Position numbers and translations under genes: made by a program
The notes under the pieces: generated by a model
The model's database searches: none
Told to the model about the DNA's origin: nothing
Seen by the model: only the letters and a program-made list of their open reading frames with translations
Assembly (NCBI RefSeq): GCF_006352065.1
Contig: NZ_CP040915.1
Location: forward strand, 2,790,001 to 2,854,000
Length of the DNA stretch: 64,000 bases
Source: Georgenia yuyongxinii
Lineage (GTDB): Bacteria > Actinomycetota > Actinomycetes > Actinomycetales > Actinomycetaceae
Direction of reading: 5' to 3'
Shown: piece after piece, positions 1-64,000 of the stretch
Layout of the letters: every line of letters begins with the position of its first letter
How positions within the stretch are numbered: position 1 is the first letter of the stretch

Positions 1-461
1 CCGCCGGGGATGCGCTCGAGGTCCCAGGGGTTGCGGGTGTTGCCGTACGCCGAGTGCTCGGTGGAAGAGCCCATGGCGAACTCGTCGAGGTTCGTCTTGC
101 CCAGGATGGGCATGCCCGCGGCGCGCAGCCGCGTGACGAGCGTCGCGTCGTAGGGCGGCACCCAGTTCTCGAGGATCTTCGAGGCGGCCGTGGTGACCTG
201 GCCCTTGGTGACCACGATGTCCTTGACGGCGATCGGGACGCCGGCCAGCTCGGGTAGGTCCTCCCCCGCCACGCGGCGCGCGTCGACGGCGGCCGCGGCG
301 GCCAGCGCCTCGTCGGTGTTGGTGTGCAGGAAGGCGTGCACGTCACCGTCCACGGCGGCCATGCGGTCCAGGTGCGCCTGGGTCACCTCGACGGAGGAGA
401 CCTCCTTGGCCGACAGCAACGCGGCGAGCTCGGCGGCGCTGCGGCGGATCAGCTCGCTCAT
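1..461 (-). CDS. gatA: Asp-tRNA(Asn)/Glu-tRNA(Gln) amidotransferase subunit A, N-terminal part
   Basis: GatA is the amidase subunit of GatCAB, which releases ammonia from glutamine and converts misacylated Glu-tRNA(Gln) or Asp-tRNA(Asn) to the correct form. Only the first ~153 residues lie in the window; the gene runs off the left edge. The visible part starts [12 protein letters not shown] and carries the amidase-signature [14 protein letters not shown] segment with the catalytic-triad lysine, followed by [14 protein letters not shown]. The ATG at 461-459 overlaps the gatC stop by four bases (ATGA), so the two are translationally coupled. Identification is very secure. Confidence 0.95.
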
Positions 462-757
462 GCGTCCTCCCCGAGGATCTGCGGGACCGCGAAGCGGCCG
501 TCGATGGCGGAGGGCGCGGCGGACATGACATCGTCCACGTCCAGGGTCGGCACCACCTCGTCCTCGCGCATGACGTTGGTCAGCGGGATCGGGTGGGAGG
601 TGGCGGGCACGTCGGGCGTGGCGACCTCGTTGACCCGGGCCACCGCGGAGGCGATGACGTCGAGCTCGCCGGCGAGGCGGTCGACCTCCTCGGGCGTGAG
701 CTCGATGCGGGCGAGCGCCGCGACGCGCGCGACCTCGTCGGAAGAGATGGTGGACAT
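458..757 (-). CDS. gatC: Asp/Glu-tRNA amidotransferase subunit C
   Basis: A 99-residue protein of normal GatC length. GatC is the small subunit that wraps around and stabilises GatA in the GatCAB complex. The start [20 protein letters not shown] and the ending with FAVPQIL are typical of the family. It is the first gene of the gatC-gatA unit on the minus strand and overlaps gatA by four bases. The ATG is preceded, after exactly six bases, by TAGACT, so the mRNA is probably leaderless and no ribosome-binding site is expected. Confidence 0.95.
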
Positions 758-763
758 GCGGCG

Positions 764-769
764 AGTCTA
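764..769 (-). promoter_or_regulatory. -10 box of leaderless gatC promoter
   Basis: Read on the minus strand, TAGACT lies six bases before the gatC ATG. The spacing of -10 box to start codon predicts transcription beginning at or next to the A of ATG. Confidence 0.6.
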
Positions 770-800
770 AACGCCCGGCCGGGTGGCGTGACCGGGGCGA

Positions 801-820
801 CGGCGCCCGGCCGGGTGCCG
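801..820 (-). terminator. GC hairpin downstream of the 868-1284 gene
   Basis: Ten-base arms with one mismatch (CGGCGCCCGG / CCGGGTGCCG) lie 48 bases after the stop of the minus-strand gene. A similar CCCGGCCGGG core recurs at about 773-783. There is no T tract, and a loop would have to be opened by fraying. Termination is plausible but weakly supported. Confidence 0.3.
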
Positions 821-867
821 TGGCGCGTGCCCGCCGGGACAGCGGGCCTCGCGCAGACCCGGAGGCG

Positions 868-1284
868 TCAGCCGGTGGACCGGGCGATCAGGGCGAGCAG
901 CGCCTTCGCGTAGGCATCGGCCGCGGCGGGGGCGGCATGCTCCTCGACGGCGTCCGTGCCGCCTGGCACCGCGGTGGTGACCAGGTACTCGCCGTCAAGA
1001 CGGTGCAGTGCCCGGAACGTGGCGCCGAGCAGCTCGCGGAGCTGGTCCTCGCGCGGCAGCCACACCGTCTCCTCCAGGGTGACCGCGTCGAGCGCCCACT
1101 CGGTGGTGCCGTTGAAGCCCAGGATGGTCCCGCTCGGGAACCGGTGCGCCTGGACAGTCATCTCGGCGACCGTGAAGACGTCGCCGGCCAGCTCGGGCTG
1201 GTCGATGGTGAACCGGTCGCCGGCCGCCGGCCGCCAGCGCAACCCGGCCTCCTGGAGCTCGCGGGCGAGCTGGAGGGAGATCAT
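868..1284 (-). CDS. small conserved actinobacterial protein (often annotated CpaE-like)
   Basis: A 138-residue protein starting [17 protein letters not shown]. Its core has [18 protein letters not shown], then [11 protein letters not shown] and [13 protein letters not shown]. This pattern is widespread in actinobacteria and is frequently labelled 'pilus assembly protein CpaE', but the protein is far shorter than real CpaE and has no ATPase motif, so that label is doubtful. I know of no established function. The start is chosen because GATAAT lies exactly six bases upstream of this ATG, a leaderless arrangement. It is a single gene, divergent from the cardiolipin synthase. Confidence 0.8.
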
Positions 1285-1290
1285 CGGCCC

Positions 1291-1296
1291 ATTATC
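1291..1296 (-). promoter_or_regulatory. -10 box of leaderless promoter (868-1284 gene)
   Basis: GATAAT on the minus strand, six bases (GGGCCG) before the ATG at 1284. It is close to the TATAAT consensus in a region that is otherwise very GC-rich. Confidence 0.6.
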
Positions 1297-1407
1297 CGCA
1301 ACGCCTGGGAGAACCGGGGCCCTGAGCCCGCGTCGACCAGGCCACCCGGGGACGCCAAGGCACCCCTCGCCGTCGGCATCTGCGCCGGTCAGGGCGCCTG
1401 CGTGCCC

Positions 1408-1413
1408 TAGGTT
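1408..1413 (+). promoter_or_regulatory. -10 box of leaderless cardiolipin synthase promoter
   Basis: TAGGTT followed by six bases and the ATG at 1420. No purine-rich ribosome-binding site precedes the ATG. Confidence 0.6.
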
Positions 1414-1419
1414 GGCGCC

Positions 1420-2709
1420 ATGCCGAAACGTCAGCGCCTCGGCCTCGCACTCCTGCGGGCGCAGAACATCCACGCCCGCGACGTCTGGCGCGCCGCCCGC
1501 TGGTACGTGACCGCCACGGTCGCCGTCCAGGTCGCCGCGGCGACCGCCGTCGTCGCCGTGGACCGCGTGCGCAAGCGGCGCGAGCCGCCGACCGGGGAGT
1601 TCCCCCGCACCGCGCCGCGGACCCTGTCGGTGGCGGACTCCGAGGTCACCACCTACACCTACGGCGCCGACCTCTACGAGGACATGCTCGCCGCGATCCA
1701 CGGCGCGCGGACCAAGGTGCAGTTCGAGACCTTCATCTGGAAGTCCGACGAGGTGGGACACGCGTTCAAGGACGCGCTCCTCGGCGCGGCCCGGCGCGGT
1801 GTGCAGGTGTTCATCGTGTTCGACAGCTGGGCCAACCTCGTGGTCCCGCCGTCCTTCAAGCACTTCCCCGACCTGCCCAACCTTCACGTGATGCGCTTTC
1901 CGCTGTTCCGGCCCGGCCTGCTCACGCTGAACATGCGCAAGACGGGCCGGGACCACCGCAAGCTGCTGATCGTCGACGGCGAGACCAGCTTCGTGGGCGG
2001 TTACAACATCGGCTCGCTCTACGCCACGCAGTGGCGCGACACGCACCTGCGGGTCAAGGGCACGAGCACGTGGGAGCTGGAGAACGCGTTCGTCGACTTC
2101 TGGAACGCCCACCGCAGGTCGCGCCACCCCGAGATCCCCGACCGTGGTGCGAAGGAGTGGGAACCGCGCATCCGAGCGGCGCAGAACAACCCCACCCGCT
2201 TGAGCTTCCCGGTGCGCAACCTCTATCTCGAGGTGATCGACCGCGCCAAGGACCACATCTACATCACCCAGGGCTACTTCATCCCCGACCGCGACATCCT
2301 CGCCGCGCTCATCGGCTCCGCCCGCCGGGGCGTGGACGTCAAGGTGCTCATCCCGGAGGTGTCCAACCACGTCCTGGCCGACTGGGCGGCACGGATCTAC
2401 TACACCCGTCTGCTCGAGGCCGGCGTCCAGCTCTGGCTTTTTCAGGACGCCATGGTCCACGCCAAGACCATGACCGTGGACGGGCGGTGGACGACCGTGG
2501 GCACCACGAACATCGACCGCATGTCCATGACGGGCAACTTCGAGGTCAACCTGGAGATCTACGACGACGACCTGGCCGCCCACATGGAGGAGATCTTCAG
2601 CACCGACCTGACCAACTCCCGCCAGCTCACGCTCGAGGAGTGGAGGTCGCGAGGCGTGCTGAGCCGGCTGGGTGAGCGGGTGCTGCGGCGCCTTGGCCCG
2701 CTGCTGTGA
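1420..2709 (+). CDS. cls: cardiolipin synthase / phospholipase D family protein
   Basis: A 429-residue phospholipase-D superfamily enzyme. It probably makes cardiolipin by transferring a phosphatidyl group between phosphatidylglycerol molecules at the membrane. Two HKD motifs are present: HRKLLIVD beginning at residue ~179, followed by SFVGGYN, and HAKTMTVD at residue ~347, followed by TVGTTNID. One hydrophobic segment near residues 28-48 is the likely membrane anchor; the family often has two. The C-terminus (EEWRSRG...RRLGPLL) is typical. The gene stands alone with a probable leaderless start. Another phosphatidyltransferase substrate cannot be excluded, since many actinobacteria use a CDP-alcohol-type cardiolipin synthase instead. 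Confidence 0.88.
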   Translation: MPKRQRLGLALLRAQNIHARDVWRAARWYVTATVAVQVAAATAVVAVDRVRKRREPPTGEFPRTAPRTLSVADSEVTTYTYGADLYEDMLAAIHGARTKVQFETFIWKSDEVGHAFKDALLGAARRGVQVFIVFDSWANLVVPPSFKHFPDLPNLHVMRFPLFRPGLLTLNMRKTGRDHRKLLIVDGETSFVGGYNIGSLYATQWRDTHLRVKGTSTWELENAFVDFWNAHRRSRHPEIPDRGAKEWEPRIRAAQNNPTRLSFPVRNLYLEVIDRAKDHIYITQGYFIPDRDILAALIGSARRGVDVKVLIPEVSNHVLADWAARIYYTRLLEAGVQLWLFQDAMVHAKTMTVDGRWTTVGTTNIDRMSMTGNFEVNLEIYDDDLAAHMEEIFSTDLTNSRQLTLEEWRSRGVLSRLGERVLRRLGPLL

Positions 2710-2737
2710 CCGCGCCGCCGCCGAGACCGCCCGCGCG

Positions 2738-3259
2738 TCACAGCGCCAGCTCGTAGAACCACATGGTCGCCGCGGGGTCCCACGAGCCCACGTAGTCGCG
2801 GGCGGGGTCGCGCCGGTAGCCGATCCGCTCGTAGAGGCGGTGCGGGGTGCCCGGCCCGTCGTGGGACAGCACCGAGAGCACCAGGGCGGGATAGCCCTGC
2901 TCCGCGGCCCACTCCGCGGCGCCGCGGAGCAGCACCTCGGCCACCCCGCGGCGCTGCACAGCCGGGTCGACGGCGAGCATGCGCACCTCCAGCTCGTCGC
3001 CGCGGGCAAGATCGGCGTACACGGTGCCGGCCGCCGCGAGCGTCACGGTGCCCAGCACCTCCCGTCCGGCGCGTGCCACCAGGACGACGGCGTCCGCGGC
3101 CCGGGCAGCGACGTCGCGCAGCTGCAGGGCGTACCCGTCGTCCTCCTCCGCCATGCCGGCGGCGCGGTACGCGGCCACGCAGAGCTCGCCGACGCGGGCG
3201 AGCTCTGCGGTGCGGACCGGGGTGACGCCGAGACTCGTGGTGGGAGACACGAGGGTCAT
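2738..3259 (-). CDS. GNAT-family N-acetyltransferase
   Basis: A 173-residue GCN5-related acetyltransferase. The acetyl-CoA-binding segment is visible as VRMLAVDPAVQRRGVAEVLL, where RRGVAE takes the place of the usual Q/RxxGxG/A, followed by LSVLSHDGPGTPHRLYERIGYRR. The substrate cannot be told from sequence; small-molecule or protein acetylation are both possible. The ATG at 3259 is used here, but a GTG nine bases inside (3250) has GATAAT seven bases upstream and could be the real leaderless start, giving a protein three residues shorter. It is convergent with the cardiolipin synthase gene and divergent from the flotillin gene. Confidence 0.85.
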   Translation of the reverse strand: MTLVSPTTSLGVTPVRTAELARVGELCVAAYRAAGMAEEDDGYALQLRDVAARAADAVVLVARAGREVLGTVTLAAAGTVYADLARGDELEVRMLAVDPAVQRRGVAEVLLRGAAEWAAEQGYPALVLSVLSHDGPGTPHRLYERIGYRRDPARDYVGSWDPAATMWFYELAL

Positions 3260-3423
3260 TATCCGTCCGGTGCCCGACGACGCCCGGCGCCCGCCGACGT
3301 CCGGTGCGCTCTTCCGAGGCGCGGCGCCGGCCTACCGCGTCAGCCCGAACGTATGGACGCCTGGCGGCCGGAAAAGGCGGCATAGTAGGCGGCATCCCCA
3401 CCCGCCTGAGCATTGGAAACCTC

Positions 3424-4911
3424 GTGGAGCTCGTCCTCGGCAGCATCCCCGTGATCGTGGGACTCGCGATCGCCGCCCTCGTCCTGGTCATCACGATCCG
3501 CCGGTCGATCCGCACGGTGGACCTCAACGAGGCCCTCGTCATCGTGGGCCGCAGCGAGGGCCGGAACGGCCCGACCGGCAGCCTCGACGCGCTGCCCACG
3601 GACGGTGGCGCCGGCGAGGGCCGGGGCCCGCGGATCGTCATCGGTGGCCGCGCGTTCGTCAAGCCGTTCTTCGAGTCCGTCACCAAGATCTCGCTGGAGC
3701 AGCGCCAGCTCTCCCTGACCGTGGAGGGCGTGGACAAGAACTTCATCGCGGTCGGGGTCAAGGCGTCGGTCCTGTTCAAGGTCCGCGGCGACGCCGACGG
3801 CGTCCGCCGGGCCGCCCAGCGGTTCACCAGCCAGCAGGCCAAGCTCGAGCAGCCGCTCCAGCAAGCCCTCGAGGGCGCGCTGCGTCCGGTCCTGGGCTCG
3901 ATGACGGTCGAAGAGATCATCTCCGACCGTGAGGCCCTGCAGCGGCAGGTCTTCGAGTCCATCCGGCCGGACCTGCACCAGCAGGGCTTCCACATCGACC
4001 TGGTGAACCTCTCCGACATCTCCACCCCGGGATCGGACTACCTCGGGAACCTCGGGCGTGCGCAGGCCGCCCGCGCGCGCCAGGTCGCCGAGGTGCAGGA
4101 GGCCGAGGCACGGCTCGCCTCAGAGACCGCGCAGCTGGCGGCGCAGGAGAAGATCGCCGAGCGGCAGCGCGACCTCGCGCTCAAGCAGGCCACGATCAAG
4201 GCGGAGACCGACAAGGCCAACGCCGAGGCCGAGGCGGCCGGGCAGCTCGCCCGCGCCGAGCAGGAGCGGGTGGTCGCCGCCCAGCAGCGTGAGGCGCTGC
4301 TGGAGCAGGCCCGGGTGACCGAGCAGCAGCTCGACATCGACGTGCGCAAGCCGGCCGACGCCTCCGCCTACGCCGCGGCCAAGGAGGCCGAGGGTGAGCG
4401 CGACGCGCGGAAGGCCGAGGCCCAGGCCGAGGCGTTCCAGCGCACGACGCTGGCCGAGGCGAACCTCGCCGCCCAGCGCAACGAGGCCGACGCCATCAAG
4501 GCGCTCGGTGAGGCCCGCGCGGCCGCCGCCCAGGCCGAGGGCCTCGCCGCCGCCGCTGCGACCGAGGCGCAGGCGAAGGCGCTGGCCGAGCAGGGCCAGG
4601 CAGTCATCGTCCAGCAGCTCGTCGGCGTGCTGCCGGAGATCATGCGGGCCGCCGCCGAGCCCGTCGGCAAGATCGACCAGCTGACGGTGGTCGGCACCGA
4701 CGGCGCCGGAGCGGTGTCGAAGATCGCCGGCCAGGTGCTCGGCGAGGGCTCCGCCACGATCCAGGCGCTCACCGGCCTGAACCTGGGGGCCCTGCTCGGG
4801 ACGTTCACCGGCGCCCGCACCCCCGGAAACGGTGCCCGGACCGCCGCTGACGGCGCCCGGAGCTCCGACGACGGCGCCGCCCCCGCGGAGGCGGCGACAC
4901 TGCAGAACTGA
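3424..4911 (+). CDS. flotillin-like SPFH-domain membrane protein
   Basis: About 495 residues. One transmembrane helix lies at residues ~4-26 (LVLGSIPVIVGLAIAALVL), followed by an SPFH/band-7 domain (~65-230, including RFTSQQAKLEQPLQ and SMTVEEIISDREAL). A long Ala/Glu/Arg/Gln-rich coiled coil (~225-400) and a C-terminal oligomerisation region (LPEIMRAAAEPVGKIDQLTVV) come after it. This order is that of flotillins, which form membrane-scaffolding assemblies in functional microdomains. GTG 3424 is chosen because it directly precedes the hydrophobic helix; in-frame codons upstream to 3304 encode an Arg-rich stretch unlike flotillins. A NfeD partner, common beside flotillins, is absent here. A strong hairpin follows. 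Confidence 0.85.
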   Translation: MELVLGSIPVIVGLAIAALVLVITIRRSIRTVDLNEALVIVGRSEGRNGPTGSLDALPTDGGAGEGRGPRIVIGGRAFVKPFFESVTKISLEQRQLSLTVEGVDKNFIAVGVKASVLFKVRGDADGVRRAAQRFTSQQAKLEQPLQQALEGALRPVLGSMTVEEIISDREALQRQVFESIRPDLHQQGFHIDLVNLSDISTPGSDYLGNLGRAQAARARQVAEVQEAEARLASETAQLAAQEKIAERQRDLALKQATIKAETDKANAEAEAAGQLARAEQERVVAAQQREALLEQARVTEQQLDIDVRKPADASAYAAAKEAEGERDARKAEAQAEAFQRTTLAEANLAAQRNEADAIKALGEARAAAAQAEGLAAAAATEAQAKALAEQGQAVIVQQLVGVLPEIMRAAAEPVGKIDQLTVVGTDGAGAVSKIAGQVLGEGSATIQALTGLNLGALLGTFTGARTPGNGARTAADGARSSDDGAAPAEAATLQN

Positions 4912-4918
4912 GGGTCGT

Positions 4919-4954
4919 AGAGCGGGCCGGTCACCACGGTGGCCGGCCCGCTCT
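4919..4954 (+). terminator. terminator after the flotillin gene
   Basis: Inverted repeat with 17-base arms, one G-U-compatible mismatch and a two-base centre, starting 8 bases after the stop codon. It has no long T run, as is usual in actinobacteria. Confidence 0.75.
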
Positions 4955-4958
4955 CATA

Positions 4959-4980
4959 GCAGTACCATTTCTTGTACCAC
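4959..4980 (+). promoter_or_regulatory. candidate YefM-YoeB operator/promoter
   Basis: Two GTAC cores (4962-4965 and 4974-4977), 12 bases apart, lie just before the antitoxin gene in a short AT-richer stretch that also contains TACCAT, a possible -10 box. The known YefM operator of E. coli contains TGTACA-type cores, so autoregulation at this site is plausible but inferred. Confidence 0.4.
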
Positions 4981-4998
4981 ACCTCGGGAGCTCATGAG

Positions 4999-5247
4999 AT
5001 GCCCATCACCGCCAGCGAGGCCCGCAAGAACCTTTTCCCCTTGATCGAGGAGGTCAACGACGACCGCTCAGTCGTCGAGATTACCTCCAAACGCGGCAAT
5101 GCCGTCCTGATGGCTGCGGACGACTACGCGGCATGGCAGGAGACCGCCTACCTCTTCCGCTCCCCTGCCAACGCCCGGCGCCTGCTCGATGCCATGGAGG
5201 CGGTCGACCGCGGTGAGGGCGCCGAGCACGACCTCGACCGCGAGTGA
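4999..5247 (+). CDS. yefM: type II antitoxin, YefM/Phd family
   Basis: An 82-residue antitoxin. The N-terminal part, MPITASEARKNLFPLIEEVN, is the Phd/YefM DNA-binding fold, followed by VEITSKRGNAVLMAADDYAAW. The acidic C-terminus (EAVDRGEGAEHDLDRE) is the expected toxin-binding tail. It should neutralise YoeB and, with it, repress its own promoter. The ATG at 4999 has GGAG at 4987-4990; an in-frame ATG at 4972 is less likely because it would precede that site. The stop overlaps the toxin GTG by four bases, which is typical of coupled antitoxin-toxin pairs. Confidence 0.93.
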   Translation: MPITASEARKNLFPLIEEVNDDRSVVEITSKRGNAVLMAADDYAAWQETAYLFRSPANARRLLDAMEAVDRGEGAEHDLDRE

Positions 5248-5504
5248 GGATCGTCTTCGCCCCGCAGGCATGGGAGGACTACACCTACTGGCAGCGAGTC
5301 GACCGCTCCCTCGTCAAGCGGATCAACCGATTGATCGACGACATTGCCCGGGATCCCCACGAGGGCATCGGCAAACCTGAGCCGCTCAAGTACGGTCTCG
5401 CCAACGCCTGGTCCAGGCGCATCACCGACGAGCACCGCCTGGTCTACGTCGTCCGCGACGACGACCACCTTCTCCTTCAAGCGCGCTACCACTACGCCCG
5501 GTAG
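5244..5504 (+). CDS. yoeB: type II toxin, YoeB mRNA interferase
   Basis: An 86-residue RelE-superfamily toxin that cleaves mRNA in the ribosomal A site. It aligns without gaps at the catalytic positions known for E. coli YoeB: Glu46 (KPEPLK), Arg65 (TDEHRLVY), His83 and Tyr84 (ARYHYAR at the end). The length equals the family norm, so the toxin looks intact. GTG 5244 overlaps the antitoxin stop (GTGA). Its GC content is a little lower than that of the neighbouring genes, in keeping with a mobile module. Confidence 0.93.
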   Translation: MRIVFAPQAWEDYTYWQRVDRSLVKRINRLIDDIARDPHEGIGKPEPLKYGLANAWSRRITDEHRLVYVVRDDDHLLLQARYHYAR

Positions 5505-5782
5505 CGCGATCTCGTTCAGCTTCCGCGGACCGAAGCGGTCCCAGTGTGCTTGCCGTACCGGGGCTGGTTCGTCCGAGGTCGGATCACGGCTGAAGTCGTG
5601 ACCCCGTCTCCTGGATGCGGGCGGTTTGCCCGAGTATGGTCCCAGTCACACCGGCGCCGTTGTTCGGCATGGACAACCAGCGGCCCGGGCCGCCGCCTCA
5701 ACCATGCCCTCGCAGAACCAGCCCGAGCCGCGCGATGGCGCGACGGCCGGGTGGCGAGGAAACTCGATGAGGAGTGTGAGCG

Positions 5783-7314
<1,532 letters not shown>

Positions 7315-7318
<4 letters not shown>

Positions 7319-9732
7319 GGTCCCTCGCCGAGCGCCCCGAGAGCCCGGTCGTCGGCGTGGCCGTCCCGCACGAGAGCGCCGCCCTGCACGTCACCGGTGC
7401 CGCCCTGTACACCGACGACCTCGTCGGCCGCGCGCCCGGGGTGCTGCACGCGTGGCCGGTCCAGGCCCCGCACGCCCACGCCCGGGTCGCCACGATGCGC
7501 ACCGCGCCCGCGCTTCAGGTGCCCGGGGTGGTGCGGGTCCTCACCGCGGCGGACGTCCCGGGTATCAACGACGCCGGCATCAAGGGCGACGAGCCGCTCT
7601 TCCCCACCGAGGTCATGTTCTACGGGCACGCGGTGTGCTGGGTGCTCGGCGAGACGCTCGAGGCGGCCCGGGTGGGCGCCGAGCGCGTGGAGGTGGAGTA
7701 CGCGCCGCTGCCCTCGCTGCTGACCCTGAGCGAGGCGATCGCGGCGGGCAGCTACCAGGGCGCCCAGCCCACCGTCAGCCGCGGCGACGCCGCGGCCGGC
7801 TTGACGGCGGCCCCGCACCGCTTCACCGGCGAGTTCGAGTTCGGCGGCCAGGAGCACTTCTACCTCGAGACCCACGCCTCGCTCGCCCACGTGGACGAGG
7901 GCGGTCAGGTGTTCGTCCAGTCCAGCACCCAGCACCCCACCGAGACGCAGGAGATCGTCGCCCACGTGCTGGGCCTGCACAGCCACGAGGTCACTGTGCA
8001 GTGCGTGCGCATGGGCGGCGGGTTCGGCGGCAAGGAGATGCAGCCGCACGGTTTCGCCGCGGTCGCGGCGCTCGGCGCGGTGCTGACCGGGCGCCCGGTC
8101 CGGGTGCGGCTCACCCGCACCCAGGACATCACGATGACCGGCAAGCGGCACGGCTTCCACGCCAGCTGGGAGGTGGGCTTCGACGACGACGGCCACATCC
8201 TGGCGCTGCGGGCCACGCTGACCTCCGACGGCGGGTGGAGCCTCGACCTGTCCGAGCCGGTCCTCACGCGGGCGCTGTGCCACATCGACAACGCCTACTT
8301 CGTGCCGGACATCGAGGTCCACGGCCGCATCGCGAAGACGAACAAGACCTCCCAGACGGCGTTCCGCGGCTTTGGCGGTCCGCAGGGCATGCTCGTGCTG
8401 GAGGACATCCTGGGCCGGTGCGCGCCGGTGCTCGGGATCGACCCCGCCGAGCTGCGCCGTCTGAACTTCTACGCACCCGGCCAGACCACCCCGTACGGGC
8501 AGCCGGTCCGCCACGCAGAGCGGCTCGTGGCGATCTGGGACCTGCTGCACGAACGGGCCGAGGTGGAGCGCCGCCGTCGCGAGATCGACGCGTTCAACGC
8601 CGCGCACCGGCACCTCAAGCGGGCCCTGGCGGTGACGCCGGTGAAGTTCGGCATCTCGTTCAACCTCACCGCGTTCAACCAGGCCGGCGCGCTGGTGCAC
8701 GTGTACAAGGACGGCTCGGTGCTCGTCAACCACGGCGGCACGGAGATGGGCCAGGGCCTGCACACCAAGATGCTCCAGGTCGCGGCCACCGCGCTCGGCG
8801 TGCCGCTGGACTTCGTCCGACTGGCGCCGACCCGGACCGACAAGGTGCCGAACACCTCGGCCACCGCCGCCAGCTCGAGCACCGACCTCAACGGCGGCGC
8901 CGTGAAGGACGCCTGCGAGCAGATCCGCGAGCGGCTCGCCGAGGTCGCCGCGCGCCGGCTCAACATCCACCCCGACGACGTCCGCTTCACCGCCGGGAAG
9001 GTGACGGGCATCGGCTTCACCGACCGTGTCCTGACCTTCGCGGAGGTCGTGCGCGACGCGTACTTCCAGCGCGTCCCCCTCTTCGCCGCCGGGTTCTACC
9101 GCACCGAGGGGCTGCACTGGGACGCCGACCGCATGCAGGGCGAACCGTTCAAGTACTTCGCGTACGGGGCGGCGGCCTCCGAGGTGGAGGTGGACGGGTT
9201 CACCGGGGCCTACCGCTTCGTGCGCACGGACATCGTCCACGACGTCGGCGACTCGCTGTCCCCGCTCATCGACCTCGGCCAGATCGAGGGCGGCTTCGTC
9301 CAGGGCGCCGGGTGGCTGACCCTGGAGGAGCTGGTCTGGGACGTCTCCGACGGCGAGCGGCGGGGCCGGCTGGCCACCCAGGCGGCCAGCACCTACAAGC
9401 TCCCGAGCTTCTCCGAGATGCCCGAGGAGCTTCACGTCCACCTCTTCGAGCGCGCCACCGAGAGCGGGGTCGTGTACGGGTCCAAGGCGGTCGGCGAGCC
9501 GCCCCTCATGCTCGCGTTCAGCGTCCGCGAGGCGCTACGCCAGGCGGCCGGCGCGTTCGGGCCGCCGGGTCGCGCCGTCGAGCTGGCCGGGCCGGCCACG
9601 CCCGAGGCAGTCTTCTGGGCGGTGCAGGCGGCCCGCGAGGCCGGCCGGGAGGCGACGGCGGAGCGCGCCGCCGCGCCCAGCCAGGCGCGGGCGGACGAGC
9701 CTACGGGCCCGCCGGCACCGGTGCGAGGCTGA
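7315..9732 (+). CDS. xdhB: xanthine dehydrogenase molybdopterin-binding subunit
   Basis: An 805-residue catalytic subunit that binds the molybdenum cofactor. The family motifs are visible: GGQEHFYLETHASLA, QHPTETQEIVA, the cofactor-binding RMGGGFGGKEMQ, FRGFGGPQGM with the substrate-positioning Arg, GTEMGQGLHTKM, and near the end the active-site segment VYGSKAVGEPPLML, in which Glu acts as the base. The length is normal for XdhB. The ATG lies inside the xdhA stop (ATGA), and xdhC follows after one base, so the three genes form one operon. Confidence 0.96.
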
Positions 9733-9733
9733 G

Positions 9734-10579
9734 ATGGACTGGCTGGCGGCAGTGGCGCACCTGCGGGAGCAGGCCTGCGCCGGCGTGCTCGTCACAGTGA
9801 CCACCGTGCGCGGTCACGCGCCGCGCGAGGCCGGCGCCAAGATGGTGGTCGCCGCCGAGGAGACCTGGGACAGCATCGGCGGCGGCAACCTCGAGGCCAC
9901 GGCGGTCGACCGGGCCCGGGCGATGCTCCGCGACGGCGCCACGCAGCCCGACACCCTGCTCATGGCCCTCAACGAGCACGCGACCACCGAGCACGGCCGG
10001 CAGTGCTGCGGCGGCGAGGTCACCGTGCTGCTCGAGCCGCTGCCCACGCGGGCCACGGTCGCGGTGTTCGGGATGGGGCACGTGGGCCACGAGCTGGCCC
10101 GGATCCTGTCCCGGCTGCCGCTGAGCCTGCACCTCGTGGACAGCAGGGCCACGCCGCTGAGCGCCGAGCGGCTCGCGGACGTCGCGGGGCCCGCCGACGT
10201 CCACGTGCACCACGCCCCGGCGCCTGAGGTGGTCCTGCGGGGCCTGCCCGCCGGGGCGCAGGTGTACGTCATGAGCCACGACCACGCCGAGGACCTCGTG
10301 CTGTGTGACGCGGCGCTGCGCCGCGGCGACCTGTCGGTGGGCCTGATCGGCTCACGGGCCAAATGGGCGCGGTTCCGGGTACGGCTGCGGGCGGAGGGTC
10401 ACGACGACGCCGCCGTCGACTCGATCCGGTGCCCCATCGGGCTGCCCACGGTCACCGGCAAGTCCCCGGCGGTCATCGCGATCGCCGTGGCCGCCGAGCT
10501 CGTGCAGACGCTGTCAGGGACGCCGACCCGTCTCCCTCCGCGCGAGATGTCGAGTAGTCCCCGACCGAGCGCGTCGTAA
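9734..10579 (+). CDS. xdhC: xanthine dehydrogenase accessory protein (MoCo sulfuration/insertion)
   Basis: A 281-residue XdhC/CoxI-family protein. XdhC binds molybdenum cofactor, promotes its sulfuration and delivers it to XdhB. The N-terminal XdhC domain (VTVTTVRGHAPREAGAKM, DSIGGGNLEA, QCCGGEVTVLLE) and the C-terminal Rossmann domain (VAVFGMGHVGHELARIL, LIGSRAKWARF) are complete. The last ~20 residues (LPPREMSSSPRPSAS) are unlike the family. They cover a CGCGAGATGTC string resembling one unit of the repeat at 18786, so the natural C-terminus may have been altered. Confidence 0.94.
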   Translation: MDWLAAVAHLREQACAGVLVTVTTVRGHAPREAGAKMVVAAEETWDSIGGGNLEATAVDRARAMLRDGATQPDTLLMALNEHATTEHGRQCCGGEVTVLLEPLPTRATVAVFGMGHVGHELARILSRLPLSLHLVDSRATPLSAERLADVAGPADVHVHHAPAPEVVLRGLPAGAQVYVMSHDHAEDLVLCDAALRRGDLSVGLIGSRAKWARFRVRLRAEGHDDAAVDSIRCPIGLPTVTGKSPAVIAIAVAAELVQTLSGTPTRLPPREMSSSPRPSAS

Positions 10580-10929
10580 GCACGCGTGGAGGGCCCGTTA
10601 TCGGGCGGTGACCACCAGATCGGCACTGGGATTGCGGTTCGCAGCGCCGCGCGAGCGGGGTTCGCGGTTGACGAGGGGCAGGACGTGTCCCGTCGCGCCA
10701 CGTTGACACCACCGGACCATGGGCCGCCACCCCCGCCACCCCGCCGCCCCCGCCCCCTCCACCCCGAGCGCGCCCGTTCACGGCACGCGCGCGTGGTCCA
10801 CCACCCGCCCGAGCCGCCTAGACGCACGCACGGCGAGAGCGGCCGCTCACGCGGCGACCGGCCAGAGGTGCCCACAAACCACGGAGGGAGCAGATGACAC
10901 CTCGCGGAACGCTGGCTACCCGCCGCTAA
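10580..10929. other. intergenic region between xdhC and ligA
   Basis: 350 bases with no convincing gene. A short hairpin (GCCCG-TTAT-CGGGC, 10593-10606) 14 bases after xdhC may end that operon. The rest is GC-rich and holds only short spurious reading frames. The two flanking genes converge here. Confidence 0.5.
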
Positions 10930-13323
<2,394 letters not shown>

Positions 13324-13770
13324 TCAGCTGTCGGCACGGTCCACGGTCAGGCGGCGGAGCAGCACGCTGAGGGTCTCGCGCTCGTCGGGGGTCAGCGGGG
13401 CCAGGTACGCCTCGGCCGCCTCGGTGCGAGCCTGCTCGACGGCGGAGCGCACCTCGAGGCCCTCGGCGGTCGGTTGCACGACCACCGCCCGGCGGTCGTG
13501 CGGGCTGGGGGCCCGGCGTACCAGCCCCTTGGCCTCGAGGGCGTCGACCACCTCGGTGGCCGAGCGGGGCGCGATCCGCAGCTGGTCCGCGATGTCGGCC
13601 AGGCGTGGCTCGGCATCGCCGGAGCACACGGCACCCAGCGCGCGCGACTGGTGCGGCGAGAGCTCCCAGGGGGCGAGCGCGGACACCCAGCTCCGACGCA
13701 GGGCCCGGCCGGCCATGAGCAGCAGCTCCGCCGGCTCACCGGCGGAAGGGCGTGATGTAGGACGAGGCAC
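13324..13770 (-). CDS. MarR-family transcriptional repressor
   Basis: A 148-residue winged-helix regulator. The recognition region reads RLADIADQLRIAPRSATEVVDALEAKGLVRR, here split by the wing segment SPHDRRAVVVQPT. This is the standard MarR DNA-binding core. The gene is divergent from an ABC exporter, and a perfect palindrome lies between them, so it most likely represses both the exporter and itself until a ligand binds. The GTG start is supported by TAGGCT exactly six bases upstream (leaderless). The ligand is unknown. Confidence 0.92.
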   Translation of the reverse strand: MPRPTSRPSAGEPAELLLMAGRALRRSWVSALAPWELSPHQSRALGAVCSGDAEPRLADIADQLRIAPRSATEVVDALEAKGLVRRAPSPHDRRAVVVQPTAEGLEVRSAVEQARTEAAEAYLAPLTPDERETLSVLLRRLTVDRADS

Positions 13771-13776
13771 AGGCTC

Positions 13777-13782
13777 AGCCTA
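13777..13782 (-). promoter_or_regulatory. -10 box of leaderless marR-type promoter
   Basis: TAGGCT on the minus strand, six bases before the GTG at 13770. The palindrome at 13803-13821 would sit over the matching -35 region. Confidence 0.6.
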
Positions 13783-13802
13783 CCCGTAGCGTCGACACCT
13801 CA

Positions 13803-13821
13803 TTGTGAGGTAACCTCACAA
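13803..13821. promoter_or_regulatory. palindromic MarR operator overlapping the exporter -10 box
   Basis: A perfect inverted repeat, TTGTGAGGT-A-ACCTCACAA (nine-base arms, one-base centre), lies in the divergent intergenic region. It contains TAACCT (13811-13816), a likely -10 box for the exporter gene. Bound repressor would block that promoter directly and the MarR gene's own -35 region as well. Confidence 0.8.
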
Positions 13822-13851
13822 CAGTTCACCCTCACCAACCGGATCGAGCTG

Positions 13852-15744
13852 ATGCCCATGAGTGACGCCTTTGGCCCCCGCGGGGGAGGCCCGCGCGGGG
13901 GAGGCCCGCGCGGGGGAGGCCCGCGCGGCGGTCCCGCCCGGCGGGACCCCAAGGATCTGAAACAGCTGGAGACCCATCCAGCAGAGCTGCGCCGGATCGG
14001 CGCCCTCTTCCTCCCTTTCCGGGGCCGGCTCGCCGTCGTCGTCGTCCTGATCGTCGCCTCGTCGGCGATCGCCCTGGCCACCCCGTTCCTGATCCGCCGC
14101 CTCATCGACGAGGCGATCCCGGCGCAGGACGTCCGGCTCCTGCTGCTGCTGGTCGGGGCGATGCTGGCGGTAGCGGTGGTCGGCTCGGTCCTGGGGGTGT
14201 TCCAGACGTGGCTGTCCACCACGGTCGGCCAGCGCGTCATGCACCGGCTGCGCACGGACGTGTTCACCCATCTGCAGCGCCAGTCCCTCGACTTCTTCAC
14301 GCGCACGCGCGGCGGGGAGGTCCAGTCCCGCCTGACCCACGACATCGGTGGCATGCAGAGCGTGGTCACGACGGCGGCCACGTCGATCGCCTCCAACCTC
14401 ACCACCGTCGTCGGCACCGCGGTGGCGATGGGCGCCTTGAGCTGGCGGCTTTCCCTGCTCTCCGTCGTCGTGCTGCCGCCCGCGATCTGGCTGACCCGCA
14501 AGGTCGCGCTCATGCGGCGCGCGGTGACCACCCGCCGCCAGCGCGCCCTGGCGGACCTGCACGGCCAGGTCGAGGAGTCGCTCTCCATCTCCGGCGTGCT
14601 GCTCGCCAAGACGATGGGCGCCGGGCCGGCTCTCTCCCAGCGCTTCGCCCGCGGCTCGGCCGACCTGCTCGACCTCGAGGTCCGCGCCGAGCTCGCCGGA
14701 CGGTGGCGGATGGCGACCATGCACGTCGTCTTCTCCGCCATCCCGGCGCTGATCTACCTGATGGCCGGACTGCCTGCCATGTCGGGCGGGATGACCATCG
14801 GCACCCTCGTCGCGTTCGTCGCGCTGCAGGGCACGCTCTTCCGCCCGCTGATGGGCCTGCTCGACGTGGGCGTGCAGGTCACCAGCTCCCTGGCGCTGTT
14901 CAGCCGCGTCTTCGAGTACCTCGACCTCCCGGTCGACATCGACGATCCCGCGCAGCCGGTCGACCTCGATCCCGACCTGACCCGAGGGGCCGTCCGGCTC
15001 GACGGCGTTAGCTTCACCTACCCGGGCGGGGACCGTCCCGCCCTGGCCGGCATCGACCTCGACGTCCCGGCCGGCACCCGCCTCGCTCTGGTCGGGGCCA
15101 CCGGCTCGGGCAAGTCCACGCTGGCCTCCCTGGTCGCGCGGCTGCACGACCCCACGGCCGGCGCGGTGCGCATCGACGGCGTCGACCTGCGCGACCTCCG
15201 GCTGGAGTCGGTGGCACGGACCGTGGGCATCGTCTCCCAGGAGACCTACCTCCTCCACGCCACCATCCGGGAGAACCTGCGGTACGCCCGGCCCGGTGCC
15301 TCGGACGAGGAGATCGAGCAGGCCGCCCGCACTGCCCGGGTCCACGACCTCATCGCGTCGTTGCCCGACGGGTACGACACGGTCGTCGGCGCCCGGGGGC
15401 ACCGCTTCTCCGGCGGCGAGAAGCAGCGGATCGCCATCGCGCGCACGCTGCTGCGCGACCCGCGCGTGCTGGTCCTGGACGAGGCGACGTCGGCGCTGGA
15501 CACCCGCACCGAACGGGAGGTGCAGGCCGCTCTCGACGTCGTCAGCGCGGGCCGGACCACCATCGCGATCGCGCACCGGCTCTCGACGGTGCGCGGCGCG
15601 GACCTCATCGCCGTCCTCGACCGCGGGCAGGTGGTCGAGCTGGGCAACCACGACACCCTCGCGGCCGCCGGGGGCAGGTACGCCGCCCTGCTCGCCGCAG
15701 CCGAGGAGGGCAAAGCCGGAGACCGCACGCTGACCACCGCCTGA
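13852..15744 (+). CDS. ABC exporter, fused membrane and ATPase domains
   Basis: A 630-residue half-transporter of the multidrug/lipid exporter type. The N-terminus has a Gly/Pro/Arg tail made of repeated GGGPR units. Six transmembrane helices (residues ~45-330) come next, then an ATPase domain with Walker A GATGSGKST, Q-loop VSQETYLLHATIRENL, signature FSGGEKQRIAIARTLL, Walker B VLVLDEATSALD and the H-loop IAHRLSTV. It probably works as a homodimer exporting a hydrophobic compound. Control by the divergent MarR points to drug or metabolite efflux. ATG 13858 is an alternative start two codons inside. Confidence 0.93.
   Translation: MPMSDAFGPRGGGPRGGGPRGGGPRGGPARRDPKDLKQLETHPAELRRIGALFLPFRGRLAVVVVLIVASSAIALATPFLIRRLIDEAIPAQDVRLLLLLVGAMLAVAVVGSVLGVFQTWLSTTVGQRVMHRLRTDVFTHLQRQSLDFFTRTRGGEVQSRLTHDIGGMQSVVTTAATSIASNLTTVVGTAVAMGALSWRLSLLSVVVLPPAIWLTRKVALMRRAVTTRRQRALADLHGQVEESLSISGVLLAKTMGAGPALSQRFARGSADLLDLEVRAELAGRWRMATMHVVFSAIPALIYLMAGLPAMSGGMTIGTLVAFVALQGTLFRPLMGLLDVGVQVTSSLALFSRVFEYLDLPVDIDDPAQPVDLDPDLTRGAVRLDGVSFTYPGGDRPALAGIDLDVPAGTRLALVGATGSGKSTLASLVARLHDPTAGAVRIDGVDLRDLRLESVARTVGIVSQETYLLHATIRENLRYARPGASDEEIEQAARTARVHDLIASLPDGYDTVVGARGHRFSGGEKQRIAIARTLLRDPRVLVLDEATSALDTRTEREVQAALDVVSAGRTTIAIAHRLSTVRGADLIAVLDRGQVVELGNHDTLAAAGGRYAALLAAAEEGKAGDRTLTTA
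13882..13926 (+). repeat. three perfect 15-bp tandem repeats in the exporter N-terminus
   Basis: The unit GGGGGAGGCCCGCGC is repeated three times without error and encodes Gly-Gly-Gly-Pro-Arg. Being a multiple of three, it can change copy number by slippage without breaking the frame. Confidence 0.85.
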
Positions 15745-15794
15745 CCGCAGGCGCCCGTCGGCCAGGCCGGCGCCCGCCGTGGCACGCTGGTGCC

Positions 15795-16580
15795 ATGTGC
15801 GGTCGCTATGCCTCCTTCCGCCAGGCCCAGGACCTGGCGGACATCTTCGACGTCGCCGTGGTGGCCGAGGACGCCGCCGAGCTGCCGCCGTCGTGGAACG
15901 TCGCGCCCACGGACGGGGCGCGAGTGGTCCTCGAGCGGACGGTCCAGCCGGAACCCGAAGAGCACGCGGCGCCTGGCACGCGGGCGGCGGAGGCGCCGGC
16001 CCCGGGCGCTTCCGCGGAAGCGGTGCGTCGCGAGATGCACCTGGCGCGGTGGGGCCTGGTGCCGCACTGGGCGCAGGACCTCTCGGCCGGGGCGAAGATG
16101 ATCAACGCCCGGATGGAGTCCGTGGGCTCGAAGTCGGCGTTCGCGACGCCGCTGCGGACCAAGCGGTGCCTCGTCGTCGCCGACGGGTACTACGAGTGGC
16201 AGAAGCCCGCCGCCGGGGCCGGACACGCCGCCAAGAAGACGCCGTTCTTCATCCGCCCGGCCGACGGATCGCCGCTGGCCTTCGCCGGCCTGTACTCCTG
16301 GTGGCGCCGGCCCGGGGACCCGGCCGCACCGTGGCTGCTCACCTGCACCATCCTCACCACCGCCGCCGTCGGCCCGATGGGCGAGCTGCACGACCGGGTG
16401 CCGGTGATCCTCTCCCGCAGCCATGTCGACCCGTGGCTGGACCGGTCGGTGACGAACGCCGACGAGGCCCTCGCCGTGGCCCGGCAGCCGGGACCGGAAC
16501 TCACGTGGTACGAGGTGTCCACCCAGGTCAACGCCGTGCGCAACGACGGCCCTGAGCTCGTGGCCGCCGTCGCGCCGTGA
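15795..16580 (+). CDS. yedK: SRAP-domain DNA-protein crosslink protein (YedK/HMCES family)
   Basis: A 261-residue SRAP protein. YedK/HMCES uses Cys2 to form a thiazolidine link with abasic sites in single-stranded DNA, protecting them during replication. The start MCGRYASF provides Cys2 after Met removal. Also present are WNVAPT, the WGLVPHWA loop, the NARMES segment with the conserved Glu, CLVVADGYYEW, and MGELHDRVPVIL with the conserved His. The protein lacks no key residue. CACGCT lies six bases before the ATG, an unusual but possible leaderless -10 box; no ribosome-binding site is seen. Confidence 0.93.
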   Translation: MCGRYASFRQAQDLADIFDVAVVAEDAAELPPSWNVAPTDGARVVLERTVQPEPEEHAAPGTRAAEAPAPGASAEAVRREMHLARWGLVPHWAQDLSAGAKMINARMESVGSKSAFATPLRTKRCLVVADGYYEWQKPAAGAGHAAKKTPFFIRPADGSPLAFAGLYSWWRRPGDPAAPWLLTCTILTTAAVGPMGELHDRVPVILSRSHVDPWLDRSVTNADEALAVARQPGPELTWYEVSTQVNAVRNDGPELVAAVAP

Positions 16581-16684
16581 GCGGACCCGGCACACGCGGC
16601 CGGGCACGCCCGCTACGCCCCCGGACGGACCCGGCGACCGCGGCCTCCGCCCCAGGGCGGACGTGGTCGCAGGGCGCCGGCACC

Positions 16685-16690
16685 TAACCT
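16685..16690 (+). promoter_or_regulatory. -10 box of leaderless kinase-regulator operon
   Basis: TAACCT, six bases before the GTG at 16697. Confidence 0.6.
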
Positions 16691-16696
16691 GACCGT

Positions 16697-18049
16697 GTGA
16701 CGAGGACGAACGACGTGCGAGCGCGCCTGCGAGACCCCGCCCGCCGTCGCACCACGGTCGACTCCCTGGTCGCACTCGGTCTTGTCCTGCTGATCGGCGT
16801 CCCCACCGCCTACATCGCGCTGACCAGCGGCTACGGGCTCTCGGTGACGGCGACGGCGACGGCGACGGCCGCCATCGTCATGCCTGCTGCGCTGGCCTGG
16901 CGGCGCAACCGCCCGGTCGCCTCCGCGGTGACCATCTACGCCAGCGGCCTCCTCCACGTCCTCGTCGAGCTCGCTATGTTCCGTGGCATCGGTCTGCTGA
17001 TCGTGCCGACGGACCTCCTCGTCCTCGTCGCCCTGTACTCGGTCACCGTGTACGGGCCCCGCTGGGCGCGCCGCACCGCCCTGGGGGGTGCCCTGCTCGG
17101 TGCGGGGCTCCTCGCCGTCGTCATGGCGTCCGAGTTCGGCGGCTCCGGCGTCTGGAACTTCCTGCTCATCCTTGCGGGCATCAGTGGGTCCATCCTGGCC
17201 ACCTGGGGACTGGCGCAGTTCCGGCGCGGTCGCCTGGAGCACATCCAGTCGCTCATCGAGCGGGCCCGGCGACTGGAGGTCGAGCGCGACCAGCAGGCCC
17301 AGCTCGCCATCGCGGCCGAACGCACCCGGATCGCGCGGGAGATGCACGACGTCGTCGGACACACCCTCTCCGTGGTGATCGCCCAGGCCGACGGCGGACG
17401 TTACGCCGCCCGGACTGACACGGACGCCGCCGAGCGGGCGCTGACCACGATCGCGGAGATGGGCCGGGACGCGCTGGCGGACATCCGCCGGATCCTCGGC
17501 GTGCTTCGCGACGGCGACTCCGCCGAGTCCACGGCGCTGCTTCCCCAGCCGGTGGACGCCGACCTCGACGCCCTGGTGGAGCACGTGCGCTCCTCGGGCG
17601 CCGCGGTCTCGACCGTGCGGGTGGGCACCGCCCGGCCGCTGCCGCCGGGCGCGGGCCTGACGATCTACCGCATCTGCCAGGAGGCGCTGACCAACGCGCT
17701 CAAGCACGCCGGGCCCAGCGCGCGGATCACCGTGCTGCTGCAGTGGCAGCAGCCCGGCACGCTCGTCCTCCAGGTCGACGACGACGGCCGCGGCGCCGCC
17801 GCCCGGGGCGACGGGCACGGCCAGGGCCTGGTGGGCATGCGCGAGCGGGCCGCCCTGTTCGGCGGCAGCGTCTCCGCCGGCCCGCGCCCCGGCGGCGGCT
17901 TCCGCGTGCGCGCGCAGCTGCCCCTCGCCGAGCCCACCTGGACCGACGACGCTGCCGGGACCGCCTGGACGGCCGGCGCTGCCGGGTTGCCCGCGCCGCC
18001 CGCCATGCCGAGCAACGCACCCGTCCGCACCACCGAAGGGCCCCGATGA
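16697..18049 (+). CDS. sensor histidine kinase, NarL-type (HisKA_3)
   Basis: A 450-residue membrane kinase. The N-terminal third holds about five to six transmembrane helices (residues ~22-180) with little extracytoplasmic sequence, so it probably senses a membrane signal. The dimerisation/phosphoacceptor box ERTRIAREMHDVVGHTLS has the phospho-His at residue 217. The ATPase domain shows YRICQEALTNALKHA (N box) and DDDGRGA...GLVGMRERAALFGG. The last ~40 residues are Ala/Pro/Thr-rich. The stop overlaps the response-regulator ATG, so they form a cognate pair. Such pairs next to MacB-like ABC transporters often control them, which fits the downstream genes. Confidence 0.92.
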   Translation: MTRTNDVRARLRDPARRRTTVDSLVALGLVLLIGVPTAYIALTSGYGLSVTATATATAAIVMPAALAWRRNRPVASAVTIYASGLLHVLVELAMFRGIGLLIVPTDLLVLVALYSVTVYGPRWARRTALGGALLGAGLLAVVMASEFGGSGVWNFLLILAGISGSILATWGLAQFRRGRLEHIQSLIERARRLEVERDQQAQLAIAAERTRIAREMHDVVGHTLSVVIAQADGGRYAARTDTDAAERALTTIAEMGRDALADIRRILGVLRDGDSAESTALLPQPVDADLDALVEHVRSSGAAVSTVRVGTARPLPPGAGLTIYRICQEALTNALKHAGPSARITVLLQWQQPGTLVLQVDDDGRGAAARGDGHGQGLVGMRERAALFGGSVSAGPRPGGGFRVRAQLPLAEPTWTDDAAGTAWTAGAAGLPAPPAMPSNAPVRTTEGPR

Positions 18050-18756
18050 CCACGCCGACCGACGCAGCACCGATCCGTGTGGCCCTCGTGGACGACCAGC
18101 AGCTCGTCCGTGCCGGCTTCGCCATGGTCATCAACTCCCAGCCGGACATGGCGGTCGTGCTCGAGGCCGGCGACGGCGCTCAGGCGGTCCGCCTCCTCGG
18201 CGACCACCGCGCCGACGTCGTCCTCATGGACGTGCGCATGCCGAACATGGACGGTCTGGCGGCGACGGCGGCGATCGCCGGCGACGGCGCCGGGAACGGT
18301 CCGGCCGAGGCCGACGGCAGCCCGCGCGTGATCATCCTGACCACCTTCGACGTCGACGAGTACGTGCTGCGGGCCATCAAGGCAGGCGCGAGCGGGTTCC
18401 TCCTCAAAGACGCACCGCCGGAGGAGATGCTCGGCGCGATCCGGACGGTGCACGCCGGCGACGCCGTCATCGCGCCGTCCTCGACACGGCGGCTGCTCGG
18501 GCACCTCGCCCAGATCCTGCCGGAGGCAGAGAAGGCACCACCCGCGGTGCTCGACGGCCTCACGGAGCGTGAGCGGGAGGTGCTCGTGCTGATGGCGCGC
18601 GGGCGGTCCAACACCGAGATCGGCGGCGACCTCTTCGTCGCCGAGGCGACCGTGAAGACCCACGTCGGCCGGATCCTGGCCAAGCTCGGGGTGCGGGACC
18701 GGGTGCAGGCCGTGGTGCTGGCCTACGAGACGGGCCTGGTCACGCCGGGCGCCTGA
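18046..18756 (+). CDS. response regulator, NarL/LuxR-type
   Basis: A 236-residue regulator. The receiver domain has the acidic pair in ALVDDQQLVRAGF, the phospho-acceptor Asp62 (VLMDVRMPNMDG), the switch Thr in ILTTFD and Lys in FLLKDA. The C-terminal LuxR helix-turn-helix reads LTEREREVLVLMARGRSN followed by ATVKTHVGRILAKLGV. It is coupled to the kinase by the ATGA overlap. Its target is unknown; the ABC transporter 270 bases downstream is the obvious candidate. Confidence 0.94.
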   Translation: MTTPTDAAPIRVALVDDQQLVRAGFAMVINSQPDMAVVLEAGDGAQAVRLLGDHRADVVLMDVRMPNMDGLAATAAIAGDGAGNGPAEADGSPRVIILTTFDVDEYVLRAIKAGASGFLLKDAPPEEMLGAIRTVHAGDAVIAPSSTRRLLGHLAQILPEAEKAPPAVLDGLTEREREVLVLMARGRSNTEIGGDLFVAEATVKTHVGRILAKLGVRDRVQAVVLAYETGLVTPGA

Positions 18757-18785
18757 CGCCGTCGCCCCCTCCCCCTCCCCCTCCC

Positions 18786-18849
18786 CGCGAGATGTCATCT
18801 TCTCCGTGAGACGTCATTGACATGTCGCGGAGGACTTGACATCTCACCG
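18786..18849. repeat. four-unit palindromic intergenic repeat, CGCGAGATGTCA family
   Basis: Two direct 12-13-bp units (18786-18797 CGCGAGATGTCA; 18805-18816 CGTGAGACGTCA) are followed by two inverted units (18818-18830 TGACATGTCGCGG; 18837-18849 TGACATCTCACCG). Within each arm the units start 19 bases apart, separated by similar six-to-seven-base spacers, so the element is one large imperfect palindrome around a single T at 18817. It lies between the response regulator and the ABC transporter. A half copy is at 33072-33103. It does not look like a simple terminator because the units are conserved in sequence and spacing. Confidence 0.8.
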
Positions 18850-19025
18850 AACAGGGGCCGGCGTCGGGCTCTGTCGGCCTCCCGAGCGGTCACGCCTCCA
18901 CCCATGGGATGACGCCTCAACCCGACCGTGGTCCGACGACGGCGATCGGGCACGTCCGTAACGTCGTGGGTACCGGCAGGAGCCGGACCGGCGCCTGTGG
19001 CGCTTCCCGATCGAGGAGCACGTCC

Positions 19026-19807
<782 letters not shown>

Positions 19808-19808
<1 letters not shown>

Positions 19809-22462
19809 TGCTGCGACTGACCCTGGCGCAGATGCGCCGCAGCGCCGGCCGGCTGGCTGCGGCCGGGCTGGCGATCGCCGTCGGCACCGCGTTCGTGGCC
19901 GCCACGCTGCTCGCGGGCGCGCTCGTGCGGGACACCACCTACCGCACCGTCACCGCGTCCCTCGGCGACGCCGACGTCGTCCTCTACCCGGCAGACCGGG
20001 TGCTCGACCCGGCCGCCGTGACCCGGATCGGCGAGCTCGACACGGTCGAGGCGGCCGACGGCGTCGCTCACCTGTACGGGCAGGTGCGGGCGGGTGGCCG
20101 GCTCGACGCGGCCGACCTGACCCCGGTGGCCTCCGCGGCGAGCCTCGACACGCACCGGTACCTCGACGGCGCCGCCCCCGCTCGCAGCGGGGAGCTCGCC
20201 CTGACCGGGGCGAGCGCGAAGCGCCTGGGCGTGGGCGTCGGGGACACGGTGCGCGCGGAGTGGGAGCTCTGGGAACCGGCCACCGTGGCCGCGCAGGACG
20301 GCGCCGCCGAGCCGTCCGGGGACTCCTTCGGCGAGGGCACCTGGGTGACCAGCGGCGCGGACCTGACCGTGACCGGCGTCCTCGTCGACCCCCCGAGCCT
20401 GTCCGGCGCGGCGTCCACCGCCCTGGTCACCCGGGCCGACGTCGAGGGCTGGCTGACGCAGATGGATCCCTCCGGCGGCCCCCTGACCTACGACTCGGTG
20501 CTGGTCGACGTCGCCGACGGCGCCGATCCGGCCGCCGTGGCCGAGGAGATCAGCGATGCGGTGCCGTCGACGGTGGTCCGCACGGCCCTGCAGGAGGCGG
20601 AGCACCAGACCGAACAGCTCACTGGGGACACCCAGACGCTGACCTACCTCGTGCTCGGCTTCGCGGCGATCGCGATGTTCGTCGCCGGGCTGGTCATCGC
20701 CAACACGTTCCAGGTCCTGGTGGCGCAGCGCACCCACGCCCTGGCGCTGCTGCGGTGCGTGGGCGCCACGAAGGCACAGGTGCACCGCTCGGTGCTGCTC
20801 GAGGCGGTCCTGCTCGGCGTGGTCGGTGGTGTCGTCGGCCTGCTCGCCGGGCTGGCCCTGGGCCAGGGGGCGCTGTGGTTCGTGGGACGGGCCGACATCG
20901 GCGTCGACGTAGCCACCACCATCACCGTGACACCGGCCGTGCTCGCCGTGCCGGTGCTGACCGGCGCGGTCGTGACGGTCCTCGCCGCGCTTGCACCCGC
21001 CCGGGCAGCCACCCGGGTGCGCCCGGTGGCGGCCCTGCGTCCGGCGTCGGCCCCCGGGAACGTCCGGGGCGGCGGCCGCCTGCGGTTCTGGCTCGCCGCA
21101 CTGCTGATCACGGGCGGGACGGTCCTTCTGGGCGGCGCGGTGGCGCTCGCCGTCACGGGCGTCGCCGGGTCGGAGTACTCCCTCGGCATCGTCCTTGCCG
21201 TCGGCGTCCTCGGCGGCATCGTGTCCTTCGCCGGGGTCATGGTCGGCGCCGTGTTCCTCGTGCCCGGCGCGGTGCGCGTCCTCGGCCGGGCGCTGGGCGC
21301 CGCGGCCGGCGGACAGCGCCGCCCGACGGTGGCCCTGGCCACCGTCAACGCCACCCGCAACCCCCGCCGGACCTCGGCGACGGCCTCCGCGCTGCTCATC
21401 GGGGTGGCGCTGGTGACGCTGATGGCCACCGGGGCCGCCGGTGCTCGCGCCAGCCTCGGCGCGACGCTGGACGCGCAGTTCCCCGTCGACCTCGCGGCCG
21501 AGGTGAGCTCCGGCGGTGCAGAGGGCGCACTGACGCCCGCGCAGGTCGACGCCATCGCGTCCACCGAGGGGGTCGAGCTCGCGGTCACCGTTCCGACAGC
21601 GCAGGTCGAGCTGGCACGCGCGGACCACGTCACCTCGGCCGAGCTCACCGTGCTCGACCCGTCCGACCTCGCCGCGGTGGTCCGCGCCCCCCGGGTGTGG
21701 GCCGGCCTGACCGACGACGTCCTCCTGGTGGGCGACGACCTCGCCGACGCCCTCGACGCCACGGACGGGGACGAGGTGACGATCACCGCCGGCACGTCCG
21801 CGGAGGCGACCGACGGCGCCGCCGTCACCGTGGTGGTCGTGCCCGAGGCCGGCTGGCTCGCCGTCGCGACCCCGGCTACCGCCCCGGCGGCGGCGCAGCC
21901 CGCCGTGACCCAGGTCTGGGCCCGGCTGTCCGGCGACGACCCCGCCGGCACCGTCCAGGCGGTGCGCGGGGCGCTCGCCGAGGCAACGACGAGCGCGGGC
22001 GCCGTGCCCTTCGTCACCGGAGCGGCGGCGGAGCGCGAGGCGTACGAGCAGGTCATCGACACGCTGCTGTCGATCGTGATCGGACTGCTGGGCGTCGCCG
22101 TCGTCATCGCGCTGATCGGGGTGGCGAACACCCTGTCGCTGTCGGTGATCGAGCGGCGGCGCGAGCATGCGCTGCTGCGGGCCACGGGCATGACCCGCGG
22201 CCAGCTGCGGGCGTTGCTGGCGGTCGAGGGCGTGCTCATCGCGGTCGTGGGGGCCGCGGTCGGCGGGCTGCTCGGGCTCGTCTACGGCTGGGCCGGGACC
22301 GCCGTGATCCTCGGAGGCACCGGTGAGCTCGTGCTCGCCGTGCCGTGGGACGCCCTGGTGGCCGTGGCCCTTGTCGCCATCCTGGCTGGGCTGGTGGCGT
22401 CCGTGCTCCCGGCACGCTCGGCGGTGCGCACGCCGCCGGTGGCTGCGCTCGCCGCGGAGTAG
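19808..22462 (+). CDS. ABC transporter permease with two FtsX domains
   Basis: About 884 residues. It has the duplicated FtsX/MacB architecture: a first helix (~12-35) with a long extracytoplasmic domain, three helices (~280-400) of the first FtsX domain (IANTFQVLVAQRTHALALLRCVGATKAQV), a second helix group around 425-500, a second extracytoplasmic domain (~550-750), and a last FtsX domain (GVANTLSLSVIERRREHALLRATGMTRGQL). Both cytoplasmic loops carry the LLRxxGxT motif that contacts the ATPase. It works with the upstream ATP-binding protein. GTG 19805 directly in front of the ATG is an alternative start. Confidence 0.92.
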
Positions 22463-22470
22463 CCGGGTGT

Positions 22471-22515
22471 CCCGGGCCTCGTGGAGGTGGCATCGCCACG
22501 GCCACGAGGCCCGGG
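22471..22515 (+). terminator. terminator after the MacB-like operon
   Basis: A long hairpin starting nine bases after the stop: 14 perfect outer base pairs (CCCGGGCCTCGTGG with its complement), two mismatches, then a GGTGGC/GCCAC inner stem around ATC. It is one of the strongest hairpins in the window. Confidence 0.8.
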
Positions 22516-22599
22516 TATCGCCGGGCTACGGGCCGGGATACGGCCCAGCCCTCCACAGGGCGGGACCGCCGTGTGGGTGGCACGCGGCACGCTCATCGC

Positions 22600-25500
22600 A
22601 TGAGCCAGGAACGATCTCCGACCGGTGCGGTGCCGGACCCGGCCGCTGCGCTGCGCTCCGCCTTCCACCTGGCCGTCGTCGCCGGGCCGGCGACGGGCTC
22701 ATGCCTGCCGCTGCGAGCACGGCCCGCTCTGGTCGGCCGCGCCGATGCGGACCTGGCGCTGGCGGACGCGCTCGTCTCGAGACAGCACCTCCAGGCACGC
22801 GTGCACCGCGGCCGGGTCCAGGTGCGCGACGTCGGCTCCGTGAACGGCACCTTTCTGGCGGCCCACCGCTGGTGCCGTGCCTTGCCTCCCCGGGGTGTCC
22901 CCGGGCTGGGCCCGCCCCGGTCGGGTGGCCGGCGGCCGCGGGGGCTCGGTCGCGGGCGGCGCCTGACAGGGCGGTGGCGTGAGGCACCGCCGGGCACGCG
23001 GCTCGCGCTGGGCGAGTCGGTGCTCGAGGTCCGCGCCCGCCCGGATCTGGCACCCGCACGTCCGGTCCGCGTGACAGCCGGGCGGTTCCCCTCCGACCGC
23101 GTGCGCCTGGTCCTCCCCCTCCTGCTCTGCCTCAGCCTTCTCCCGCTGCTCGCCACCTCAGGCGCCAACGGCTGGCGGTGGGCCATGCTCGCCCTACCGC
23201 TCGGCGCCCTGCTGACCGGTATGGCCGGCAGCCGCCCCAACCGTGACGGACCGCCGGAGGGTCGCGGGCCACCGTCTCCGCGCTCGCCCCACCTGGCCGT
23301 GACGGACCCGGCGGCGCTGCTGCTGCGAGCCGCGGCGGCCCTGGCGCCCGAGCCGGCCGAGGAGGTCCTGCGCGCACGACTGCCCCGGCCGGTCCGGCGC
23401 GCCCGGACGATCGCCCCGCGCGGCGGCGACCGGGCGGAGGACCTGCTCGAGCTCCGGCCGCACGACCGGGTGGCACTCGTCGGTGCCCGGGCCGAGAGCC
23501 AGGCCGCGGCGCGCTGGATCGTCGCCCAGCTGGTCGTGCGTCACGGCCCCGCCGTCGTGCATGCCGACCTGCCGCCAGCGTGGGACTGGGCGGCTCTGCT
23601 GCGTTCCCCCGGCCGGCGTGACCCGCCCGGCTGGCACCTGACGGTGCGCGAGGCCTGGGCGGACGTGCCAGCGCCGCCGAACGAAGCACCGTCCACGGAC
23701 CAGCACCACGCGGTCCTGGTGCTGGCAGAACGGGTCGAGCAGGCACCCGCGTGGTGCACACGGATCGTCCCGGTGTGCGCGGACCTCACGGTGCCGGTGC
23801 CCTGGGCCGCTGCCCTGGCCGCAGTCGTGGCCGCCGGTCACCCGGACACCGCTGGCGCGTCCCTGCCCACCGTGGTGCCGCTGGCGGGCCTGCTGGGTCC
23901 CCTCGACCGGCTCGAGCAGCGATGGGCGACGACGCCGCCTGGGCTGTCGGCACCGGTGGGCGTGGACGAAGACGGCGTGGTCGAGCTGGACCTGGCCGCC
24001 ACAGGTCCGCACGCCCTCGTCGCCGGGACCACCGGGTCCGGCAAGTCGGAGCTGCTGCTCAGCTGGCTGCTGGGGCTAGTGGTGCGCCACTCCCCCGGCG
24101 ACCTCCAGCTCGTGCTGGTCGACTACAAGGGCGGCGCGACGTTCGATTCCCTGGCCGGCCTGCCGCACGCGGCTGGGGTCCTCACCGACCTCGACCCCGC
24201 GGCGACCGCTCGCGCGCTGGCCAGCCTGCGCGCCGAGGTCCGCCGCCGCGAGCGGGTGCTCGCGGCGGCGGGTGCGCGCGACCTCGCCGCGCTGCGTGCG
24301 CGGGACCTCGCCGCGATGGGTGCTCGCGGCACGGAGCCGACCGGTGCCCATCGGCAGCTGCCCCGCCTCCTCGTGGTGGTGGACGAGTTCCGCGAGCTCG
24401 CCGAGACCCACCCCGAGGTGCTCGGCGCCCTCGTCCGTCTCGCGGCGCAGGGCCGTGCTCTGGGCATCCACCTGGTGCTAGCCACGCAGCGCACCGGCGG
24501 CGCCGTCGGGCCCGACGTGCGGGCCAACCTCAACGTGCGCGTGTGCCTGCGGACCCTCGAACCCGCCGACTCGCTGGAGGTGCTGGGAGTGCCCGATGCG
24601 GCGAACCTGCCCCCGGTGCCGGGCCGTGCGCTGCTGCGCACCGAGCGGCTGCGAGAGATCCAGGTGCCCTGGGGTGGGGCCGACGGTGCTCTTCCAGCGG
24701 CCGTCGTCGCCGCTGCCCGACGCGGCTGGGACCGCCTCGGCCACGGCGTCGCGCCGGAGCGCCCGTGGGCCGCGCCGCTGCCGGTCGACGTGCCGCTCTC
24801 GGATCTGCCGGCACCGTCGACCACGTGGGGGGCGCCGACCTGTGCACTCACCCTGCCGCTGGCGCGGTCCGACCTGCCCGACGAGCAGCGGCTCGGCGTG
24901 TGGGCCTGGGACGGCACCCCGATCCTCGTGACCGGCGGACCAGGAACGGGGCGGACCGAGACGCTGCGCGCCGTCGTCGCCCAGGCGCTGACAGCGGGCC
25001 TCGCCGTACACGTGGTAGCGGCCCGGCCGGACCAGTTCGGCGACCTGCACGGACCGACGCTGGGCACCGTCGTCGGCGCCGGCGACCCCCGGCGCATGTC
25101 CCGCCTGCTGACGCTGCTGCGCACGGCGCAGCCTGCGCGCTCGGTGCTGGTGATCGACGACGCCGACGTGGTCTGCGACCAGCTGGACGGCACCGGACCG
25201 CCCGGGCAGGGCGCCGCCGTGCTGGGGCGTCTGCTGCGCGAGGCCGGCCGGGCGGGTCTGGCGGTGGCCGCCTCCGGGCCCCCGGCCACCGTGGTGGCCC
25301 GGTGGGCGGAGCCGGTGCGGAGCCGGCTCGTCCTGTCGCCGCGCGACGAGACCGAGGCTCTGCTCGCCGGTGTGCCCAAGGAGCTCAGGCCCGTCGCGGA
25401 CTTTCCCGGCCGCGCTGTGCTGCTCGCGCCGGGGACCGCGACCGCCATGCAGATCGCCCGCGGGGGGAGGATGCACGCCGCGGGACCGCAAGGCCGAGAG

Positions 25501-26094
25501 GTCCTGCGGCTCGCGCCCATCCCGTCGTCGGTGAACGCGGCCGGCCTGCCGCCGGCCTTGCCCGGCAAGGTGGCGATCGGTCGCGGCGGGGACGACGCCG
25601 GTCCGGTCTGGGCGCCCTGCGGACCACGGGACCGCCTCCTCGTGCTCGGCCCGCCCGGCAGCGGTCGCACCACGGCCCTGGCCACGGTGCGGGCCGGGCT
25701 CGCCGCCGCGGGCCGCGCCCTCGCGTCGCTCCCCGGTCCGGGCACCGTGCCGGCGGCGGAGGTCCTGGTGCTCGACGACCTCGACCGCTGGCCGGCGGGC
25801 GCGCTCGACGAGCTGGACCGGGAGCTGCGCGGGCACCCCGCTGCGGTGGTCGCCGCCGCCACCAGCGATGCCGTCGTCGCGGCCTACCGCGGCCCGCTCG
25901 CCACCTGGCGGAGCACGGCGGCGCTGCTGGTGCTGCGCCCGGGCGAGGCACCCACCCAGCTCACCGTCACGGACCTCGCCCCCGCCGTCGACACGGCACG
26001 GCCGCTCCACCCCGGCCTGGGAGTGCTGGTCGTGCGCGGGTCAGCGGTCCCGGTACAGGTCGCGCGGTCTCCCTCAGGCGATGACCGAGGGTGA
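22600..26094 (+). CDS. FHA-FtsK/SpoIIIE ATPase, EssC/EccC-like
   Basis: About 1164 residues. Order: N-terminal FHA domain (LVGRADADLALADALVSRQHLQ, VNGTFL), an Arg/Gly/Pro-rich insertion (~88-132), two transmembrane helices (~168-210), then three FtsK-type ATPase modules. Module 1 has Walker A GTTGSGKSE (~476), DYKGGATFDSL and Walker B LLVVVDEFRELAE. Modules 2 (GGPGTGRTE, ~779) and 3 (GPPGSGRTT, ~1017) have Arg in place of the Walker A Lys, so they are probably weak or inactive in hydrolysis. This resembles EssC/EccC, the motor of type VII secretion. No WXG100 substrate, EccB, EccD or EccE gene is nearby, so secretion is only an inference. CACGCT lies six bases before the ATG. Confidence 0.85.
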   Translation: MSQERSPTGAVPDPAAALRSAFHLAVVAGPATGSCLPLRARPALVGRADADLALADALVSRQHLQARVHRGRVQVRDVGSVNGTFLAAHRWCRALPPRGVPGLGPPRSGGRRPRGLGRGRRLTGRWREAPPGTRLALGESVLEVRARPDLAPARPVRVTAGRFPSDRVRLVLPLLLCLSLLPLLATSGANGWRWAMLALPLGALLTGMAGSRPNRDGPPEGRGPPSPRSPHLAVTDPAALLLRAAAALAPEPAEEVLRARLPRPVRRARTIAPRGGDRAEDLLELRPHDRVALVGARAESQAAARWIVAQLVVRHGPAVVHADLPPAWDWAALLRSPGRRDPPGWHLTVREAWADVPAPPNEAPSTDQHHAVLVLAERVEQAPAWCTRIVPVCADLTVPVPWAAALAAVVAAGHPDTAGASLPTVVPLAGLLGPLDRLEQRWATTPPGLSAPVGVDEDGVVELDLAATGPHALVAGTTGSGKSELLLSWLLGLVVRHSPGDLQLVLVDYKGGATFDSLAGLPHAAGVLTDLDPAATARALASLRAEVRRRERVLAAAGARDLAALRARDLAAMGARGTEPTGAHRQLPRLLVVVDEFRELAETHPEVLGALVRLAAQGRALGIHLVLATQRTGGAVGPDVRANLNVRVCLRTLEPADSLEVLGVPDAANLPPVPGRALLRTERLREIQVPWGGADGALPAAVVAAARRGWDRLGHGVAPERPWAAPLPVDVPLSDLPAPSTTWGAPTCALTLPLARSDLPDEQRLGVWAWDGTPILVTGGPGTGRTETLRAVVAQALTAGLAVHVVAARPDQFGDLHGPTLGTVVGAGDPRRMSRLLTLLRTAQPARSVLVIDDADVVCDQLDGTGPPGQGAAVLGRLLREAGRAGLAVAASGPPATVVARWAEPVRSRLVLSPRDETEALLAGVPKELRPVADFPGRAVLLAPGTATAMQIARGGRMHAAGPQGREVLRLAPIPSSVNAAGLPPALPGKVAIGRGGDDAGPVWAPCGPRDRLLVLGPPGSGRTTALATVRAGLAAAGRALASLPGPGTVPAAEVLVLDDLDRWPAGALDELDRELRGHPAAVVAAATSDAVVAAYRGPLATWRSTAALLVLRPGEAPTQLTVTDLAPAVDTARPLHPGLGVLVVRGSAVPVQVARSPSGDDRG

Positions 26095-26499
26095 GCCCGT
26101 CACCGAGGCGTACTCCCGGGAGGAGGGCCACAGCACCCCGGCGATGACCCCGGCGCTCGTCAGCACCAGAAGCACCACCATGTAGGCCGGCAGCACCCCG
26201 GTCATCGCGATGGCCGTCACGGCCTGAAGCAGCTGCCAGGTGATCACGGGCCCGCGGCCCCACCGTCGGCCCCGCCACAACGCCCGGCCGGCGGCGACGA
26301 GCACGAGGGCGAGACCAAGGAAGAACACGGCCATGGCGACCGTGGTGCCGACGTTGAGCACCAGGCCGCGGAGGACGTCCAGGAGGAAGGCGCCCGCCAG
26401 GCCCACCAGCGCGGCCGCCTCCACGACGACGGCGAGCAGTGCCGCCCGCAAAGGAAGGGGGACAGCGGCGGACCGGGGACCGTCGGTGGAATTACTCAC
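26074..26499 (-). CDS. small four-helix membrane protein
   Basis: A 141-residue protein with about four hydrophobic helices (LPLRAALLAVVVEAAALVGL; TTVAMAVFFLGLALVLVAA; ITWQLLQAVTAIAMTG; AYMVVLLVLTSAGVIAGVL) and short loops, one with the basic cluster WRGRRWGRG. It resembles uncharacterised actinobacterial inner-membrane proteins; no function is assigned. The GTG start is supported by TACTCT six bases upstream (leaderless). Its 3' end overlaps the 3' end of the convergent FtsK-type gene by 21 bases. Confidence 0.75.
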   Translation of the reverse strand: MSNSTDGPRSAAVPLPLRAALLAVVVEAAALVGLAGAFLLDVLRGLVLNVGTTVAMAVFFLGLALVLVAAGRALWRGRRWGRGPVITWQLLQAVTAIAMTGVLPAYMVVLLVLTSAGVIAGVLWPSSREYASVTGSPSVIA

Positions 26500-26505
26500 C
26501 CGTCG

Positions 26506-26511
26506 AGAGTA
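26506..26511 (-). promoter_or_regulatory. -10 box of leaderless promoter (membrane protein 26074-26499)
   Basis: TACTCT on the minus strand, six bases before the GTG at 26499. Confidence 0.55.
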
Positions 26512-26738
26512 GTCCGGGCGTCGCCGGCTCGGTCGAGCCCCTCATCAGGGAAGACGTGCCGCAGCGCGTCCAGATGTGAGGAAAGCCACGTCCGTAACCA
26601 GTTGGTCACTTGTCCGAAACCTCTTGTCGTCGCATCTTTCGCGTGTCAACCTTGGTCTCAGCAGCAACACCCCGTCGGTCGGGCCGCTGAATCCCCTGTG
26701 GAACCAGTAGCCCGACGTGTGCCCAAAGGAGCCCCTAA

Positions 26739-26987
26739 ATGGATTGGCGTCACCGCGCTGCGTGCCTCACCGAGGACCCGGAGCTGTTCTTCCCCATCGG
26801 GAACACCGGCCCCGCACTGTCGCAGATCGAAGAGGCGAAGGCCGTCTGCCAGCGGTGCGACGTGGTGGACACCTGCCTGAAGTGGGCTCTCGAGACCGGC
26901 CAGGACTCCGGCGTCTGGGGTGGCCTCAGCGAGGACGAGCGCCGCTCGCTCAAGCGCCGCACCGCCCGCGCCCGTCGCGCCGGCTGA
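26739..26987 (+). CDS. whiB1: WhiB1/WblE-type iron-sulfur transcription factor
   Basis: An 82-residue Wbl protein. The start MDWRHRAACLTEDPELFFP and the ending SGVWGGLSEDERRSLKRR match WhiB1 of mycobacteria over nearly the whole length. The 4Fe-4S ligands are Cys9, Cys37, Cys40 and Cys46; the GVWGG turn contacts the principal sigma factor region 4. WhiB1 is an essential nitric-oxide-sensitive regulator in mycobacteria. AAAGGAG lies before the ATG. A perfect hairpin follows the gene, and pdtaS converges on it from the other side. Confidence 0.96.
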   Translation: MDWRHRAACLTEDPELFFPIGNTGPALSQIEEAKAVCQRCDVVDTCLKWALETGQDSGVWGGLSEDERRSLKRRTARARRAG

Positions 26988-27026
26988 CCACACCTCCAGC
27001 TGGAGCGCGCTCCTCACGCACCACCC

Positions 27027-27056
27027 ACGACGCCGCCGGGAGACCGGCGGCGTCGT
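27027..27056. terminator. hairpin terminator shared by whiB1 and pdtaS
   Basis: A perfect 12-bp stem (ACGACGCCGCCG and its complement) with a six-base loop GGAGAC lies between two convergent genes and probably works in both directions. Confidence 0.8.
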
Positions 27057-27081
27057 CGTGTCCCTGCGCCGGGCACACGCT

Positions 27082-28533
27082 TCAGCGTTCGCGCTGGTGC
27101 GCCCGAAGGACCACCTCGGTGCCTCCCTCGGGGCGGGGCCGCCACTCGATCGAGCCGCTCAGCTCACCGGTGACGAGCGTCTTGACGATCTGCGTCCCTA
27201 GGCCGGTGAGCACCTTGCCGTCCTCGATGCCCCAGCCGTCGTCGCGGACCAGGACCTCGAGGTCCGCGCCGTCGCGCTCCGCGTGGACGATGACGTTGCC
27301 GCTGCGACCACGCAGGCCGTGCTCGACGGCGTTGGTCACCAGCTCGGTCAGGACCACCGCCAGCGACGTCGCCGCCTCCGCCCCGACCAGCCCGAAGCTG
27401 CCCTCCACGATCGTGCGGACCGAGGAGTCCGGTGAGGCAACGTCCGCGGCCAGCCGCAGGACCCGGCCGAAGACCTCGTCGAAATCGACGACCTCGTCGA
27501 TGTTCTGCGAGAGCGTCTCATGCACCAGCGCGATGGTGGAGACCCGTCGTTCGGCCTCGTCGAGGGCGTCCTTCGTCTCCTTGTTGTCCGTGCGGCGGGC
27601 CTGGAGGCGCAGCAGGGCGGAGACGGTCTGCAGGTTGTTCTTCACGCGGTGGTGGATCTCGCGGATCGTGGCGTCCTTCGTGATGAGCTCGCGCTCCCGG
27701 CGCCGCACCTCGGAGACGTCCCGGCACAGCAACAGCGCGCCGCGCCGCTCGCCCCGGTCGGTCAGCGGCACGGCACGCAGGCTGAGCGTCACCCCGCGGA
27801 CCTCCACCTCGGTCCGCCACGCCGCCCGGCCCATGACGACGACGGCGAGCGTCTCCTCGATGGTCGAGGACTCCTCGAGCAGCTCGGTGACCACCTCGGC
27901 GAGAACCTCACCGCGCAGCTGGCCGATGACCCCGAGCCGGTGGAAGTTGCTCACCGCGTTGGGGCTGGCGTAGATCACCCGCCCCTCGGCGTCGAGGCGC
28001 ACGAGGCCGTCACCCACCCGGGGGGCGCCCCGGCGCGAGCCGGTGGGCGCGCCGGTCTGCGGGAACTCCCCGCGCGCCACCATCGCGCAGAGCATGTCGG
28101 CGACCTCCACGTAGGAGATCTCCAGCCGCGACGGGACCCGGGTGGCCGGCAGGCTCGACTCACGGGTCATCACCCCGATCGGCCGGCCCTCGTGGACCAC
28201 GGGCACCAGGACCTCCCGGATGCCGTAGGAGCCTCGCGACTGCTCGGCGCGCACGTGGATGCCGCCGTCCTCGAGGGTCTGCTCGAACAGCAGCTGTCGC
28301 TGCTCGGGGAGCTGGTCACCGACGATGTCGTCGTAGTGCACCGTGGCCGCCGTGGAGGGACGGCAGTGGGCCGCCGCGACGAAGCCGCCGTCGCGCGAGG
28401 GCAGCCACAGGACGAGGTCGGCGAACGCGAGATCAGCCACGACCTGCCAGTCGCCGACCAGCTGGTGGAGCCATTCGGCGTCCTGGGGCTGGAGGTCGAT
28501 GGTCTCCGCGATCATGTTCGCCAGGGTGGGCAC
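27082..28533 (-). CDS. pdtaS: PdtaS-type cytosolic histidine kinase
   Basis: A 483-residue soluble kinase. It has an N-terminal GAF-like domain (~1-155), a PAS domain (~170-275), and a HisKA_2 phosphoacceptor REIHHRVKNNLQTVSALLRL with the phospho-His at 294/295. The ATPase domain has VLTELVTNAVEHG and VRDDGWGI...GTQIVKTLV. This architecture is that of Mycobacterium PdtaS, which phosphorylates the ANTAR-domain RNA-binding antiterminator PdtaR and links nutrient and nitric-oxide signals to gene expression. PdtaR is not adjacent, as in mycobacteria. The GTG start follows TAGGGT by six bases. The placement beside whiB1 is common in Micrococcales. Confidence 0.9.
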   Translation of the reverse strand: MPTLANMIAETIDLQPQDAEWLHQLVGDWQVVADLAFADLVLWLPSRDGGFVAAAHCRPSTAATVHYDDIVGDQLPEQRQLLFEQTLEDGGIHVRAEQSRGSYGIREVLVPVVHEGRPIGVMTRESSLPATRVPSRLEISYVEVADMLCAMVARGEFPQTGAPTGSRRGAPRVGDGLVRLDAEGRVIYASPNAVSNFHRLGVIGQLRGEVLAEVVTELLEESSTIEETLAVVVMGRAAWRTEVEVRGVTLSLRAVPLTDRGERRGALLLCRDVSEVRRRERELITKDATIREIHHRVKNNLQTVSALLRLQARRTDNKETKDALDEAERRVSTIALVHETLSQNIDEVVDFDEVFGRVLRLAADVASPDSSVRTIVEGSFGLVGAEAATSLAVVLTELVTNAVEHGLRGRSGNVIVHAERDGADLEVLVRDDGWGIEDGKVLTGLGTQIVKTLVTGELSGSIEWRPRPEGGTEVVLRAHQRER

Positions 28534-28539
28534 CTCCTC

Positions 28540-28545
28540 ACCCTA
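28540..28545 (-). promoter_or_regulatory. -10 box of leaderless pdtaS promoter
   Basis: TAGGGT on the minus strand, six bases (GAGGAG) before the GTG at 28533. The GAGGAG could alternatively act as a very close ribosome-binding site. Confidence 0.5.
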
Positions 28546-28620
28546 ATGCGGACGCCGGGCCGCTCGGACCCGCGGCGGCTGCCCGGCGCGGTAGCCGTGC
28601 CGGCCAGCTGGCCGGCCCGG

Positions 28621-28663
28621 CGGCCGTGGCGCGCAGAGGCGGCCGTGGCGCGCAGAGGCGGCC
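28621..28663. repeat. 19-bp tandem repeat in the pdtaS-DUF2505 intergenic region
   Basis: The unit CGGCCGTGGCGCGCAGAGG occurs twice without error, followed by five more matching bases. The repeat is non-coding and lies upstream of both divergent genes. Confidence 0.75.
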
Positions 28664-28763
28664 AGGTCGGGACATCGGACGCACCCGACCGGGGGCGGGG
28701 CCGGGTACGCGCCATTAACCTGGGACCTCACCGCCCGCGAGGGCAGCCAACGATGGGACCACG

Positions 28764-29258
28764 GTGCACTTCTCCTCCACGATCGACTACCCCGCCGACG
28801 TCGAGGCGGTGGCCGCGATGCTCGCCGACCCCGAGTTCGTCGCCCGCAAGGCCGCCGCGACCGGCGCGCTCGAGAGCCACGAGGAAGTGGTCCGAGACGG
28901 TGAGGCGTTCACGGTCACCACCCGGCTGAAGCTGCCCACGACGATGGTGCCGGCCAAGTTCCGTTCGCTGGTCGGCGAGGCGATCGAGGTGGTGCTGATC
29001 GAGGCGTGGGCCGCCCCGGCCGCCAACCGCTCCCGCTCGTCCACCCTCTCCCTGGACATCCACGGCGTGCCCGTGCGTGTGTCCGGCACCCAGCACCTCG
29101 CCGCCTCCGGCGCGGGCACCACCGAGACGTACGACGGCGAGGTCAAGGCCTCCATCCCGCTGTTCGGCCGCCCCATCGAGCAGGCGGCGGTGGACACCGT
29201 GGGACAGGTGGTCGACGTCGAGCGGCGTATCGGCCTGGAGTACCTCACCGCCCGCTGA
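28764..29258 (+). CDS. DUF2505 family protein
   Basis: A 164-residue protein matching the actinobacterial DUF2505 family: MHFSSTIDYPADVEAVAAMLADPEFVARKA, a central VTTRLKLPTTMVPAKFRSLVG, and YDGEVKASIPLFGRPIEQAAV at the end. The family is thought to have a START/SRPBCC-like fold that could bind a hydrophobic ligand; no function is established. GTG 28764 is used, with GGGA seven bases upstream. It stands alone between pdtaS and putA. Confidence 0.85.
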   Translation: MHFSSTIDYPADVEAVAAMLADPEFVARKAAATGALESHEEVVRDGEAFTVTTRLKLPTTMVPAKFRSLVGEAIEVVLIEAWAAPAANRSRSSTLSLDIHGVPVRVSGTQHLAASGAGTTETYDGEVKASIPLFGRPIEQAAVDTVGQVVDVERRIGLEYLTAR

Positions 29259-29320
29259 GCCCGTCCGCCCCCCGCACCCCCACGGCCACTTGTGACCTGT
29301 CGCCGGTGAGCGCGGGGGGT

Positions 29321-32300
29321 TCAGTCGCGCTCGGGCGGCAGGTGGCCGAACCGGTGCAGGGTGCGCGAGACGGCCTGCTCGCGCAGCACCGTCAGCAGCT
29401 CCCGCCGGCCGGTGGCCAGCACCGGCTGGGCGAGCACGGACACCTCTTGCCCCGCGAGGTCGCCCGGCAGGGTGGCCGCCTCGTCCCCGATCACCCGGAC
29501 CCGCCCGGTGACCGCACCGAGGCGCACCCGCGCGACGAGCTGGTCGCGGGACTCGGCCAGCTCCACGTGCTCCGCGAGCCGGCGCAGCCCCAGGCGGGCC
29601 GGTTCACCGGTCGTCGCGAGCGCCTTGAGCGCGTCGGAGAGCACCGGGTCGAGGCTGACGCGCACCGGGCCGCCGGCCAGCTCGGCGGCGAGCAGCACCC
29701 GGACCAGCTCGACGACGCCGGCACCGGAGCCGGCACGCACCGTGAGCGGCACCGGCAGGTAGCGCAGCACGTTCTCCTCGGCGTGCAGACCGGAGCGGTC
29801 CACCTCACGGCCGAGCTCGGCATCCCAGGCGGCGGCGTCCGAGGCGACGGCGGCCCGCAGCCAGGACCGGTCGGCCTGGGAGGTGATCAGCCCGGTGTAG
29901 TCCGCGAGCGCCTGGCGCACGTGCCGGGCGGGCTCGGCCTGCTCACCGGGCACGCCGTCGGCGTCCCAGTCGCCCAGCTGCGCCACATAGTTCGGTCCCC
30001 CGGCCTTGGCGCCCGGCCCGACGGCGGAGCCCTTCCACCCGCCGAAGGGCTGGCGCTGCACGATCGCGCCGGTGATGTGCCGGTTGACGTAGGCGTTGCC
30101 CACCTCGACGTGGTCCAGCCAGTAGGCGATCTCCTCCTCGTCGAGGGAGTGCAGCCCGCCGGTCAGGCCGAAGTCGGTGGCGTTCTGCAGCTCGACCGCC
30201 TCGGCGAGGGTGCGGGCCCGCATGATGCCGAGCACGGGCCCGAAGCACTCGGTGAGGTGGAAGAACGAGCCCGGCGCCACGCCGTCCTTCACGCCCGGGG
30301 ACCACAGCCGCCGCGACTCGTCCAGCGGCCTGGGCTCGACCACCCAGGACTCCCCCGGCTCCAGGGTGGTCTGGGCCCGGCGCAGCTTGCCCTCCGGCGG
30401 CTCGATGACCGGACCCATGGTGGCGCCCAGGTCGGTGGGCCAGCCCACCCGCAGCGAGCGCACGGCGTCGACCAGCTGCCGGCGCAGCCGCGCGGACGTG
30501 CCGGCGGAACCGACGAGGATCACCAGCGACGCGGCCGAGCACTTCTGCCCGGCGTGGCCGAAGGCGGACTTCACCAGGTCCGCCACCGCCAGGTCGTAGT
30601 CCGCCGCCGGGGTGATGACCAGGGCGTTCTTGCCCGACGTCTCGGCGTACACCCGTGGGCCGCCGGGGCGCCCGGCGCGCCAGGTCTCGAACATGCGGGC
30701 GGTCTCGATGGCGCCGGTCAGGACCACGGTGTCCACGCCGTCGTGCGCCACCAGCGCCCGCCCGACCTCGCGCTCGTCGGCGCGCACCACCTGCAGCAGG
30801 TCTCTCGGCGCCCCGACCGCGGCCAGCGCGGCGTGCACCGCCGCGACCGCGACCTCGGTGCAGGCGGGTACCGGGTGGGCGGGCTTGATGACGACGGCGG
30901 AGCCGGCCGCGAGCGCGGCGAGCACCCCGCCGGTGGGGATCGCGACCGGGAAGTTCCACGGCGGGGTCACGAGCGTGAGCGTGGCCGGGGTGAAGCGGGC
31001 GCCGTCGGTGGACAGGTGCCCGGTGGCGGGGTCGAGCTCGGGGATGCGGTCGGCGTAGTACCGGGCGAAGTCGATGGCCTCTGAGACCTCCGGGTCCGCC
31101 TCGGCCACGGTCTTGCCGCCCTCGGCGGCCATGGCGGTGACCAGCTCACCGCGGCGGGCCTCGAGCTCGTCCGCCGCGCGGCGCAGGACGGCGGCCCGCT
31201 CGGCGGCTGGGCGCGCGATCCACGCGGGCTGGGCGGCGCGCCCGGCAGCGACCACGGCGTCGACCTCGGCCACCGAACCGAGCACCGGGGAGGTCAGCGG
31301 CGCCGGACGGGCGGCGACCCGGTCGGCCGCCCAGACCCGCACAGTCGGCAGCGCCGGGTCGGCGTCGGTGGTGTTGGCGAACTGGTCCCCGGCCGGCGGG
31401 TGCTCGGGAGTGCGACGCGGCGCCGCGGGGGTGGTGGTCATCGCCGCGACCGACGCCCGGAACCGGGCCTCCTGGTCCGCGATGGTGCCCTCGGCGGGGG
31501 CGCCGTCGGACGCTGCGGACGCGGCGCCGAGGTGCGCCGCGCCGTCCAGGTCCGCTGCGCCGTCGCCGGCGAAGAGCGCGTGCAGGAAGTTCTGCGGCTG
31601 GGCGTTCTCCTCGAGCCGGCGGATGAGGTAGGACACGGCGACGTCGAAGTCCTCCGGCGCCACGACGGGCGTGTAGAGCAGCACCGAGCCGACGGCGTCG
31701 CGCACGGCCCGCGCCTGCGCGGGGGCCATGCCTTGCAGCATCTCGACGTCGAGGGACTCCGCGACGCCGCGCCGCTCGGCGAGCAGGTGGGCGAGGGCGA
31801 CGTCATAGAGGTTGTGCGAGGCCACGCCCAGGCGGACGACGCCGGCGAGCTCGGGCCGCAGCACCCGCTCGGTCAGCCGCAGGTAGTTGGCGTCCACGTC
31901 GGCCTTGGTCGCGTAGGGCGCCTGGGCCCAGCCGTGCAGCTCGGCCTCGACCCGCTCCATCGACAGGTTCGCGCCCTTGACCACGCGGATCTTGATGCCC
32001 GCGCCGCCGGCCGCCACCCGCTGGCGCGCGAAGGCCACGAGCCGATCGAGGGCGGCGACGGAGTCGGGCAGGTAGGCCTGCAGCACGATGCCGGCCTCGA
32101 GGTCGTGGAGCTCGGGCTCGGCGAGCAGGGCGGTGAAGACCTCGACCGTGAGGTCCAGGTCGCGGTACTCCTCCATGTCGAGGTTGACGAACGCGTGCGG
32201 GGTGCGGGCCAGGGCCGCCTCGTACAGCGGCCGCAGCCGGCGCAGCACCCGGGCGGTGGTGCCCTCGGTGTCCCACGTGGAGATCTGCGAGACCAGTGAG

Positions 32301-32911
32301 GAGACCTTGACGGAGACGTAGTCGACGTCGTCGCGGGCGAGAAGCGCGAGGGTGCGCTCGGTGCGGGCACGGGCCTCCGTCTCGCCCAGCACGGCCTCGC
32401 CGAGGAGGTTGATGTTCAGCCGGAAGCCCTGCTCCTTGGCCTGGGCGAGATGCTCCGCCAGAGAGGGGTCATGGGCGTCCACCACGAGGTGCCCCACCAG
32501 CTGCCGCAGCCGCCGCCGGGCGAGCGGGACCACCGCCCCCGGCGCCAACCGTGCAACCTTCGAGCCGACGGCGAGCAGTGCCTGGTCGGTGGGGCGCAGG
32601 AACCCGGCGGCACCGGTCGCCAGGTTCCCGAGCTCCTTGGCTGCCACCCGGGGGTCCTCGGGGCGGGCGACCCGGTCGACGAACCGCACGGCGAGGTCCA
32701 GGCCGGCCGGGTCACCGACGAGCGCCGCGAGCTGACCGTTCGAGGTGCGTTCGGCGTCGGTCTGCCCCTGCTCGGTCGCCTCCAGCCAGGTGCGGGCAAG
32801 GGTGACCGCGTCCTCCACGAGGGCCTCGACGTCCGCCGGTGCACCGCTGCTCGCGGACCCCGGTCGGGGGGCGTCGTCCGGTGTCGAGGTCGGGGCGAAC
32901 TGCGCGGTCAT
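29321..32911 (-). CDS. putA: bifunctional proline dehydrogenase / glutamate-semialdehyde dehydrogenase
   Basis: A 1196-residue PutA that oxidises proline to glutamate in two steps. The proline dehydrogenase barrel (~90-450) contains FRLNINLLGEAVLGE, DYVSVKVSS, AGIKIRVVKGANLSMERVE and the FAD-site segment ASHNLYDVALAH. The aldehyde dehydrogenase domain (~530-1000) has ETSGKNALVI and the catalytic Cys in AGQKCSAASLVIL, and ends with NRHITGAIVQRQPFGGWKGS. There is no N-terminal ribbon-helix-helix domain, so it does not regulate its own operon. A C-terminal domain of ~190 residues follows, as in actinobacterial PutA. GAGGAG lies nine bases before the ATG. Confidence 0.96.
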   Translation of the reverse strand: MTAQFAPTSTPDDAPRPGSASSGAPADVEALVEDAVTLARTWLEATEQGQTDAERTSNGQLAALVGDPAGLDLAVRFVDRVARPEDPRVAAKELGNLATGAAGFLRPTDQALLAVGSKVARLAPGAVVPLARRRLRQLVGHLVVDAHDPSLAEHLAQAKEQGFRLNINLLGEAVLGETEARARTERTLALLARDDVDYVSVKVSSLVSQISTWDTEGTTARVLRRLRPLYEAALARTPHAFVNLDMEEYRDLDLTVEVFTALLAEPELHDLEAGIVLQAYLPDSVAALDRLVAFARQRVAAGGAGIKIRVVKGANLSMERVEAELHGWAQAPYATKADVDANYLRLTERVLRPELAGVVRLGVASHNLYDVALAHLLAERRGVAESLDVEMLQGMAPAQARAVRDAVGSVLLYTPVVAPEDFDVAVSYLIRRLEENAQPQNFLHALFAGDGAADLDGAAHLGAASAASDGAPAEGTIADQEARFRASVAAMTTTPAAPRRTPEHPPAGDQFANTTDADPALPTVRVWAADRVAARPAPLTSPVLGSVAEVDAVVAAGRAAQPAWIARPAAERAAVLRRAADELEARRGELVTAMAAEGGKTVAEADPEVSEAIDFARYYADRIPELDPATGHLSTDGARFTPATLTLVTPPWNFPVAIPTGGVLAALAAGSAVVIKPAHPVPACTEVAVAAVHAALAAVGAPRDLLQVVRADEREVGRALVAHDGVDTVVLTGAIETARMFETWRAGRPGGPRVYAETSGKNALVITPAADYDLAVADLVKSAFGHAGQKCSAASLVILVGSAGTSARLRRQLVDAVRSLRVGWPTDLGATMGPVIEPPEGKLRRAQTTLEPGESWVVEPRPLDESRRLWSPGVKDGVAPGSFFHLTECFGPVLGIMRARTLAEAVELQNATDFGLTGGLHSLDEEEIAYWLDHVEVGNAYVNRHITGAIVQRQPFGGWKGSAVGPGAKAGGPNYVAQLGDWDADGVPGEQAEPARHVRQALADYTGLITSQADRSWLRAAVASDAAAWDAELGREVDRSGLHAEENVLRYLPVPLTVRAGSGAGVVELVRVLLAAELAGGPVRVSLDPVLSDALKALATTGEPARLGLRRLAEHVELAESRDQLVARVRLGAVTGRVRVIGDEAATLPGDLAGQEVSVLAQPVLATGRRELLTVLREQAVSRTLHRFGHLPPERD

Positions 32912-33071
32912 GGGGTGGTCTCCTCACGTGCGGGGCGGTAGCGGTCCGGCGCCGTGCCGGGCCCGCGGCGGTGCGGTCGGGTCCTCGTGAGCCACGCTAC
33001 TTCCCGGGGAGGGTAGACGTGGGCTCGGAACGTTCGGGGCCCACGAGCCTCGCGGGGTCCACGCCGGGCGC

Positions 33072-33103
33072 TGACATGTCGCGGAGAAGATGACATCTCG
33101 CCG
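33072..33103. repeat. half copy of the CGCGAGATGTCA-family repeat
   Basis: Two inverted-orientation units, TGACATGTCGCGG (33072-33084) and TGACATCTCGCCG (33091-33103), start 19 bases apart and are separated by AGAAGA. They correspond to one arm of the palindrome at 18786-18849; the reverse complement is nearly identical to that element's left arm including the spacer TCTTCT. It lies upstream of putA and downstream of zwf. Confidence 0.75.
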
Positions 33104-33136
33104 GTGAGGGCGGAGGGCCGCGTGGGGCTCGCAGTG

Positions 33137-33166
33137 CGCGCCTGGCTCGCCGTTGAGCCAGGTGCG
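33137..33166 (-). terminator. terminator after zwf
   Basis: A 12-bp stem with one G-U-compatible mismatch (CGCGCCTGGCTC / GAGCCAGGTGCG) and a six-base loop lies 40 bases after the zwf stop, before the putA promoter region. Confidence 0.65.
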
Positions 33167-33205
33167 TGACCCACGTTACAACGCTTCGGGCCGTCGTCGG
33201 CCGGA

Positions 33206-34639
33206 TCACTCCCCCAGCATCCACCGGTGGGGTGCCGCCAGCCGGCGCGCCTCCTCGGGCCCCCACGAGCCGGGCGCGTAGGGCAGCGGCGTGGGGCGGT
33301 CGGGGCCCTGCAGCGGCGCGAAGGCGGTGAACGCGGCCCGCAGGCCGTTCTCGGTGGTGTACAGCGACCGGTCACCGATCAGGGCGTCGTTGATCAGGGA
33401 GGCGTAGGGCGAGAGGCCCTCACCGCCGGGCACGTCGTCGAGGTCGAGGCGGGCGCGCCCGGAGGAGTAGGTCAGCTCGGGCCCAGGGGTCTTCACCGTG
33501 ATGCCGAGGGCCACCTCACCCTCGCCGGCGAAGTCGATCTCGATGGTGTTGGGCTCCTCCAGCTCGCCACCGAGCGGGCCGAACGGCGGGGAGAGCACCA
33601 GCGTGATGCGCTGCTCCTTGCGGGCCATGCGCTTGCCGGTGCGGAGCAGGAAGGGCACACCCCGCCACCGCTCGGTGTCCACCCACAGCCGGGCGGCCAC
33701 GAAGGTGTCCTGCGTGGAGTCCGCTGCCGCACCCTCGATGTCCCGGTAGCCCTCGAACTGGCCCAGCACCACGTCCTCAGTGGGGTCGAGCGGCCGGAAA
33801 GCCCGCAGCGCCGCCTCCCGGGCCGCGATGACGCTGGCGGGGTCGCGCAGGTCGGCGGGGGGCTCCATCGCCACCTGGCCGACGACCTGGAAAAGGTGGG
33901 TGACGAGCATGTCGAGGGCTGCGCCGGTGGCCTCGTAGAAGCCGATCCGGTTCGTGACGTCGAGGTCCTCGGGCACGTCGATCTGCACCTGGGCCACGCT
34001 CGCCCGGTTCCACTCCGAGCTGAAGAGCTGGTTGGCGAAGCGCAGCACATAGATGGTCTGGACCCCCTCCTTGCCGAGGAAGTGGTCGATGCGGAAGATC
34101 TGCTCCTCCGCCAGCACCTCCTTCACGGTCGCGTCCAGCTCCTCGAAGGACGCCAGGGAGCTGCCGTAGGGCTTCTCGAAGACCACCCGGGCCCCGTCGG
34201 CCAGGCCGTGGGCGCCGAGGCCGCGGGTGATGGGCCCGAACGCCGCCGGTGGCACGGCGAGGAAGTGCAGCACGAGGGGCTCGGCGCCGGTGTCCGCCCG
34301 CAGCTCCGCCCGCACCTCCTCGAGGAGCGTCGGCAGCCCGGCGTCGTCGTCGGGGCCGAACCTGCCGCCGCAGTACCGCGTCCGGTCCCGGACCTCGTCC
34401 CAGTCGTCGCAGAGCCCGTGCTCGCTCGCGGCCACCGCCGCCTGGAAGCGGTCCCGGAACGCGTCGTCGTCGAGCTCCTCGGCGGCGACACCGATCAGCC
34501 GCCACGCGTCGGGCATGAGGCCGCGGCGGTGGACCTCGACGAGTGCCGGCAGCACCATCCGGCCGGCGAGGTCCCCGGTGGCGCCGAAGAGGACGATGAC
34601 GACGGCGTCGGGCAGCTGCTGGGGGGCCGGTGCGGTCAT
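33206..34639 (-). CDS. zwf: glucose-6-phosphate dehydrogenase
   Basis: A 477-residue enzyme that oxidises glucose-6-phosphate to 6-phosphogluconolactone, the entry step of the pentose phosphate pathway. The N-terminal dinucleotide-binding motif is FGATGDLAGRM. The substrate-binding signature RIDHFLGK is intact, preceded by FEKPYGSS, and GKRM/PNTIEI segments are present. It stands alone, without the tal-pgl-opcA operon seen around the main zwf of many actinobacteria, so it may be a second paralogue. Start ATG 34639 has TAGGTT exactly six bases upstream (leaderless). Confidence 0.95.
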   Translation of the reverse strand: MTAPAPQQLPDAVVIVLFGATGDLAGRMVLPALVEVHRRGLMPDAWRLIGVAAEELDDDAFRDRFQAAVAASEHGLCDDWDEVRDRTRYCGGRFGPDDDAGLPTLLEEVRAELRADTGAEPLVLHFLAVPPAAFGPITRGLGAHGLADGARVVFEKPYGSSLASFEELDATVKEVLAEEQIFRIDHFLGKEGVQTIYVLRFANQLFSSEWNRASVAQVQIDVPEDLDVTNRIGFYEATGAALDMLVTHLFQVVGQVAMEPPADLRDPASVIAAREAALRAFRPLDPTEDVVLGQFEGYRDIEGAAADSTQDTFVAARLWVDTERWRGVPFLLRTGKRMARKEQRITLVLSPPFGPLGGELEEPNTIEIDFAGEGEVALGITVKTPGPELTYSSGRARLDLDDVPGGEGLSPYASLINDALIGDRSLYTTENGLRAAFTAFAPLQGPDRPTPLPYAPGSWGPEEARRLAAPHRWMLGE

Positions 34640-34645
34640 GGCCGC

Positions 34646-34651
34646 AACCTA
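34646..34651 (-). promoter_or_regulatory. -10 box of leaderless zwf promoter
   Basis: TAGGTT on the minus strand, six bases before the zwf ATG; the same hexamer and spacing as at the cardiolipin synthase gene (1408). Confidence 0.6.
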
Positions 34652-34753
34652 CGCGCAGCGCGAGGTTCCGTCGCGCCGGTGGGCACCGCGGTGCGCCGGT
34701 GGGGGGCACGGCCGGACCGGTGGGCGTCCGCCGTCGGACGGGTGGACCGGGGG

Positions 34754-35581
34754 TCAGGAGAGCAGCAGCTTCTCGATGCGCCGCGCGGCACCCCACACCC
34801 CGAGCAGGCCCAGGACCACCAGGTACACCACATGGCCCGCCACACCAGGGCCCACCTCCCCGAGCATCAGGGCCCGTTCGAGCGCGACGCCGTGGTAGAG
34901 CGGGGTCGCCTGCACCACCAGCTGCAGGGCCGGTGGGTACACGGCCAGCGGGAAGAAGGTGGCCGAGAACAGGAAGAGCGGCTGCACGGCCAGGGTGACG
35001 AAGTCCAGGTCCACCCAGGAGCGCAGGAAGGTCGTCGCGAACATCCCCACCGCGGAGAACGCGAAGCCGATGAGGATGGCCGCCGGCAGGGCGAGCACCG
35101 CCCACGGCGAGGGCACCATGCCCGCCACCCAGGCCACGAGGAGGAACGCGGCCGAGTACAGCGTGCCCCGGGTGAGCGCCCACAGCACCTCCCCCACCGC
35201 GACGTCCCGAGGGCCCAGCGGCGTGGCCAGCACGGAGTCGTAGAGGCGCGCGTAGCGCAGCTTGAAGAAGACGTTGAAGGTGGACATGACCGCCCCGTTC
35301 ATGGCCGACGACGCCAGCAGCGCCGGGGCCACGAACACCGCGTAGGGCACCACCGAGCCGGCGTCCGTGGTCACCGTCTGCACCAGCGCGCCGACGCCGA
35401 CACCGAGGGAGAACAGGTAGAAGACCGGCTCGGTGAACCCCGAGACGAGCAGCAGCCAGGTGCGCCGGTAGGCCATGACGTTGCGCTCGACGAGGACCCG
35501 GGCCAGGCCCGCCCCGGCCGGGACGGGCACCGCCCGTGCAAGCCGCCGCACGGCCCTGGTGAGCACCGCCGACCCGCTCAC
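34754..35581 (-). CDS. ABC-2 type transporter permease (second permease)
   Basis: A 275-residue permease with six transmembrane helices. It has the ABC-2/NodJ signature region NVMAYRRTWLLLVSGFTEPVFYLFSLGVG, RLYDSVLATPLGPRDVAVGE and LFLFSATFFPLAVYPPALQ. The GTG at 35581 overlaps the stop of the preceding permease by four bases. With the other permease and the ATPase it forms a heteromeric exporter of the NodIJ/DrrAB type, which usually exports lipids, polysaccharide precursors or drugs. The substrate is unknown. Confidence 0.9.
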   Translation of the reverse strand: MSGSAVLTRAVRRLARAVPVPAGAGLARVLVERNVMAYRRTWLLLVSGFTEPVFYLFSLGVGVGALVQTVTTDAGSVVPYAVFVAPALLASSAMNGAVMSTFNVFFKLRYARLYDSVLATPLGPRDVAVGEVLWALTRGTLYSAAFLLVAWVAGMVPSPWAVLALPAAILIGFAFSAVGMFATTFLRSWVDLDFVTLAVQPLFLFSATFFPLAVYPPALQLVVQATPLYHGVALERALMLGEVGPGVAGHVVYLVVLGLLGVWGAARRIEKLLLS

Positions 35582-36399
35582 ACGACCAGCCTCCGGGTGA
35601 ACGCGCGCCGCGCCCACCACAGCCCCGCGGCGGTCATCAGCGCCAGGACCGCCACGTGGCCGGCCACCGCCGGCCAGGCGGGGGCGGGCGAGGTCAGCGC
35701 CCGGCACGCCTCGACCCCGTGCCACAGCGGCGTCACCCAAGCGACCGGCCGCAGCAGGGCCGGGAGCTGCTCGACGGGGAAGAAGGTGCCGCAGACGAGG
35801 AACAGCGGGGTGACCACGAGCCGGTAGATCACCGAGAACGACGTGTCGGCGCTGTCGGTGAACTGTGCGGCGACGGCGAAGCAGGGCGCGGCGAACGCCA
35901 GCCCGGTCAGCACGGCCACCGGGATCGCGAGCAGCACGCCCCAGGACGCCCACGCCCCGAACAGGGCAGCGACCGCGACGAACGCCACCGTGCCCAGGGT
36001 GAGGGAGAACGCCACGTAGGCCAGGTGCCCGGCCAGGACGTCGGCCACGCCGATCGGGGTGGCGAGCATGGCGTGGTACTGCCGGGTCCAGCGGATGGCG
36101 CCGAGCACGCTGTACGTCGACTCGGTCACGGCCGCCCACATCGCCTGCGCCGCCAGGATCCCGGGTACGACGTAGTGCAGGTACGGCACGCCGTCGACGC
36201 CGCCGGCGGACCGGTCGACGAGGGAGCCCAGCATGAGGCCCATGGAGAGCAGGAACATCAGCGGCATGAGGAACCGGCTGACCACGCTGGAGACCCAGGT
36301 GCGCCGGTACTGGAGCCACCAGAAGCCCAGCACCGGCATCCACCGGCGCCTGGCCGGCTGAAGGGCCGGTGGGGCGCCGCGCGCGGTGGGCGCGCTCAT
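35578..36399 (-). CDS. ABC-2 type transporter permease (first permease)
   Basis: A 273-residue permease with six helices and the same signature as its neighbour: WLQYRRTWVSSVVSRFLMPLMFLLSMGLM, IRWTRQYHAMLATPIGVADVLAGH, LVCGTFFPVEQLPALLR. The two permeases are clearly related, so they probably arose by duplication and form a heterodimer. The ATG overlaps the stop of the ATPase gene by one base (TGATG). Confidence 0.9.
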   Translation of the reverse strand: MSAPTARGAPPALQPARRRWMPVLGFWWLQYRRTWVSSVVSRFLMPLMFLLSMGLMLGSLVDRSAGGVDGVPYLHYVVPGILAAQAMWAAVTESTYSVLGAIRWTRQYHAMLATPIGVADVLAGHLAYVAFSLTLGTVAFVAVAALFGAWASWGVLLAIPVAVLTGLAFAAPCFAVAAQFTDSADTSFSVIYRLVVTPLFLVCGTFFPVEQLPALLRPVAWVTPLWHGVEACRALTSPAPAWPAVAGHVAVLALMTAAGLWWARRAFTRRLVV

Positions 36400-37373
36400 C
36401 AGTCCACCAGCGACCGGCCGGTGAGGTGGAGGAAGACGTCCTCCAGGGTGGAGCGGCGCACCAGCGCGGACAGCGGCCGCAGACCGCGGGCGTGGACGGC
36501 GGCCGCCGCCGCGTCACCGTCGGGGGTGTAGACGAGCACCCGGTCGGGCAGCACCTCGACGCGGGCGCCGACGCCGTCCAGCGGCAGGTGGGTGCCGTCG
36601 TCGTCGGCGAAGCGCAGCTCGAGGACCTCCCGGGTGGCGTAGCGCTCGATGAGCTGGCGCGGGGAGCCCTCGGCGACGATCCGGCCGTGGTCCATGACCA
36701 CCAGCCGGTCGCACAGCTGCTCCGCCTCGTCCATGTAGTGGGTGGTGAGCACGAGGGTGACCCCTTGCTTCTTGAGCCGGAACAGCCGGTCCCACAGGGC
36801 GTGGCGGGCCTGCGGGTCCAGCCCCGTGGTGGGCTCGTCGAGCAGCAGGATCTCGGGGTCGCTGACGAGCGCCCGGGCGATGGTCAGCCGCCGCTTCATC
36901 CCGCCGGACAGCGGTTCGACCTTCGACGCCGCCCGGTCCCCGAGCTGGGCGAACTCGAGCAGCTCCACCGTCCGCTCGCGCACCACGGTCCACGGCAGGC
37001 CGAAGTAGCGGCCGTAGATCCAGATGTTCTCCTCGACGGTGAGCTCCTCGTCGAGGGTGTCGCGCTGGGGGACCACGCCGAGCCGGGCCCGGACGGCCGG
37101 CCCGTGGGTGGCGGGGTCGAGGCCGAAGATGCGCAGCTGCCCTCCGGACGCGGGCGAGACGGCCCCGACCATCTTCATGGTGGAGGACTTCCCGGCACCG
37201 TTGGGGCCGAGGAAGCCGAACGCCTCGCCCCGGCGCACGTCGAAGTCGACGCCGTCCACGGCGACCAGCTCGCCGAACCGCTTCGTCAGCGCCCGGCCGC
37301 GGATGAGGACGTCGTCGTCCACTGCGGGGCCGTCGGGGTCCACGCGGCCGACCGTACGCCACGGCACCGTCAT
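36399..37373 (-). CDS. ABC transporter ATP-binding protein (NodI/DrrA type)
   Basis: A 324-residue ATPase. Walker A FGFLGPNGAGKSSTMKMV, Q-loop VVPQRDTLDEELTVEEN, signature LSGGMKRRLTIARAL, Walker B ILLLDEPTTGLDPQAR and H-loop TTHYMDEAEQL are intact. The Q-loop sequence DTLDEELTV and the C-terminal domain are those of NodI-like exporters. ATG 37373 is chosen because the family homology begins shortly after; the in-frame extension to 37523 is Arg/Ser/His-rich and overlaps the divergent OsmC gene. It is the first gene of a three-gene operon with the two permeases. Confidence 0.92.
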   Translation of the reverse strand: MTVPWRTVGRVDPDGPAVDDDVLIRGRALTKRFGELVAVDGVDFDVRRGEAFGFLGPNGAGKSSTMKMVGAVSPASGGQLRIFGLDPATHGPAVRARLGVVPQRDTLDEELTVEENIWIYGRYFGLPWTVVRERTVELLEFAQLGDRAASKVEPLSGGMKRRLTIARALVSDPEILLLDEPTTGLDPQARHALWDRLFRLKKQGVTLVLTTHYMDEAEQLCDRLVVMDHGRIVAEGSPRQLIERYATREVLELRFADDDGTHLPLDGVGARVEVLPDRVLVYTPDGDAAAAAVHARGLRPLSALVRRSTLEDVFLHLTGRSLVD

Positions 37374-37449
37374 CGTCAGGTGGGCCTGGTGCCCGCGTCG
37401 AGTGCCGCACCGCGAGCGGTGACGGGTGGCGGCGTGCGACGATCGGTTC

Positions 37450-37908
37450 ATGACCGATCTCGACGTCGACCCGGACGTAGAAGCGACCCCGTCACCGGCG
37501 CTGTGGGCCGAGCGCACCGGCACCCGTGCCTACACCGGGCACAACACCCGCGGCGCCCACGTGCGCATCGGGGACAGCAAGGAGGAGGGGGTCTTCTCCC
37601 CCGGTGAGCTGCTCCAGCTCGCCCTCGCCGCGTGCAGCGCGCTGTCCGCCGACCACCGGCTCTCCCACGCCCTCGGCGCCGACTTCGACGCCGTGGTGGG
37701 GGTCTCCAACGAGAAGAACCAGGAGGAGAACCGCTACGAGCGGCTGACGGTGGAGATCGTGAGCGACCTCTCCGCCCTGGACGATCAGACGCGGGCGAGG
37801 ACCCTCGAGCGGGCGGAGATCGCCATCGAGCGGGGCTGCACCGTGGGACGTACGCTCGCAGCCGGCGCCCCACACCAGATCGTCTTCACGGACGAGGCCG
37901 CGGGATGA
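37450..37908 (+). CDS. OsmC-family peroxide reductase-like protein
   Basis: A 152-residue OsmC/Ohr-fold protein. Both family cysteines are present, in LALAACSALSADHRL and ERGCTVGRTL, so thiol-based reduction of organic hydroperoxides is possible. It has RIGDSKEEGVFSPGELLQLAL, typical of the OsmC branch rather than Ohr. GACGAT lies six bases before the ATG, suggesting a leaderless start. The stop overlaps the next gene (ATGA), so the two are co-transcribed. The gene is divergent from the ABC-2 exporter operon. Confidence 0.88.
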   Translation: MTDLDVDPDVEATPSPALWAERTGTRAYTGHNTRGAHVRIGDSKEEGVFSPGELLQLALAACSALSADHRLSHALGADFDAVVGVSNEKNQEENRYERLTVEIVSDLSALDDQTRARTLERAEIAIERGCTVGRTLAAGAPHQIVFTDEAAG

Positions 37909-38579
37909 GCGGGGGGACGCCGGTGCTCGACCGGCTCCTCGACCGGGCGGTGCAGCGCTCGAAGGGCCACGAGGTCGCGACCAAGCTGCGCCAGGAGCGG
38001 CCCGGAGCGAGCCCGGCCGAGCTCGTCGCCGTGCTCGAGAGCCGCTACGTACGCAACGCCGGCCTCCTCGGTGGCGGCGTCGGGGCGGTCGCCACGGTGC
38101 CCGCCGTCGGCACGGGCACGGCCGCGGTGCTCACCACCGCCCAGGTGGCGGCGTCGATGACCTCCGCCGCCACGTTCGTGATGGCGGTGGCCACCCTGCA
38201 CGGCGTGCGGGTCGACGACCTCGAGCGACGGCGCACGCTGCTCATGGGCGCGCTGCTGGGCGAGGACGGCGCAGAGGCGGTCTCCGGGCAGATGGGCCTG
38301 GGCACGTTCTACTGGGCCAAGGCTGCCCTGACCAAGCTGCCCATCAACACGATCCGGACCCTCAACCGCCGGCTCCGGCGCCGGCTGCTCCGGGCCGGGG
38401 CGGTGAAGGGCGGATCGGTAGTCCTCGGGCGGCTGGCCCCGTTCGGCGTGGGGGCCGTGATCGGGTACTTCGGGACCCGGGCGGTCGCCAAGAACGTGGT
38501 CGAGGGCGTGGAGAAGGCCTTCGGCCCAGCACCGGCGACGTTCGCGGACGCCCAGACGTTCGCGGACGCCCGGACCTGA
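37905..38579 (+). CDS. membrane-associated protein with glycine-rich hydrophobic segments (EcsC-like?)
   Basis: A 224-residue protein. Hydrophobic Ala/Gly-rich stretches occur at ~54-75 (NAGLLGGGVGAVATVPAVG), ~80-105 and ~178-200 (LAPFGVGAVIGYFGTRAVAKNVVEG), separated by the basic region TLNRRLRRRLLRAG. The pattern 'GGG...AVGTGTAA...GVRVDDLERRRTLLMGALLG' is reminiscent of EcsC-family proteins, but I am not sure. The function is unknown. It is coupled to the OsmC gene by a four-base overlap. Confidence 0.65.
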   Translation: MSGGTPVLDRLLDRAVQRSKGHEVATKLRQERPGASPAELVAVLESRYVRNAGLLGGGVGAVATVPAVGTGTAAVLTTAQVAASMTSAATFVMAVATLHGVRVDDLERRRTLLMGALLGEDGAEAVSGQMGLGTFYWAKAALTKLPINTIRTLNRRLRRRLLRAGAVKGGSVVLGRLAPFGVGAVIGYFGTRAVAKNVVEGVEKAFGPAPATFADAQTFADART

Positions 38580-38583
38580 GCCG

Positions 38584-39765
38584 TCAGGCCGCCGTCGCCG
38601 CGTCGAGGAAACCCACCACGTTCTCCTCCCACCCCGTGGGGTCGGTGGCCAGGCCGGCGGTGTGCCCGGCGCCGGGTACCACCCACACCCGCACGCTGCC
38701 CGGCGCGGCGTCGTGCAGCCACGCCGCCGCGTGCTGTTCGTCGGGCTCGTTCCCGCCCGCGACCAGGAGGACCGGGCGCGGTGCGGCCCGCCGCACCGCC
38801 TCGCGGAGCGGCACGGGTGACGCCGCAGGCGTGAGCGCGGCCGCGACGGCAGTCTGCGCCGCCTGGATCCCCTCCTGGACGCGGCCCCGCCAGCCATAGA
38901 CGTCGGAGAGCCAGTCCAGGTCCGCCGCCTGCCGGCCCGTCACCCCCTCGGCGACGACGGCGCGGATGCGGCTGTCCCGCGCGGCGGCGCCGATGGCCTC
39001 CTCCCCGCCCATGGACAGCCCGACGACGGCGACCCGGCCGGGGTCGACCTCGCTCCGGCTGGTGAGGAAGCTGACGGCGGCGGGGACGTCGGTGTCGCCG
39101 TACCAGCCCCACCGCATGGCCTGCCCGGTGCTGGCGCCGTGCCCGCGCGCGTCGACGGCGAGGACGCCGTACCCGCGCCCTGCCAGTACGGCGGCGTGCT
39201 CCAGCACGGCACGGCGGGAGGATCCCGAGCCGTGCAGCAGCACCACCGCGGCGCCGGTGCGAGTGGGGACGTACCACCCGGCGAGGCGCTCGCCGTCGCC
39301 GGTGGGGACCGAGACGTCCTCGGCGACCAGACCCACATCCGCCGGGTCGCCCCGGCGCGCGCCGGGCCGCGGGCCGGCCCCGGCGAGGACGCCGACCCCG
39401 AGGACGTCGACGGCGCCCAGCACCCCGACCAGGACAGGGACCAGCAGCAGGCGCCACCACCGGCGAAGGGACCGGGCGAGCTCCACCATGGCCACCACGA
39501 CGAGGAGGAGGCCGAGCCCGACGGCGAGGTAGCCCGCCCCGCGGGCGAGGGACCCCCGCGCAGGAACCCCCGCGCCGATCCCGGCGGCGATGGCGAGGAC
39601 GCCGACGACGAGTGCGAGCACGCCCCGCCCGGCATGCACCCGGCGGGTCCGGCCCGCGTCCGGCCGGCGGGTCCGGCCCGCGTCCGGCCGGCGCGGCGGT
39701 GGGGCGGTCCCGATCTCGTGAGGCCGGGTGCCGCCGTCGCCAGGCGCCGGCCGGTCGCGGAGCAC
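38584..39765 (-). CDS. alpha/beta hydrolase with N-terminal membrane helices
   Basis: About 393 residues. A Pro/Arg-rich cytoplasmic tail with duplicated RPDAGRTR is followed by three hydrophobic helices (~47-130), then a soluble alpha/beta-hydrolase domain: VVLLHGSGSSRRAVLEHA (oxyanion HG), VDARGHGAST, the nucleophile elbow VGLSMGGEEA, and the catalytic His in PGAGHTAGL. The acid is probably the Glu/Asp in VAGGNEPDE. It may be a membrane-tethered esterase or peptidase; the substrate is unknown. GTG 39765 is inferred from position, since the upstream gene ends at 39771. It is in tandem with the DUF4389 gene and convergent with the gene ending at 38579. Confidence 0.8.
   Translation of the reverse strand: MLRDRPAPGDGGTRPHEIGTAPPPRRPDAGRTRRPDAGRTRRVHAGRGVLALVVGVLAIAAGIGAGVPARGSLARGAGYLAVGLGLLLVVVAMVELARSLRRWWRLLLVPVLVGVLGAVDVLGVGVLAGAGPRPGARRGDPADVGLVAEDVSVPTGDGERLAGWYVPTRTGAAVVLLHGSGSSRRAVLEHAAVLAGRGYGVLAVDARGHGASTGQAMRWGWYGDTDVPAAVSFLTSRSEVDPGRVAVVGLSMGGEEAIGAAARDSRIRAVVAEGVTGRQAADLDWLSDVYGWRGRVQEGIQAAQTAVAAALTPAASPVPLREAVRRAAPRPVLLVAGGNEPDEQHAAAWLHDAAPGSVRVWVVPGAGHTAGLATDPTGWEENVVGFLDAATAA
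39641..39688. repeat. 24-bp tandem duplication inside the hydrolase gene
   Basis: Two exact copies of a 24-bp unit beginning CGGCGGGTCCGGCCCGCGTC encode the repeated Arg-Pro-Asp-Ala-Gly-Arg-Thr-Arg segment of the cytoplasmic tail. Confidence 0.8.
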
Positions 39766-39770
39766 GGAGG

Positions 39771-41312
39771 TTACCCGCTGATGGCGCGTCGCGACGTGAC
39801 GACGATGATCGCCGCTCCCGCGACGGCGAACGCGAGCCCGGCCACGAGCGCGCCGAGCGCGAACCAGGGCAGCCACGGGACGGTCGCGCCGACGTCGACG
39901 GTGGCGTCGATGCCCGACGAGCCGTCGGGGGCCATGACGACCGCGACCCAGCGCCCGCCGGGCAGGTCGACGCGCACGCTCTGGGTCCCTGGCCCGGCGG
40001 CGTCCGCCAGCCAGAGCCGCATCTGCTCCGGCGGAACGGTGAGCTGGCCGCCGTCGTGAAGCTGGAGGCGCCGGTTGCCCTCTCCCACGTGGTGCCGGAC
40101 GCCGTCGAGGTAGGCGGCGGTGTCGGCGGCCGGGGCGACGCCGAGGAACACGTCCCCGCCATCGGTCGCCGTGGCGCGGACCCGGACCTCACCGAAGAGG
40201 CGCTGCGGCCAGTCCACGGGCATGCCGTCGCCCCGCAGGTCGACCTCGCCGAGCACCACGGCGTACCCGTCGCTCGCCACGTCCTGGGCCCGGCTGGTGA
40301 CGAAGCCGTCGTCACGCTCGAAGAGGTGCCAGAAGCCCATCGTCGCGCCGGTGGCCAGACCGCCCAGGCCGATCAGCGCCAGCAGCGAACCGAGCACGAC
40401 GGCGACCAACCGGCCACCGGTCCAGGTGGCCCGGGGTGGCGGCGCACCAGGAGGCGGCGCGGCGGGACCGAGCGATGCGGGCGGCGGGCCACCGTAGTAC
40501 CCGGGCGGCGGGCCGCCATACCCGGGCGGCGGGCCGCCGTACCCGGGCTGAGGGCCGCCGTACGCGGGCACCGCACCGGTGGACGGACCCGACGGCCCTG
40601 CCGGCGGCGGTCCCGTGTACAAGGAGACGCCTTCGTGCTCACCCATGTCGAGGCGGAACGGCGGGTACTTGTCGGTCATGAGGCCGGCGTACGCCGCCAC
40701 CCGGATGACCCAGCGGTTCAAGCCCAGCAGGAGGTCGTACAGCGCCCGCGGGTAGCTGCCGGTCACCAGGAGGATCACGCCGGCGACGAGGACGAGGATG
40801 GCGATGAGCCCGCCCTCCCAGCGCCAGCCGGCATCGGTCGTGGAGCGCACGATGGTGGCCCCGCCCCCGACGAGCAGCCCGACGACGATGTACTGCGGGA
40901 TGGCCAGGAGCCACCACTTCACCAGGGCCAGGCCCCGGGAGAGGTGGTCGGGGTAGTCCACGCGCAGGTGGGCCGGGTAGTCGTCGACCTCGGCGAGCGT
41001 GAACGGTGGGTACTGGTCGGTGGCCAACGCGCCGTAGGAGTAGTACGCCACCCGCCAGTTCCACCGGAGCACCCCGACGTTGAACTCGAAGATGCTCTCC
41101 GGGTACCGGCCGGTGACGACGATCGCGACGAGCGCGACGACGCTCAGCACGAGGAACGCCGCCCACAGCAGCGCCAGGATCAAGTAGTGCGGGATCGCCA
41201 GAACCCACTTGACGAGCCAGAGCCAGCGCGACAGTGTCGCGGGACGCTGGGCGTCGACGTGCACGGGGTAGGCGGGGACGACGGGCGACGGCGCAGCGGC
41301 TGCGGTCACCAT
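39771..41312 (-). CDS. DUF4389-domain membrane protein
   Basis: About 513 residues. Two DUF4389 repeats occur in the N-terminal half, each with the motif R/LxxVKWxLAIPxYxxxxLL and then 'TGRYPESIFEFNVGVLRWNWRVAYY' or 'TGSYPRALYDLLLGLNRWV', and each ending in a TDxYPPF segment. A low-complexity linker of Pro-Pro-Gly-Tyr-Gly-Gly repeats (~235-285), a helix, a ~130-residue extracytoplasmic beta-rich domain and a final helix follow. DUF4389 proteins are common in actinobacteria and of unknown role. ATG 41312 is preferred because AAGGTG lies just upstream; GTG 41321 is an alternative. Confidence 0.85.
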   Translation of the reverse strand: MVTAAAAPSPVVPAYPVHVDAQRPATLSRWLWLVKWVLAIPHYLILALLWAAFLVLSVVALVAIVVTGRYPESIFEFNVGVLRWNWRVAYYSYGALATDQYPPFTLAEVDDYPAHLRVDYPDHLSRGLALVKWWLLAIPQYIVVGLLVGGGATIVRSTTDAGWRWEGGLIAILVLVAGVILLVTGSYPRALYDLLLGLNRWVIRVAAYAGLMTDKYPPFRLDMGEHEGVSLYTGPPPAGPSGPSTGAVPAYGGPQPGYGGPPPGYGGPPPGYYGGPPPASLGPAAPPPGAPPPRATWTGGRLVAVVLGSLLALIGLGGLATGATMGFWHLFERDDGFVTSRAQDVASDGYAVVLGEVDLRGDGMPVDWPQRLFGEVRVRATATDGGDVFLGVAPAADTAAYLDGVRHHVGEGNRRLQLHDGGQLTVPPEQMRLWLADAAGPGTQSVRVDLPGGRWVAVVMAPDGSSGIDATVDVGATVPWLPWFALGALVAGLAFAVAGAAIIVVTSRRAISG

Positions 41313-41321
41313 GGTGGTCAC

Positions 41322-41991
41322 CTTCTTCGCTTCCTAGGGACGCGCTCGGCCGGGCTCAGGTTCCGGGACGGGGATGATGCCCGCGACGGCGGACAGGTGA
41401 CGGCCTGGTCTGCCGGCGCGCGCCGTGCTGGCCGTACGCGCCGGCCGTGACGCCTTCGCGGTGGGCCACACCGTCGCCACGGGCGCTCGCCGTGCGGTGC
41501 GCCGGATCGTCGTGGCCACCGGTCCTCCCTGGTCGATGACACCTCAAGCCAACTCCTGGCTGCCGGGCCGCCGCAAGGGACGAACGGCCCCGCGAAGGAC
41601 CCGGACGGACCCCGCTCCTCTCGGCCGCACGGAGGCCGAGGACCTCGTCCGCTGGACCCAGACCTGCCTCGAGACACGCTGGCGGATGCAGGACCTCGCC
41701 GGTATGCCACCGACGGCGTTAACACGCCGGGTGGTGGCGGTCTGGCCCTGGGTCTTGTAGTCCTCGCAGCACGGTCCCGGCCCGGAGCACCGGCAGCCGG
41801 CCGCACGTCGTGCACCTGGTCGTCGCCGCGGCGGTGGTCGCGCTCGAGAGCTCCCTGATCCGGCTGACGGTTCCGCTGGGTGATGAGTGGTTCTGGACGG
41901 CCGCGCTGGAGGCCACTGGGGGTGGTGACGACACCACTGTGGCCGATCGACCTCTCAGGTCGGTGCCAGACCGGCCTCCCAGCGTGTTCCA
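41322..41991. other. long region without a supported gene
   Basis: About 670 bases between the DUF4389 gene and a palindromic repeat. Several reading frames of 60-110 codons are open on both strands, but none shows codon usage, a start region or motifs of a known family. One plus-strand frame (41425-41760) contains EDLVRWTQTCLETRW, and a minus-strand frame over the same stretch reads CCEDYKTQGQTATTRRV. Either could be a remnant of a decayed gene, since gene debris lies immediately downstream. Confidence 0.4.
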
Positions 41992-42070
41992 CGCGTCGAG
42001 ACCTGCACTTTCCTACCGAGACCTGCCGTTCCGCAGGCAGGTGTCGGCGTAACTTGCAGGTCTCGACGCG
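41992..42070. repeat. four-unit palindromic intergenic repeat, CGAGACCTGC family
   Basis: Outer arms are a perfect 16-bp inverted repeat, CGCGTCGAGACCTGCA (41992-42007) and its complement (42055-42070). Inside is a second unit pair, ACCGAGACCTGCC (42015-42027) and GGCAGGTGTCGG (42036-42047). The two units of the left arm start 20 bases apart, as do those of the right arm approximately. The layout (two direct, two inverted units, about two helical turns apart) is the same as that of the unrelated-looking element at 18786-18849. Homology to a P-type ATPase begins only ~12 bases after its right end. Confidence 0.8.
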
Positions 42071-42078
42071 GTAGGGCG

Positions 42079-42653
42079 CCTCGCCGGGTGGTCGCCCTCT
42101 CGGACCTGGTCCGTGCCGAGACGGCCACGACGCTTGCGGCGCTGCGTCGCGCCGGGGTGCGGTCGACGCTCATGCTCACCGGCGACACCGTCCCCACCGC
42201 TCGGCACATCGCCGCCCAGGTGGGTATCGACGACGTGCGCGCCGTCCTGCTTCGCCAGGACAAGGTGGCGGTACGGGAGGTGAAAGGCGGCCTGGGGCAG
42301 CGGGAAGAACGTTCGACCGTCCGGTGATGATGGTGGGCGACGGCGTCAACGACGCACCTGTGCTCGCCGTCGCCGACATCGGCGTGGCGATGGGTGCCAA
42401 GGGCTCGACGGCCGCGTCCGAGTCCGCCGACGTCGTCAAAATGCTCGACGACCTCTTCCGCACCGTGCGGGCCGTGCGGATCTGCCGGCACACGATGCGG
42501 GTGGCCTGGCAGGCGATCGGCCTCGGCGTCGGCCTGTCCCTCGCGCTCATGGTCCTCGCCGGGTTCGGGCTGCTGCCGGCGATCGTGGGCGCCTGGCTGC
42601 AGGAGGCGGTCGACCGGCAGCCCGCACTGTCCGACGGGCTGGGTCGCGGGTGA
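42079..42653 (+). pseudogene. C-terminal fragment of a heavy-metal P-type ATPase, frameshifted
   Basis: Two frames together match the end of the intact ATPase at 59399-61306. The first (42079 to ~42290) reads VALSDLVRAETATTLAALRRAGVRSTLMLTGD...ARHIAAQVGIDDVR; the second (42315-42653) reads RPVMMVGDGVNDAPVLAVADIGVAMG...MRVAWQAIGLGVGL...LPAIVGAWLQEAVD. The membrane core, TPCP and DKTGT motifs are all missing. A frameshift with about ten extra residues lies near 42290-42315, and the C-terminus diverges after LQEAVD. The fragment therefore cannot work. It abuts the palindromic repeat on its 5' side. Confidence 0.88.
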
Positions 42654-42696
42654 CCGAACCACCGCGGCGAACCGTCACGCACACAACTCGACCTTC

Positions 42697-42712
42697 ATAC
42701 CCCCCCGGGTAT
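42697..42712 (+). promoter_or_regulatory. CsoR/CstR-type operator before the rhodanese operon
   Basis: ATACCC-CCCC-GGGTAT, a palindrome with six-base arms and a four-base centre, matches the G-tract operators known for CsoR-family repressors. It overlaps TACGGT (42712-42717), a likely -10 box, so bound repressor would block the promoter. A twin site lies before the repressor gene at 45818-45833. Confidence 0.85.
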
Positions 42713-42737
42713 ACGGTGATCACGGAAAGGAGCCCAG

Positions 42738-43118
42738 ATGACCAGCGCGCCCCCCTCCACGTCCCTCCTTCAGCGCCTGCGCCGGCTCTTCGGCGCCCCG
42801 GCCGAGGGCACCCTCGGCTCGACGATCGACGCCTCCCGCGCTGTGCAGGCCGTACGTGAGGGCGCCAGCCTCCTCGACGTCCGCGAGCGCCATGAGTGGA
42901 AGACCGGGCACCCGCCGCAGGCGGTCCACCTCCCACTGGGCGAGCTCGACATGGCCGCTCGCCACCTGCCCGCGGACCGCCCAGTCGTCGTCGTGTGCGC
43001 CAGCGGGATGCGCTCGCGCGGGGCGGCCAAGCGCCTGCGCTCGCTGGGGTACGACGCCGCGAGCCTGTCCGGCGGTCTCGGGGCCTGGCAGCGCGCGGGC
43101 GGGGCGGTGCGGCGATGA
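42738..43118 (+). CDS. single-domain rhodanese (sulfurtransferase)
   Basis: A 126-residue rhodanese. The active-site loop CASGMRSR carries the catalytic Cys that takes up sulfane sulfur as a persulfide; SLLDVRERHEWKTGHPPQAVHLPLGEL is the standard N-terminal half. A ~27-residue basic N-terminal extension precedes the domain. GGAAAGGAG lies five bases before the ATG. It is the first gene of the sulfur operon and overlaps the reductase gene by four bases. It probably moves persulfide sulfur between thiols when sulfide stress relieves the CstR-like repressor. Confidence 0.92.
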   Translation: MTSAPPSTSLLQRLRRLFGAPAEGTLGSTIDASRAVQAVREGASLLDVRERHEWKTGHPPQAVHLPLGELDMAARHLPADRPVVVVCASGMRSRGAAKRLRSLGYDAASLSGGLGAWQRAGGAVRR

Positions 43119-44857
43119 CGTCGGACCTCACCGCCCCGGCCGGGCGGCGGATCGTCATCGTCGGCGGCGTCGCCGGCGGGATGAGCGCCGCTGCGCGCGC
43201 CCGGCGGCTGGACGCCCGCGCGCGGATCGTGGTCCTCGAGCAGGGCCATTACGTCTCCTTCGCCAACTGTGGCCTGCCGTACCACCTCTCGGGCGAGATC
43301 CCCGACCGGAGCGAGCTGCTGCTGCACACGCCCGCCTCGCTCGCGCGGACCCTGGACCTCGACGTCCGCACGGGCCACCGGGCGCTCTCGATCGACCGCG
43401 CGGTCCGGAAGGTGACGGTGCGGAGCGCGGCGGGGACGTACACGCTGCCCTACGACGCGCTGATCCTCGCCCCCGGCGCCGAGGCGGTGCGCCCACCTAT
43501 CGACGGTCTCGACCACCCCGTGGTGCACTCGCTGCGGACCGTGCCCGACGTGGACCGCGTGCGCGCCCGGATCGACGCCCTGACGGACGCGTCCGGGCAG
43601 GACGCACCCACCGCCGTGGTCGTCGGCGCCGGGTTCATCGGGCTCGAGGCCGTCGAGGCGCTGGTCGCCCGGGGGCTGCGCGTCCACCTCGTCGAGCTCG
43701 CCGACCACGTGCTGCCACCCCTGGACGCTGAGCTCGCGCCCCTGCTGGCCGAGGAGCTGCTCACGCACGGCGTGCACCTGCACCTGGGCGCCTCCGCCCA
43801 GTCGGTCGCCGCCATGGATACCGGTTCCGCCGGCGCCGCGAGCGTGACTCTGTCCGACGGCGCCGTCCTCTCCGCCGATCTCGTCGTCGTCAACGTCGGC
43901 GTGCGGCCGGCCAGCAGGCTGGCCCGAGACGCCGGCCTGGAACTCGGGGCCCGCGGCGCGATCCGGGTCGACGCCGACCAACGCACGTCCGACCCCCAGA
44001 TCTGGGCCGTCGGCGACGCCGTCGAGGTCATCCAGGCCGTTACCGGCGCGACAGCCCCCGTCCCTCTCGCCGGCCCCGCCAACAGGCAGGGCCGCCGGGC
44101 CGCCGACTCAGTCTGCGGCCGGCGCACCACCCCCCAGGCGCCCGTGCTGGGCACTGCCATCGTGCGCGTCTTCGGACTTACGGCCGCGGTGACCGGCGCG
44201 AGCCAGACCCAGCTACGCGCGGCCGGAATCGATCACGAGGTCGTCCACCTGCACCCCGCCCACCACGCCGGCTACTTCCCCGGCGCGGAGCAGATCCACC
44301 TCGTCGCCAGCTTCGCCCCCGACGGCGCCCTGCTGGGCGCCCAGGCGGTGGGCCGGGCGGGCGTGGACAAGCGCATCGACGTGCTCGCCACCGCGATCCG
44401 CGCCGGGATGGGCGCGGACGACCTCGCCGAGCTCGAGCTGGCCTACGCCCCGCCCTACGGCTCGGCCAAGGACCCGGTCAACATGCTCGGCTTCGTCGCC
44501 CAGAACGTCCTCGACGGCACCATGCCGCAGTGGCAGGCCTGGGAGCTCGACGAGGTCCTGGCGACCACCCTGGTGCTCGACGTGCGCTCCCGCGCGGAGT
44601 ACGACGGCGGGCACCTCGACGGCGCCCTGAACATCCCGCACACCGAGCTACGACAGCACCTGCGCGCCGTGCGCGAGGCAGCCGCAGGACGCCCGATCAG
44701 CGTGCGCTGCGCCAGCGGTGTGCGCTCCTACCTCGCCACCCGCGTGCTGCTCGCCGAGGGTCTCGACGCCCGCAACCTCTCCGGCGGCTGGCTCACGCTG
44801 CAGGCCGCGCGCCCAGGTGTCGGCCGGGCGGAGCTGTCCGTCGCCGGCCGGCGCTGA
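43115..44857 (+). CDS. cdr: CoA-disulfide reductase-like flavoprotein fused to a C-terminal rhodanese
   Basis: About 580 residues. The N-terminal half is a pyridine-nucleotide-disulfide oxidoreductase with FAD motif IVIVGGVAGGMSAAARARR. The single redox-active Cys52 in SFANCGLPYH is the hallmark of CoA-disulfide reductase/persulfide reductase. NADH-binding VVVGAGFIGLEA and FAD-closing IWAVGDAVEV follow. The C-terminal rhodanese (~470-570) has the active Cys in VRCASGVRSY. Such fusions (CoADR-RHD/Npsr) reduce CoA persulfides and polysulfides. It lies between the rhodanese gene (ATGA overlap) and a Cys-rich peptide gene. Confidence 0.93.
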   Translation: MTSDLTAPAGRRIVIVGGVAGGMSAAARARRLDARARIVVLEQGHYVSFANCGLPYHLSGEIPDRSELLLHTPASLARTLDLDVRTGHRALSIDRAVRKVTVRSAAGTYTLPYDALILAPGAEAVRPPIDGLDHPVVHSLRTVPDVDRVRARIDALTDASGQDAPTAVVVGAGFIGLEAVEALVARGLRVHLVELADHVLPPLDAELAPLLAEELLTHGVHLHLGASAQSVAAMDTGSAGAASVTLSDGAVLSADLVVVNVGVRPASRLARDAGLELGARGAIRVDADQRTSDPQIWAVGDAVEVIQAVTGATAPVPLAGPANRQGRRAADSVCGRRTTPQAPVLGTAIVRVFGLTAAVTGASQTQLRAAGIDHEVVHLHPAHHAGYFPGAEQIHLVASFAPDGALLGAQAVGRAGVDKRIDVLATAIRAGMGADDLAELELAYAPPYGSAKDPVNMLGFVAQNVLDGTMPQWQAWELDEVLATTLVLDVRSRAEYDGGHLDGALNIPHTELRQHLRAVREAAAGRPISVRCASGVRSYLATRVLLAEGLDARNLSGGWLTLQAARPGVGRAELSVAGRR

Positions 44858-44943
44858 GCTGTGCGTCGCCGTTCGGCGCCGGCTCGTCCGGGCCCGACGT
44901 CATCGAATCCCCGTCACAACCGGCACAGACGAAGGAGCACCAC

Positions 44944-45060
44944 ATGTGCAGTCCCACCGGCTGCGACCGCTGCGGCAAGACCACGTGGACCGGGTGCGGC
45001 ATGCACGTCGACGCCGTCATGGCCGACGTCAGCCCCGAGCAGCGCTGCACCTGCCGCTGA
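44944..45060 (+). CDS. 38-residue cysteine-rich peptide
   Basis: A very small gene with six cysteines in 38 residues: MCSPTGCDRCGKTTWTGCG, then HVDAVMADV and QRCTCR at the end. GAAGGAG lies six bases before the ATG. Similar peptides with the pattern CxxCGKxTWxGCGxH and QRCxC are, to my knowledge, widespread small unannotated proteins. The Cys arrangement suggests metal or persulfide binding. Its place between the CoA-disulfide-reductase-like gene and the DUF302 gene, in the same direction, makes it part of the sulfur operon. Function unknown. Confidence 0.8.
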   Translation: MCSPTGCDRCGKTTWTGCGMHVDAVMADVSPEQRCTCR

Positions 45061-45075
45061 GACGCGAGGAGCACC

Positions 45076-45480
45076 ATGAGCTACGGCATGACCCTCACGC
45101 TCGACCAGCCGTTCGACCGGATCGTGCCCGCAGTGAAGGAAGCGCTCGCCGAGCAGGGGTTCGGCATCCTCACCGAGATCGACATGGCGGCGACGCTGCG
45201 GGCCAAGCTCGGTGTCGAGACCACCGGGCAGGTCATCCTCGGTGCCTGCAACCCGCCGCTGGCACACCGTGCACTGCTGGCCGAGGAGTCCGTCGGGCTG
45301 CTCCTGCCCTGCAACGTCGTGGTGCGCGCCACCGCCGGGGATCGGACCACCGTGGAGGCCCTCGACCCCGCCGTGATGGTCGCTGTCACCGGCAACGAGG
45401 CGCTCCGGCCGGTGGCCGACGAGGCCGCCAAACGGCTGCGGGCAGCGCTGGAAAGCCTCGAGCAGCGCCAGAGCGGCTGA
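45076..45480 (+). CDS. DUF302-domain protein
   Basis: A 134-residue protein with the full DUF302 fold: YGMTLTLDQPFDRIVPAVKEALAEQGFGILTEID, then LGACNPPLAHRALLAEESVGLLLPCNVVV. The conserved LGACNPxxAxxxL and LLPCNVxV cysteines are both present. DUF302 proteins often accompany sulfur, heme or CsoR-family genes, and their function is not established. GAGGAG lies before the ATG. It is the last gene of the operon; a hairpin separates it from the convergent repressor gene. Confidence 0.9.
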   Translation: MSYGMTLTLDQPFDRIVPAVKEALAEQGFGILTEIDMAATLRAKLGVETTGQVILGACNPPLAHRALLAEESVGLLLPCNVVVRATAGDRTTVEALDPAVMVAVTGNEALRPVADEAAKRLRAALESLEQRQSG

Positions 45481-45496
45481 CTCAAGGGCGAGGACG

Positions 45497-45522
45497 CGCC
45501 TTGGTCACGCCGCGACAAGGCG
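45497..45522. terminator. hairpin between convergent DUF302 and CstR-like genes
   Basis: CGCCTTG and CAAGGCG arms (seven base pairs) with a 12-base loop, 16 bases after the DUF302 stop. It is modest in strength. Confidence 0.4.
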
Positions 45523-45525
45523 TCA

Positions 45526-45789
45526 TCACGCCAACGACAAGAACAGCTTCTCCAGCTTCTGGACGTCGAGCGTCTGCTCGCCGTCGGACTCCACGAGGCA
45601 CTGCTTCATGCCCGTGGCGATGATCGCGAACCCGGCTCGGTCCAGGGCGCGCGAGACAGCGGAGAGCTGGGTGACGACGTCCTCGCAGTCCCGCCCCTCG
45701 TCAAGCATCCGCACGACGCCGGCCAGCTGGCCCTGCGCACGCTTCAGCCGGTTGACGACCTTGCCCATCTCGTCGCGGTCGAGCTGCAT
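45526..45789 (-). CDS. CsoR/FrmR-family repressor, CstR-like persulfide sensor
   Basis: An 87-residue all-helical repressor. CsoR proteins bind Cu(I) with a Cys-His-Cys set (C36, H61, C65 in M. tuberculosis). Here Cys35 (GRDCEDVVTQL) and Cys64 (MKQCLVE) keep the same 29-residue separation, but the His position is Gly60. Two cysteines with no His is the pattern of CstR, which senses sulfane sulfur by Cys-Cys di- or polysulfide bridges. The neighbours (rhodanese, CoADR-rhodanese, DUF302) fit this. The gene carries its own operator upstream, so it is autoregulated. The ATG has GAGGGG upstream. Confidence 0.9.
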   Translation of the reverse strand: MQLDRDEMGKVVNRLKRAQGQLAGVVRMLDEGRDCEDVVTQLSAVSRALDRAGFAIIATGMKQCLVESDGEQTLDVQKLEKLFLSLA

Positions 45790-45817
45790 GACGGACCCCT
45801 CTCGTGGCTTCCCGAGG

Positions 45818-45833
45818 ATACCCCACCGGGTAC
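45818..45833 (-). promoter_or_regulatory. CsoR/CstR-type operator before the repressor gene
   Basis: ATACCC-CACC-GGGTAC has the same 6-4-6 layout as the site at 42697-42712. On the minus strand it overlaps TATCCT (45815-45820), a likely -10 box of the repressor gene. Confidence 0.82.
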
Positions 45834-45868
45834 GGGCAGCTCCGAACGGCGGCGTCGTCTTGGCCGGA

Positions 45869-47071
45869 TCAGGAGCCGATGCCCGAGGCGATGATGCTAG
45901 TGACCACCACCGAGGTGATCGTGACGGTGGAGAAGCCGGCCACGATCATCTTCGGCAGGATGTCGGCCTCGATCGCCGCGACCTCCTCCGGGCTCTCCCC
46001 CGCCCCCTTCGCGGCCTCCTGGCTGAGGATCAGCGTGCCGGGGAAGCCGTAGAGCGCGGTCAGGCCGATGCCGATCGACATGGAGATGCTGTAGCCGAGG
46101 AGCTTTCCCACCACGCCGGCGAACACGGCGATACCGACCAGACCGAACACGAACGCCAGCAGGAGCGGGAGTGCGAGCGCTGCGACGTCCGAGGGTGACA
46201 CCCCGGCCAGCGGCGCGAACACCAGGATGAGGATGGAGATCATCATGAGCCCGAGGGCGTCGATGCCGCCCAGGACGGAGGGCTTGAACACTCCGGTGGC
46301 GCGCAGGGTGATGCCCAGGATCAGGGCGACGACGAAGGTGTTGAGGATGCCGTCGGTGAGGTCGTTGAGCAGGATCGAGACCAGCACGACGGCGCCAACC
46401 ACCAGCAACGTCCCAGCCGTGGTCTGCAGTGCGGCCGGCAGCCGGGTCGCCCGCTCGGTCTCGCTCGTCGCGGTGACCGGCGTGGGGAGGTTCCCGGCGC
46501 GGTACTCGCCTTTGAGGCGCCGGGCCTCCTGGCGCAGGATGAGCGAGGTCAGCGGGAAGCCGACCAGGCCCTGCAGCGCGGCGATGAGCACGGGGAAGAT
46601 CGCCACGGCGGTCAGGCCGTAGCCGAGCGCCGCCTCCTGGACGATCAGGACGGAGATCGTGCCACCGCTCAGGGCCCCGGTCCCGGCGATGACGAAGTCC
46701 AGGGCGCTGGCGACCCCGTCGTACCCGCGCGGCGCCCGGCCCCCGAAGATCAGCGCCGCGACGAGGAGCAGCACCCCGATGCCGATCACGGTCGAGATGC
46801 CGATCAGCAAGGTCTTCCACTGCTTTTTGAAGTCCTCGATGCTGATCAGGGTGCCGAGGTGGACGATGATGAACCCGACCACCACGCCTCCCAGCCCCAA
46901 CAGCGCCGAGCTGGAGAGCAGGTCCTCGGGGAAAAGACCGGTGAGGAACCCCACCAGGAAGATGATCGACGCCACGAACAGTGAGGACAGCAGCGACTTC
47001 GTTTTCTTCGAGATGAAGTCGCTGACCGTCCAGATCGCCATGACGACGACGAATGCGAGCACCGGGTTCAT
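45869..47071 (-). CDS. multi-pass membrane transporter, possibly GltS-like
   Basis: A 400-residue protein with about eleven hydrophobic helices. It starts MNPVLAFVVVMAIWTVSDFISKKTKSL... Related segments in its two halves (GFPLTSLILRQEARR and GFPGTLILSQEAAK) suggest the internal repeat of a secondary transporter. The overall look recalls Na+/glutamate-symporter-type proteins of uncharacterised branches, but the substrate is uncertain. Its ATG overlaps the stop of the leucyl aminopeptidase gene (ATGA), which suggests a peptide or amino-acid substrate. Confidence 0.75.
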   Translation of the reverse strand: MNPVLAFVVVMAIWTVSDFISKKTKSLLSSLFVASIIFLVGFLTGLFPEDLLSSSALLGLGGVVVGFIIVHLGTLISIEDFKKQWKTLLIGISTVIGIGVLLLVAALIFGGRAPRGYDGVASALDFVIAGTGALSGGTISVLIVQEAALGYGLTAVAIFPVLIAALQGLVGFPLTSLILRQEARRLKGEYRAGNLPTPVTATSETERATRLPAALQTTAGTLLVVGAVVLVSILLNDLTDGILNTFVVALILGITLRATGVFKPSVLGGIDALGLMMISILILVFAPLAGVSPSDVAALALPLLLAFVFGLVGIAVFAGVVGKLLGYSISMSIGIGLTALYGFPGTLILSQEAAKGAGESPEEVAAIEADILPKMIVAGFSTVTITSVVVTSIIASGIGS

Positions 47072-48629
47072 GCGCCGGTCCTCCCCTGGTCGCCGGCCCC
47101 GGGACCGGGGCTCCCGACCGGCTCGGTGAACCGGCGTGCCAGCTCGAGGAGCAGGCGCGCCCCGTACCCGGTGGCGCCCTTCGAGCGCCACGCCTTGTCC
47201 TTGTCGACCTGCATCGTCCCGAGATGTCCAGGTGCGCCCAGGGCACCTCGCCGACGAAGTCGTCCAGGAACAGTGCGGCGGTGATGGCGCCCGCGTGCGG
47301 TCCGCCCAGGTTTGCGATGTCGGCAATCTCGGAGTCGAGCTGCTCGCGGTAGCTGCGCTGGAGCGGCAGCTGCCAGGCGGGCTCGTCCGTGGCGGCGCCG
47401 GCGGCCCGGACCTGGTCGACCACACCCTGGTGGTTGCCGAGCAGGGCGGCGACCCTCGGGCCGAGGGCCGCGAGGGCGGCCCCGGTGAGGGTGGCGATGG
47501 TCACGACGGCGGAGGGGCTCTCCTCGGTGGCGAGGACCAGGGCGTCGCTCATCGCCAGGCGGCCCTCGGCGTCGGTGTTGCGCACCTCGATGGTCTTGCC
47601 ACCACGGGCGTGGAGCACGTCGCCGAGCACGTACGCGGAGCCGGAGGGCATGTTGTCGGTGCACGCCAGGAAGCCGGTCACCCGGCAGGTCACCCCGGCA
47701 TCGCGCAGCGCGGTGAAGGTCCCGAGGATCGCGGCGGCGCCACCCATGTCCATCTTCATGAGCAGGTGCATGGGATCCGAGGGCTTCAGGCTGATGCCGC
47801 CGGAGTCGTACATGATGCCCTTGCCGACCAGGACGAGGTGCCCCGCCGCGGCCTCGCCGTCCGCCGGCGTGTAGGTGAGCTTGACCAGGCGCGGCTCCTC
47901 GGCGCTGCCCCGGTTGACCCCGAGCAGGCCGCCGCACCCCATCTCCACGAGCTCGGCCAGCCCGAACACCTCGACGTCGAAGCCGTGGACGGGCCCGAGC
48001 TGGACGGCGACGTCCGCCAGGTCCAGGGCCGTGAGGTGGCCGGGCGGGGTGTTCGCCAGGTCGCGGGCGAGCGCGGTGGCGCGGACGGTGACGAGGCCGG
48101 CCGCGATGCCCGCCTCCACCTCCGCGCGGTCGGCGCCGTCGAGCGCGAGCCGCACCGAGGTCAGGGCGGTCTCCTTGGGCTCGGCCCGCAGCACCGAGTA
48201 CCGGTAGCGGGCCAGGAGCGTCCCTTCGGTAAGTGCCTGGGCGGCGGCCCGGGCGTCCACGCCGCCGAGGGCAGGCAGCCGCAGCCCGACCGCCCCGGCA
48301 CGGGGGGCGGCGCGGGCGAACGCGGCCGCGGCGTCGCGCACGGCGCCCACGCTCTGCTCGGCGAGCGCGCCGCCACCCACGGCGAGAGCCAGCGGGGCGG
48401 ACTCACGCGCCACGATCAGCACACTGCCCACCTTCGCGTCGAAGCCGGCGCGGGAGAGGGCGTCGCGGGACAGGCCGAGCTCGGCGGCGACGTCGGCGTC
48501 GGTATGGACGACGACGCCGGTCGCCGCCACGTCCGCGACGGCGTCGACCGCCCGGACGTCGACCTGTGCCCGCTGGGACGGGATCGGGGTGAAGGTGTCG
48601 GGGATGACCTTGTTGGGGCGACGCGACAT
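47068..48629 (-). pseudogene. pepA: leucyl aminopeptidase (M17), frameshifted near the 3' end
   Basis: The first ~470 codons encode a normal M17 aminopeptidase: N-terminal domain, metal-binding GKGIMYDSGGISLKPSD and MKMDMGGAAAILG, and the signature NTDAEGRLAMSDAL. At about 47221-47223 the frame breaks just after WAHLDISG. The expected continuation (G)TMQVDKDKAWRSKGATGYG...LLLELARRF is found intact in the next frame and ends at 47068. One base is missing at the junction (TCGGGACG, where TCGGGNACG is needed). In the unshifted frame translation would run on for hundreds of codons. Either the gene is recently broken or this is a sequencing error. AAGGAGG precedes the ATG. Confidence 0.85.
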
Positions 48630-48721
48630 GAGCAGCCTCCTTGGCGCGAACGGGCCCGCGCCCGTGCCTGCACGCGCCACGGTCCGCCAGTGCAGCGCGT
48701 TCACGCATCACCCGTTCCGGG

Positions 48722-49191
48722 TCACTCCGTTCTGCCGGACAGCGCCAGCACCGATCCCGCGTGGGCGGCGAAGGCGAGCGGCATCACCATGTGCGACGGC
48801 GGGTGTCCACCGCGGACGGCCACGACCACGACCATCGGCCGCAGTGCGGCCACCGACCCGTTCGGACTGACGACGGCGGTGAGCACCCCGGCGAGGACCA
48901 TCACGGCGACGAGCAACGACCGCACGCCGGTGCCGGCGCGGTCGGTCAGGGCCCGGCCGGCCCAGGTCGTCACCCCGGTCGCGTCCAGCGCCTCGCTGAT
49001 GACTAAGAGGGATGCGACGAACACGACGATCGGGTCCCCGAACCCTGCGAGGGCCGCCCGGCGTCCAGCACCCCGGTGAGGTACAAAGACAGCGCGGTGG
49101 CGACGGCGACCACGCTCACCGGCAGCCGGTTCCACAGGAACAGCGCCGCCGCCACGGCCAGCACCGCGAGGCTGGTGACAGCGGGATCCAT
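48722..49191 (-). pseudogene. fragment of an SLC13/ArsB-type permease, frameshifted and truncated
   Basis: The start (49191) encodes MDPAVTSLAVLAVAAALFLWNRLPVS...LSLYLTGVLDAG in one frame; from about 49060 the homology continues in another: ALAGFGDPIVVFVASLLVISEALDATGVTTWAGR, then SPNGSVAALRPMVVVVA and HMVMPLAFAAHAGSVLALSG. This is the N-terminal quarter of an SLC13-type (dicarboxylate/sulfate) permease that usually has ~590 residues. One base is lost in a G-rich stretch near 49065, and everything after LALSG is missing, with a stop at 48722. The loss of the C-terminus shows true decay, whatever the cause of the frameshift. Confidence 0.8.
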
Positions 49192-49224
49192 GTCCGTCGC
49201 GGCTCTCTGTGCGGTCCGGGCCGG

Positions 49225-49686
49225 TCACTCCTGCTCGAGGGTGAGGCCGTCGGCGTCGTCCCCGACGGTCAGCGTCTCCCCGTCCAGGTTCAGGGTCGGC
49301 CCGGACAGCAGGAGCTGCTCGAGCCAGGCGTCCTGGTCCATCAGCTCGCCGGAGCAGGCCATCATCGTGGTGGCCAGGGCGTCGTCGACGGCGAGGGTGC
49401 CGCCGTCCCAGCTCGCGCCGCCGGAGAGGGTGTTGCACCCGGCCACCGCCGAGATGGTGTCCTCGCCGAAGATGAGCCGGACCTGTGAGTCCGCGACGAG
49501 GTCGTGCCCGCGCACCTCGGTCGAGACGAAGGCCTTGCCCACAAGGTCAGGACCGCCCTCAGCCACCCCGACGCCACAGGCGGCGAGGAGGCTGGCAGCG
49601 AGCACGAGCGAGCCGGCGGGCACGGCGCGCCCGCGGCCTGCCACCCGGCCCCTGCGGCGAGGGCCGACCCTCCGGCGAGCGTTCAC
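49225..49686 (-). CDS. META-domain (HslJ-like) lipoprotein
   Basis: A 153-residue secreted protein. A basic N-terminus and hydrophobic stretch end in the lipobox LLAACG (Cys ~37). The mature part has the META/HslJ pattern: FGEDTISAVAGCNTLSGGASWDGGTLAV...ATTMMACSGELMDQDAWLEQLL, with the two conserved cysteines. HslJ proteins are heat-shock or stress-linked outer-surface proteins. Here it lies among other stress genes. Confidence 0.88.
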   Translation of the reverse strand: MNARRRVGPRRRGRVAGRGRAVPAGSLVLAASLLAACGVGVAEGGPDLVGKAFVSTEVRGHDLVADSQVRLIFGEDTISAVAGCNTLSGGASWDGGTLAVDDALATTMMACSGELMDQDAWLEQLLLSGPTLNLDGETLTVGDDADGLTLEQE

Positions 49687-49709
49687 GGCAGCTTCCGCCT
49701 CACGCGCGC

Positions 49710-50195
49710 TCAGCCGGCCCCCAGCTCGTCGGCGAGCTCCTTCTCGTCCTCCTCGGAGAGGGAGGTCTGCAGCACGGTGCCACCGAACTCACGCATCGCA
49801 GCGGCGAACTTGTCCTCGGTGAGCTTCCCGGCCATGACCACGACGGCGGCCTTGCCGGGTTCGAGCATGTTCTCGACCCGCTCCTTGAAGGCATGGTCGA
49901 TGCCTGACTTTCCCAGCTTCCCGGTCACGGCCCCCAGGGCGCCACCGAGCAGGAGCCCGACGCCGGGCACGAGGAAGAGCAGGCCGAAGATCGCGCCCCA
50001 CAGCGCGCCGGAGGCCGCGGAGGCGCCGACGATCTTTGACGGGGTGTCCACGTGCTTCTTGCCCTCGGCGTCGACCTCGACCACGGCGAGCCCGGTCAGG
50101 TTCACCACGAAGTCCCGCTGCAGGTCAAGGACCTTCGCGTACGCCTGCTGCGCCGTGGCGTGGTCGTCATATCCCAGGATGATCAGCTCGGACAC
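49710..50195 (-). CDS. DUF1269 membrane-associated protein
   Basis: A 161-residue protein of the DUF1269 family: SELIILGYDDHATAQQAYAKVLDLQ, a central glycine-rich hydrophobic hairpin GALWGAIFGLLFLVPGVGLLLGGALGAVTG, and VVVMAGKLTEDKFAAAMREFGG followed by TSLSEEDEKEL. These proteins often sit near universal stress and Hsp20 genes; the function is unknown. GTG 50195 is chosen because AAGGAG lies just upstream. Confidence 0.88.
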   Translation of the reverse strand: MSELIILGYDDHATAQQAYAKVLDLQRDFVVNLTGLAVVEVDAEGKKHVDTPSKIVGASAASGALWGAIFGLLFLVPGVGLLLGGALGAVTGKLGKSGIDHAFKERVENMLEPGKAAVVVMAGKLTEDKFAAAMREFGGTVLQTSLSEEDEKELADELGAG

Positions 50196-50523
50196 GTCGG
50201 ACTCCTTCTTCTCGGTGGTCAGATTCTTCGAGGTTGACCGCTGCTTCTCGGTTCTCCTCGGTGCGTGCGCCGTCCTAGCCTCTCGCCCATGCCCGGAGCG
50301 TGGCTCATCCGGAACGGATGGTCCGGTGAGGGCCGGGACCCGAAGGCGTCGCGGGTTCGTTTCGCCACGTCGTGGTCCGTTGGCGATCGGTCCTCGGCCG
50401 GAGTTCACTTCCCTGACCGGGCCATGCGCTCGCTCGTCTGGAGGTGTCCGATGGCCAGGACGGACCGGATCGCACAACCCTTGGGCACCCGCACGCCGTA
50501 CCGGGGTCGGTGAGACCTGGCCG
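50196..50523. other. intergenic region upstream of DUF1269
   Basis: About 330 bases with no supported gene. It must hold the promoter of the minus-strand DUF1269 gene. Short open frames have no recognisable content. The stretch leads into a truncated oxidoreductase fragment, so part of it may be the 5' region of that lost gene. Confidence 0.4.
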
Positions 50524-50683
50524 GTGCGTGTGGACAGCTACCTCGCCGACGGCGTCGATCCCGCCGACGTCGACCGGTGGGTGCAGTCGGCCTCGGTCCT
50601 GCACTCCAACGGCGACGCGCTCGACATCGTCGTCAAGGACGGCCGCATGGTCGGGGTCCGGGGCCGCGCGGGCGACCGAGTAG
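50524..50683 (+). pseudogene. N-terminal fragment of a molybdopterin oxidoreductase
   Basis: About 53 codons from a GTG read VDSYLADGVDPADVDRWVQS, then VLHSNGDALDIVVKDGRMVGVRGRAGDRV. This matches the beginning of NasA/formate-dehydrogenase-type molybdopterin oxidoreductases, where the segment is WVQSACVLCSNGCG followed by LDIAVKDGRMVGVRGR. In this copy the iron-sulfur cysteines are gone (VLHSNGDA). The homology stops at RAGDRV, where such enzymes continue for 600 or more residues. It is therefore a remnant, joined directly to another fragment. Confidence 0.7.
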
Positions 50684-50938
50684 GTGCGCGAGAAGGCCGC
50701 CGACCTGATGGGGCGCCGGGGTGAGGTTGCGCTGCCCCTGCTCCGGGACCTGCGCGGCATCTACACCGGGGCTGCCGGGGTCTGCGCCGACTGGGAGCTC
50801 ATCGCCCATGCGGCGCAGAGTCTGAAGGACACGGAGCTGGTCGAGCTCGCCCAGCGTTACGGGGCCGAGAGCAAGCGCCGGATGAAGTGGGCGAACGGCA
50901 AGCTGAAGGAGTCGGCCACACAGGTCCTGCTGTGGTGT
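50684..50938 (+). pseudogene. fragment of a helical protein of unknown family
   Basis: The frame VREKAADLMGRRGEVALPLL...CADWELIAHAAQSLKDTELVELAQRYGAESKRRMKWANGKLKESATQVLL begins exactly where the oxidoreductase fragment ends. It looks like the C-terminal part of an all-helical protein. The frame stays open past the end of this segment, but its sequence there is Arg/Pro-rich and overlaps a minus-strand gene, so the real end is near 50938. I cannot name the family. The junction at 50683/50684 looks like a deletion scar. Confidence 0.5.
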
Positions 50939-50983
50939 GCGGCCCGGCGGGGGGCCCGCCGTGAGCCGTCGCGCCGGCCGCCG

Positions 50984-51277
50984 TCAGGACCGGCGGCCGC
51001 GCAGCGCGATCACGGGTGCAGAGAAGAACGCGAGCCCGAGGACAAATCCGAAGTCGTACCAGTTCCCGTTGTTGTCGACCTCGTAGATGTTGACGGTGTC
51101 CGTGAAGAGGGACACCAGGAACGTGATCGGCAGGATGATGCCCTGCCACAGGCCCCACCAGAACCCGTAACCGCGGGGGCTCACCTCCGGGTTCAGGCCC
51201 GCTGCGCACGCCCCCAACAGCAGGAGCCCGGCCGCAACCAGGCCGACGATCACGAGTGTCCTCCTCGCTACCGACAT
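50984..51277 (-). CDS. small membrane protein, possible lipoprotein
   Basis: A 97-residue protein. The N-terminal hydrophobic segment ends in LLLLGACAAG, a possible lipobox. A second helix WGLWQGIILPITFLVSLF, the motif DTVNIYEVDNNGNWYDFGFVLG, and a third hydrophobic stretch follow. The NWYDFGFxLG pattern recurs in small actinobacterial and bacteroidetal membrane proteins of unknown function. The ATG at 51277 has GGAGGTGAGG directly upstream. Confidence 0.75.
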   Translation of the reverse strand: MSVARRTLVIVGLVAAGLLLLGACAAGLNPEVSPRGYGFWWGLWQGIILPITFLVSLFTDTVNIYEVDNNGNWYDFGFVLGLAFFSAPVIALRGRRS

Positions 51278-51436
51278 GACCTCACCTCCACGCACACTCA
51301 ACCGCGCGCCACCCCAGCGCGTCGAGTGCTTCGCGTCCAATGCTGAGGCCACACCGCCGCTCAACCTGCGTGCCTCGCCGCCGAGCGGCGCCTTGCGTCG
51401 TGGAGGCTCAACTCTTTCGCCGCGGGCGATCAACGC

Positions 51437-51463
51437 TTAGCACTCTCCATGTGAGAGTGCTAA
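51437..51463 (+). promoter_or_regulatory. CIRCE element (HrcA operator)
   Basis: A perfect consensus CIRCE: TTAGCACTC, nine bases, GAGTGCTAA. HrcA binds this inverted repeat and represses heat-shock genes. It lies 94 bases before the Hsp20 start codon, the only plus-strand gene it could serve. Confidence 0.95.
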
Positions 51464-51556
51464 AACTGGAGTCATCAGCCGCCCGGTCCGAGAGCTACGG
51501 ACCCCGGCGGGACCGACCCGGACCGTCCGGGCCAGGAGCACGTGGAGGTGGTACCC

Positions 51557-51988
51557 ATGGCCAACCGTTACGACCCGTTCCGCGACGTCGACCGATGGCT
51601 GACGAACGCCCTGCGACAGGTGCCCTCGTCGCCCGGCATGCCGCTGGACCTCTACCGCGAGGGCGAGAGCTTCGTCGCGAAGGTGGACCTGCCCGGCGTC
51701 GACCCGTCGACCATCGACATCGACGTCGAGGAGCGCACCCTGACGATCCGGGCCGAGCGCAAGGAGCAGGGCGAGGACGTGCAGTGGCTCTCCCACGAGC
51801 GCCCCACCGGCACCTTCGCCCGCCAGCTCTCCCTGGGCAGCGGCCTCGCGCTCGACCGGATCGAGGCCGGCTACGCCGACGGCGTGCTGACCCTCACGAT
51901 CCCCGTGGCCGAGGAGGCCAGGCCGCGCAAGATCCAGGTGAGCCACACGGGCACACCGACCAGGATCGAGCAGCCGGCCGGGGCCTGA
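51557..51988 (+). CDS. hsp20: Hsp20 / alpha-crystallin small heat-shock protein
   Basis: A 143-residue holdase chaperone. The alpha-crystallin domain runs from ~30 to 130: PLDLYREGESFVAKVDLPGVDPSTIDIDVEERTLTIRAER, GTFARQLSLGSGL and YADGVLTLTIPV; the C-terminal tail RKIQV is a variant IXI anchor. GGAGG lies nine bases before the ATG at 51557; the upstream in-frame ATG at 51542 would include that site in the coding region and is rejected. It is controlled by the CIRCE element upstream and followed by a strong hairpin. Direct HrcA control of an hsp20 gene is less common than of groES or groEL. Confidence 0.95.
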   Translation: MANRYDPFRDVDRWLTNALRQVPSSPGMPLDLYREGESFVAKVDLPGVDPSTIDIDVEERTLTIRAERKEQGEDVQWLSHERPTGTFARQLSLGSGLALDRIEAGYADGVLTLTIPVAEEARPRKIQVSHTGTPTRIEQPAGA

Positions 51989-52048
51989 CCCCGGTCGGGG
52001 CCTGACCCCGGTCGCGGGTCGACGCCGCACGAGGCAACCCTGCGCACC

Positions 52049-52078
52049 CGGCGACGGCGCCACGTGGCGCCGTCGCCG
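52049..52078 (+). terminator. terminator after hsp20
   Basis: A perfect inverted repeat with 13 base pairs around ACGT, followed by TT, 60 bases after the stop codon. Confidence 0.8.
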
Positions 52079-52102
52079 TTTGCGGGCCCCACGCCTGGTT
52101 CG

Positions 52103-52108
52103 TACCGT
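52103..52108 (+). promoter_or_regulatory. -10 box of leaderless CPBP gene promoter
   Basis: TACCGT, six bases before the GTG at 52115. Confidence 0.6.
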
Positions 52109-52114
52109 TCCCGT

Positions 52115-52786
52115 GTGCGGCATGTGGGGCACGAGCGCGCGCGGCGGACGGCGACCTTGCTCGCGCCCGTGACGGTGCCGGTCTCGATGTCCGCGGCGTT
52201 CGCGCTGCTCGGGCGGAGGCTGCCCGCCCGCCGGGCCTACGCCGTCGGCTTCGCCGTGTACTGGCTCGGCTGGGGCACGGCCTTCCCGCTGTGGGTCCTC
52301 GGCCCGCGTGAGGCGTGGCGGTGGCTGGGCGGTGGCCGGCGCCCGCACGTCGGCGAGGCCGTGCTGCTGCTCGTGCCGCTGGCCGGGGCCGTCGCCACCG
52401 AGCTGGTCCCGCAGCGCCGTCTCGTCACCGCACGGGTGGCCGCGGTCATGGTCGCCACCGCCACGGTCAACGCCGCGTCGGAGGAGCTGCTGTGGCGCGC
52501 GCTCTTCCTTGCCCAGTTCCCGGACGACGCGGCGCGGGGCCGTCTCTGGCCGTTGGCCGGCTTCACCGTCTGGCATCTCGCGCCTCAGCTCGTGCTCCCG
52601 TCCCGGCGCGGGAGGCTGCCGTTCCTCGGCGGCGCACTGCTCGTGGGCGCCGCCGCCACCGCCGTCGGCGCCCGCTGCGGCGGCCTGCGCACGGTGCTCG
52701 TGGCGCACATGGCAACCGACGCGTGCGGGGTGCGGGCCGCGCGATTTCGGCTGGGAATGCCGGTGCCGCCTACGATGCACCCGTGA
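52115..52786 (+). CDS. CPBP-family intramembrane protease-like protein
   Basis: A 223-residue membrane protein with about six helices. The CPBP/Abi motif 1 EE..W/R is visible as [16 protein letters not shown], and motif 2 as [15 protein letters not shown] with the metal-ligand His. The third motif His is probably in [12 protein letters not shown]. The family comprises CAAX-prenyl-protease-related intramembrane metalloproteases involved in bacteriocin maturation or immunity; the role here is unknown. The GTG start at 52115 is set by the TACCGT box; it overlaps thyA by four bases. Confidence 0.85.
52771..52776 (+). promoter_or_regulatory. -10 box of leaderless thyA promoter, inside the CPBP gene
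   Basis: TACGAT, six bases before the thyA GTG at 52783, within the last codons of the upstream gene. thyA-folA can therefore be transcribed independently. Confidence 0.6.
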
Positions 52787-53613
52787 CCCAGAGCCCGCCG
52801 CCGGCCCCTGCCGCACCTGTGAGCACCGCCTACGAGGACCTGCTGCGCCACGTCCTGGAGCGTGGGACCGCCAAGGCGGACCGCACCGGGACCGGCACCC
52901 GAAGCGTCTTCGGCCACCAGATGCGCTACGACCTCAGCCAGGGCTTTCCCCTCGTCACCACCAAGCGGGTGTTCCTGCGCGGCGTCGCGGAGGAGCTGTT
53001 CTGGTTCCTGCGCGGTGAGCACAACGCGCGCCCCCTTCAGGAGAAGGGCGTGCACATCTGGGACGAGTGGGCCGGGCCCGACGGCGAGCTCGGCCCGGTC
53101 TACGGCGTGCAGTGGCGTTCGTGGCCCACGCCGGACGGGCGGCACATCGACCAGGTGCAGCAGGTCCTCGACACCCTGCGCACCAACCCGGACTCCCGCC
53201 GGATCATCGTCTCGGCCTGGAACGTCGCCGACCTGGACCAGATGGCGCTCATGCCGTGCCACGCGTTCTTCCAGTTCTACGTGGCCGACGGCCGGCTGAG
53301 CTGCCAGCTCTACCAGCGCAGCGCAGACCTCTTCCTCGGCGTGCCGTTCAACATCGCCTCCTACGCCCTGCTGACGCACATGGTCGCCCAGCAGGTGGGG
53401 CTCGAGGTGGGCGACTTCGTCTGGACCGGGGGCGACTGCCACATCTACGACAACCACGTCGACCAGGTCACCGAGCAGCTCTCCCGCGAGCCCTACCCGT
53501 TCCCCACCCTGCAGCTGCGCAAGGCGGGCTCGCTCTTCGACTACACCTGGGACGACGTCGAGGTCGTCGGCTACCGGCACCACCCTGCCATCAAGGCCCC
53601 GGTGGCCGTCTAG
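52783..53613 (+). CDS. thyA: thymidylate synthase
   Basis: A 276-residue enzyme that methylates dUMP to dTMP with methylene-tetrahydrofolate. All motifs are present: [19 protein letters not shown], the catalytic Cys159 in [37 protein letters not shown] and the nucleotide-binding [13 protein letters not shown]. The length is close to the E. coli enzyme (264). GTG 52783 is the start. The stop TAG overlaps the folA GTG by one base; ThyA makes the dihydrofolate that FolA recycles, so the pair forms a functional cycle. Confidence 0.97.
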
Positions 53614-54107
53614 TGCTCGGCATGATCTGGGCGCAGGCCCACGACCGGGTCATCGGTGCCGGTGGCACCATGCCCTGGCACCTGCCCGAGGACCTCGCGC
53701 ACTTTCGTGCCGCCACGACCGGCTCCGCCGTCGTCATGGGGCGGGGCACCTGGGAGTCGCTGAACCCGCGCTACCGGCCACTGCCCGGGCGCCGCAACAT
53801 CGTGCTCACCCGCCAGGTGGGGTTCGTGGCCGAGGGCGCAGAGGTGGTCGGCACGCTCGACGACGCCCTGCGCCTGACTAGCGACGCCTGGGTGATCGGC
53901 GGCGGGCAGGTCTTCGCCGAGGCCCTGTCCCGCGCCGACCGGCTGGTGGTCACCGACATCGACCTGGCGGTCGACGGCGACACACGCGCCCCGGCGGTCG
54001 ACGACCGCGTCTGGGAGGTCGATGCCGCGGACCCCGACCGCGGCTGGCACACCGCCGCGAACGGCCTGCACTACCGGTTCACCACGTTCCACCGCCGCGC
54101 GTCGTAA
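53613..54107 (+). CDS. folA: dihydrofolate reductase
   Basis: A 164-residue enzyme that reduces dihydrofolate to tetrahydrofolate. LGMIWAQAHDRVIGAGGTMPWHLPEDLAHFRAAT contains the Trp loop and the catalytic acid in LPED; VVMGRGTWESL binds NADPH; VIGGGQVFAEAL is the conserved glycine turn. GTG 53613 gives VLGMIWAQ, the usual actinobacterial start; ATG 53622 is an alternative. Confidence 0.96.
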   Translation: MLGMIWAQAHDRVIGAGGTMPWHLPEDLAHFRAATTGSAVVMGRGTWESLNPRYRPLPGRRNIVLTRQVGFVAEGAEVVGTLDDALRLTSDAWVIGGGQVFAEALSRADRLVVTDIDLAVDGDTRAPAVDDRVWEVDAADPDRGWHTAANGLHYRFTTFHRRAS

Positions 54108-54145
54108 CGCCCCTCTCGGGTCGACCACCCGGGGTATCGCTGCGT

Positions 54146-54187
54146 CCGGTAGTTCCCTCAGGACATCCCTGAGAGAACTCCTACCGG
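54146..54187 (+). terminator. hairpin after folA
   Basis: An interrupted inverted repeat: outer CCGGTAG / CTACCGG arms and an inner CTCAGG / CCTGAG stem around ACAT, 38 bases after the stop. Confidence 0.55.
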
Positions 54188-54334
54188 CTCCTACCGGCGC
54201 CGAGGTGCTCCCTACGCGCCTGCGCCAGCCCCCCGGCACCGGCTGCGGCGCCGGCCTGGCCTTGCCTGGCCTGGCCCGATAGGGGCGCCCGATATGCTTG
54301 GTTTCGGACGTTTGCCTTCGAAATCTGGAGTGTC

Positions 54335-54928
54335 ATGAGAACCGCACGTCGCACCGCGCTGCTCGGCGCCGGCATCCTGGTGGCCGTCGCCCTGGCCGCC
54401 TGCTCCTCGCCCGAGGACGGCGCCGCAGCGGCCGGGGCCACCGGGGACGCAGCCACCGTGGCGGCCGAGGCGGGTACCGACGCACCACCCGCGACGAGCG
54501 CCAGGGTCGCCGACATCGACCCGGCCGACGTCGTCGCCGAGCAGACCTACACGGTGCCGGGCAGCCAGGACACGGTCACCGTGGGCCTGCACTCGCTGGT
54601 GGTGGACGGTGAGGTGATGACGCTGCACCTGTTCTTCACGCCTGAGTTCTCCTCGGTATCCGACGACGCCGCGATCTCCGTCTTCGACATGGTCGGCTCC
54701 GGGTTCGGTCCCACGCTGGTGGACCGGCAGAACCTCAAGGAGTACACGATCCTCAGCGAGAACATCACCACCGACTGGGAGGCCGACCAGGTCTACACCG
54801 AGGCCACCAACGGCGAGCCGGTGCTGTGGTGGGCCGGGTTCGCCGCCCCGCAGGACGACATCGACACCATCGACGTCCGGGTGCTCGACGAGCTGCCCGA
54901 GTTTACCGACGTGCCGATCGTCCGATGA
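54335..54928 (+). CDS. secreted lipoprotein of unknown function
   Basis: A 197-residue lipoprotein. The signal peptide MRTARRTALLGAGILVAVALAAC ends in the lipobox LAAC (written here as part of 23 residues only to residue 20: see positions 1-23), with Cys23 as the lipidation site. An Ala/Thr/Glu-rich linker (~24-60) leads to a globular domain with VHSL-like VGLHSLVVDGEVMTLHLFF. GGAG lies seven bases before the ATG. It overlaps the OmpA-domain gene (ATGA), so the two proteins probably act together at the cell surface. Confidence 0.8.
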   Translation: MRTARRTALLGAGILVAVALAACSSPEDGAAAAGATGDAATVAAEAGTDAPPATSARVADIDPADVVAEQTYTVPGSQDTVTVGLHSLVVDGEVMTLHLFFTPEFSSVSDDAAISVFDMVGSGFGPTLVDRQNLKEYTILSENITTDWEADQVYTEATNGEPVLWWAGFAAPQDDIDTIDVRVLDELPEFTDVPIVR

Positions 54929-55584
54929 GCCCGTCACCCTTCGCCCACCCCTACAGGCTGCGGGCACGTGCCCGCGCGGGTGACGCGGGCGCGGGAGCTG
55001 CGCGCGCCGGCGTCGCGGGCGTGGGAGTTGCGCGCGCCGGCGTCGCGGGCGCCCTCGTCGTCACCCTGGTTGCGACGCTCGCACCGGCGGCGCACAGCTT
55101 CACGTCACCCGACGAGCTGCCGGAGCCCACGGCGGAGCTGCTCGCCCGGTCGGTCATCGCGTGGGACCCGACCGGCTCGGTGATCGCGTGGGACACCGCG
55201 GACACAGTGCGCAGCGTCGAGCAGGTGCAGACCGAGGGCGCACAGACCACGATCACCCTCGCCACGGACGTCCTGTTCACGCCGGACAGCGCCGAGCTGC
55301 CCACGACCGCCGCCGGCCGGGTCGGCGAGCTCGTCGGCCAGATCCCCGACGGCGCGGCGGTGCAGGTGCACGGGCACACCGACTCCGTCCAGGGCGCGGT
55401 GGACAACCACCGGCTGTCCACCGCCCGGGCCGAGGCCGTGGCCGCCGTCGTCCGGGCCGAGCGACCCGACCTCCTCCTCGACGTCGCCGGCTTCGCCGCC
55501 ACCCGGCCGGCCGTGACGGAGAAGCCGGAGGATCCCTCGACCCGGGCGGCGAACCGCCGGGTGGAGATCGTCTACGCGGGCTGA
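54925..55584 (+). CDS. OmpA-domain cell-envelope protein
   Basis: A 219-residue protein. The N-terminus is Arg/Ala-rich with a duplicated GVARAGVAG motif, then a hydrophobic helix (~40-57, VAGALVVTLVATLAPAAHS) that is either a signal peptide or an anchor. The C-terminal half (~110-219) is an OmpA-like peptidoglycan-binding domain: VLFTPDSAELPTTAAGRVGEL, VHGHTDSVQGAVDNHRLSTARAEAV and AANRRVEIVYAG. The diaminopimelate-binding Asp and Arg are in HTDS and NRRVEI. It is translated from the ATGA overlap with the lipoprotein gene. A ~30-bp repeat at ~54990-55050 encodes the duplicated motif. Confidence 0.9.
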   Translation: MSPSPFAHPYRLRARARAGDAGAGAARAGVAGVGVARAGVAGALVVTLVATLAPAAHSFTSPDELPEPTAELLARSVIAWDPTGSVIAWDTADTVRSVEQVQTEGAQTTITLATDVLFTPDSAELPTTAAGRVGELVGQIPDGAAVQVHGHTDSVQGAVDNHRLSTARAEAVAAVVRAERPDLLLDVAGFAATRPAVTEKPEDPSTRAANRRVEIVYAG

Positions 55585-55590
55585 GCGCCG

Positions 55591-55626
55591 CGACGGCCCG
55601 CCCACGAGCTCGTGGGCGGGCCGTCG
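55591..55626. terminator. bidirectional terminator between convergent genes
   Basis: A perfect 36-base palindrome (18-base arms) starts seven bases after the OmpA-domain gene and 50 bases beyond the end of the convergent dioxygenase gene. Confidence 0.85.
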
Positions 55627-55676
55627 TCGTCGGGCTGCGGCGCTCGCGCGCCGCGCAACCGGCAGGTGCTCGCGGG

Positions 55677-56621
55677 TCAGGCCGCGGCGCGGATCTCGAT
55701 GAGGTTGTTCCAGGGGTCGTTCAGACGCAGCACGGCGCCGTCGTGACGAAGCTGGACCCCGTCGGCCGCCAGCCGGCCCGACACTGCGGCAACCTGCTCG
55801 GTGCTGGGCAGCACGATGTCGACCGTGCCCAGGCCCAGGGCGGGCACGCGCGGGCCGGCGCCCGCGCTGTTCCAGGTGTTCATCGCCATGTGGTGGTGGT
55901 AACCACCGGCGGAGACGAACAGCGCCTGGTTGCCGAGGCTGGTCGTCTCCTCAAAGCCCAGCGTGCGCACGTAGAAGTCCCGCGCGGTGGCCACGTCGCC
56001 GACCTGCAGGTGCACGTGACCGACGACGGCACCGGCCAGCCCGGAGGCGGGCGTGGTGGGGATGGTGGGGTCGGCCGTCGCGATGATCTCGCGGGCGGCG
56101 TCCGTGAGGTGCTCGGCGAGGAAACGGTTGGGGTCGAGCCACTTGGTGCCCATCTTGACCTGGCCGTTGGTCCACTCCCACGTCTCGCGGGGGCGGTCGA
56201 CGTACAGCTCGACGCCGTTGCCCTCCGGGTCGGTGAAATAGAAGGCCTCGGAGACGTCGTGGTCGCCGGCGCCGGCGTAGGTGCCCGGCGCCCGGACCGC
56301 GACGGACGCGAGGACGGCGGCCAGGGCGGCCTGGTCCTCGAAGAGGATCGCGGTGTGGAACAGGCCCGCGCTGCGCGGTGAGCCGGGCGGGAGCGAGGGG
56401 TCGTGCCGCAGCACGAGCAGCGGCGTGCCATGACGACCCATCACCACCTCGTTGCCTTCGGCCCGCATCACCGTGAGCATGACGGCGTCGCGGTAGTACC
56501 GGGTCATGAGGTCGAGGTCGCCCACGAGGAGGGTGACGGCGCCCATGGAGGTGCTGGCCGGCAGCAGCTCCTCGACGGCGCGGGTGGGCGCGGGGGCGGC
56601 GTGCTGGACGGTCTCGGTCAT
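55677..56621 (-). CDS. VOC-family ring-cleaving dioxygenase (catechol 2,3-dioxygenase type)
   Basis: A 314-residue protein with two vicinal-oxygen-chelate modules (~25-145 and ~190-305). Metal ligands fit the family: His in AGLFHTAILF or VVGHVHLQVGD and Glu in NGVELYVDRP. The first module has MTRYYRDAVMLTV and FYFTDPEGN, and the second DFYVRTLGFEETT, GYHHHMAMNTW, LNDPWNNLIEI. Similar proteins (CatE/MhqO type) degrade quinones or catechols and are usually induced by a MarR repressor. GAGGAG lies before the ATG at 56621. A palindrome lies 33 bases upstream. Confidence 0.88.
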   Translation of the reverse strand: MTETVQHAAPAPTRAVEELLPASTSMGAVTLLVGDLDLMTRYYRDAVMLTVMRAEGNEVVMGRHGTPLLVLRHDPSLPPGSPRSAGLFHTAILFEDQAALAAVLASVAVRAPGTYAGAGDHDVSEAFYFTDPEGNGVELYVDRPRETWEWTNGQVKMGTKWLDPNRFLAEHLTDAAREIIATADPTIPTTPASGLAGAVVGHVHLQVGDVATARDFYVRTLGFEETTSLGNQALFVSAGGYHHHMAMNTWNSAGAGPRVPALGLGTVDIVLPSTEQVAAVSGRLAADGVQLRHDGAVLRLNDPWNNLIEIRAAA

Positions 56622-56653
56622 GAGGACTCCTCGCGAGTGGGACGGATCATTAC

Positions 56654-56665
56654 TTGATGCTTCAA
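56654..56665 (-). promoter_or_regulatory. candidate operator of the dioxygenase gene
   Basis: TTGATGCTTCAA is a near-perfect palindrome (two internal mismatches) 33 bases before the dioxygenase ATG. It is AT-rich compared with the surroundings and resembles MarR-type sites. The matching regulator is not in the window. Confidence 0.5.
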
Positions 56666-57093
56666 CATCTGCTGCGCCCACAGTATTCCTCGCCGCCGCC
56701 CTGGTCCACACCTGGCCGCGTGAGCCCGGTCATGTCCACGACGCCGGGCGGGCCGTACGGGCTCACGATGGCGCGGGGCGGCCGGCTGCGACGCTACCCC
56801 GCTGGTGGACTTCCGTGATTTGGGCACTGCACTCTTCACCGAACGGCTCCGGACCCATGCAGACCGGTCCCTATTGTGTAGATCTACATCGTAGACTTAC
56901 TATGTAAACATCGCGTAGCAGAACACGCATCGTCAGCGGGTGCCGACCCGTTCAGCACCACTCACACGAACCGTGTCGCCCTCCGGCCCCAGCCGAGAAG
57001 GACGCGACGAACGCGTTGTGACCGTCGCGTGGATTCGCGTGCATCGCCCGGACCAACCGAAGTGGATACCCCACTTCGGGAGAAGAGGCCACC
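56666..57093. other. AT-richer intergenic region with a perfect palindrome
   Basis: About 430 bases without a supported gene. The stretch 56868-56920 is clearly AT-richer than the rest of the window and contains the perfect palindrome TGTAGATCTACA (56877-56888), followed by further GTAG/CTAC-like strings (CGTAGAC, GCGTAGC). It is a likely promoter/operator zone for the STAS gene at 57094. Confidence 0.5.
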
Positions 57094-57483
57094 ATGGCTG
57101 CCCACTCCCCGCTCCCCGAGCCCGAGCCCGGCACCGTCGCGCTGTTCGCCCTGGAGGATCGCGTCCGCCTGGTGCTCTCCGGCGAGCTCGACCTGGCCAC
57201 CAAGGCAGACCTGCTCCGAGCTGTCCGGGAGGCCGTGCGGTACGACCAGCCGGTCGAGGTCGATACCCGCCACGTCACCTTCATGGACTCGTCAGCGATC
57301 ACTACTTTGAGCCGGCTTACCCAGCACACCGACCAGCGCCCCATCTTCATCAGCCCGTCCGACGTGGTCCGGTTCCTGCTCGACGTCACCATGATCGGCG
57401 AGCTCGTCGACGTCGTCGACCACGACGGGGCCCTGCCCGCCGCCACCGCCGTCCACCAGGCGTCGGTCACCACATCAGCTTGA
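57094..57483 (+). CDS. STAS-domain protein (anti-sigma-factor antagonist type)
   Basis: A 129-residue protein with one STAS domain: VRLVLSGELDLATKADLLRAV, the phosphorylation-site loop TFMDSSAITTLSRL with Ser, and PIFISPSDVVRFLLDVTMIGELV. In SpoIIAA/RsbV-type proteins this Ser is phosphorylated by an anti-sigma kinase. No kinase or sigma gene is adjacent, so the partner is elsewhere. AGAGG lies before the ATG. The extra N-terminal Pro/Glu-rich stretch is short. Confidence 0.88.
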   Translation: MAAHSPLPEPEPGTVALFALEDRVRLVLSGELDLATKADLLRAVREAVRYDQPVEVDTRHVTFMDSSAITTLSRLTQHTDQRPIFISPSDVVRFLLDVTMIGELVDVVDHDGALPAATAVHQASVTTSA

Positions 57484-57531
57484 GCCCGCACCGGCCGCTC
57501 TCGGCCGGGCCCGGCCACCCCGCACGCTTCT

Positions 57532-57556
57532 CTGGCCTGGCCTGGCCTGGCCTGGC
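57532..57556. repeat. five copies of CTGGC
   Basis: Five perfect tandem copies of the pentamer CTGGC in the non-coding DNA after the STAS gene. A shorter similar run lies at about 54262-54285. Confidence 0.8.
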
Positions 57557-57723
57557 CGCTGCACTCCGCACGCTCTTGGCCTGGACGCATTCACCACGAC
57601 TCGTAAGTCAGCCCAAGATGCGGCCTCCGGTCGCACAGGTCAGGCTGCTACCTCCCGTGGCGCACACCCGGTCCAGCCGACCGCCCCCGTGCCGCCTTCT
57701 CATTTCCCCAGAACGGATCTCAC

Positions 57724-58227
57724 ATGACTGCACCGCGCACGAACGCCACCTCCGCGACCCGCGACACCCGACGGGCCAGGACCACCGGGCTCGCCGCAGC
57801 GGCCGCCGGCATCCTTGTCTTCAACATCTCCCCGTTCATGAACTGGGTCAACCCGGCCGACGGCGCCGACCCCCGAACCGGGTACGAGACCGACTCCCTC
57901 GTGCCCTTCATCGCCTACCTCGGCCTGGGCCTGCTCCTCGCCCTGGTCTACGCCACCAAGCGCGCACGCCGTGGCCAGCACCGCGGCCTCACCCTCGTCA
58001 CGATGGCCGTCGGCATCGCCGCGACCCTGCAGTGCCTCGCCTTCGCCATCAACCCGATGGGCGGCCTCGAGCGCGGCGACGACCTCTCCTCCGACATCGG
58101 CGTGTGGATCGGCCTCATCGGCGCCGCGATCTGGGCCGTCGGCGCCGCCATGCTCGCCAAGGAGATCGAGGGCGACGACGACGAGCGCACCGAGAACTAC
58201 ACCCGCGACGACGCCCACAACGACTGA
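57724..58227 (+). CDS. four-helix membrane protein of unknown function
   Basis: A 167-residue protein. After a Thr/Arg-rich N-terminus it has helices at ~22-40 (GLAAAAAGILVFNISPFMNW), ~60-78 (LVPFIAYLGLGLLLALVYA), ~90-110 and ~125-145 (GVWIGLIGAAIWAVGAAML), and an acidic tail EIEGDDDERTENYTRDD. I do not recognise a family. It is followed by the lipid-kinase gene in the same direction, 120 bases apart. Confidence 0.75.
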   Translation: MTAPRTNATSATRDTRRARTTGLAAAAAGILVFNISPFMNWVNPADGADPRTGYETDSLVPFIAYLGLGLLLALVYATKRARRGQHRGLTLVTMAVGIAATLQCLAFAINPMGGLERGDDLSSDIGVWIGLIGAAIWAVGAAMLAKEIEGDDDERTENYTRDDAHND

Positions 58228-58346
58228 CAGATGAGGGCCGCCTCACCGCGGCCCCCCGCTGAGGCGAGCGGCGCAGCACAGGCCGCTCGCCTCAGCTGTC
58301 GCCGGCGGACCCGACGCCGGCCGAGCGACAACCAGAAAGGGCCCAC

Positions 58347-59375
58347 GTGAACACGAATCAAAAGGCAGTCGATGCGTCCGCCACCGCCGGTACTGGCGCG
58401 GTGGGCGAGCACCCCGAGCCCGCCGAGCGCCAGCGCGTCAAGCACGACGGCCCCCTGCGCACGGCGGTCGTGGTCAATCCCGCACGGGTCGAGGGCCTGG
58501 ACGAGCTTCGCGCCACCATCGAAGAGACCCTGGCCGCGGCGGGCTGGCCGGTCCCGCTGTGGTTCGAGACCACGCCGGAGGACCCCGGCGCCGGCCAGGC
58601 CCGCCAGGCGGTCGCAGAGGGCGCCGAGGTCGTCTTCGTCAGCGGCGGGGACGGCACCGTTCGCTCGTGCGTCCAGGGCCTCGCCGGCAGCGAGGCCGCA
58701 CTGGCCGTGCTGCCCGCCGGCACCGGCAACCTCCTGGCGACCAACCTCGGCCTGCCCGACGACCCCACCGAGGGCGTGCGGCTCGCCGTCGACCGCGGAC
58801 GTCACCTCCTCGACATCGGCGAGGTCGACGGCCAGGCCTTCGCCGTCATGGCCGGCATGGGCTTCGACGCCAAGCTGCTCGAGTCCGCCTCCACCACCCT
58901 CAAGGCGCGCATCGGCTCGCTGGCCTACGTGCTCTCCGCCCTCAAGCACCTCCGCGACCGCCCGATGCGCGTCCAAATCCAGATCGACGACCACCCACCG
59001 TTCCGCCGGCGCGCACGCACCGTCGTCATCGGCAACGTCGGCCGCCTGCAAGGCGGCGTCCGACTCCTCGCCGACGCCGAACCAGATAACGGCCAGCTCG
59101 ACGTCGCCATCCTCGCCCCCCGGCACCTCGCCCACTGGGCGGCCATGGCCTGGGGCATCCTCCGCCGACACGAGCACGTGCCCCGGATGGAGGTGCTGCG
59201 CGGCTCACGCATCACCATCACCAGCGACCGCGACCAACCCTGCCAGCTCGACGGCGACGTCATCGAGCCACGCCGGGTTCTCGCGGCGACCGTCCGACCC
59301 GCAGCGCTATGGCTGTGCGTCTACCAGCCCGATCGCAGCCCCGACCTCGCGGAAGGTGCACCCAAGGGCCGCTAG
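58347..59375 (+). CDS. diacylglycerol kinase-family lipid kinase
   Basis: A 342-residue DAGK-catalytic-domain protein. The ATP-binding motif SGGDGTVRSCVQGLAG (~99-114) and AVLPAGTGNLLATNLGLP are typical of DgkB/YegS-type kinases. The C-terminal beta-rich domain has NVGRLQGGVRLLADAEPDNGQLDVAIL and ends in CQLDGDVIEPR, the conserved DGE-like turn with Asp. It phosphorylates diacylglycerol or a related lipid at the membrane. A ~35-residue polar N-terminal extension is present. AAAGGG precedes the GTG start. Confidence 0.92.
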   Translation: MNTNQKAVDASATAGTGAVGEHPEPAERQRVKHDGPLRTAVVVNPARVEGLDELRATIEETLAAAGWPVPLWFETTPEDPGAGQARQAVAEGAEVVFVSGGDGTVRSCVQGLAGSEAALAVLPAGTGNLLATNLGLPDDPTEGVRLAVDRGRHLLDIGEVDGQAFAVMAGMGFDAKLLESASTTLKARIGSLAYVLSALKHLRDRPMRVQIQIDDHPPFRRRARTVVIGNVGRLQGGVRLLADAEPDNGQLDVAILAPRHLAHWAAMAWGILRRHEHVPRMEVLRGSRITITSDRDQPCQLDGDVIEPRRVLAATVRPAALWLCVYQPDRSPDLAEGAPKGR

Positions 59376-59398
59376 CGTCGACCACCGACGGGCGTCGG

Positions 59399-61306
59399 TC
59401 AGGCGAGGACCGCTTCAGGCGCGTGGTGGTCGGCGGACGCGACGGCTACGTCAGCCCTCATCCGCTCCACCTCGGCGACTTCCGCCCGTCCCGGCCGCAT
59501 GGCGAGCAGGGCCCAGAGGATGCAGGCGAGGTCCACGACTTCCTGCAGCCACGCGCCGACGATCGCCGGCAGCATCCCGGCCGCCGCGACGCCCATCAGT
59601 CCCACCGACATGGCCACGCCGATACCGATGGCCTGCCAGGCCACGCGCATGGTTCGGTGGCCGATCTGGACGGCCCGAGCGCTGCGGGAGAGGTCGTCGA
59701 TCGTGATGACGACGTCGGCGGACTCGCTGGCCGCGCTGGCCCCCCGCGCTCCCATCGCGACGCCGACGTCGGCGGCCGCAAGCACGGGCGCGTCGTTGAC
59801 GCCGTCGCCCACCATCATCACCGGCCGTGGATCGGCGGCGCGCACCGCCGCGACCTTGTCCTGCGGCAGCAGCTCTGCGCGCACGTCGTCGATGCCCGCC
59901 TCGGCGCCGATGTGCCGGGCGACGTGCTCGCCGTCGCCGGTGAGCATCATCGTGGTGCGCACGCCGGCGCGGTGCAGGGAGGCCATCGTCGCCCGGGCCT
60001 CGGCCCGCAGCTGGTCGGCCAGCGCGACATACCCGGCGTAGCGCCCGTCCACCGCCACGTGCACGCCGGTGGCTCCAGCGGGCAGCCGGGACGTGTCCTG
60101 ACCGGTCTCGCGCTCCACGAAGCGGGCACTGCCGACCACGACGGCGTGGCCACCCACCGTCCCGCGCACTCCGTTCGCGGGAATCTCGGTAACGTCCTCC
60201 GCGGCGGGGACGGTGCCTCCGCCGGTGCGCGCCTGGTCCACGACGGCGGCCGCGAGCGGGTGGTTCGAGTGCTGCTCGACCGCCGCCGCCAGTGCCAGCA
60301 TCTCCGCCGGGGCCATGCCCTCGGTGCGGACAGCGGTGACGCGCGGTTTGCCGTAGGTGAGGGTGCCGGTCTTGTCGAAGGCGACCGTGCGTACGCGGGC
60401 CAGCTGCTCGAGTGTCCCGCTGCTCTTGACGATCACCCCGTTGCGGGCCGCACGCGACATGCCGCTCATGAACGCCACCGGGGCGGCGATGATCAGCGGG
60501 CAGGGCGTGGCGACGACGAGCACCTCGGCCATCCGGGCGGGGTCCCCGGAGACGATCCACGCGCCGACGGCCAGGGCCAGGGCACCGATGGTGAACGGCA
60601 CCGCGACCCGGTCGGCCAGCCGCACGAACGGCGCCTTGGACTCCTGGGCCTCGCGGACGAGCGCGATGATGCGCTGGTACTGGGAGTCTGCCGCGGTAGC
60701 GGTGGCGCACACCTCGATGGCCTCCCCGCCGTTGATGGCACCGGAGAGCAGATCGTCCCCGTGGGCGTGGTCGACCGGCAAGGACTCCCCGGTGAGCGAG
60801 GACTCGTCGAGGCTCGCGCCGTCGGACTCCAGCACACCGTCCACGGGGACCACCTCGAAGGGGCGCACCACGAGACGGTCGCCGATCGCGACGTCGTCGA
60901 CCGGTACGTCGGTGAGCTGCCCGTCCGCACCCAGCCGGTGGGCGGTGCGGGGCGCGTTCTCCAGCAGCCCGGTCAGCTCCCGCCGGGCACGCCCGGCCGC
61001 GTAATCCTCCAGCGCCTCGCCACCGGAGAGCATCAGGCACACGACGAGCGTTGCCCAGTACTCCCCCACCGCCACGGTGGAGGCGATGGCGGTGACGGCC
61101 AAAAGGTCGATCCCGTACCTGCCCGAGCGCAGGTCGTCCACCATGCCGCGCGCCTGCAAGAGCGCGACGACGGCGGCGAGGGCGGAGATGACCCATCGGG
61201 CGGCGGTCTCCTGGCCACCGAGCTCGAGCACACCGCCGATCAAACCGGCGGTGATGGTCGCGATGACCACCGGGTATCCGAGCAGGCCGCTGAGGAACTT
61301 CCGCAT
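59399..61306 (-). CDS. heavy-metal-transporting P-type ATPase (P1B, TPCP motif)
   Basis: A 635-residue efflux pump without an N-terminal metal-binding domain. TGESLPVDH (actuator), the intramembrane metal site ATPCPLIIAAP (~residue 267), phosphorylation site Asp311 in DKTGTLTYG, the P1B-specific SNHPLAAAV, and MMVGDGVNDAPVLAAAD are intact. TPCP in place of CPC or SPC is the mark of the P1B-5 group, associated with nickel or iron export in the few cases studied; the metal here is inferred. The fragment at 42079-42653 is a decayed relative. An inverted repeat lies just upstream of the ATG. Confidence 0.93.
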   Translation of the reverse strand: MRKFLSGLLGYPVVIATITAGLIGGVLELGGQETAARWVISALAAVVALLQARGMVDDLRSGRYGIDLLAVTAIASTVAVGEYWATLVVCLMLSGGEALEDYAAGRARRELTGLLENAPRTAHRLGADGQLTDVPVDDVAIGDRLVVRPFEVVPVDGVLESDGASLDESSLTGESLPVDHAHGDDLLSGAINGGEAIEVCATATAADSQYQRIIALVREAQESKAPFVRLADRVAVPFTIGALALAVGAWIVSGDPARMAEVLVVATPCPLIIAAPVAFMSGMSRAARNGVIVKSSGTLEQLARVRTVAFDKTGTLTYGKPRVTAVRTEGMAPAEMLALAAAVEQHSNHPLAAAVVDQARTGGGTVPAAEDVTEIPANGVRGTVGGHAVVVGSARFVERETGQDTSRLPAGATGVHVAVDGRYAGYVALADQLRAEARATMASLHRAGVRTTMMLTGDGEHVARHIGAEAGIDDVRAELLPQDKVAAVRAADPRPVMMVGDGVNDAPVLAAADVGVAMGARGASAASESADVVITIDDLSRSARAVQIGHRTMRVAWQAIGIGVAMSVGLMGVAAAGMLPAIVGAWLQEVVDLACILWALLAMRPGRAEVAEVERMRADVAVASADHHAPEAVLA

Positions 61307-61315
61307 ACGTCATTG

Positions 61316-61340
61316 ATACGCCGGATTTACCCTTGCGTAT
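61316..61340 (-). promoter_or_regulatory. inverted repeat upstream of the P-type ATPase
   Basis: ATACGC and GCGTAT arms, 13 bases apart, begin ten bases before the ATPase ATG. The position suits a metal-responsive repressor operator, but no regulator gene is adjacent. Confidence 0.4.
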
Positions 61341-61670
61341 AGCAAGGAAAGGCTCACCTCAGGAGCGCAACCGGGGCAGACCCGCCGTCGTGCGCCATTT
61401 TGTTAAGCTTGAATCATTCCATGATCCTGCCCACTGGGAACCGGGTCGAGACGCGACAGGTAAACGCTTGAACCTGGGAGCCCCACGGGTTCCAGACGCC
61501 AGCAGCGGCTCGTGGGTTCGCAACGCTGAGGCCTTTTAAGGCGGGCATGGTCTGCACAGTCGGCAATCAATGACGCATTGTTGCCTGCCGTCACCCCCTG
61601 CTCGTGGCGGCTGGTCGACAAGCAATGAACGGGCGTCGGTCGTGACCTGTCCGTATGCGCCAGAACATCA
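61341..61670. other. intergenic region, AT-richer, no gene seen
   Basis: About 330 bases upstream of the P-type ATPase. A small AT-rich patch lies near 61396-61425 (TTTTGTTAAGCTTGAATCAT). Reading frames on both strands are short and featureless. The base composition suggests recombined or transferred DNA. Confidence 0.4.
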
Positions 61671-61802
61671 CGGTCGCCCTGGGTCATCCTGCTGCTGGCC
61701 GGCGTCTTCGCCGGCGGCGTGACCGTGTCGATCGGGGTGCTCGTCCACGAGGCCTCCGTCGTCGTCGTCATCGCCGACGCCATGCGGCTTCTGCGCCGGT
61801 AG
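61671..61802 (+). pseudogene. C-terminal scrap of another metal P-type ATPase
   Basis: A 43-codon frame ending in TAG reads WVILLLAGVFAGGVTVSIG, then VLVHEASVVVVIADAMRLLRR. The VLxHExSxxxVxxNxxRLLR pattern is the last transmembrane helix and tail of heavy-metal P-type ATPases. No start codon or upstream homology is present, so it is a remnant. It does not match the C-terminus of the intact ATPase at 59399-61306 and therefore comes from a different pump. Confidence 0.6.
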
Positions 61803-62026
61803 GACACCACTGCCACGGTGCCCACCACCACGAGTGCGCCGGCCGCGGCGGCAGAGCTCGCGACCCGCTGAACCGCAGGGCCGCCGGACGGGCACCGTCC
61901 GTCCGGGCCCGTGGGCCCGCGCGTAAAGCGACGTCGTCCGTGCCTGTCAGTCACAGCCAGACGCACACCGGACCGGGCAGAAGGACCTTCAGATCAGAGG
62001 ATAAGTGGAGGGTGCTCGATTCCCTT

Positions 62027-62383
62027 TCACGAAGATCTCGTTGCCGCTTGAACGGCACCTTCACCGAGGGCGTGCAGCGCCAAGGTGGCGTGCGCATACG
62101 CGCCGCCCGCACGCATCTCGGCGGCGACCCAGATCGCCTCCATGATCTCCTCGGGGCTCGCTCCCCTGCGCGCTGCCAGCTTGGTGTGACCGTCGATGCA
62201 GTACGGGCACTGCGTCACATGGGCGACGGCAACAGCGATCAGCTGCTTGATCTTCTCCGGCAGCGCGCCGTCAGCGAACACGGCCCGACTGAACTCCTCG
62301 AACGCCCCGTGGATCTCCGGCGCCAGCTCTCTGCGCCGAGCGGCGAGCTCCGGGGTGGTGCGGTGGTACATCGTCTCGTCCAT
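62027..62383 (-). CDS. carboxymuconolactone decarboxylase/AhpD-family protein
   Basis: A 118-residue CMD-family protein. The CxxC redox motif with its His relay is present as VTQCPYCIDGHTKLAARRGAS, preceded by LPEKIKQLIAVAVAH. This is the AhpD-like peroxidase/disulfide-reductase signature rather than the true decarboxylase. EIMEAIWVAAEMRAGGAYAHA ends the fold. AAAGGA lies eight bases before the ATG at 62383. It lies 65 bases downstream of ctaD, in the same direction, and may be co-transcribed with it. Confidence 0.9.
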   Translation of the reverse strand: MDETMYHRTTPELAARRRELAPEIHGAFEEFSRAVFADGALPEKIKQLIAVAVAHVTQCPYCIDGHTKLAARRGASPEEIMEAIWVAAEMRAGGAYAHATLALHALGEGAVQAATRSS

Positions 62384-62448
62384 GAGATTCCTTTCATCAC
62401 GGTGTGGAACGCTGGAGGGCACGGGCTCCGTGCCGCTCGCAGGCGATA

Positions 62449-64000
62449 TCAGCCGCCTTCTGGGAGGCCCACGTCCGGCGGCCCATCCCCGGACCTGACC
62501 GACTCATCGCTCCGGCGCGTGATGCGTTCGGCGAGCATCGGAGTGCGGCCTTCGGTCTCCGGCCCGCCGTAGAGAGACTCGAGGACGCCACTGTCTGAGC
62601 GCGAGTGCTCCATGGCGGCGACCTCCGGGTGGTGCAGGTCGAAGGCCGGCCGCTCCGAGCGGATGCGCGGCAGCGAGGTGAAGTTGTGGCGCGGGACCGG
62701 GCAGGCGGTGGCCCACTCGAGGGAGCTGCCGAAGCCCCAGGGGTCGTCGACGATGACGGTGCGTGGGCCACGCTGCGTCTTGTAGACGTTGTAGAGGAAC
62801 GGCAGCGTGGACACGGCCAGGATGGCGGCGCCGACCGTGGAGATCTGGTGGTAGAGCTGGAAGCCGTCCTCGGGGAGGTAGTCCGCGTATCGGCGGGGCA
62901 TGCTCTGGGCGCCGAGCCAGTGCTGGACCAGGAAGGTGGTCTGAAAGCCGACGAACAACAGCCAGAAGTTGATCTTCCCCAGCCTCTCGTCGAGCATGCG
63001 CCCGGTCCATTTCGGCCACCAGAAATAGAAGCCGGAGTACATCGCGAACACGACGGTGCCGAAGACGACGTAGTGGAAGTGCGCGACGATGAAATAGGTG
63101 TCGTGAACCTGGAAGTTCATCGGCGGGCTGGCGATGATGACCCCGGTCAGGCCCCCGAAGAGGAACGTGGCGAGAAATCCCAGCGCGAAAAGCATCGGCG
63201 TCTCGAACGTGACCTTTCCACGCCACATGGTGCCTAACCAGTTGAAGAACTTGATCCCGGTGGGGACCGCGATGAACATGCTCATCAGCGAGAAGAAGCT
63301 CAGAGCAACGCCGCCCGTGGTGAACATGTGGTGCGCCCAGACGGTCATCGAGAGCGCCGCGATCGCGATGGTGGCGAAGACGAGGCCCTTGTAGCCGAAG
63401 ACGGGCTTCCGCGAGAAGACGGGCAGGACCTCCGTGACGATGCCGAAGAACGGCAACGCGATGATGTAGACCTCCGGGTGGCCGAAGAACCAGAAGAGGT
63501 GCTGCCACAGCAGGGCCCCACCCGCATCGGGGCTGTAGACCTGTCCGCCGAGGACCCGGTCAACCGCCAGGCCGAACAGGGCTGCCGCCAGCACCGGGAA
63601 GGCCATCAGCACCAGGATCGACGTGATGAGAGCGTTCCAGGTGAAGATTGGCATCCGAAACATGGTCATGCCCGGGGCACGCAGCGTGATGACGGTCGCG
63701 ATGAGGTTGACGGCCCCGAAGATCGTCGCGAACCCGGTCATCGCCAGGCCCATCACCCACAGGTCGCCACCCAGCCCCGGGGAGAACACGGCGTTCGACA
63801 ACGGGTTGTATGCCGTCCAGCCGAAACTCGCCGCACCCTTCGGGGTGAGGGAGCCACTGACCACGATGAGGCCACCGAAGAGAAAGAGCCAGTACGAGAA
63901 CATGTTCAGCCGAGGAAACGCCACGTCCGGTGCACCGATCTGCAAGGGCACCATGATGTTGGCCAGACCGGTGAAAAGTGGCGTCGCGAACAACAGCATC
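62449..64000 (-). CDS. ctaD: cytochrome c oxidase subunit I, 5' end outside the window
   Basis: About 517 residues of the catalytic heme-copper oxidase subunit; the N-terminus with the first helices lies beyond the window end. Visible are [14 protein letters not shown] with the CuB-ligand His and the His-Tyr pair, [11 protein letters not shown] (CuB ligands), the K-channel region, and [16 protein letters not shown] with the heme a3 and heme a ligands. It reduces oxygen to water at the end of the respiratory chain. The C-terminal ~60 residues after the last helix form a soluble tail ([21 protein letters not shown]), which is usual in actinobacteria. No other cta gene is visible. Confidence 0.96.

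Follow-up and report, generated by a model that had tools for sequence, protein, structure and literature searches.

In the window, the whole 64-kb stretch of Georgenia yuyongxinii DNA that was analysed (73% GC, from a genome that is one contig of 4.17 Mb), four short units form a 79-bp palindrome, which raises the question of what kind of element this is and how it stands to another repeat family in the same stretch. A preliminary description had claimed two direct units 20 bases apart followed by two inverted units, with perfect 16-bp outer arms, and inspection bears this out (Table 1): the arms are 100% complementary and separated by 47 nt, the left pair of units is stepped by 20 bp and the inverted pair by 19 bp, and the inner inverted unit carries one mismatch. 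We refer to this element and its relatives in the genome as family 2. What had been called the first family is taken to be the element listed in Table 1 as family 1.

The four-unit layout occurs at one place in the 64-kb window. Markov-1 resampling of the window (60 rounds, 3.84 Mb in all), scanned in the same way, gave no layouts and two pairs of 16-bp arms, counted at a gap of 30-100 bp; arms of 16 bp alone are thus weak evidence, whereas the layout is not. Real sequence from congeners yielded 2 places in genome G007 (400 kb scanned) and 3 in genome G003 (340 kb scanned), and the layout was absent from 592 kb of named actinobacterial loci, where 11505 arm pairs, probably runs of N, were left out of the results. 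The single CGAGACCTGC unit, with at most one mismatch, shows no excess in the window (14 occurrences versus 13.15 expected). As RNA, the window copy is predicted to fold at −56.7 kcal/mol on the + strand (z −9.6) and at −55.5 kcal/mol on the − strand (z −8.9). Reading of the sequence beside this hairpin revealed no T-run on either strand of the window copy, and Rfam gave 0 matches in the window above the gathering score.

Table 1. Positions of the repeat elements and adjoining features. Plain numbers are positions in the window; numbers preceded by an L label are positions in stretches of G302, a genome of another genus.
Feature	Position	Strand	Basis or remark
Family-2 element, four-unit palindrome, 79 bp	41992..42070	+	direct reading, repeat search
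Left outer arm, 16 nt	41992..42007	+	fully complementary to right outer arm
Unit 1, CGAGACCTGC	41997..42006	+	
Unit 2, CGAGACCTGC	42017..42026	+	20 bp past unit 1
Unit 3, inverted	42037..42046	-	1 mismatch (G.G facing unit 2)
Unit 4, inverted, exact	42056..42065	-	19 bp past unit 3
Right outer arm	42055..42070	-	
Left flank common to the copy at genome 1886174	41960..41991	+	
Frameshifted remnant directly right of the element	42087..42653	+	border by eye
Family-1 element, GAGATGTCA / GAGACGTCA then inverted TGACATGTC / TGACATCTC	18788..18846	+	
G302 unit family, direct pairs at 19 bp with inverted mates	L329:13990-14110		
G302 unit family, direct pairs at 19 bp with inverted mates	L330:7080-7210		
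G302 unit family, direct pairs at 19 bp with inverted mates	L331:1795-1905		
G302 unit family, direct pairs at 19 bp with inverted mates	L333:8920-9030		
G302 unit family, direct pairs at 19 bp with inverted mates	L333:18830-18930		

Family-2 copies in the genome

Further copies, on which the claim of a repeat family depended, do exist. BLAST located 14 family-2 places in the genome, 86-96% identical to the consensus query, and a covariance model (R1) built from the alignment of these copies (A1) recovered the same 14 places. Mean column identity among them is 81% (n = 14). All 14 copies are intergenic, whereas the same gene finder, a home-made GC3-based tool rather than a published program, assigns about 85% of the window to coding sequence. 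Their neighbouring genes are convergent in five cases, divergent in five and codirectional in four. A gene-end role for family 2 was considered and is unsupported, since more than a third of the copies (5/14) are thus divergently flanked and 2/14 have a facing stop no more than 45 nt away.

The left arm contains two units at a 20-bp step in every copy. With up to two mismatches allowed per unit, the right arm contains two units in 10 copies, three in 2, and one or four in a single copy each, the step being 19 bp throughout; with up to three mismatches, the counts become two units in nine copies, three in four and four in one. Because right-arm unit counts vary, four units are the commonest form of the element and not a rule. 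The outer helix is paired in 94% of cells across the 14 copies, and an inner G/C position is paired in three copies and unpaired in the other eleven. Covariation among the copies does not exceed that of shuffled alignments, in a test whose power is low because most pairs are invariant.

The ends of the family-2 element are blurred, in that four of the 14 copies lie on a longer repeat (roughly 400-570 bp) and two pairs of copies have one flank in common: about 30 bp on the left in two copies, one of them the window copy, and about 30 bp on the right in the two members of the other-side pair. The longer repeat (stretches L031, L032, L038 and L041 of this genome) lies mostly outside predicted genes and also holds a second inverted repeat, AACGAAATGGCC...GGCCATTTCGTT.

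One copy, at genome position 1886174, occupies the gap between two genes that we take, from their protein sequences, to be tdk and sepH. All eight congeners keep this gene pair and none of the eight has the element there, so that a gain in the G. yuyongxinii lineage is the simplest reading; the copy was probably inserted in this lineage, judging from the comparison of this one locus, where divergence of the gap has made the insertion borders unreadable. Target duplication is not above control, with repeated words of at least 5 nt near the ends of 5/14 copies versus 111/300 random placements, a test that rests on the uncertain element borders. BLAST searches for family 2 in the eight congeners found none except a partial match in G005 (E 2.5e-5); judged by eye, this match is flanked by convergent gene ends, and its units are related but changed. 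The window element has no match in plasmid and phage collections at the sensitivity used, and a scan of viral contigs with a two-unit pattern matched four stretches.

A co-occurring transposase had been suggested as something to look for. None was found in a search covering the rve and Y1 families, and within the same search the element was not recognised as the end of a known insertion sequence. The Y1_Tnp transposase (PF01797) is absent from all nine genomes of the genus, this one included, in a search whose control was positive in 5 of 14 well-known genomes. The genome has three places with an rve domain, one of them above the cut-off; stretches of 3.2 kb around them contain no full unit, and one holds the 8-mer CGAGACCT. 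Ends of IS481 or IS3 type were tried as an identity for the element on this basis, and their exclusion is partial. A RAYT/REPIN system was rejected, there being no Y1 transposase in the nine genomes and no common tag: GTAG is present in 1/14 copies (with CTAC in the same copy), CGTC in 3/14 and GACG in 3/14.

Family 1 and related designs in other genera

The family-1 element of the window sits 32 nt past the predicted end of a gene for a LuxR-type response regulator. The genome contains 94 matches to the pattern GAGATGTCA-N9..13-GAGANGTCA, with tandem arrays counted more than once, and none to its reversed control. In 58 stretches, which represent part of the family-1 sites, we found 80 half elements, 58 of them single and 22 in palindromes. 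After three single halves (two overlapping a predicted gene and one with no neighbour in its stretch) and three palindromic halves (gene overlap) were dropped, 46 of 55 single halves lay behind a gene on the same strand, 37 of the 55 started 6-38 nt past the stop codon of that gene, and 14 of the 55 had a convergent stop, in the opposite direction, within 60 nt. Of the 19 palindromic halves, 12 have a same-strand stop upstream and 8 have a convergent stop downstream, in each case no more than 60 nt away. These counts make family 1 chiefly a directional element positioned just past stop codons. Its hairpin is uncertain, as RNA folding of two real halves gave z values of −0.5 and −2.8. The halves were also considered as transposon-like ends that frame cargo, an idea that was dropped because most of them simply trail the stop codons of adjacent genes. 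In appearance, family 1 is a directional 3′-end element that lacks a T-run.

The family-1 pattern occurs in four of the 200 genomes examined from the taxonomic family: this genome, G003 (10 matches), G002 (2) and G069 (one isolated match). G003 and G002 retain the GAGANGTCA box and mostly also the 19-bp step; the spacers often differ and the direct arrays are longer. A search for orthology between 12 loci of G003 and G002 and 80 loci of this genome yielded one pair aligned over at least 150 bp (L232-L081), with the elements themselves uncovered by the alignment.

The core CGAGA is indeed common to the two window families, as had been proposed. The accompanying proposal that they have the same architecture applies roughly to the two window copies (steps of 20 and 19 bp versus 19 and 19 bp) and fails for most of the family-1 copies examined. 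Family 1 resembles family 2 in its CGA[G/C]A core, its 19-bp step and the occurrence of palindromic copies, but most of its copies are direct pairs that run with the gene and start 6-38 nt past stops. Since this stop-codon bias is missing in family 2, core and step are common to the two families and placement is not, and the families are not equivalent.

At E ≤0.01, R1 has matches in 6 of the 149 genomes searched from the order, its own and genomes of other families among them. Outside this genome there are five rows at four places in G302, three matches in G289, and one each in G284, G036 and G271, the last three being weaker than those in G302 and G289. The model gave two weak matches, with E values of 0.016 and 0.98, in the 592 kb of the 80 named actinobacterial stretches L090-L169. 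In G302 and G289 the elements consist of CGASACCCC units, with S standing for G or C (A in one case), stepped by 19 bp and accompanied by inverted mates; the plasmid and phage collections gave no match to a G302 element. For a test of covariation we used ten elements of these two genomes, seven from R1 places and three from a pattern scan, with two more degenerate G302 places (L329:15139 and L331:17263) excluded. In this set, which is biased to pairing because R1 has base pairs and the pattern scan requires complementary outer arms, 92.4% of cells are paired, and 28 cells are changed on both sides versus a shuffle mean of 12.4, with none of 500 shuffles reaching 28. Slid versions of the alignment reached at most 7 such cells. 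Hairpin pairing thus appears to be kept in other genera and less so in family 2, where covariation is at the shuffle level and the inner G/C position is mostly unpaired. When the elements of G284, G036 and G271 are added, the neighbouring genes of the 13 elements are convergent in eight cases, codirectional in five and divergent in none, and a facing stop lies within 45 nt of 10/13.

The 19-bp step can also be examined with no reference to particular units, by counting pairs of exact 8-mers at lags of 12-30. We did so in 26.2 kb of intergenic DNA from contig 17 of G302, a genome picked because R1 matched it, after excluding the 20-kb piece with the known match. Lag 19 gave 19 pairs, where the other lags had a median of 2 and never more than 7, and pairs with an inverted mate numbered 15 rows from nine places at lag 19 versus at most one elsewhere. 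The units concerned are unrelated to one another (TGAGAAACC, GCCCCCTC, CGAGACTT, CGACACCC, CGCAGGAG, and arrays of GGCTCAGGG). By eye, YGAG stands at or near the start of many units. G003 has 43 pairs at lag 19 versus at most 9 at other lags; pairs with an inverted mate number 5 at lag 19 versus 6 at lag 16, and since inverted mates are not enriched at lag 19, the arrays of this genome are mostly direct. A peak at lag 19 is likewise present in a G289 stretch, selected near matches, and is lacking in G007, G006, G271, G034, G025, the 80 named actinobacterial stretches and a small sample of G005. An unselected 24.5-kb intergenic sample of the G. yuyongxinii genome has no peak at lag 19 (5 pairs); at lag 20 it has 12 pairs, nine of them from one tandem array. 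With lag-19 peaks confined to a few of the genomes sampled, the 19-bp-step design is strong in these few and is not general.

Several repeats were noted along with these counts. The G302 unit families listed in Table 1 mostly adjoin gene ends. The G. yuyongxinii genome has a tandem array of period 20 bp (L390:519-627), which lies in a stretch with no predicted gene and is unrelated to the units described here. G007 has a different repeat built on GAGCGATCCCT (L272:1830-2000 and L274:15780-15920), and its further over-represented intergenic words include CCCTGGTAACC and CGTGAGGGC.

Possible origin and role

Several known kinds of element invite comparison with family 2. MITEs are non-coding, carry terminal inverted repeats, generate target duplications and have a partner insertion sequence with the same ends. 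Family 2 is like them in being non-coding, in its terminal inverted repeats (16 bp in the window copy) and in its insertion at an empty site (one locus), but has no target duplication beyond control and no partner insertion sequence among the rve and Y1 families searched. The likeness to REP, BIME and REPIN elements with RAYT proteins is that all are short, intergenic, palindromic, interspersed and lineage-specific, with direct and inverted units; family 2 differs in having neither a GTAG/CGTC tag nor a Y1 transposase in the nine genomes of the genus, and in usually having four units at a step of 19-20 bp, whereas REPs, as defined in PMC3733652, are single hairpins of 20-40 nt. Intrinsic terminators and the hairpin clusters past stop codons treated in PMC8355165 are similar in their strong hairpin, and the relatives of family 2 in other genera lie mainly at gene ends, but the window copy has no T-run and family 2 has no gene-end bias. 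Within the partial coverage of the literature considered, including sections of PMC3733652, PMC2267715 and PMC8355165, there is no description of this element. Overall, family 2 appears to belong to a loose class of repeats that form hairpins.

Our preferred reading, about which we are evenly divided between belief and doubt, is that family 2 is a mobile intergenic palindrome, similar to REPs and MITEs and related by design to 3′-end hairpins with a 19-bp step. Its 14 non-coding copies would have spread by insertion into intergenic DNA in the lineage of this species, moved or copied in trans by a putative enzyme that reads CGA[G/C]ACC units. The family would belong to a wider class in the order, characterised by two direct units about 19 bp apart with inverted mates. 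The ancestral role of this class was probably that of a transcript-end hairpin, possibly a bidirectional one, given that the elements of other genera lie mainly at 3′ gene ends and keep their pairing. Family 2 itself may have drifted away from gene ends, and most of its copies probably have little effect where they lie.

It is unlikely, in our judgement, that family 2 is instead a working bidirectional transcription terminator or 3′-end RNA barrier, in which the transcript of either strand would fold into a two-storey hairpin. The predicted stability of the window copy on both strands (−56.7 and −55.5 kcal/mol) would suit such a function, as would the location of 5/14 copies between convergent genes and the covarying relatives found mainly at gene ends in other genera; however, as many copies (5/14) are divergently placed, only 2/14 have a facing stop 45 nt away or less, the hairpin of the window copy lacks a T-run on either strand, and the inner G/C pair position is unpaired in 11/14. 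We give still less credence to the proposal that the units are DNA-binding boxes, read as dimers or arrays with a spacing of about 19-20 bp by a protein that would regulate genes or organise the chromosome. Such a spacing corresponds to nearly two helical turns and would present the boxes on one face of the DNA. In favour of this proposal, unit identity and the fixed 19-20 bp step recur with differing spacers and in pure direct arrays, and the congeners G003 and G002 retain the GAGANGTCA box of family 1 but often have other spacers. Nevertheless, family-2 sites number just 14, the tdk-sepH copy was probably gained in this lineage, and what covaries in G302 and G289 is pairing. The least probable of these explanations, and in our view a distinctly remote one, is that family 2 is a MITE in which the ends of a classical DDE insertion sequence, each bearing two transposase boxes, have been fused; IS481-type ends are the lead for such an arrangement. 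The 16-bp inverted ends and internal direct boxes of the window copy resemble such a structure, and there was an intergenic insertion at the one locus tested, but the three rve-domain places have no full unit in their 3.2-kb stretches, with one 8-mer in one of them, and target duplications do not go beyond control.

The preliminary description had also offered a choice between related proteins with different specificities and one diversified element family. The latter fits in that elements of this design, composed of different units, turn up in further genera, giving several unit families of one design, although the two window families are not equivalent. For the former, the search of the rve and Y1 families yielded no protein of matching specificity. 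A bolder version, which we consider doubtful, is that the conserved thing is the design and not the sequence, so that in some Actinomycetales genomes unrelated units are arranged as two direct copies 19 bp apart with inverted mates. If this were true, there would be a recognition system that makes or reads 19-bp-step palindromes at gene ends, consisting either of a protein family whose specificity is half constant and half changing, or of one copying enzyme that builds palindromes. If the design is real across genera, it would represent a class of non-coding elements in high-GC Gram-positives that are neither RAYT-driven REPs nor classical terminators, and the fixed step together with the inverted mates would serve as a sequence handle for finding the protein behind it. 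Family 1, in turn, offers a directly testable directional element past stop codons at dozens of sites.

Surroundings of the window copy

The window copy and the copy at genome position 1886174 are 87% identical over 119 bp, the element included, and the next best copy resembles the window copy only from about position 41983 onward. Directly to the right of the element lies a frameshifted remnant (Table 1), which by eye appears to resemble the C-terminal half of a P-type ATPase; Pfam has no family for its 42324-42653 portion. The start of this remnant is a possible border of a recombination or insertion event. A DUF4389 protein, whose best named match (51%) is from Georgenia, is also a neighbour of the window element.
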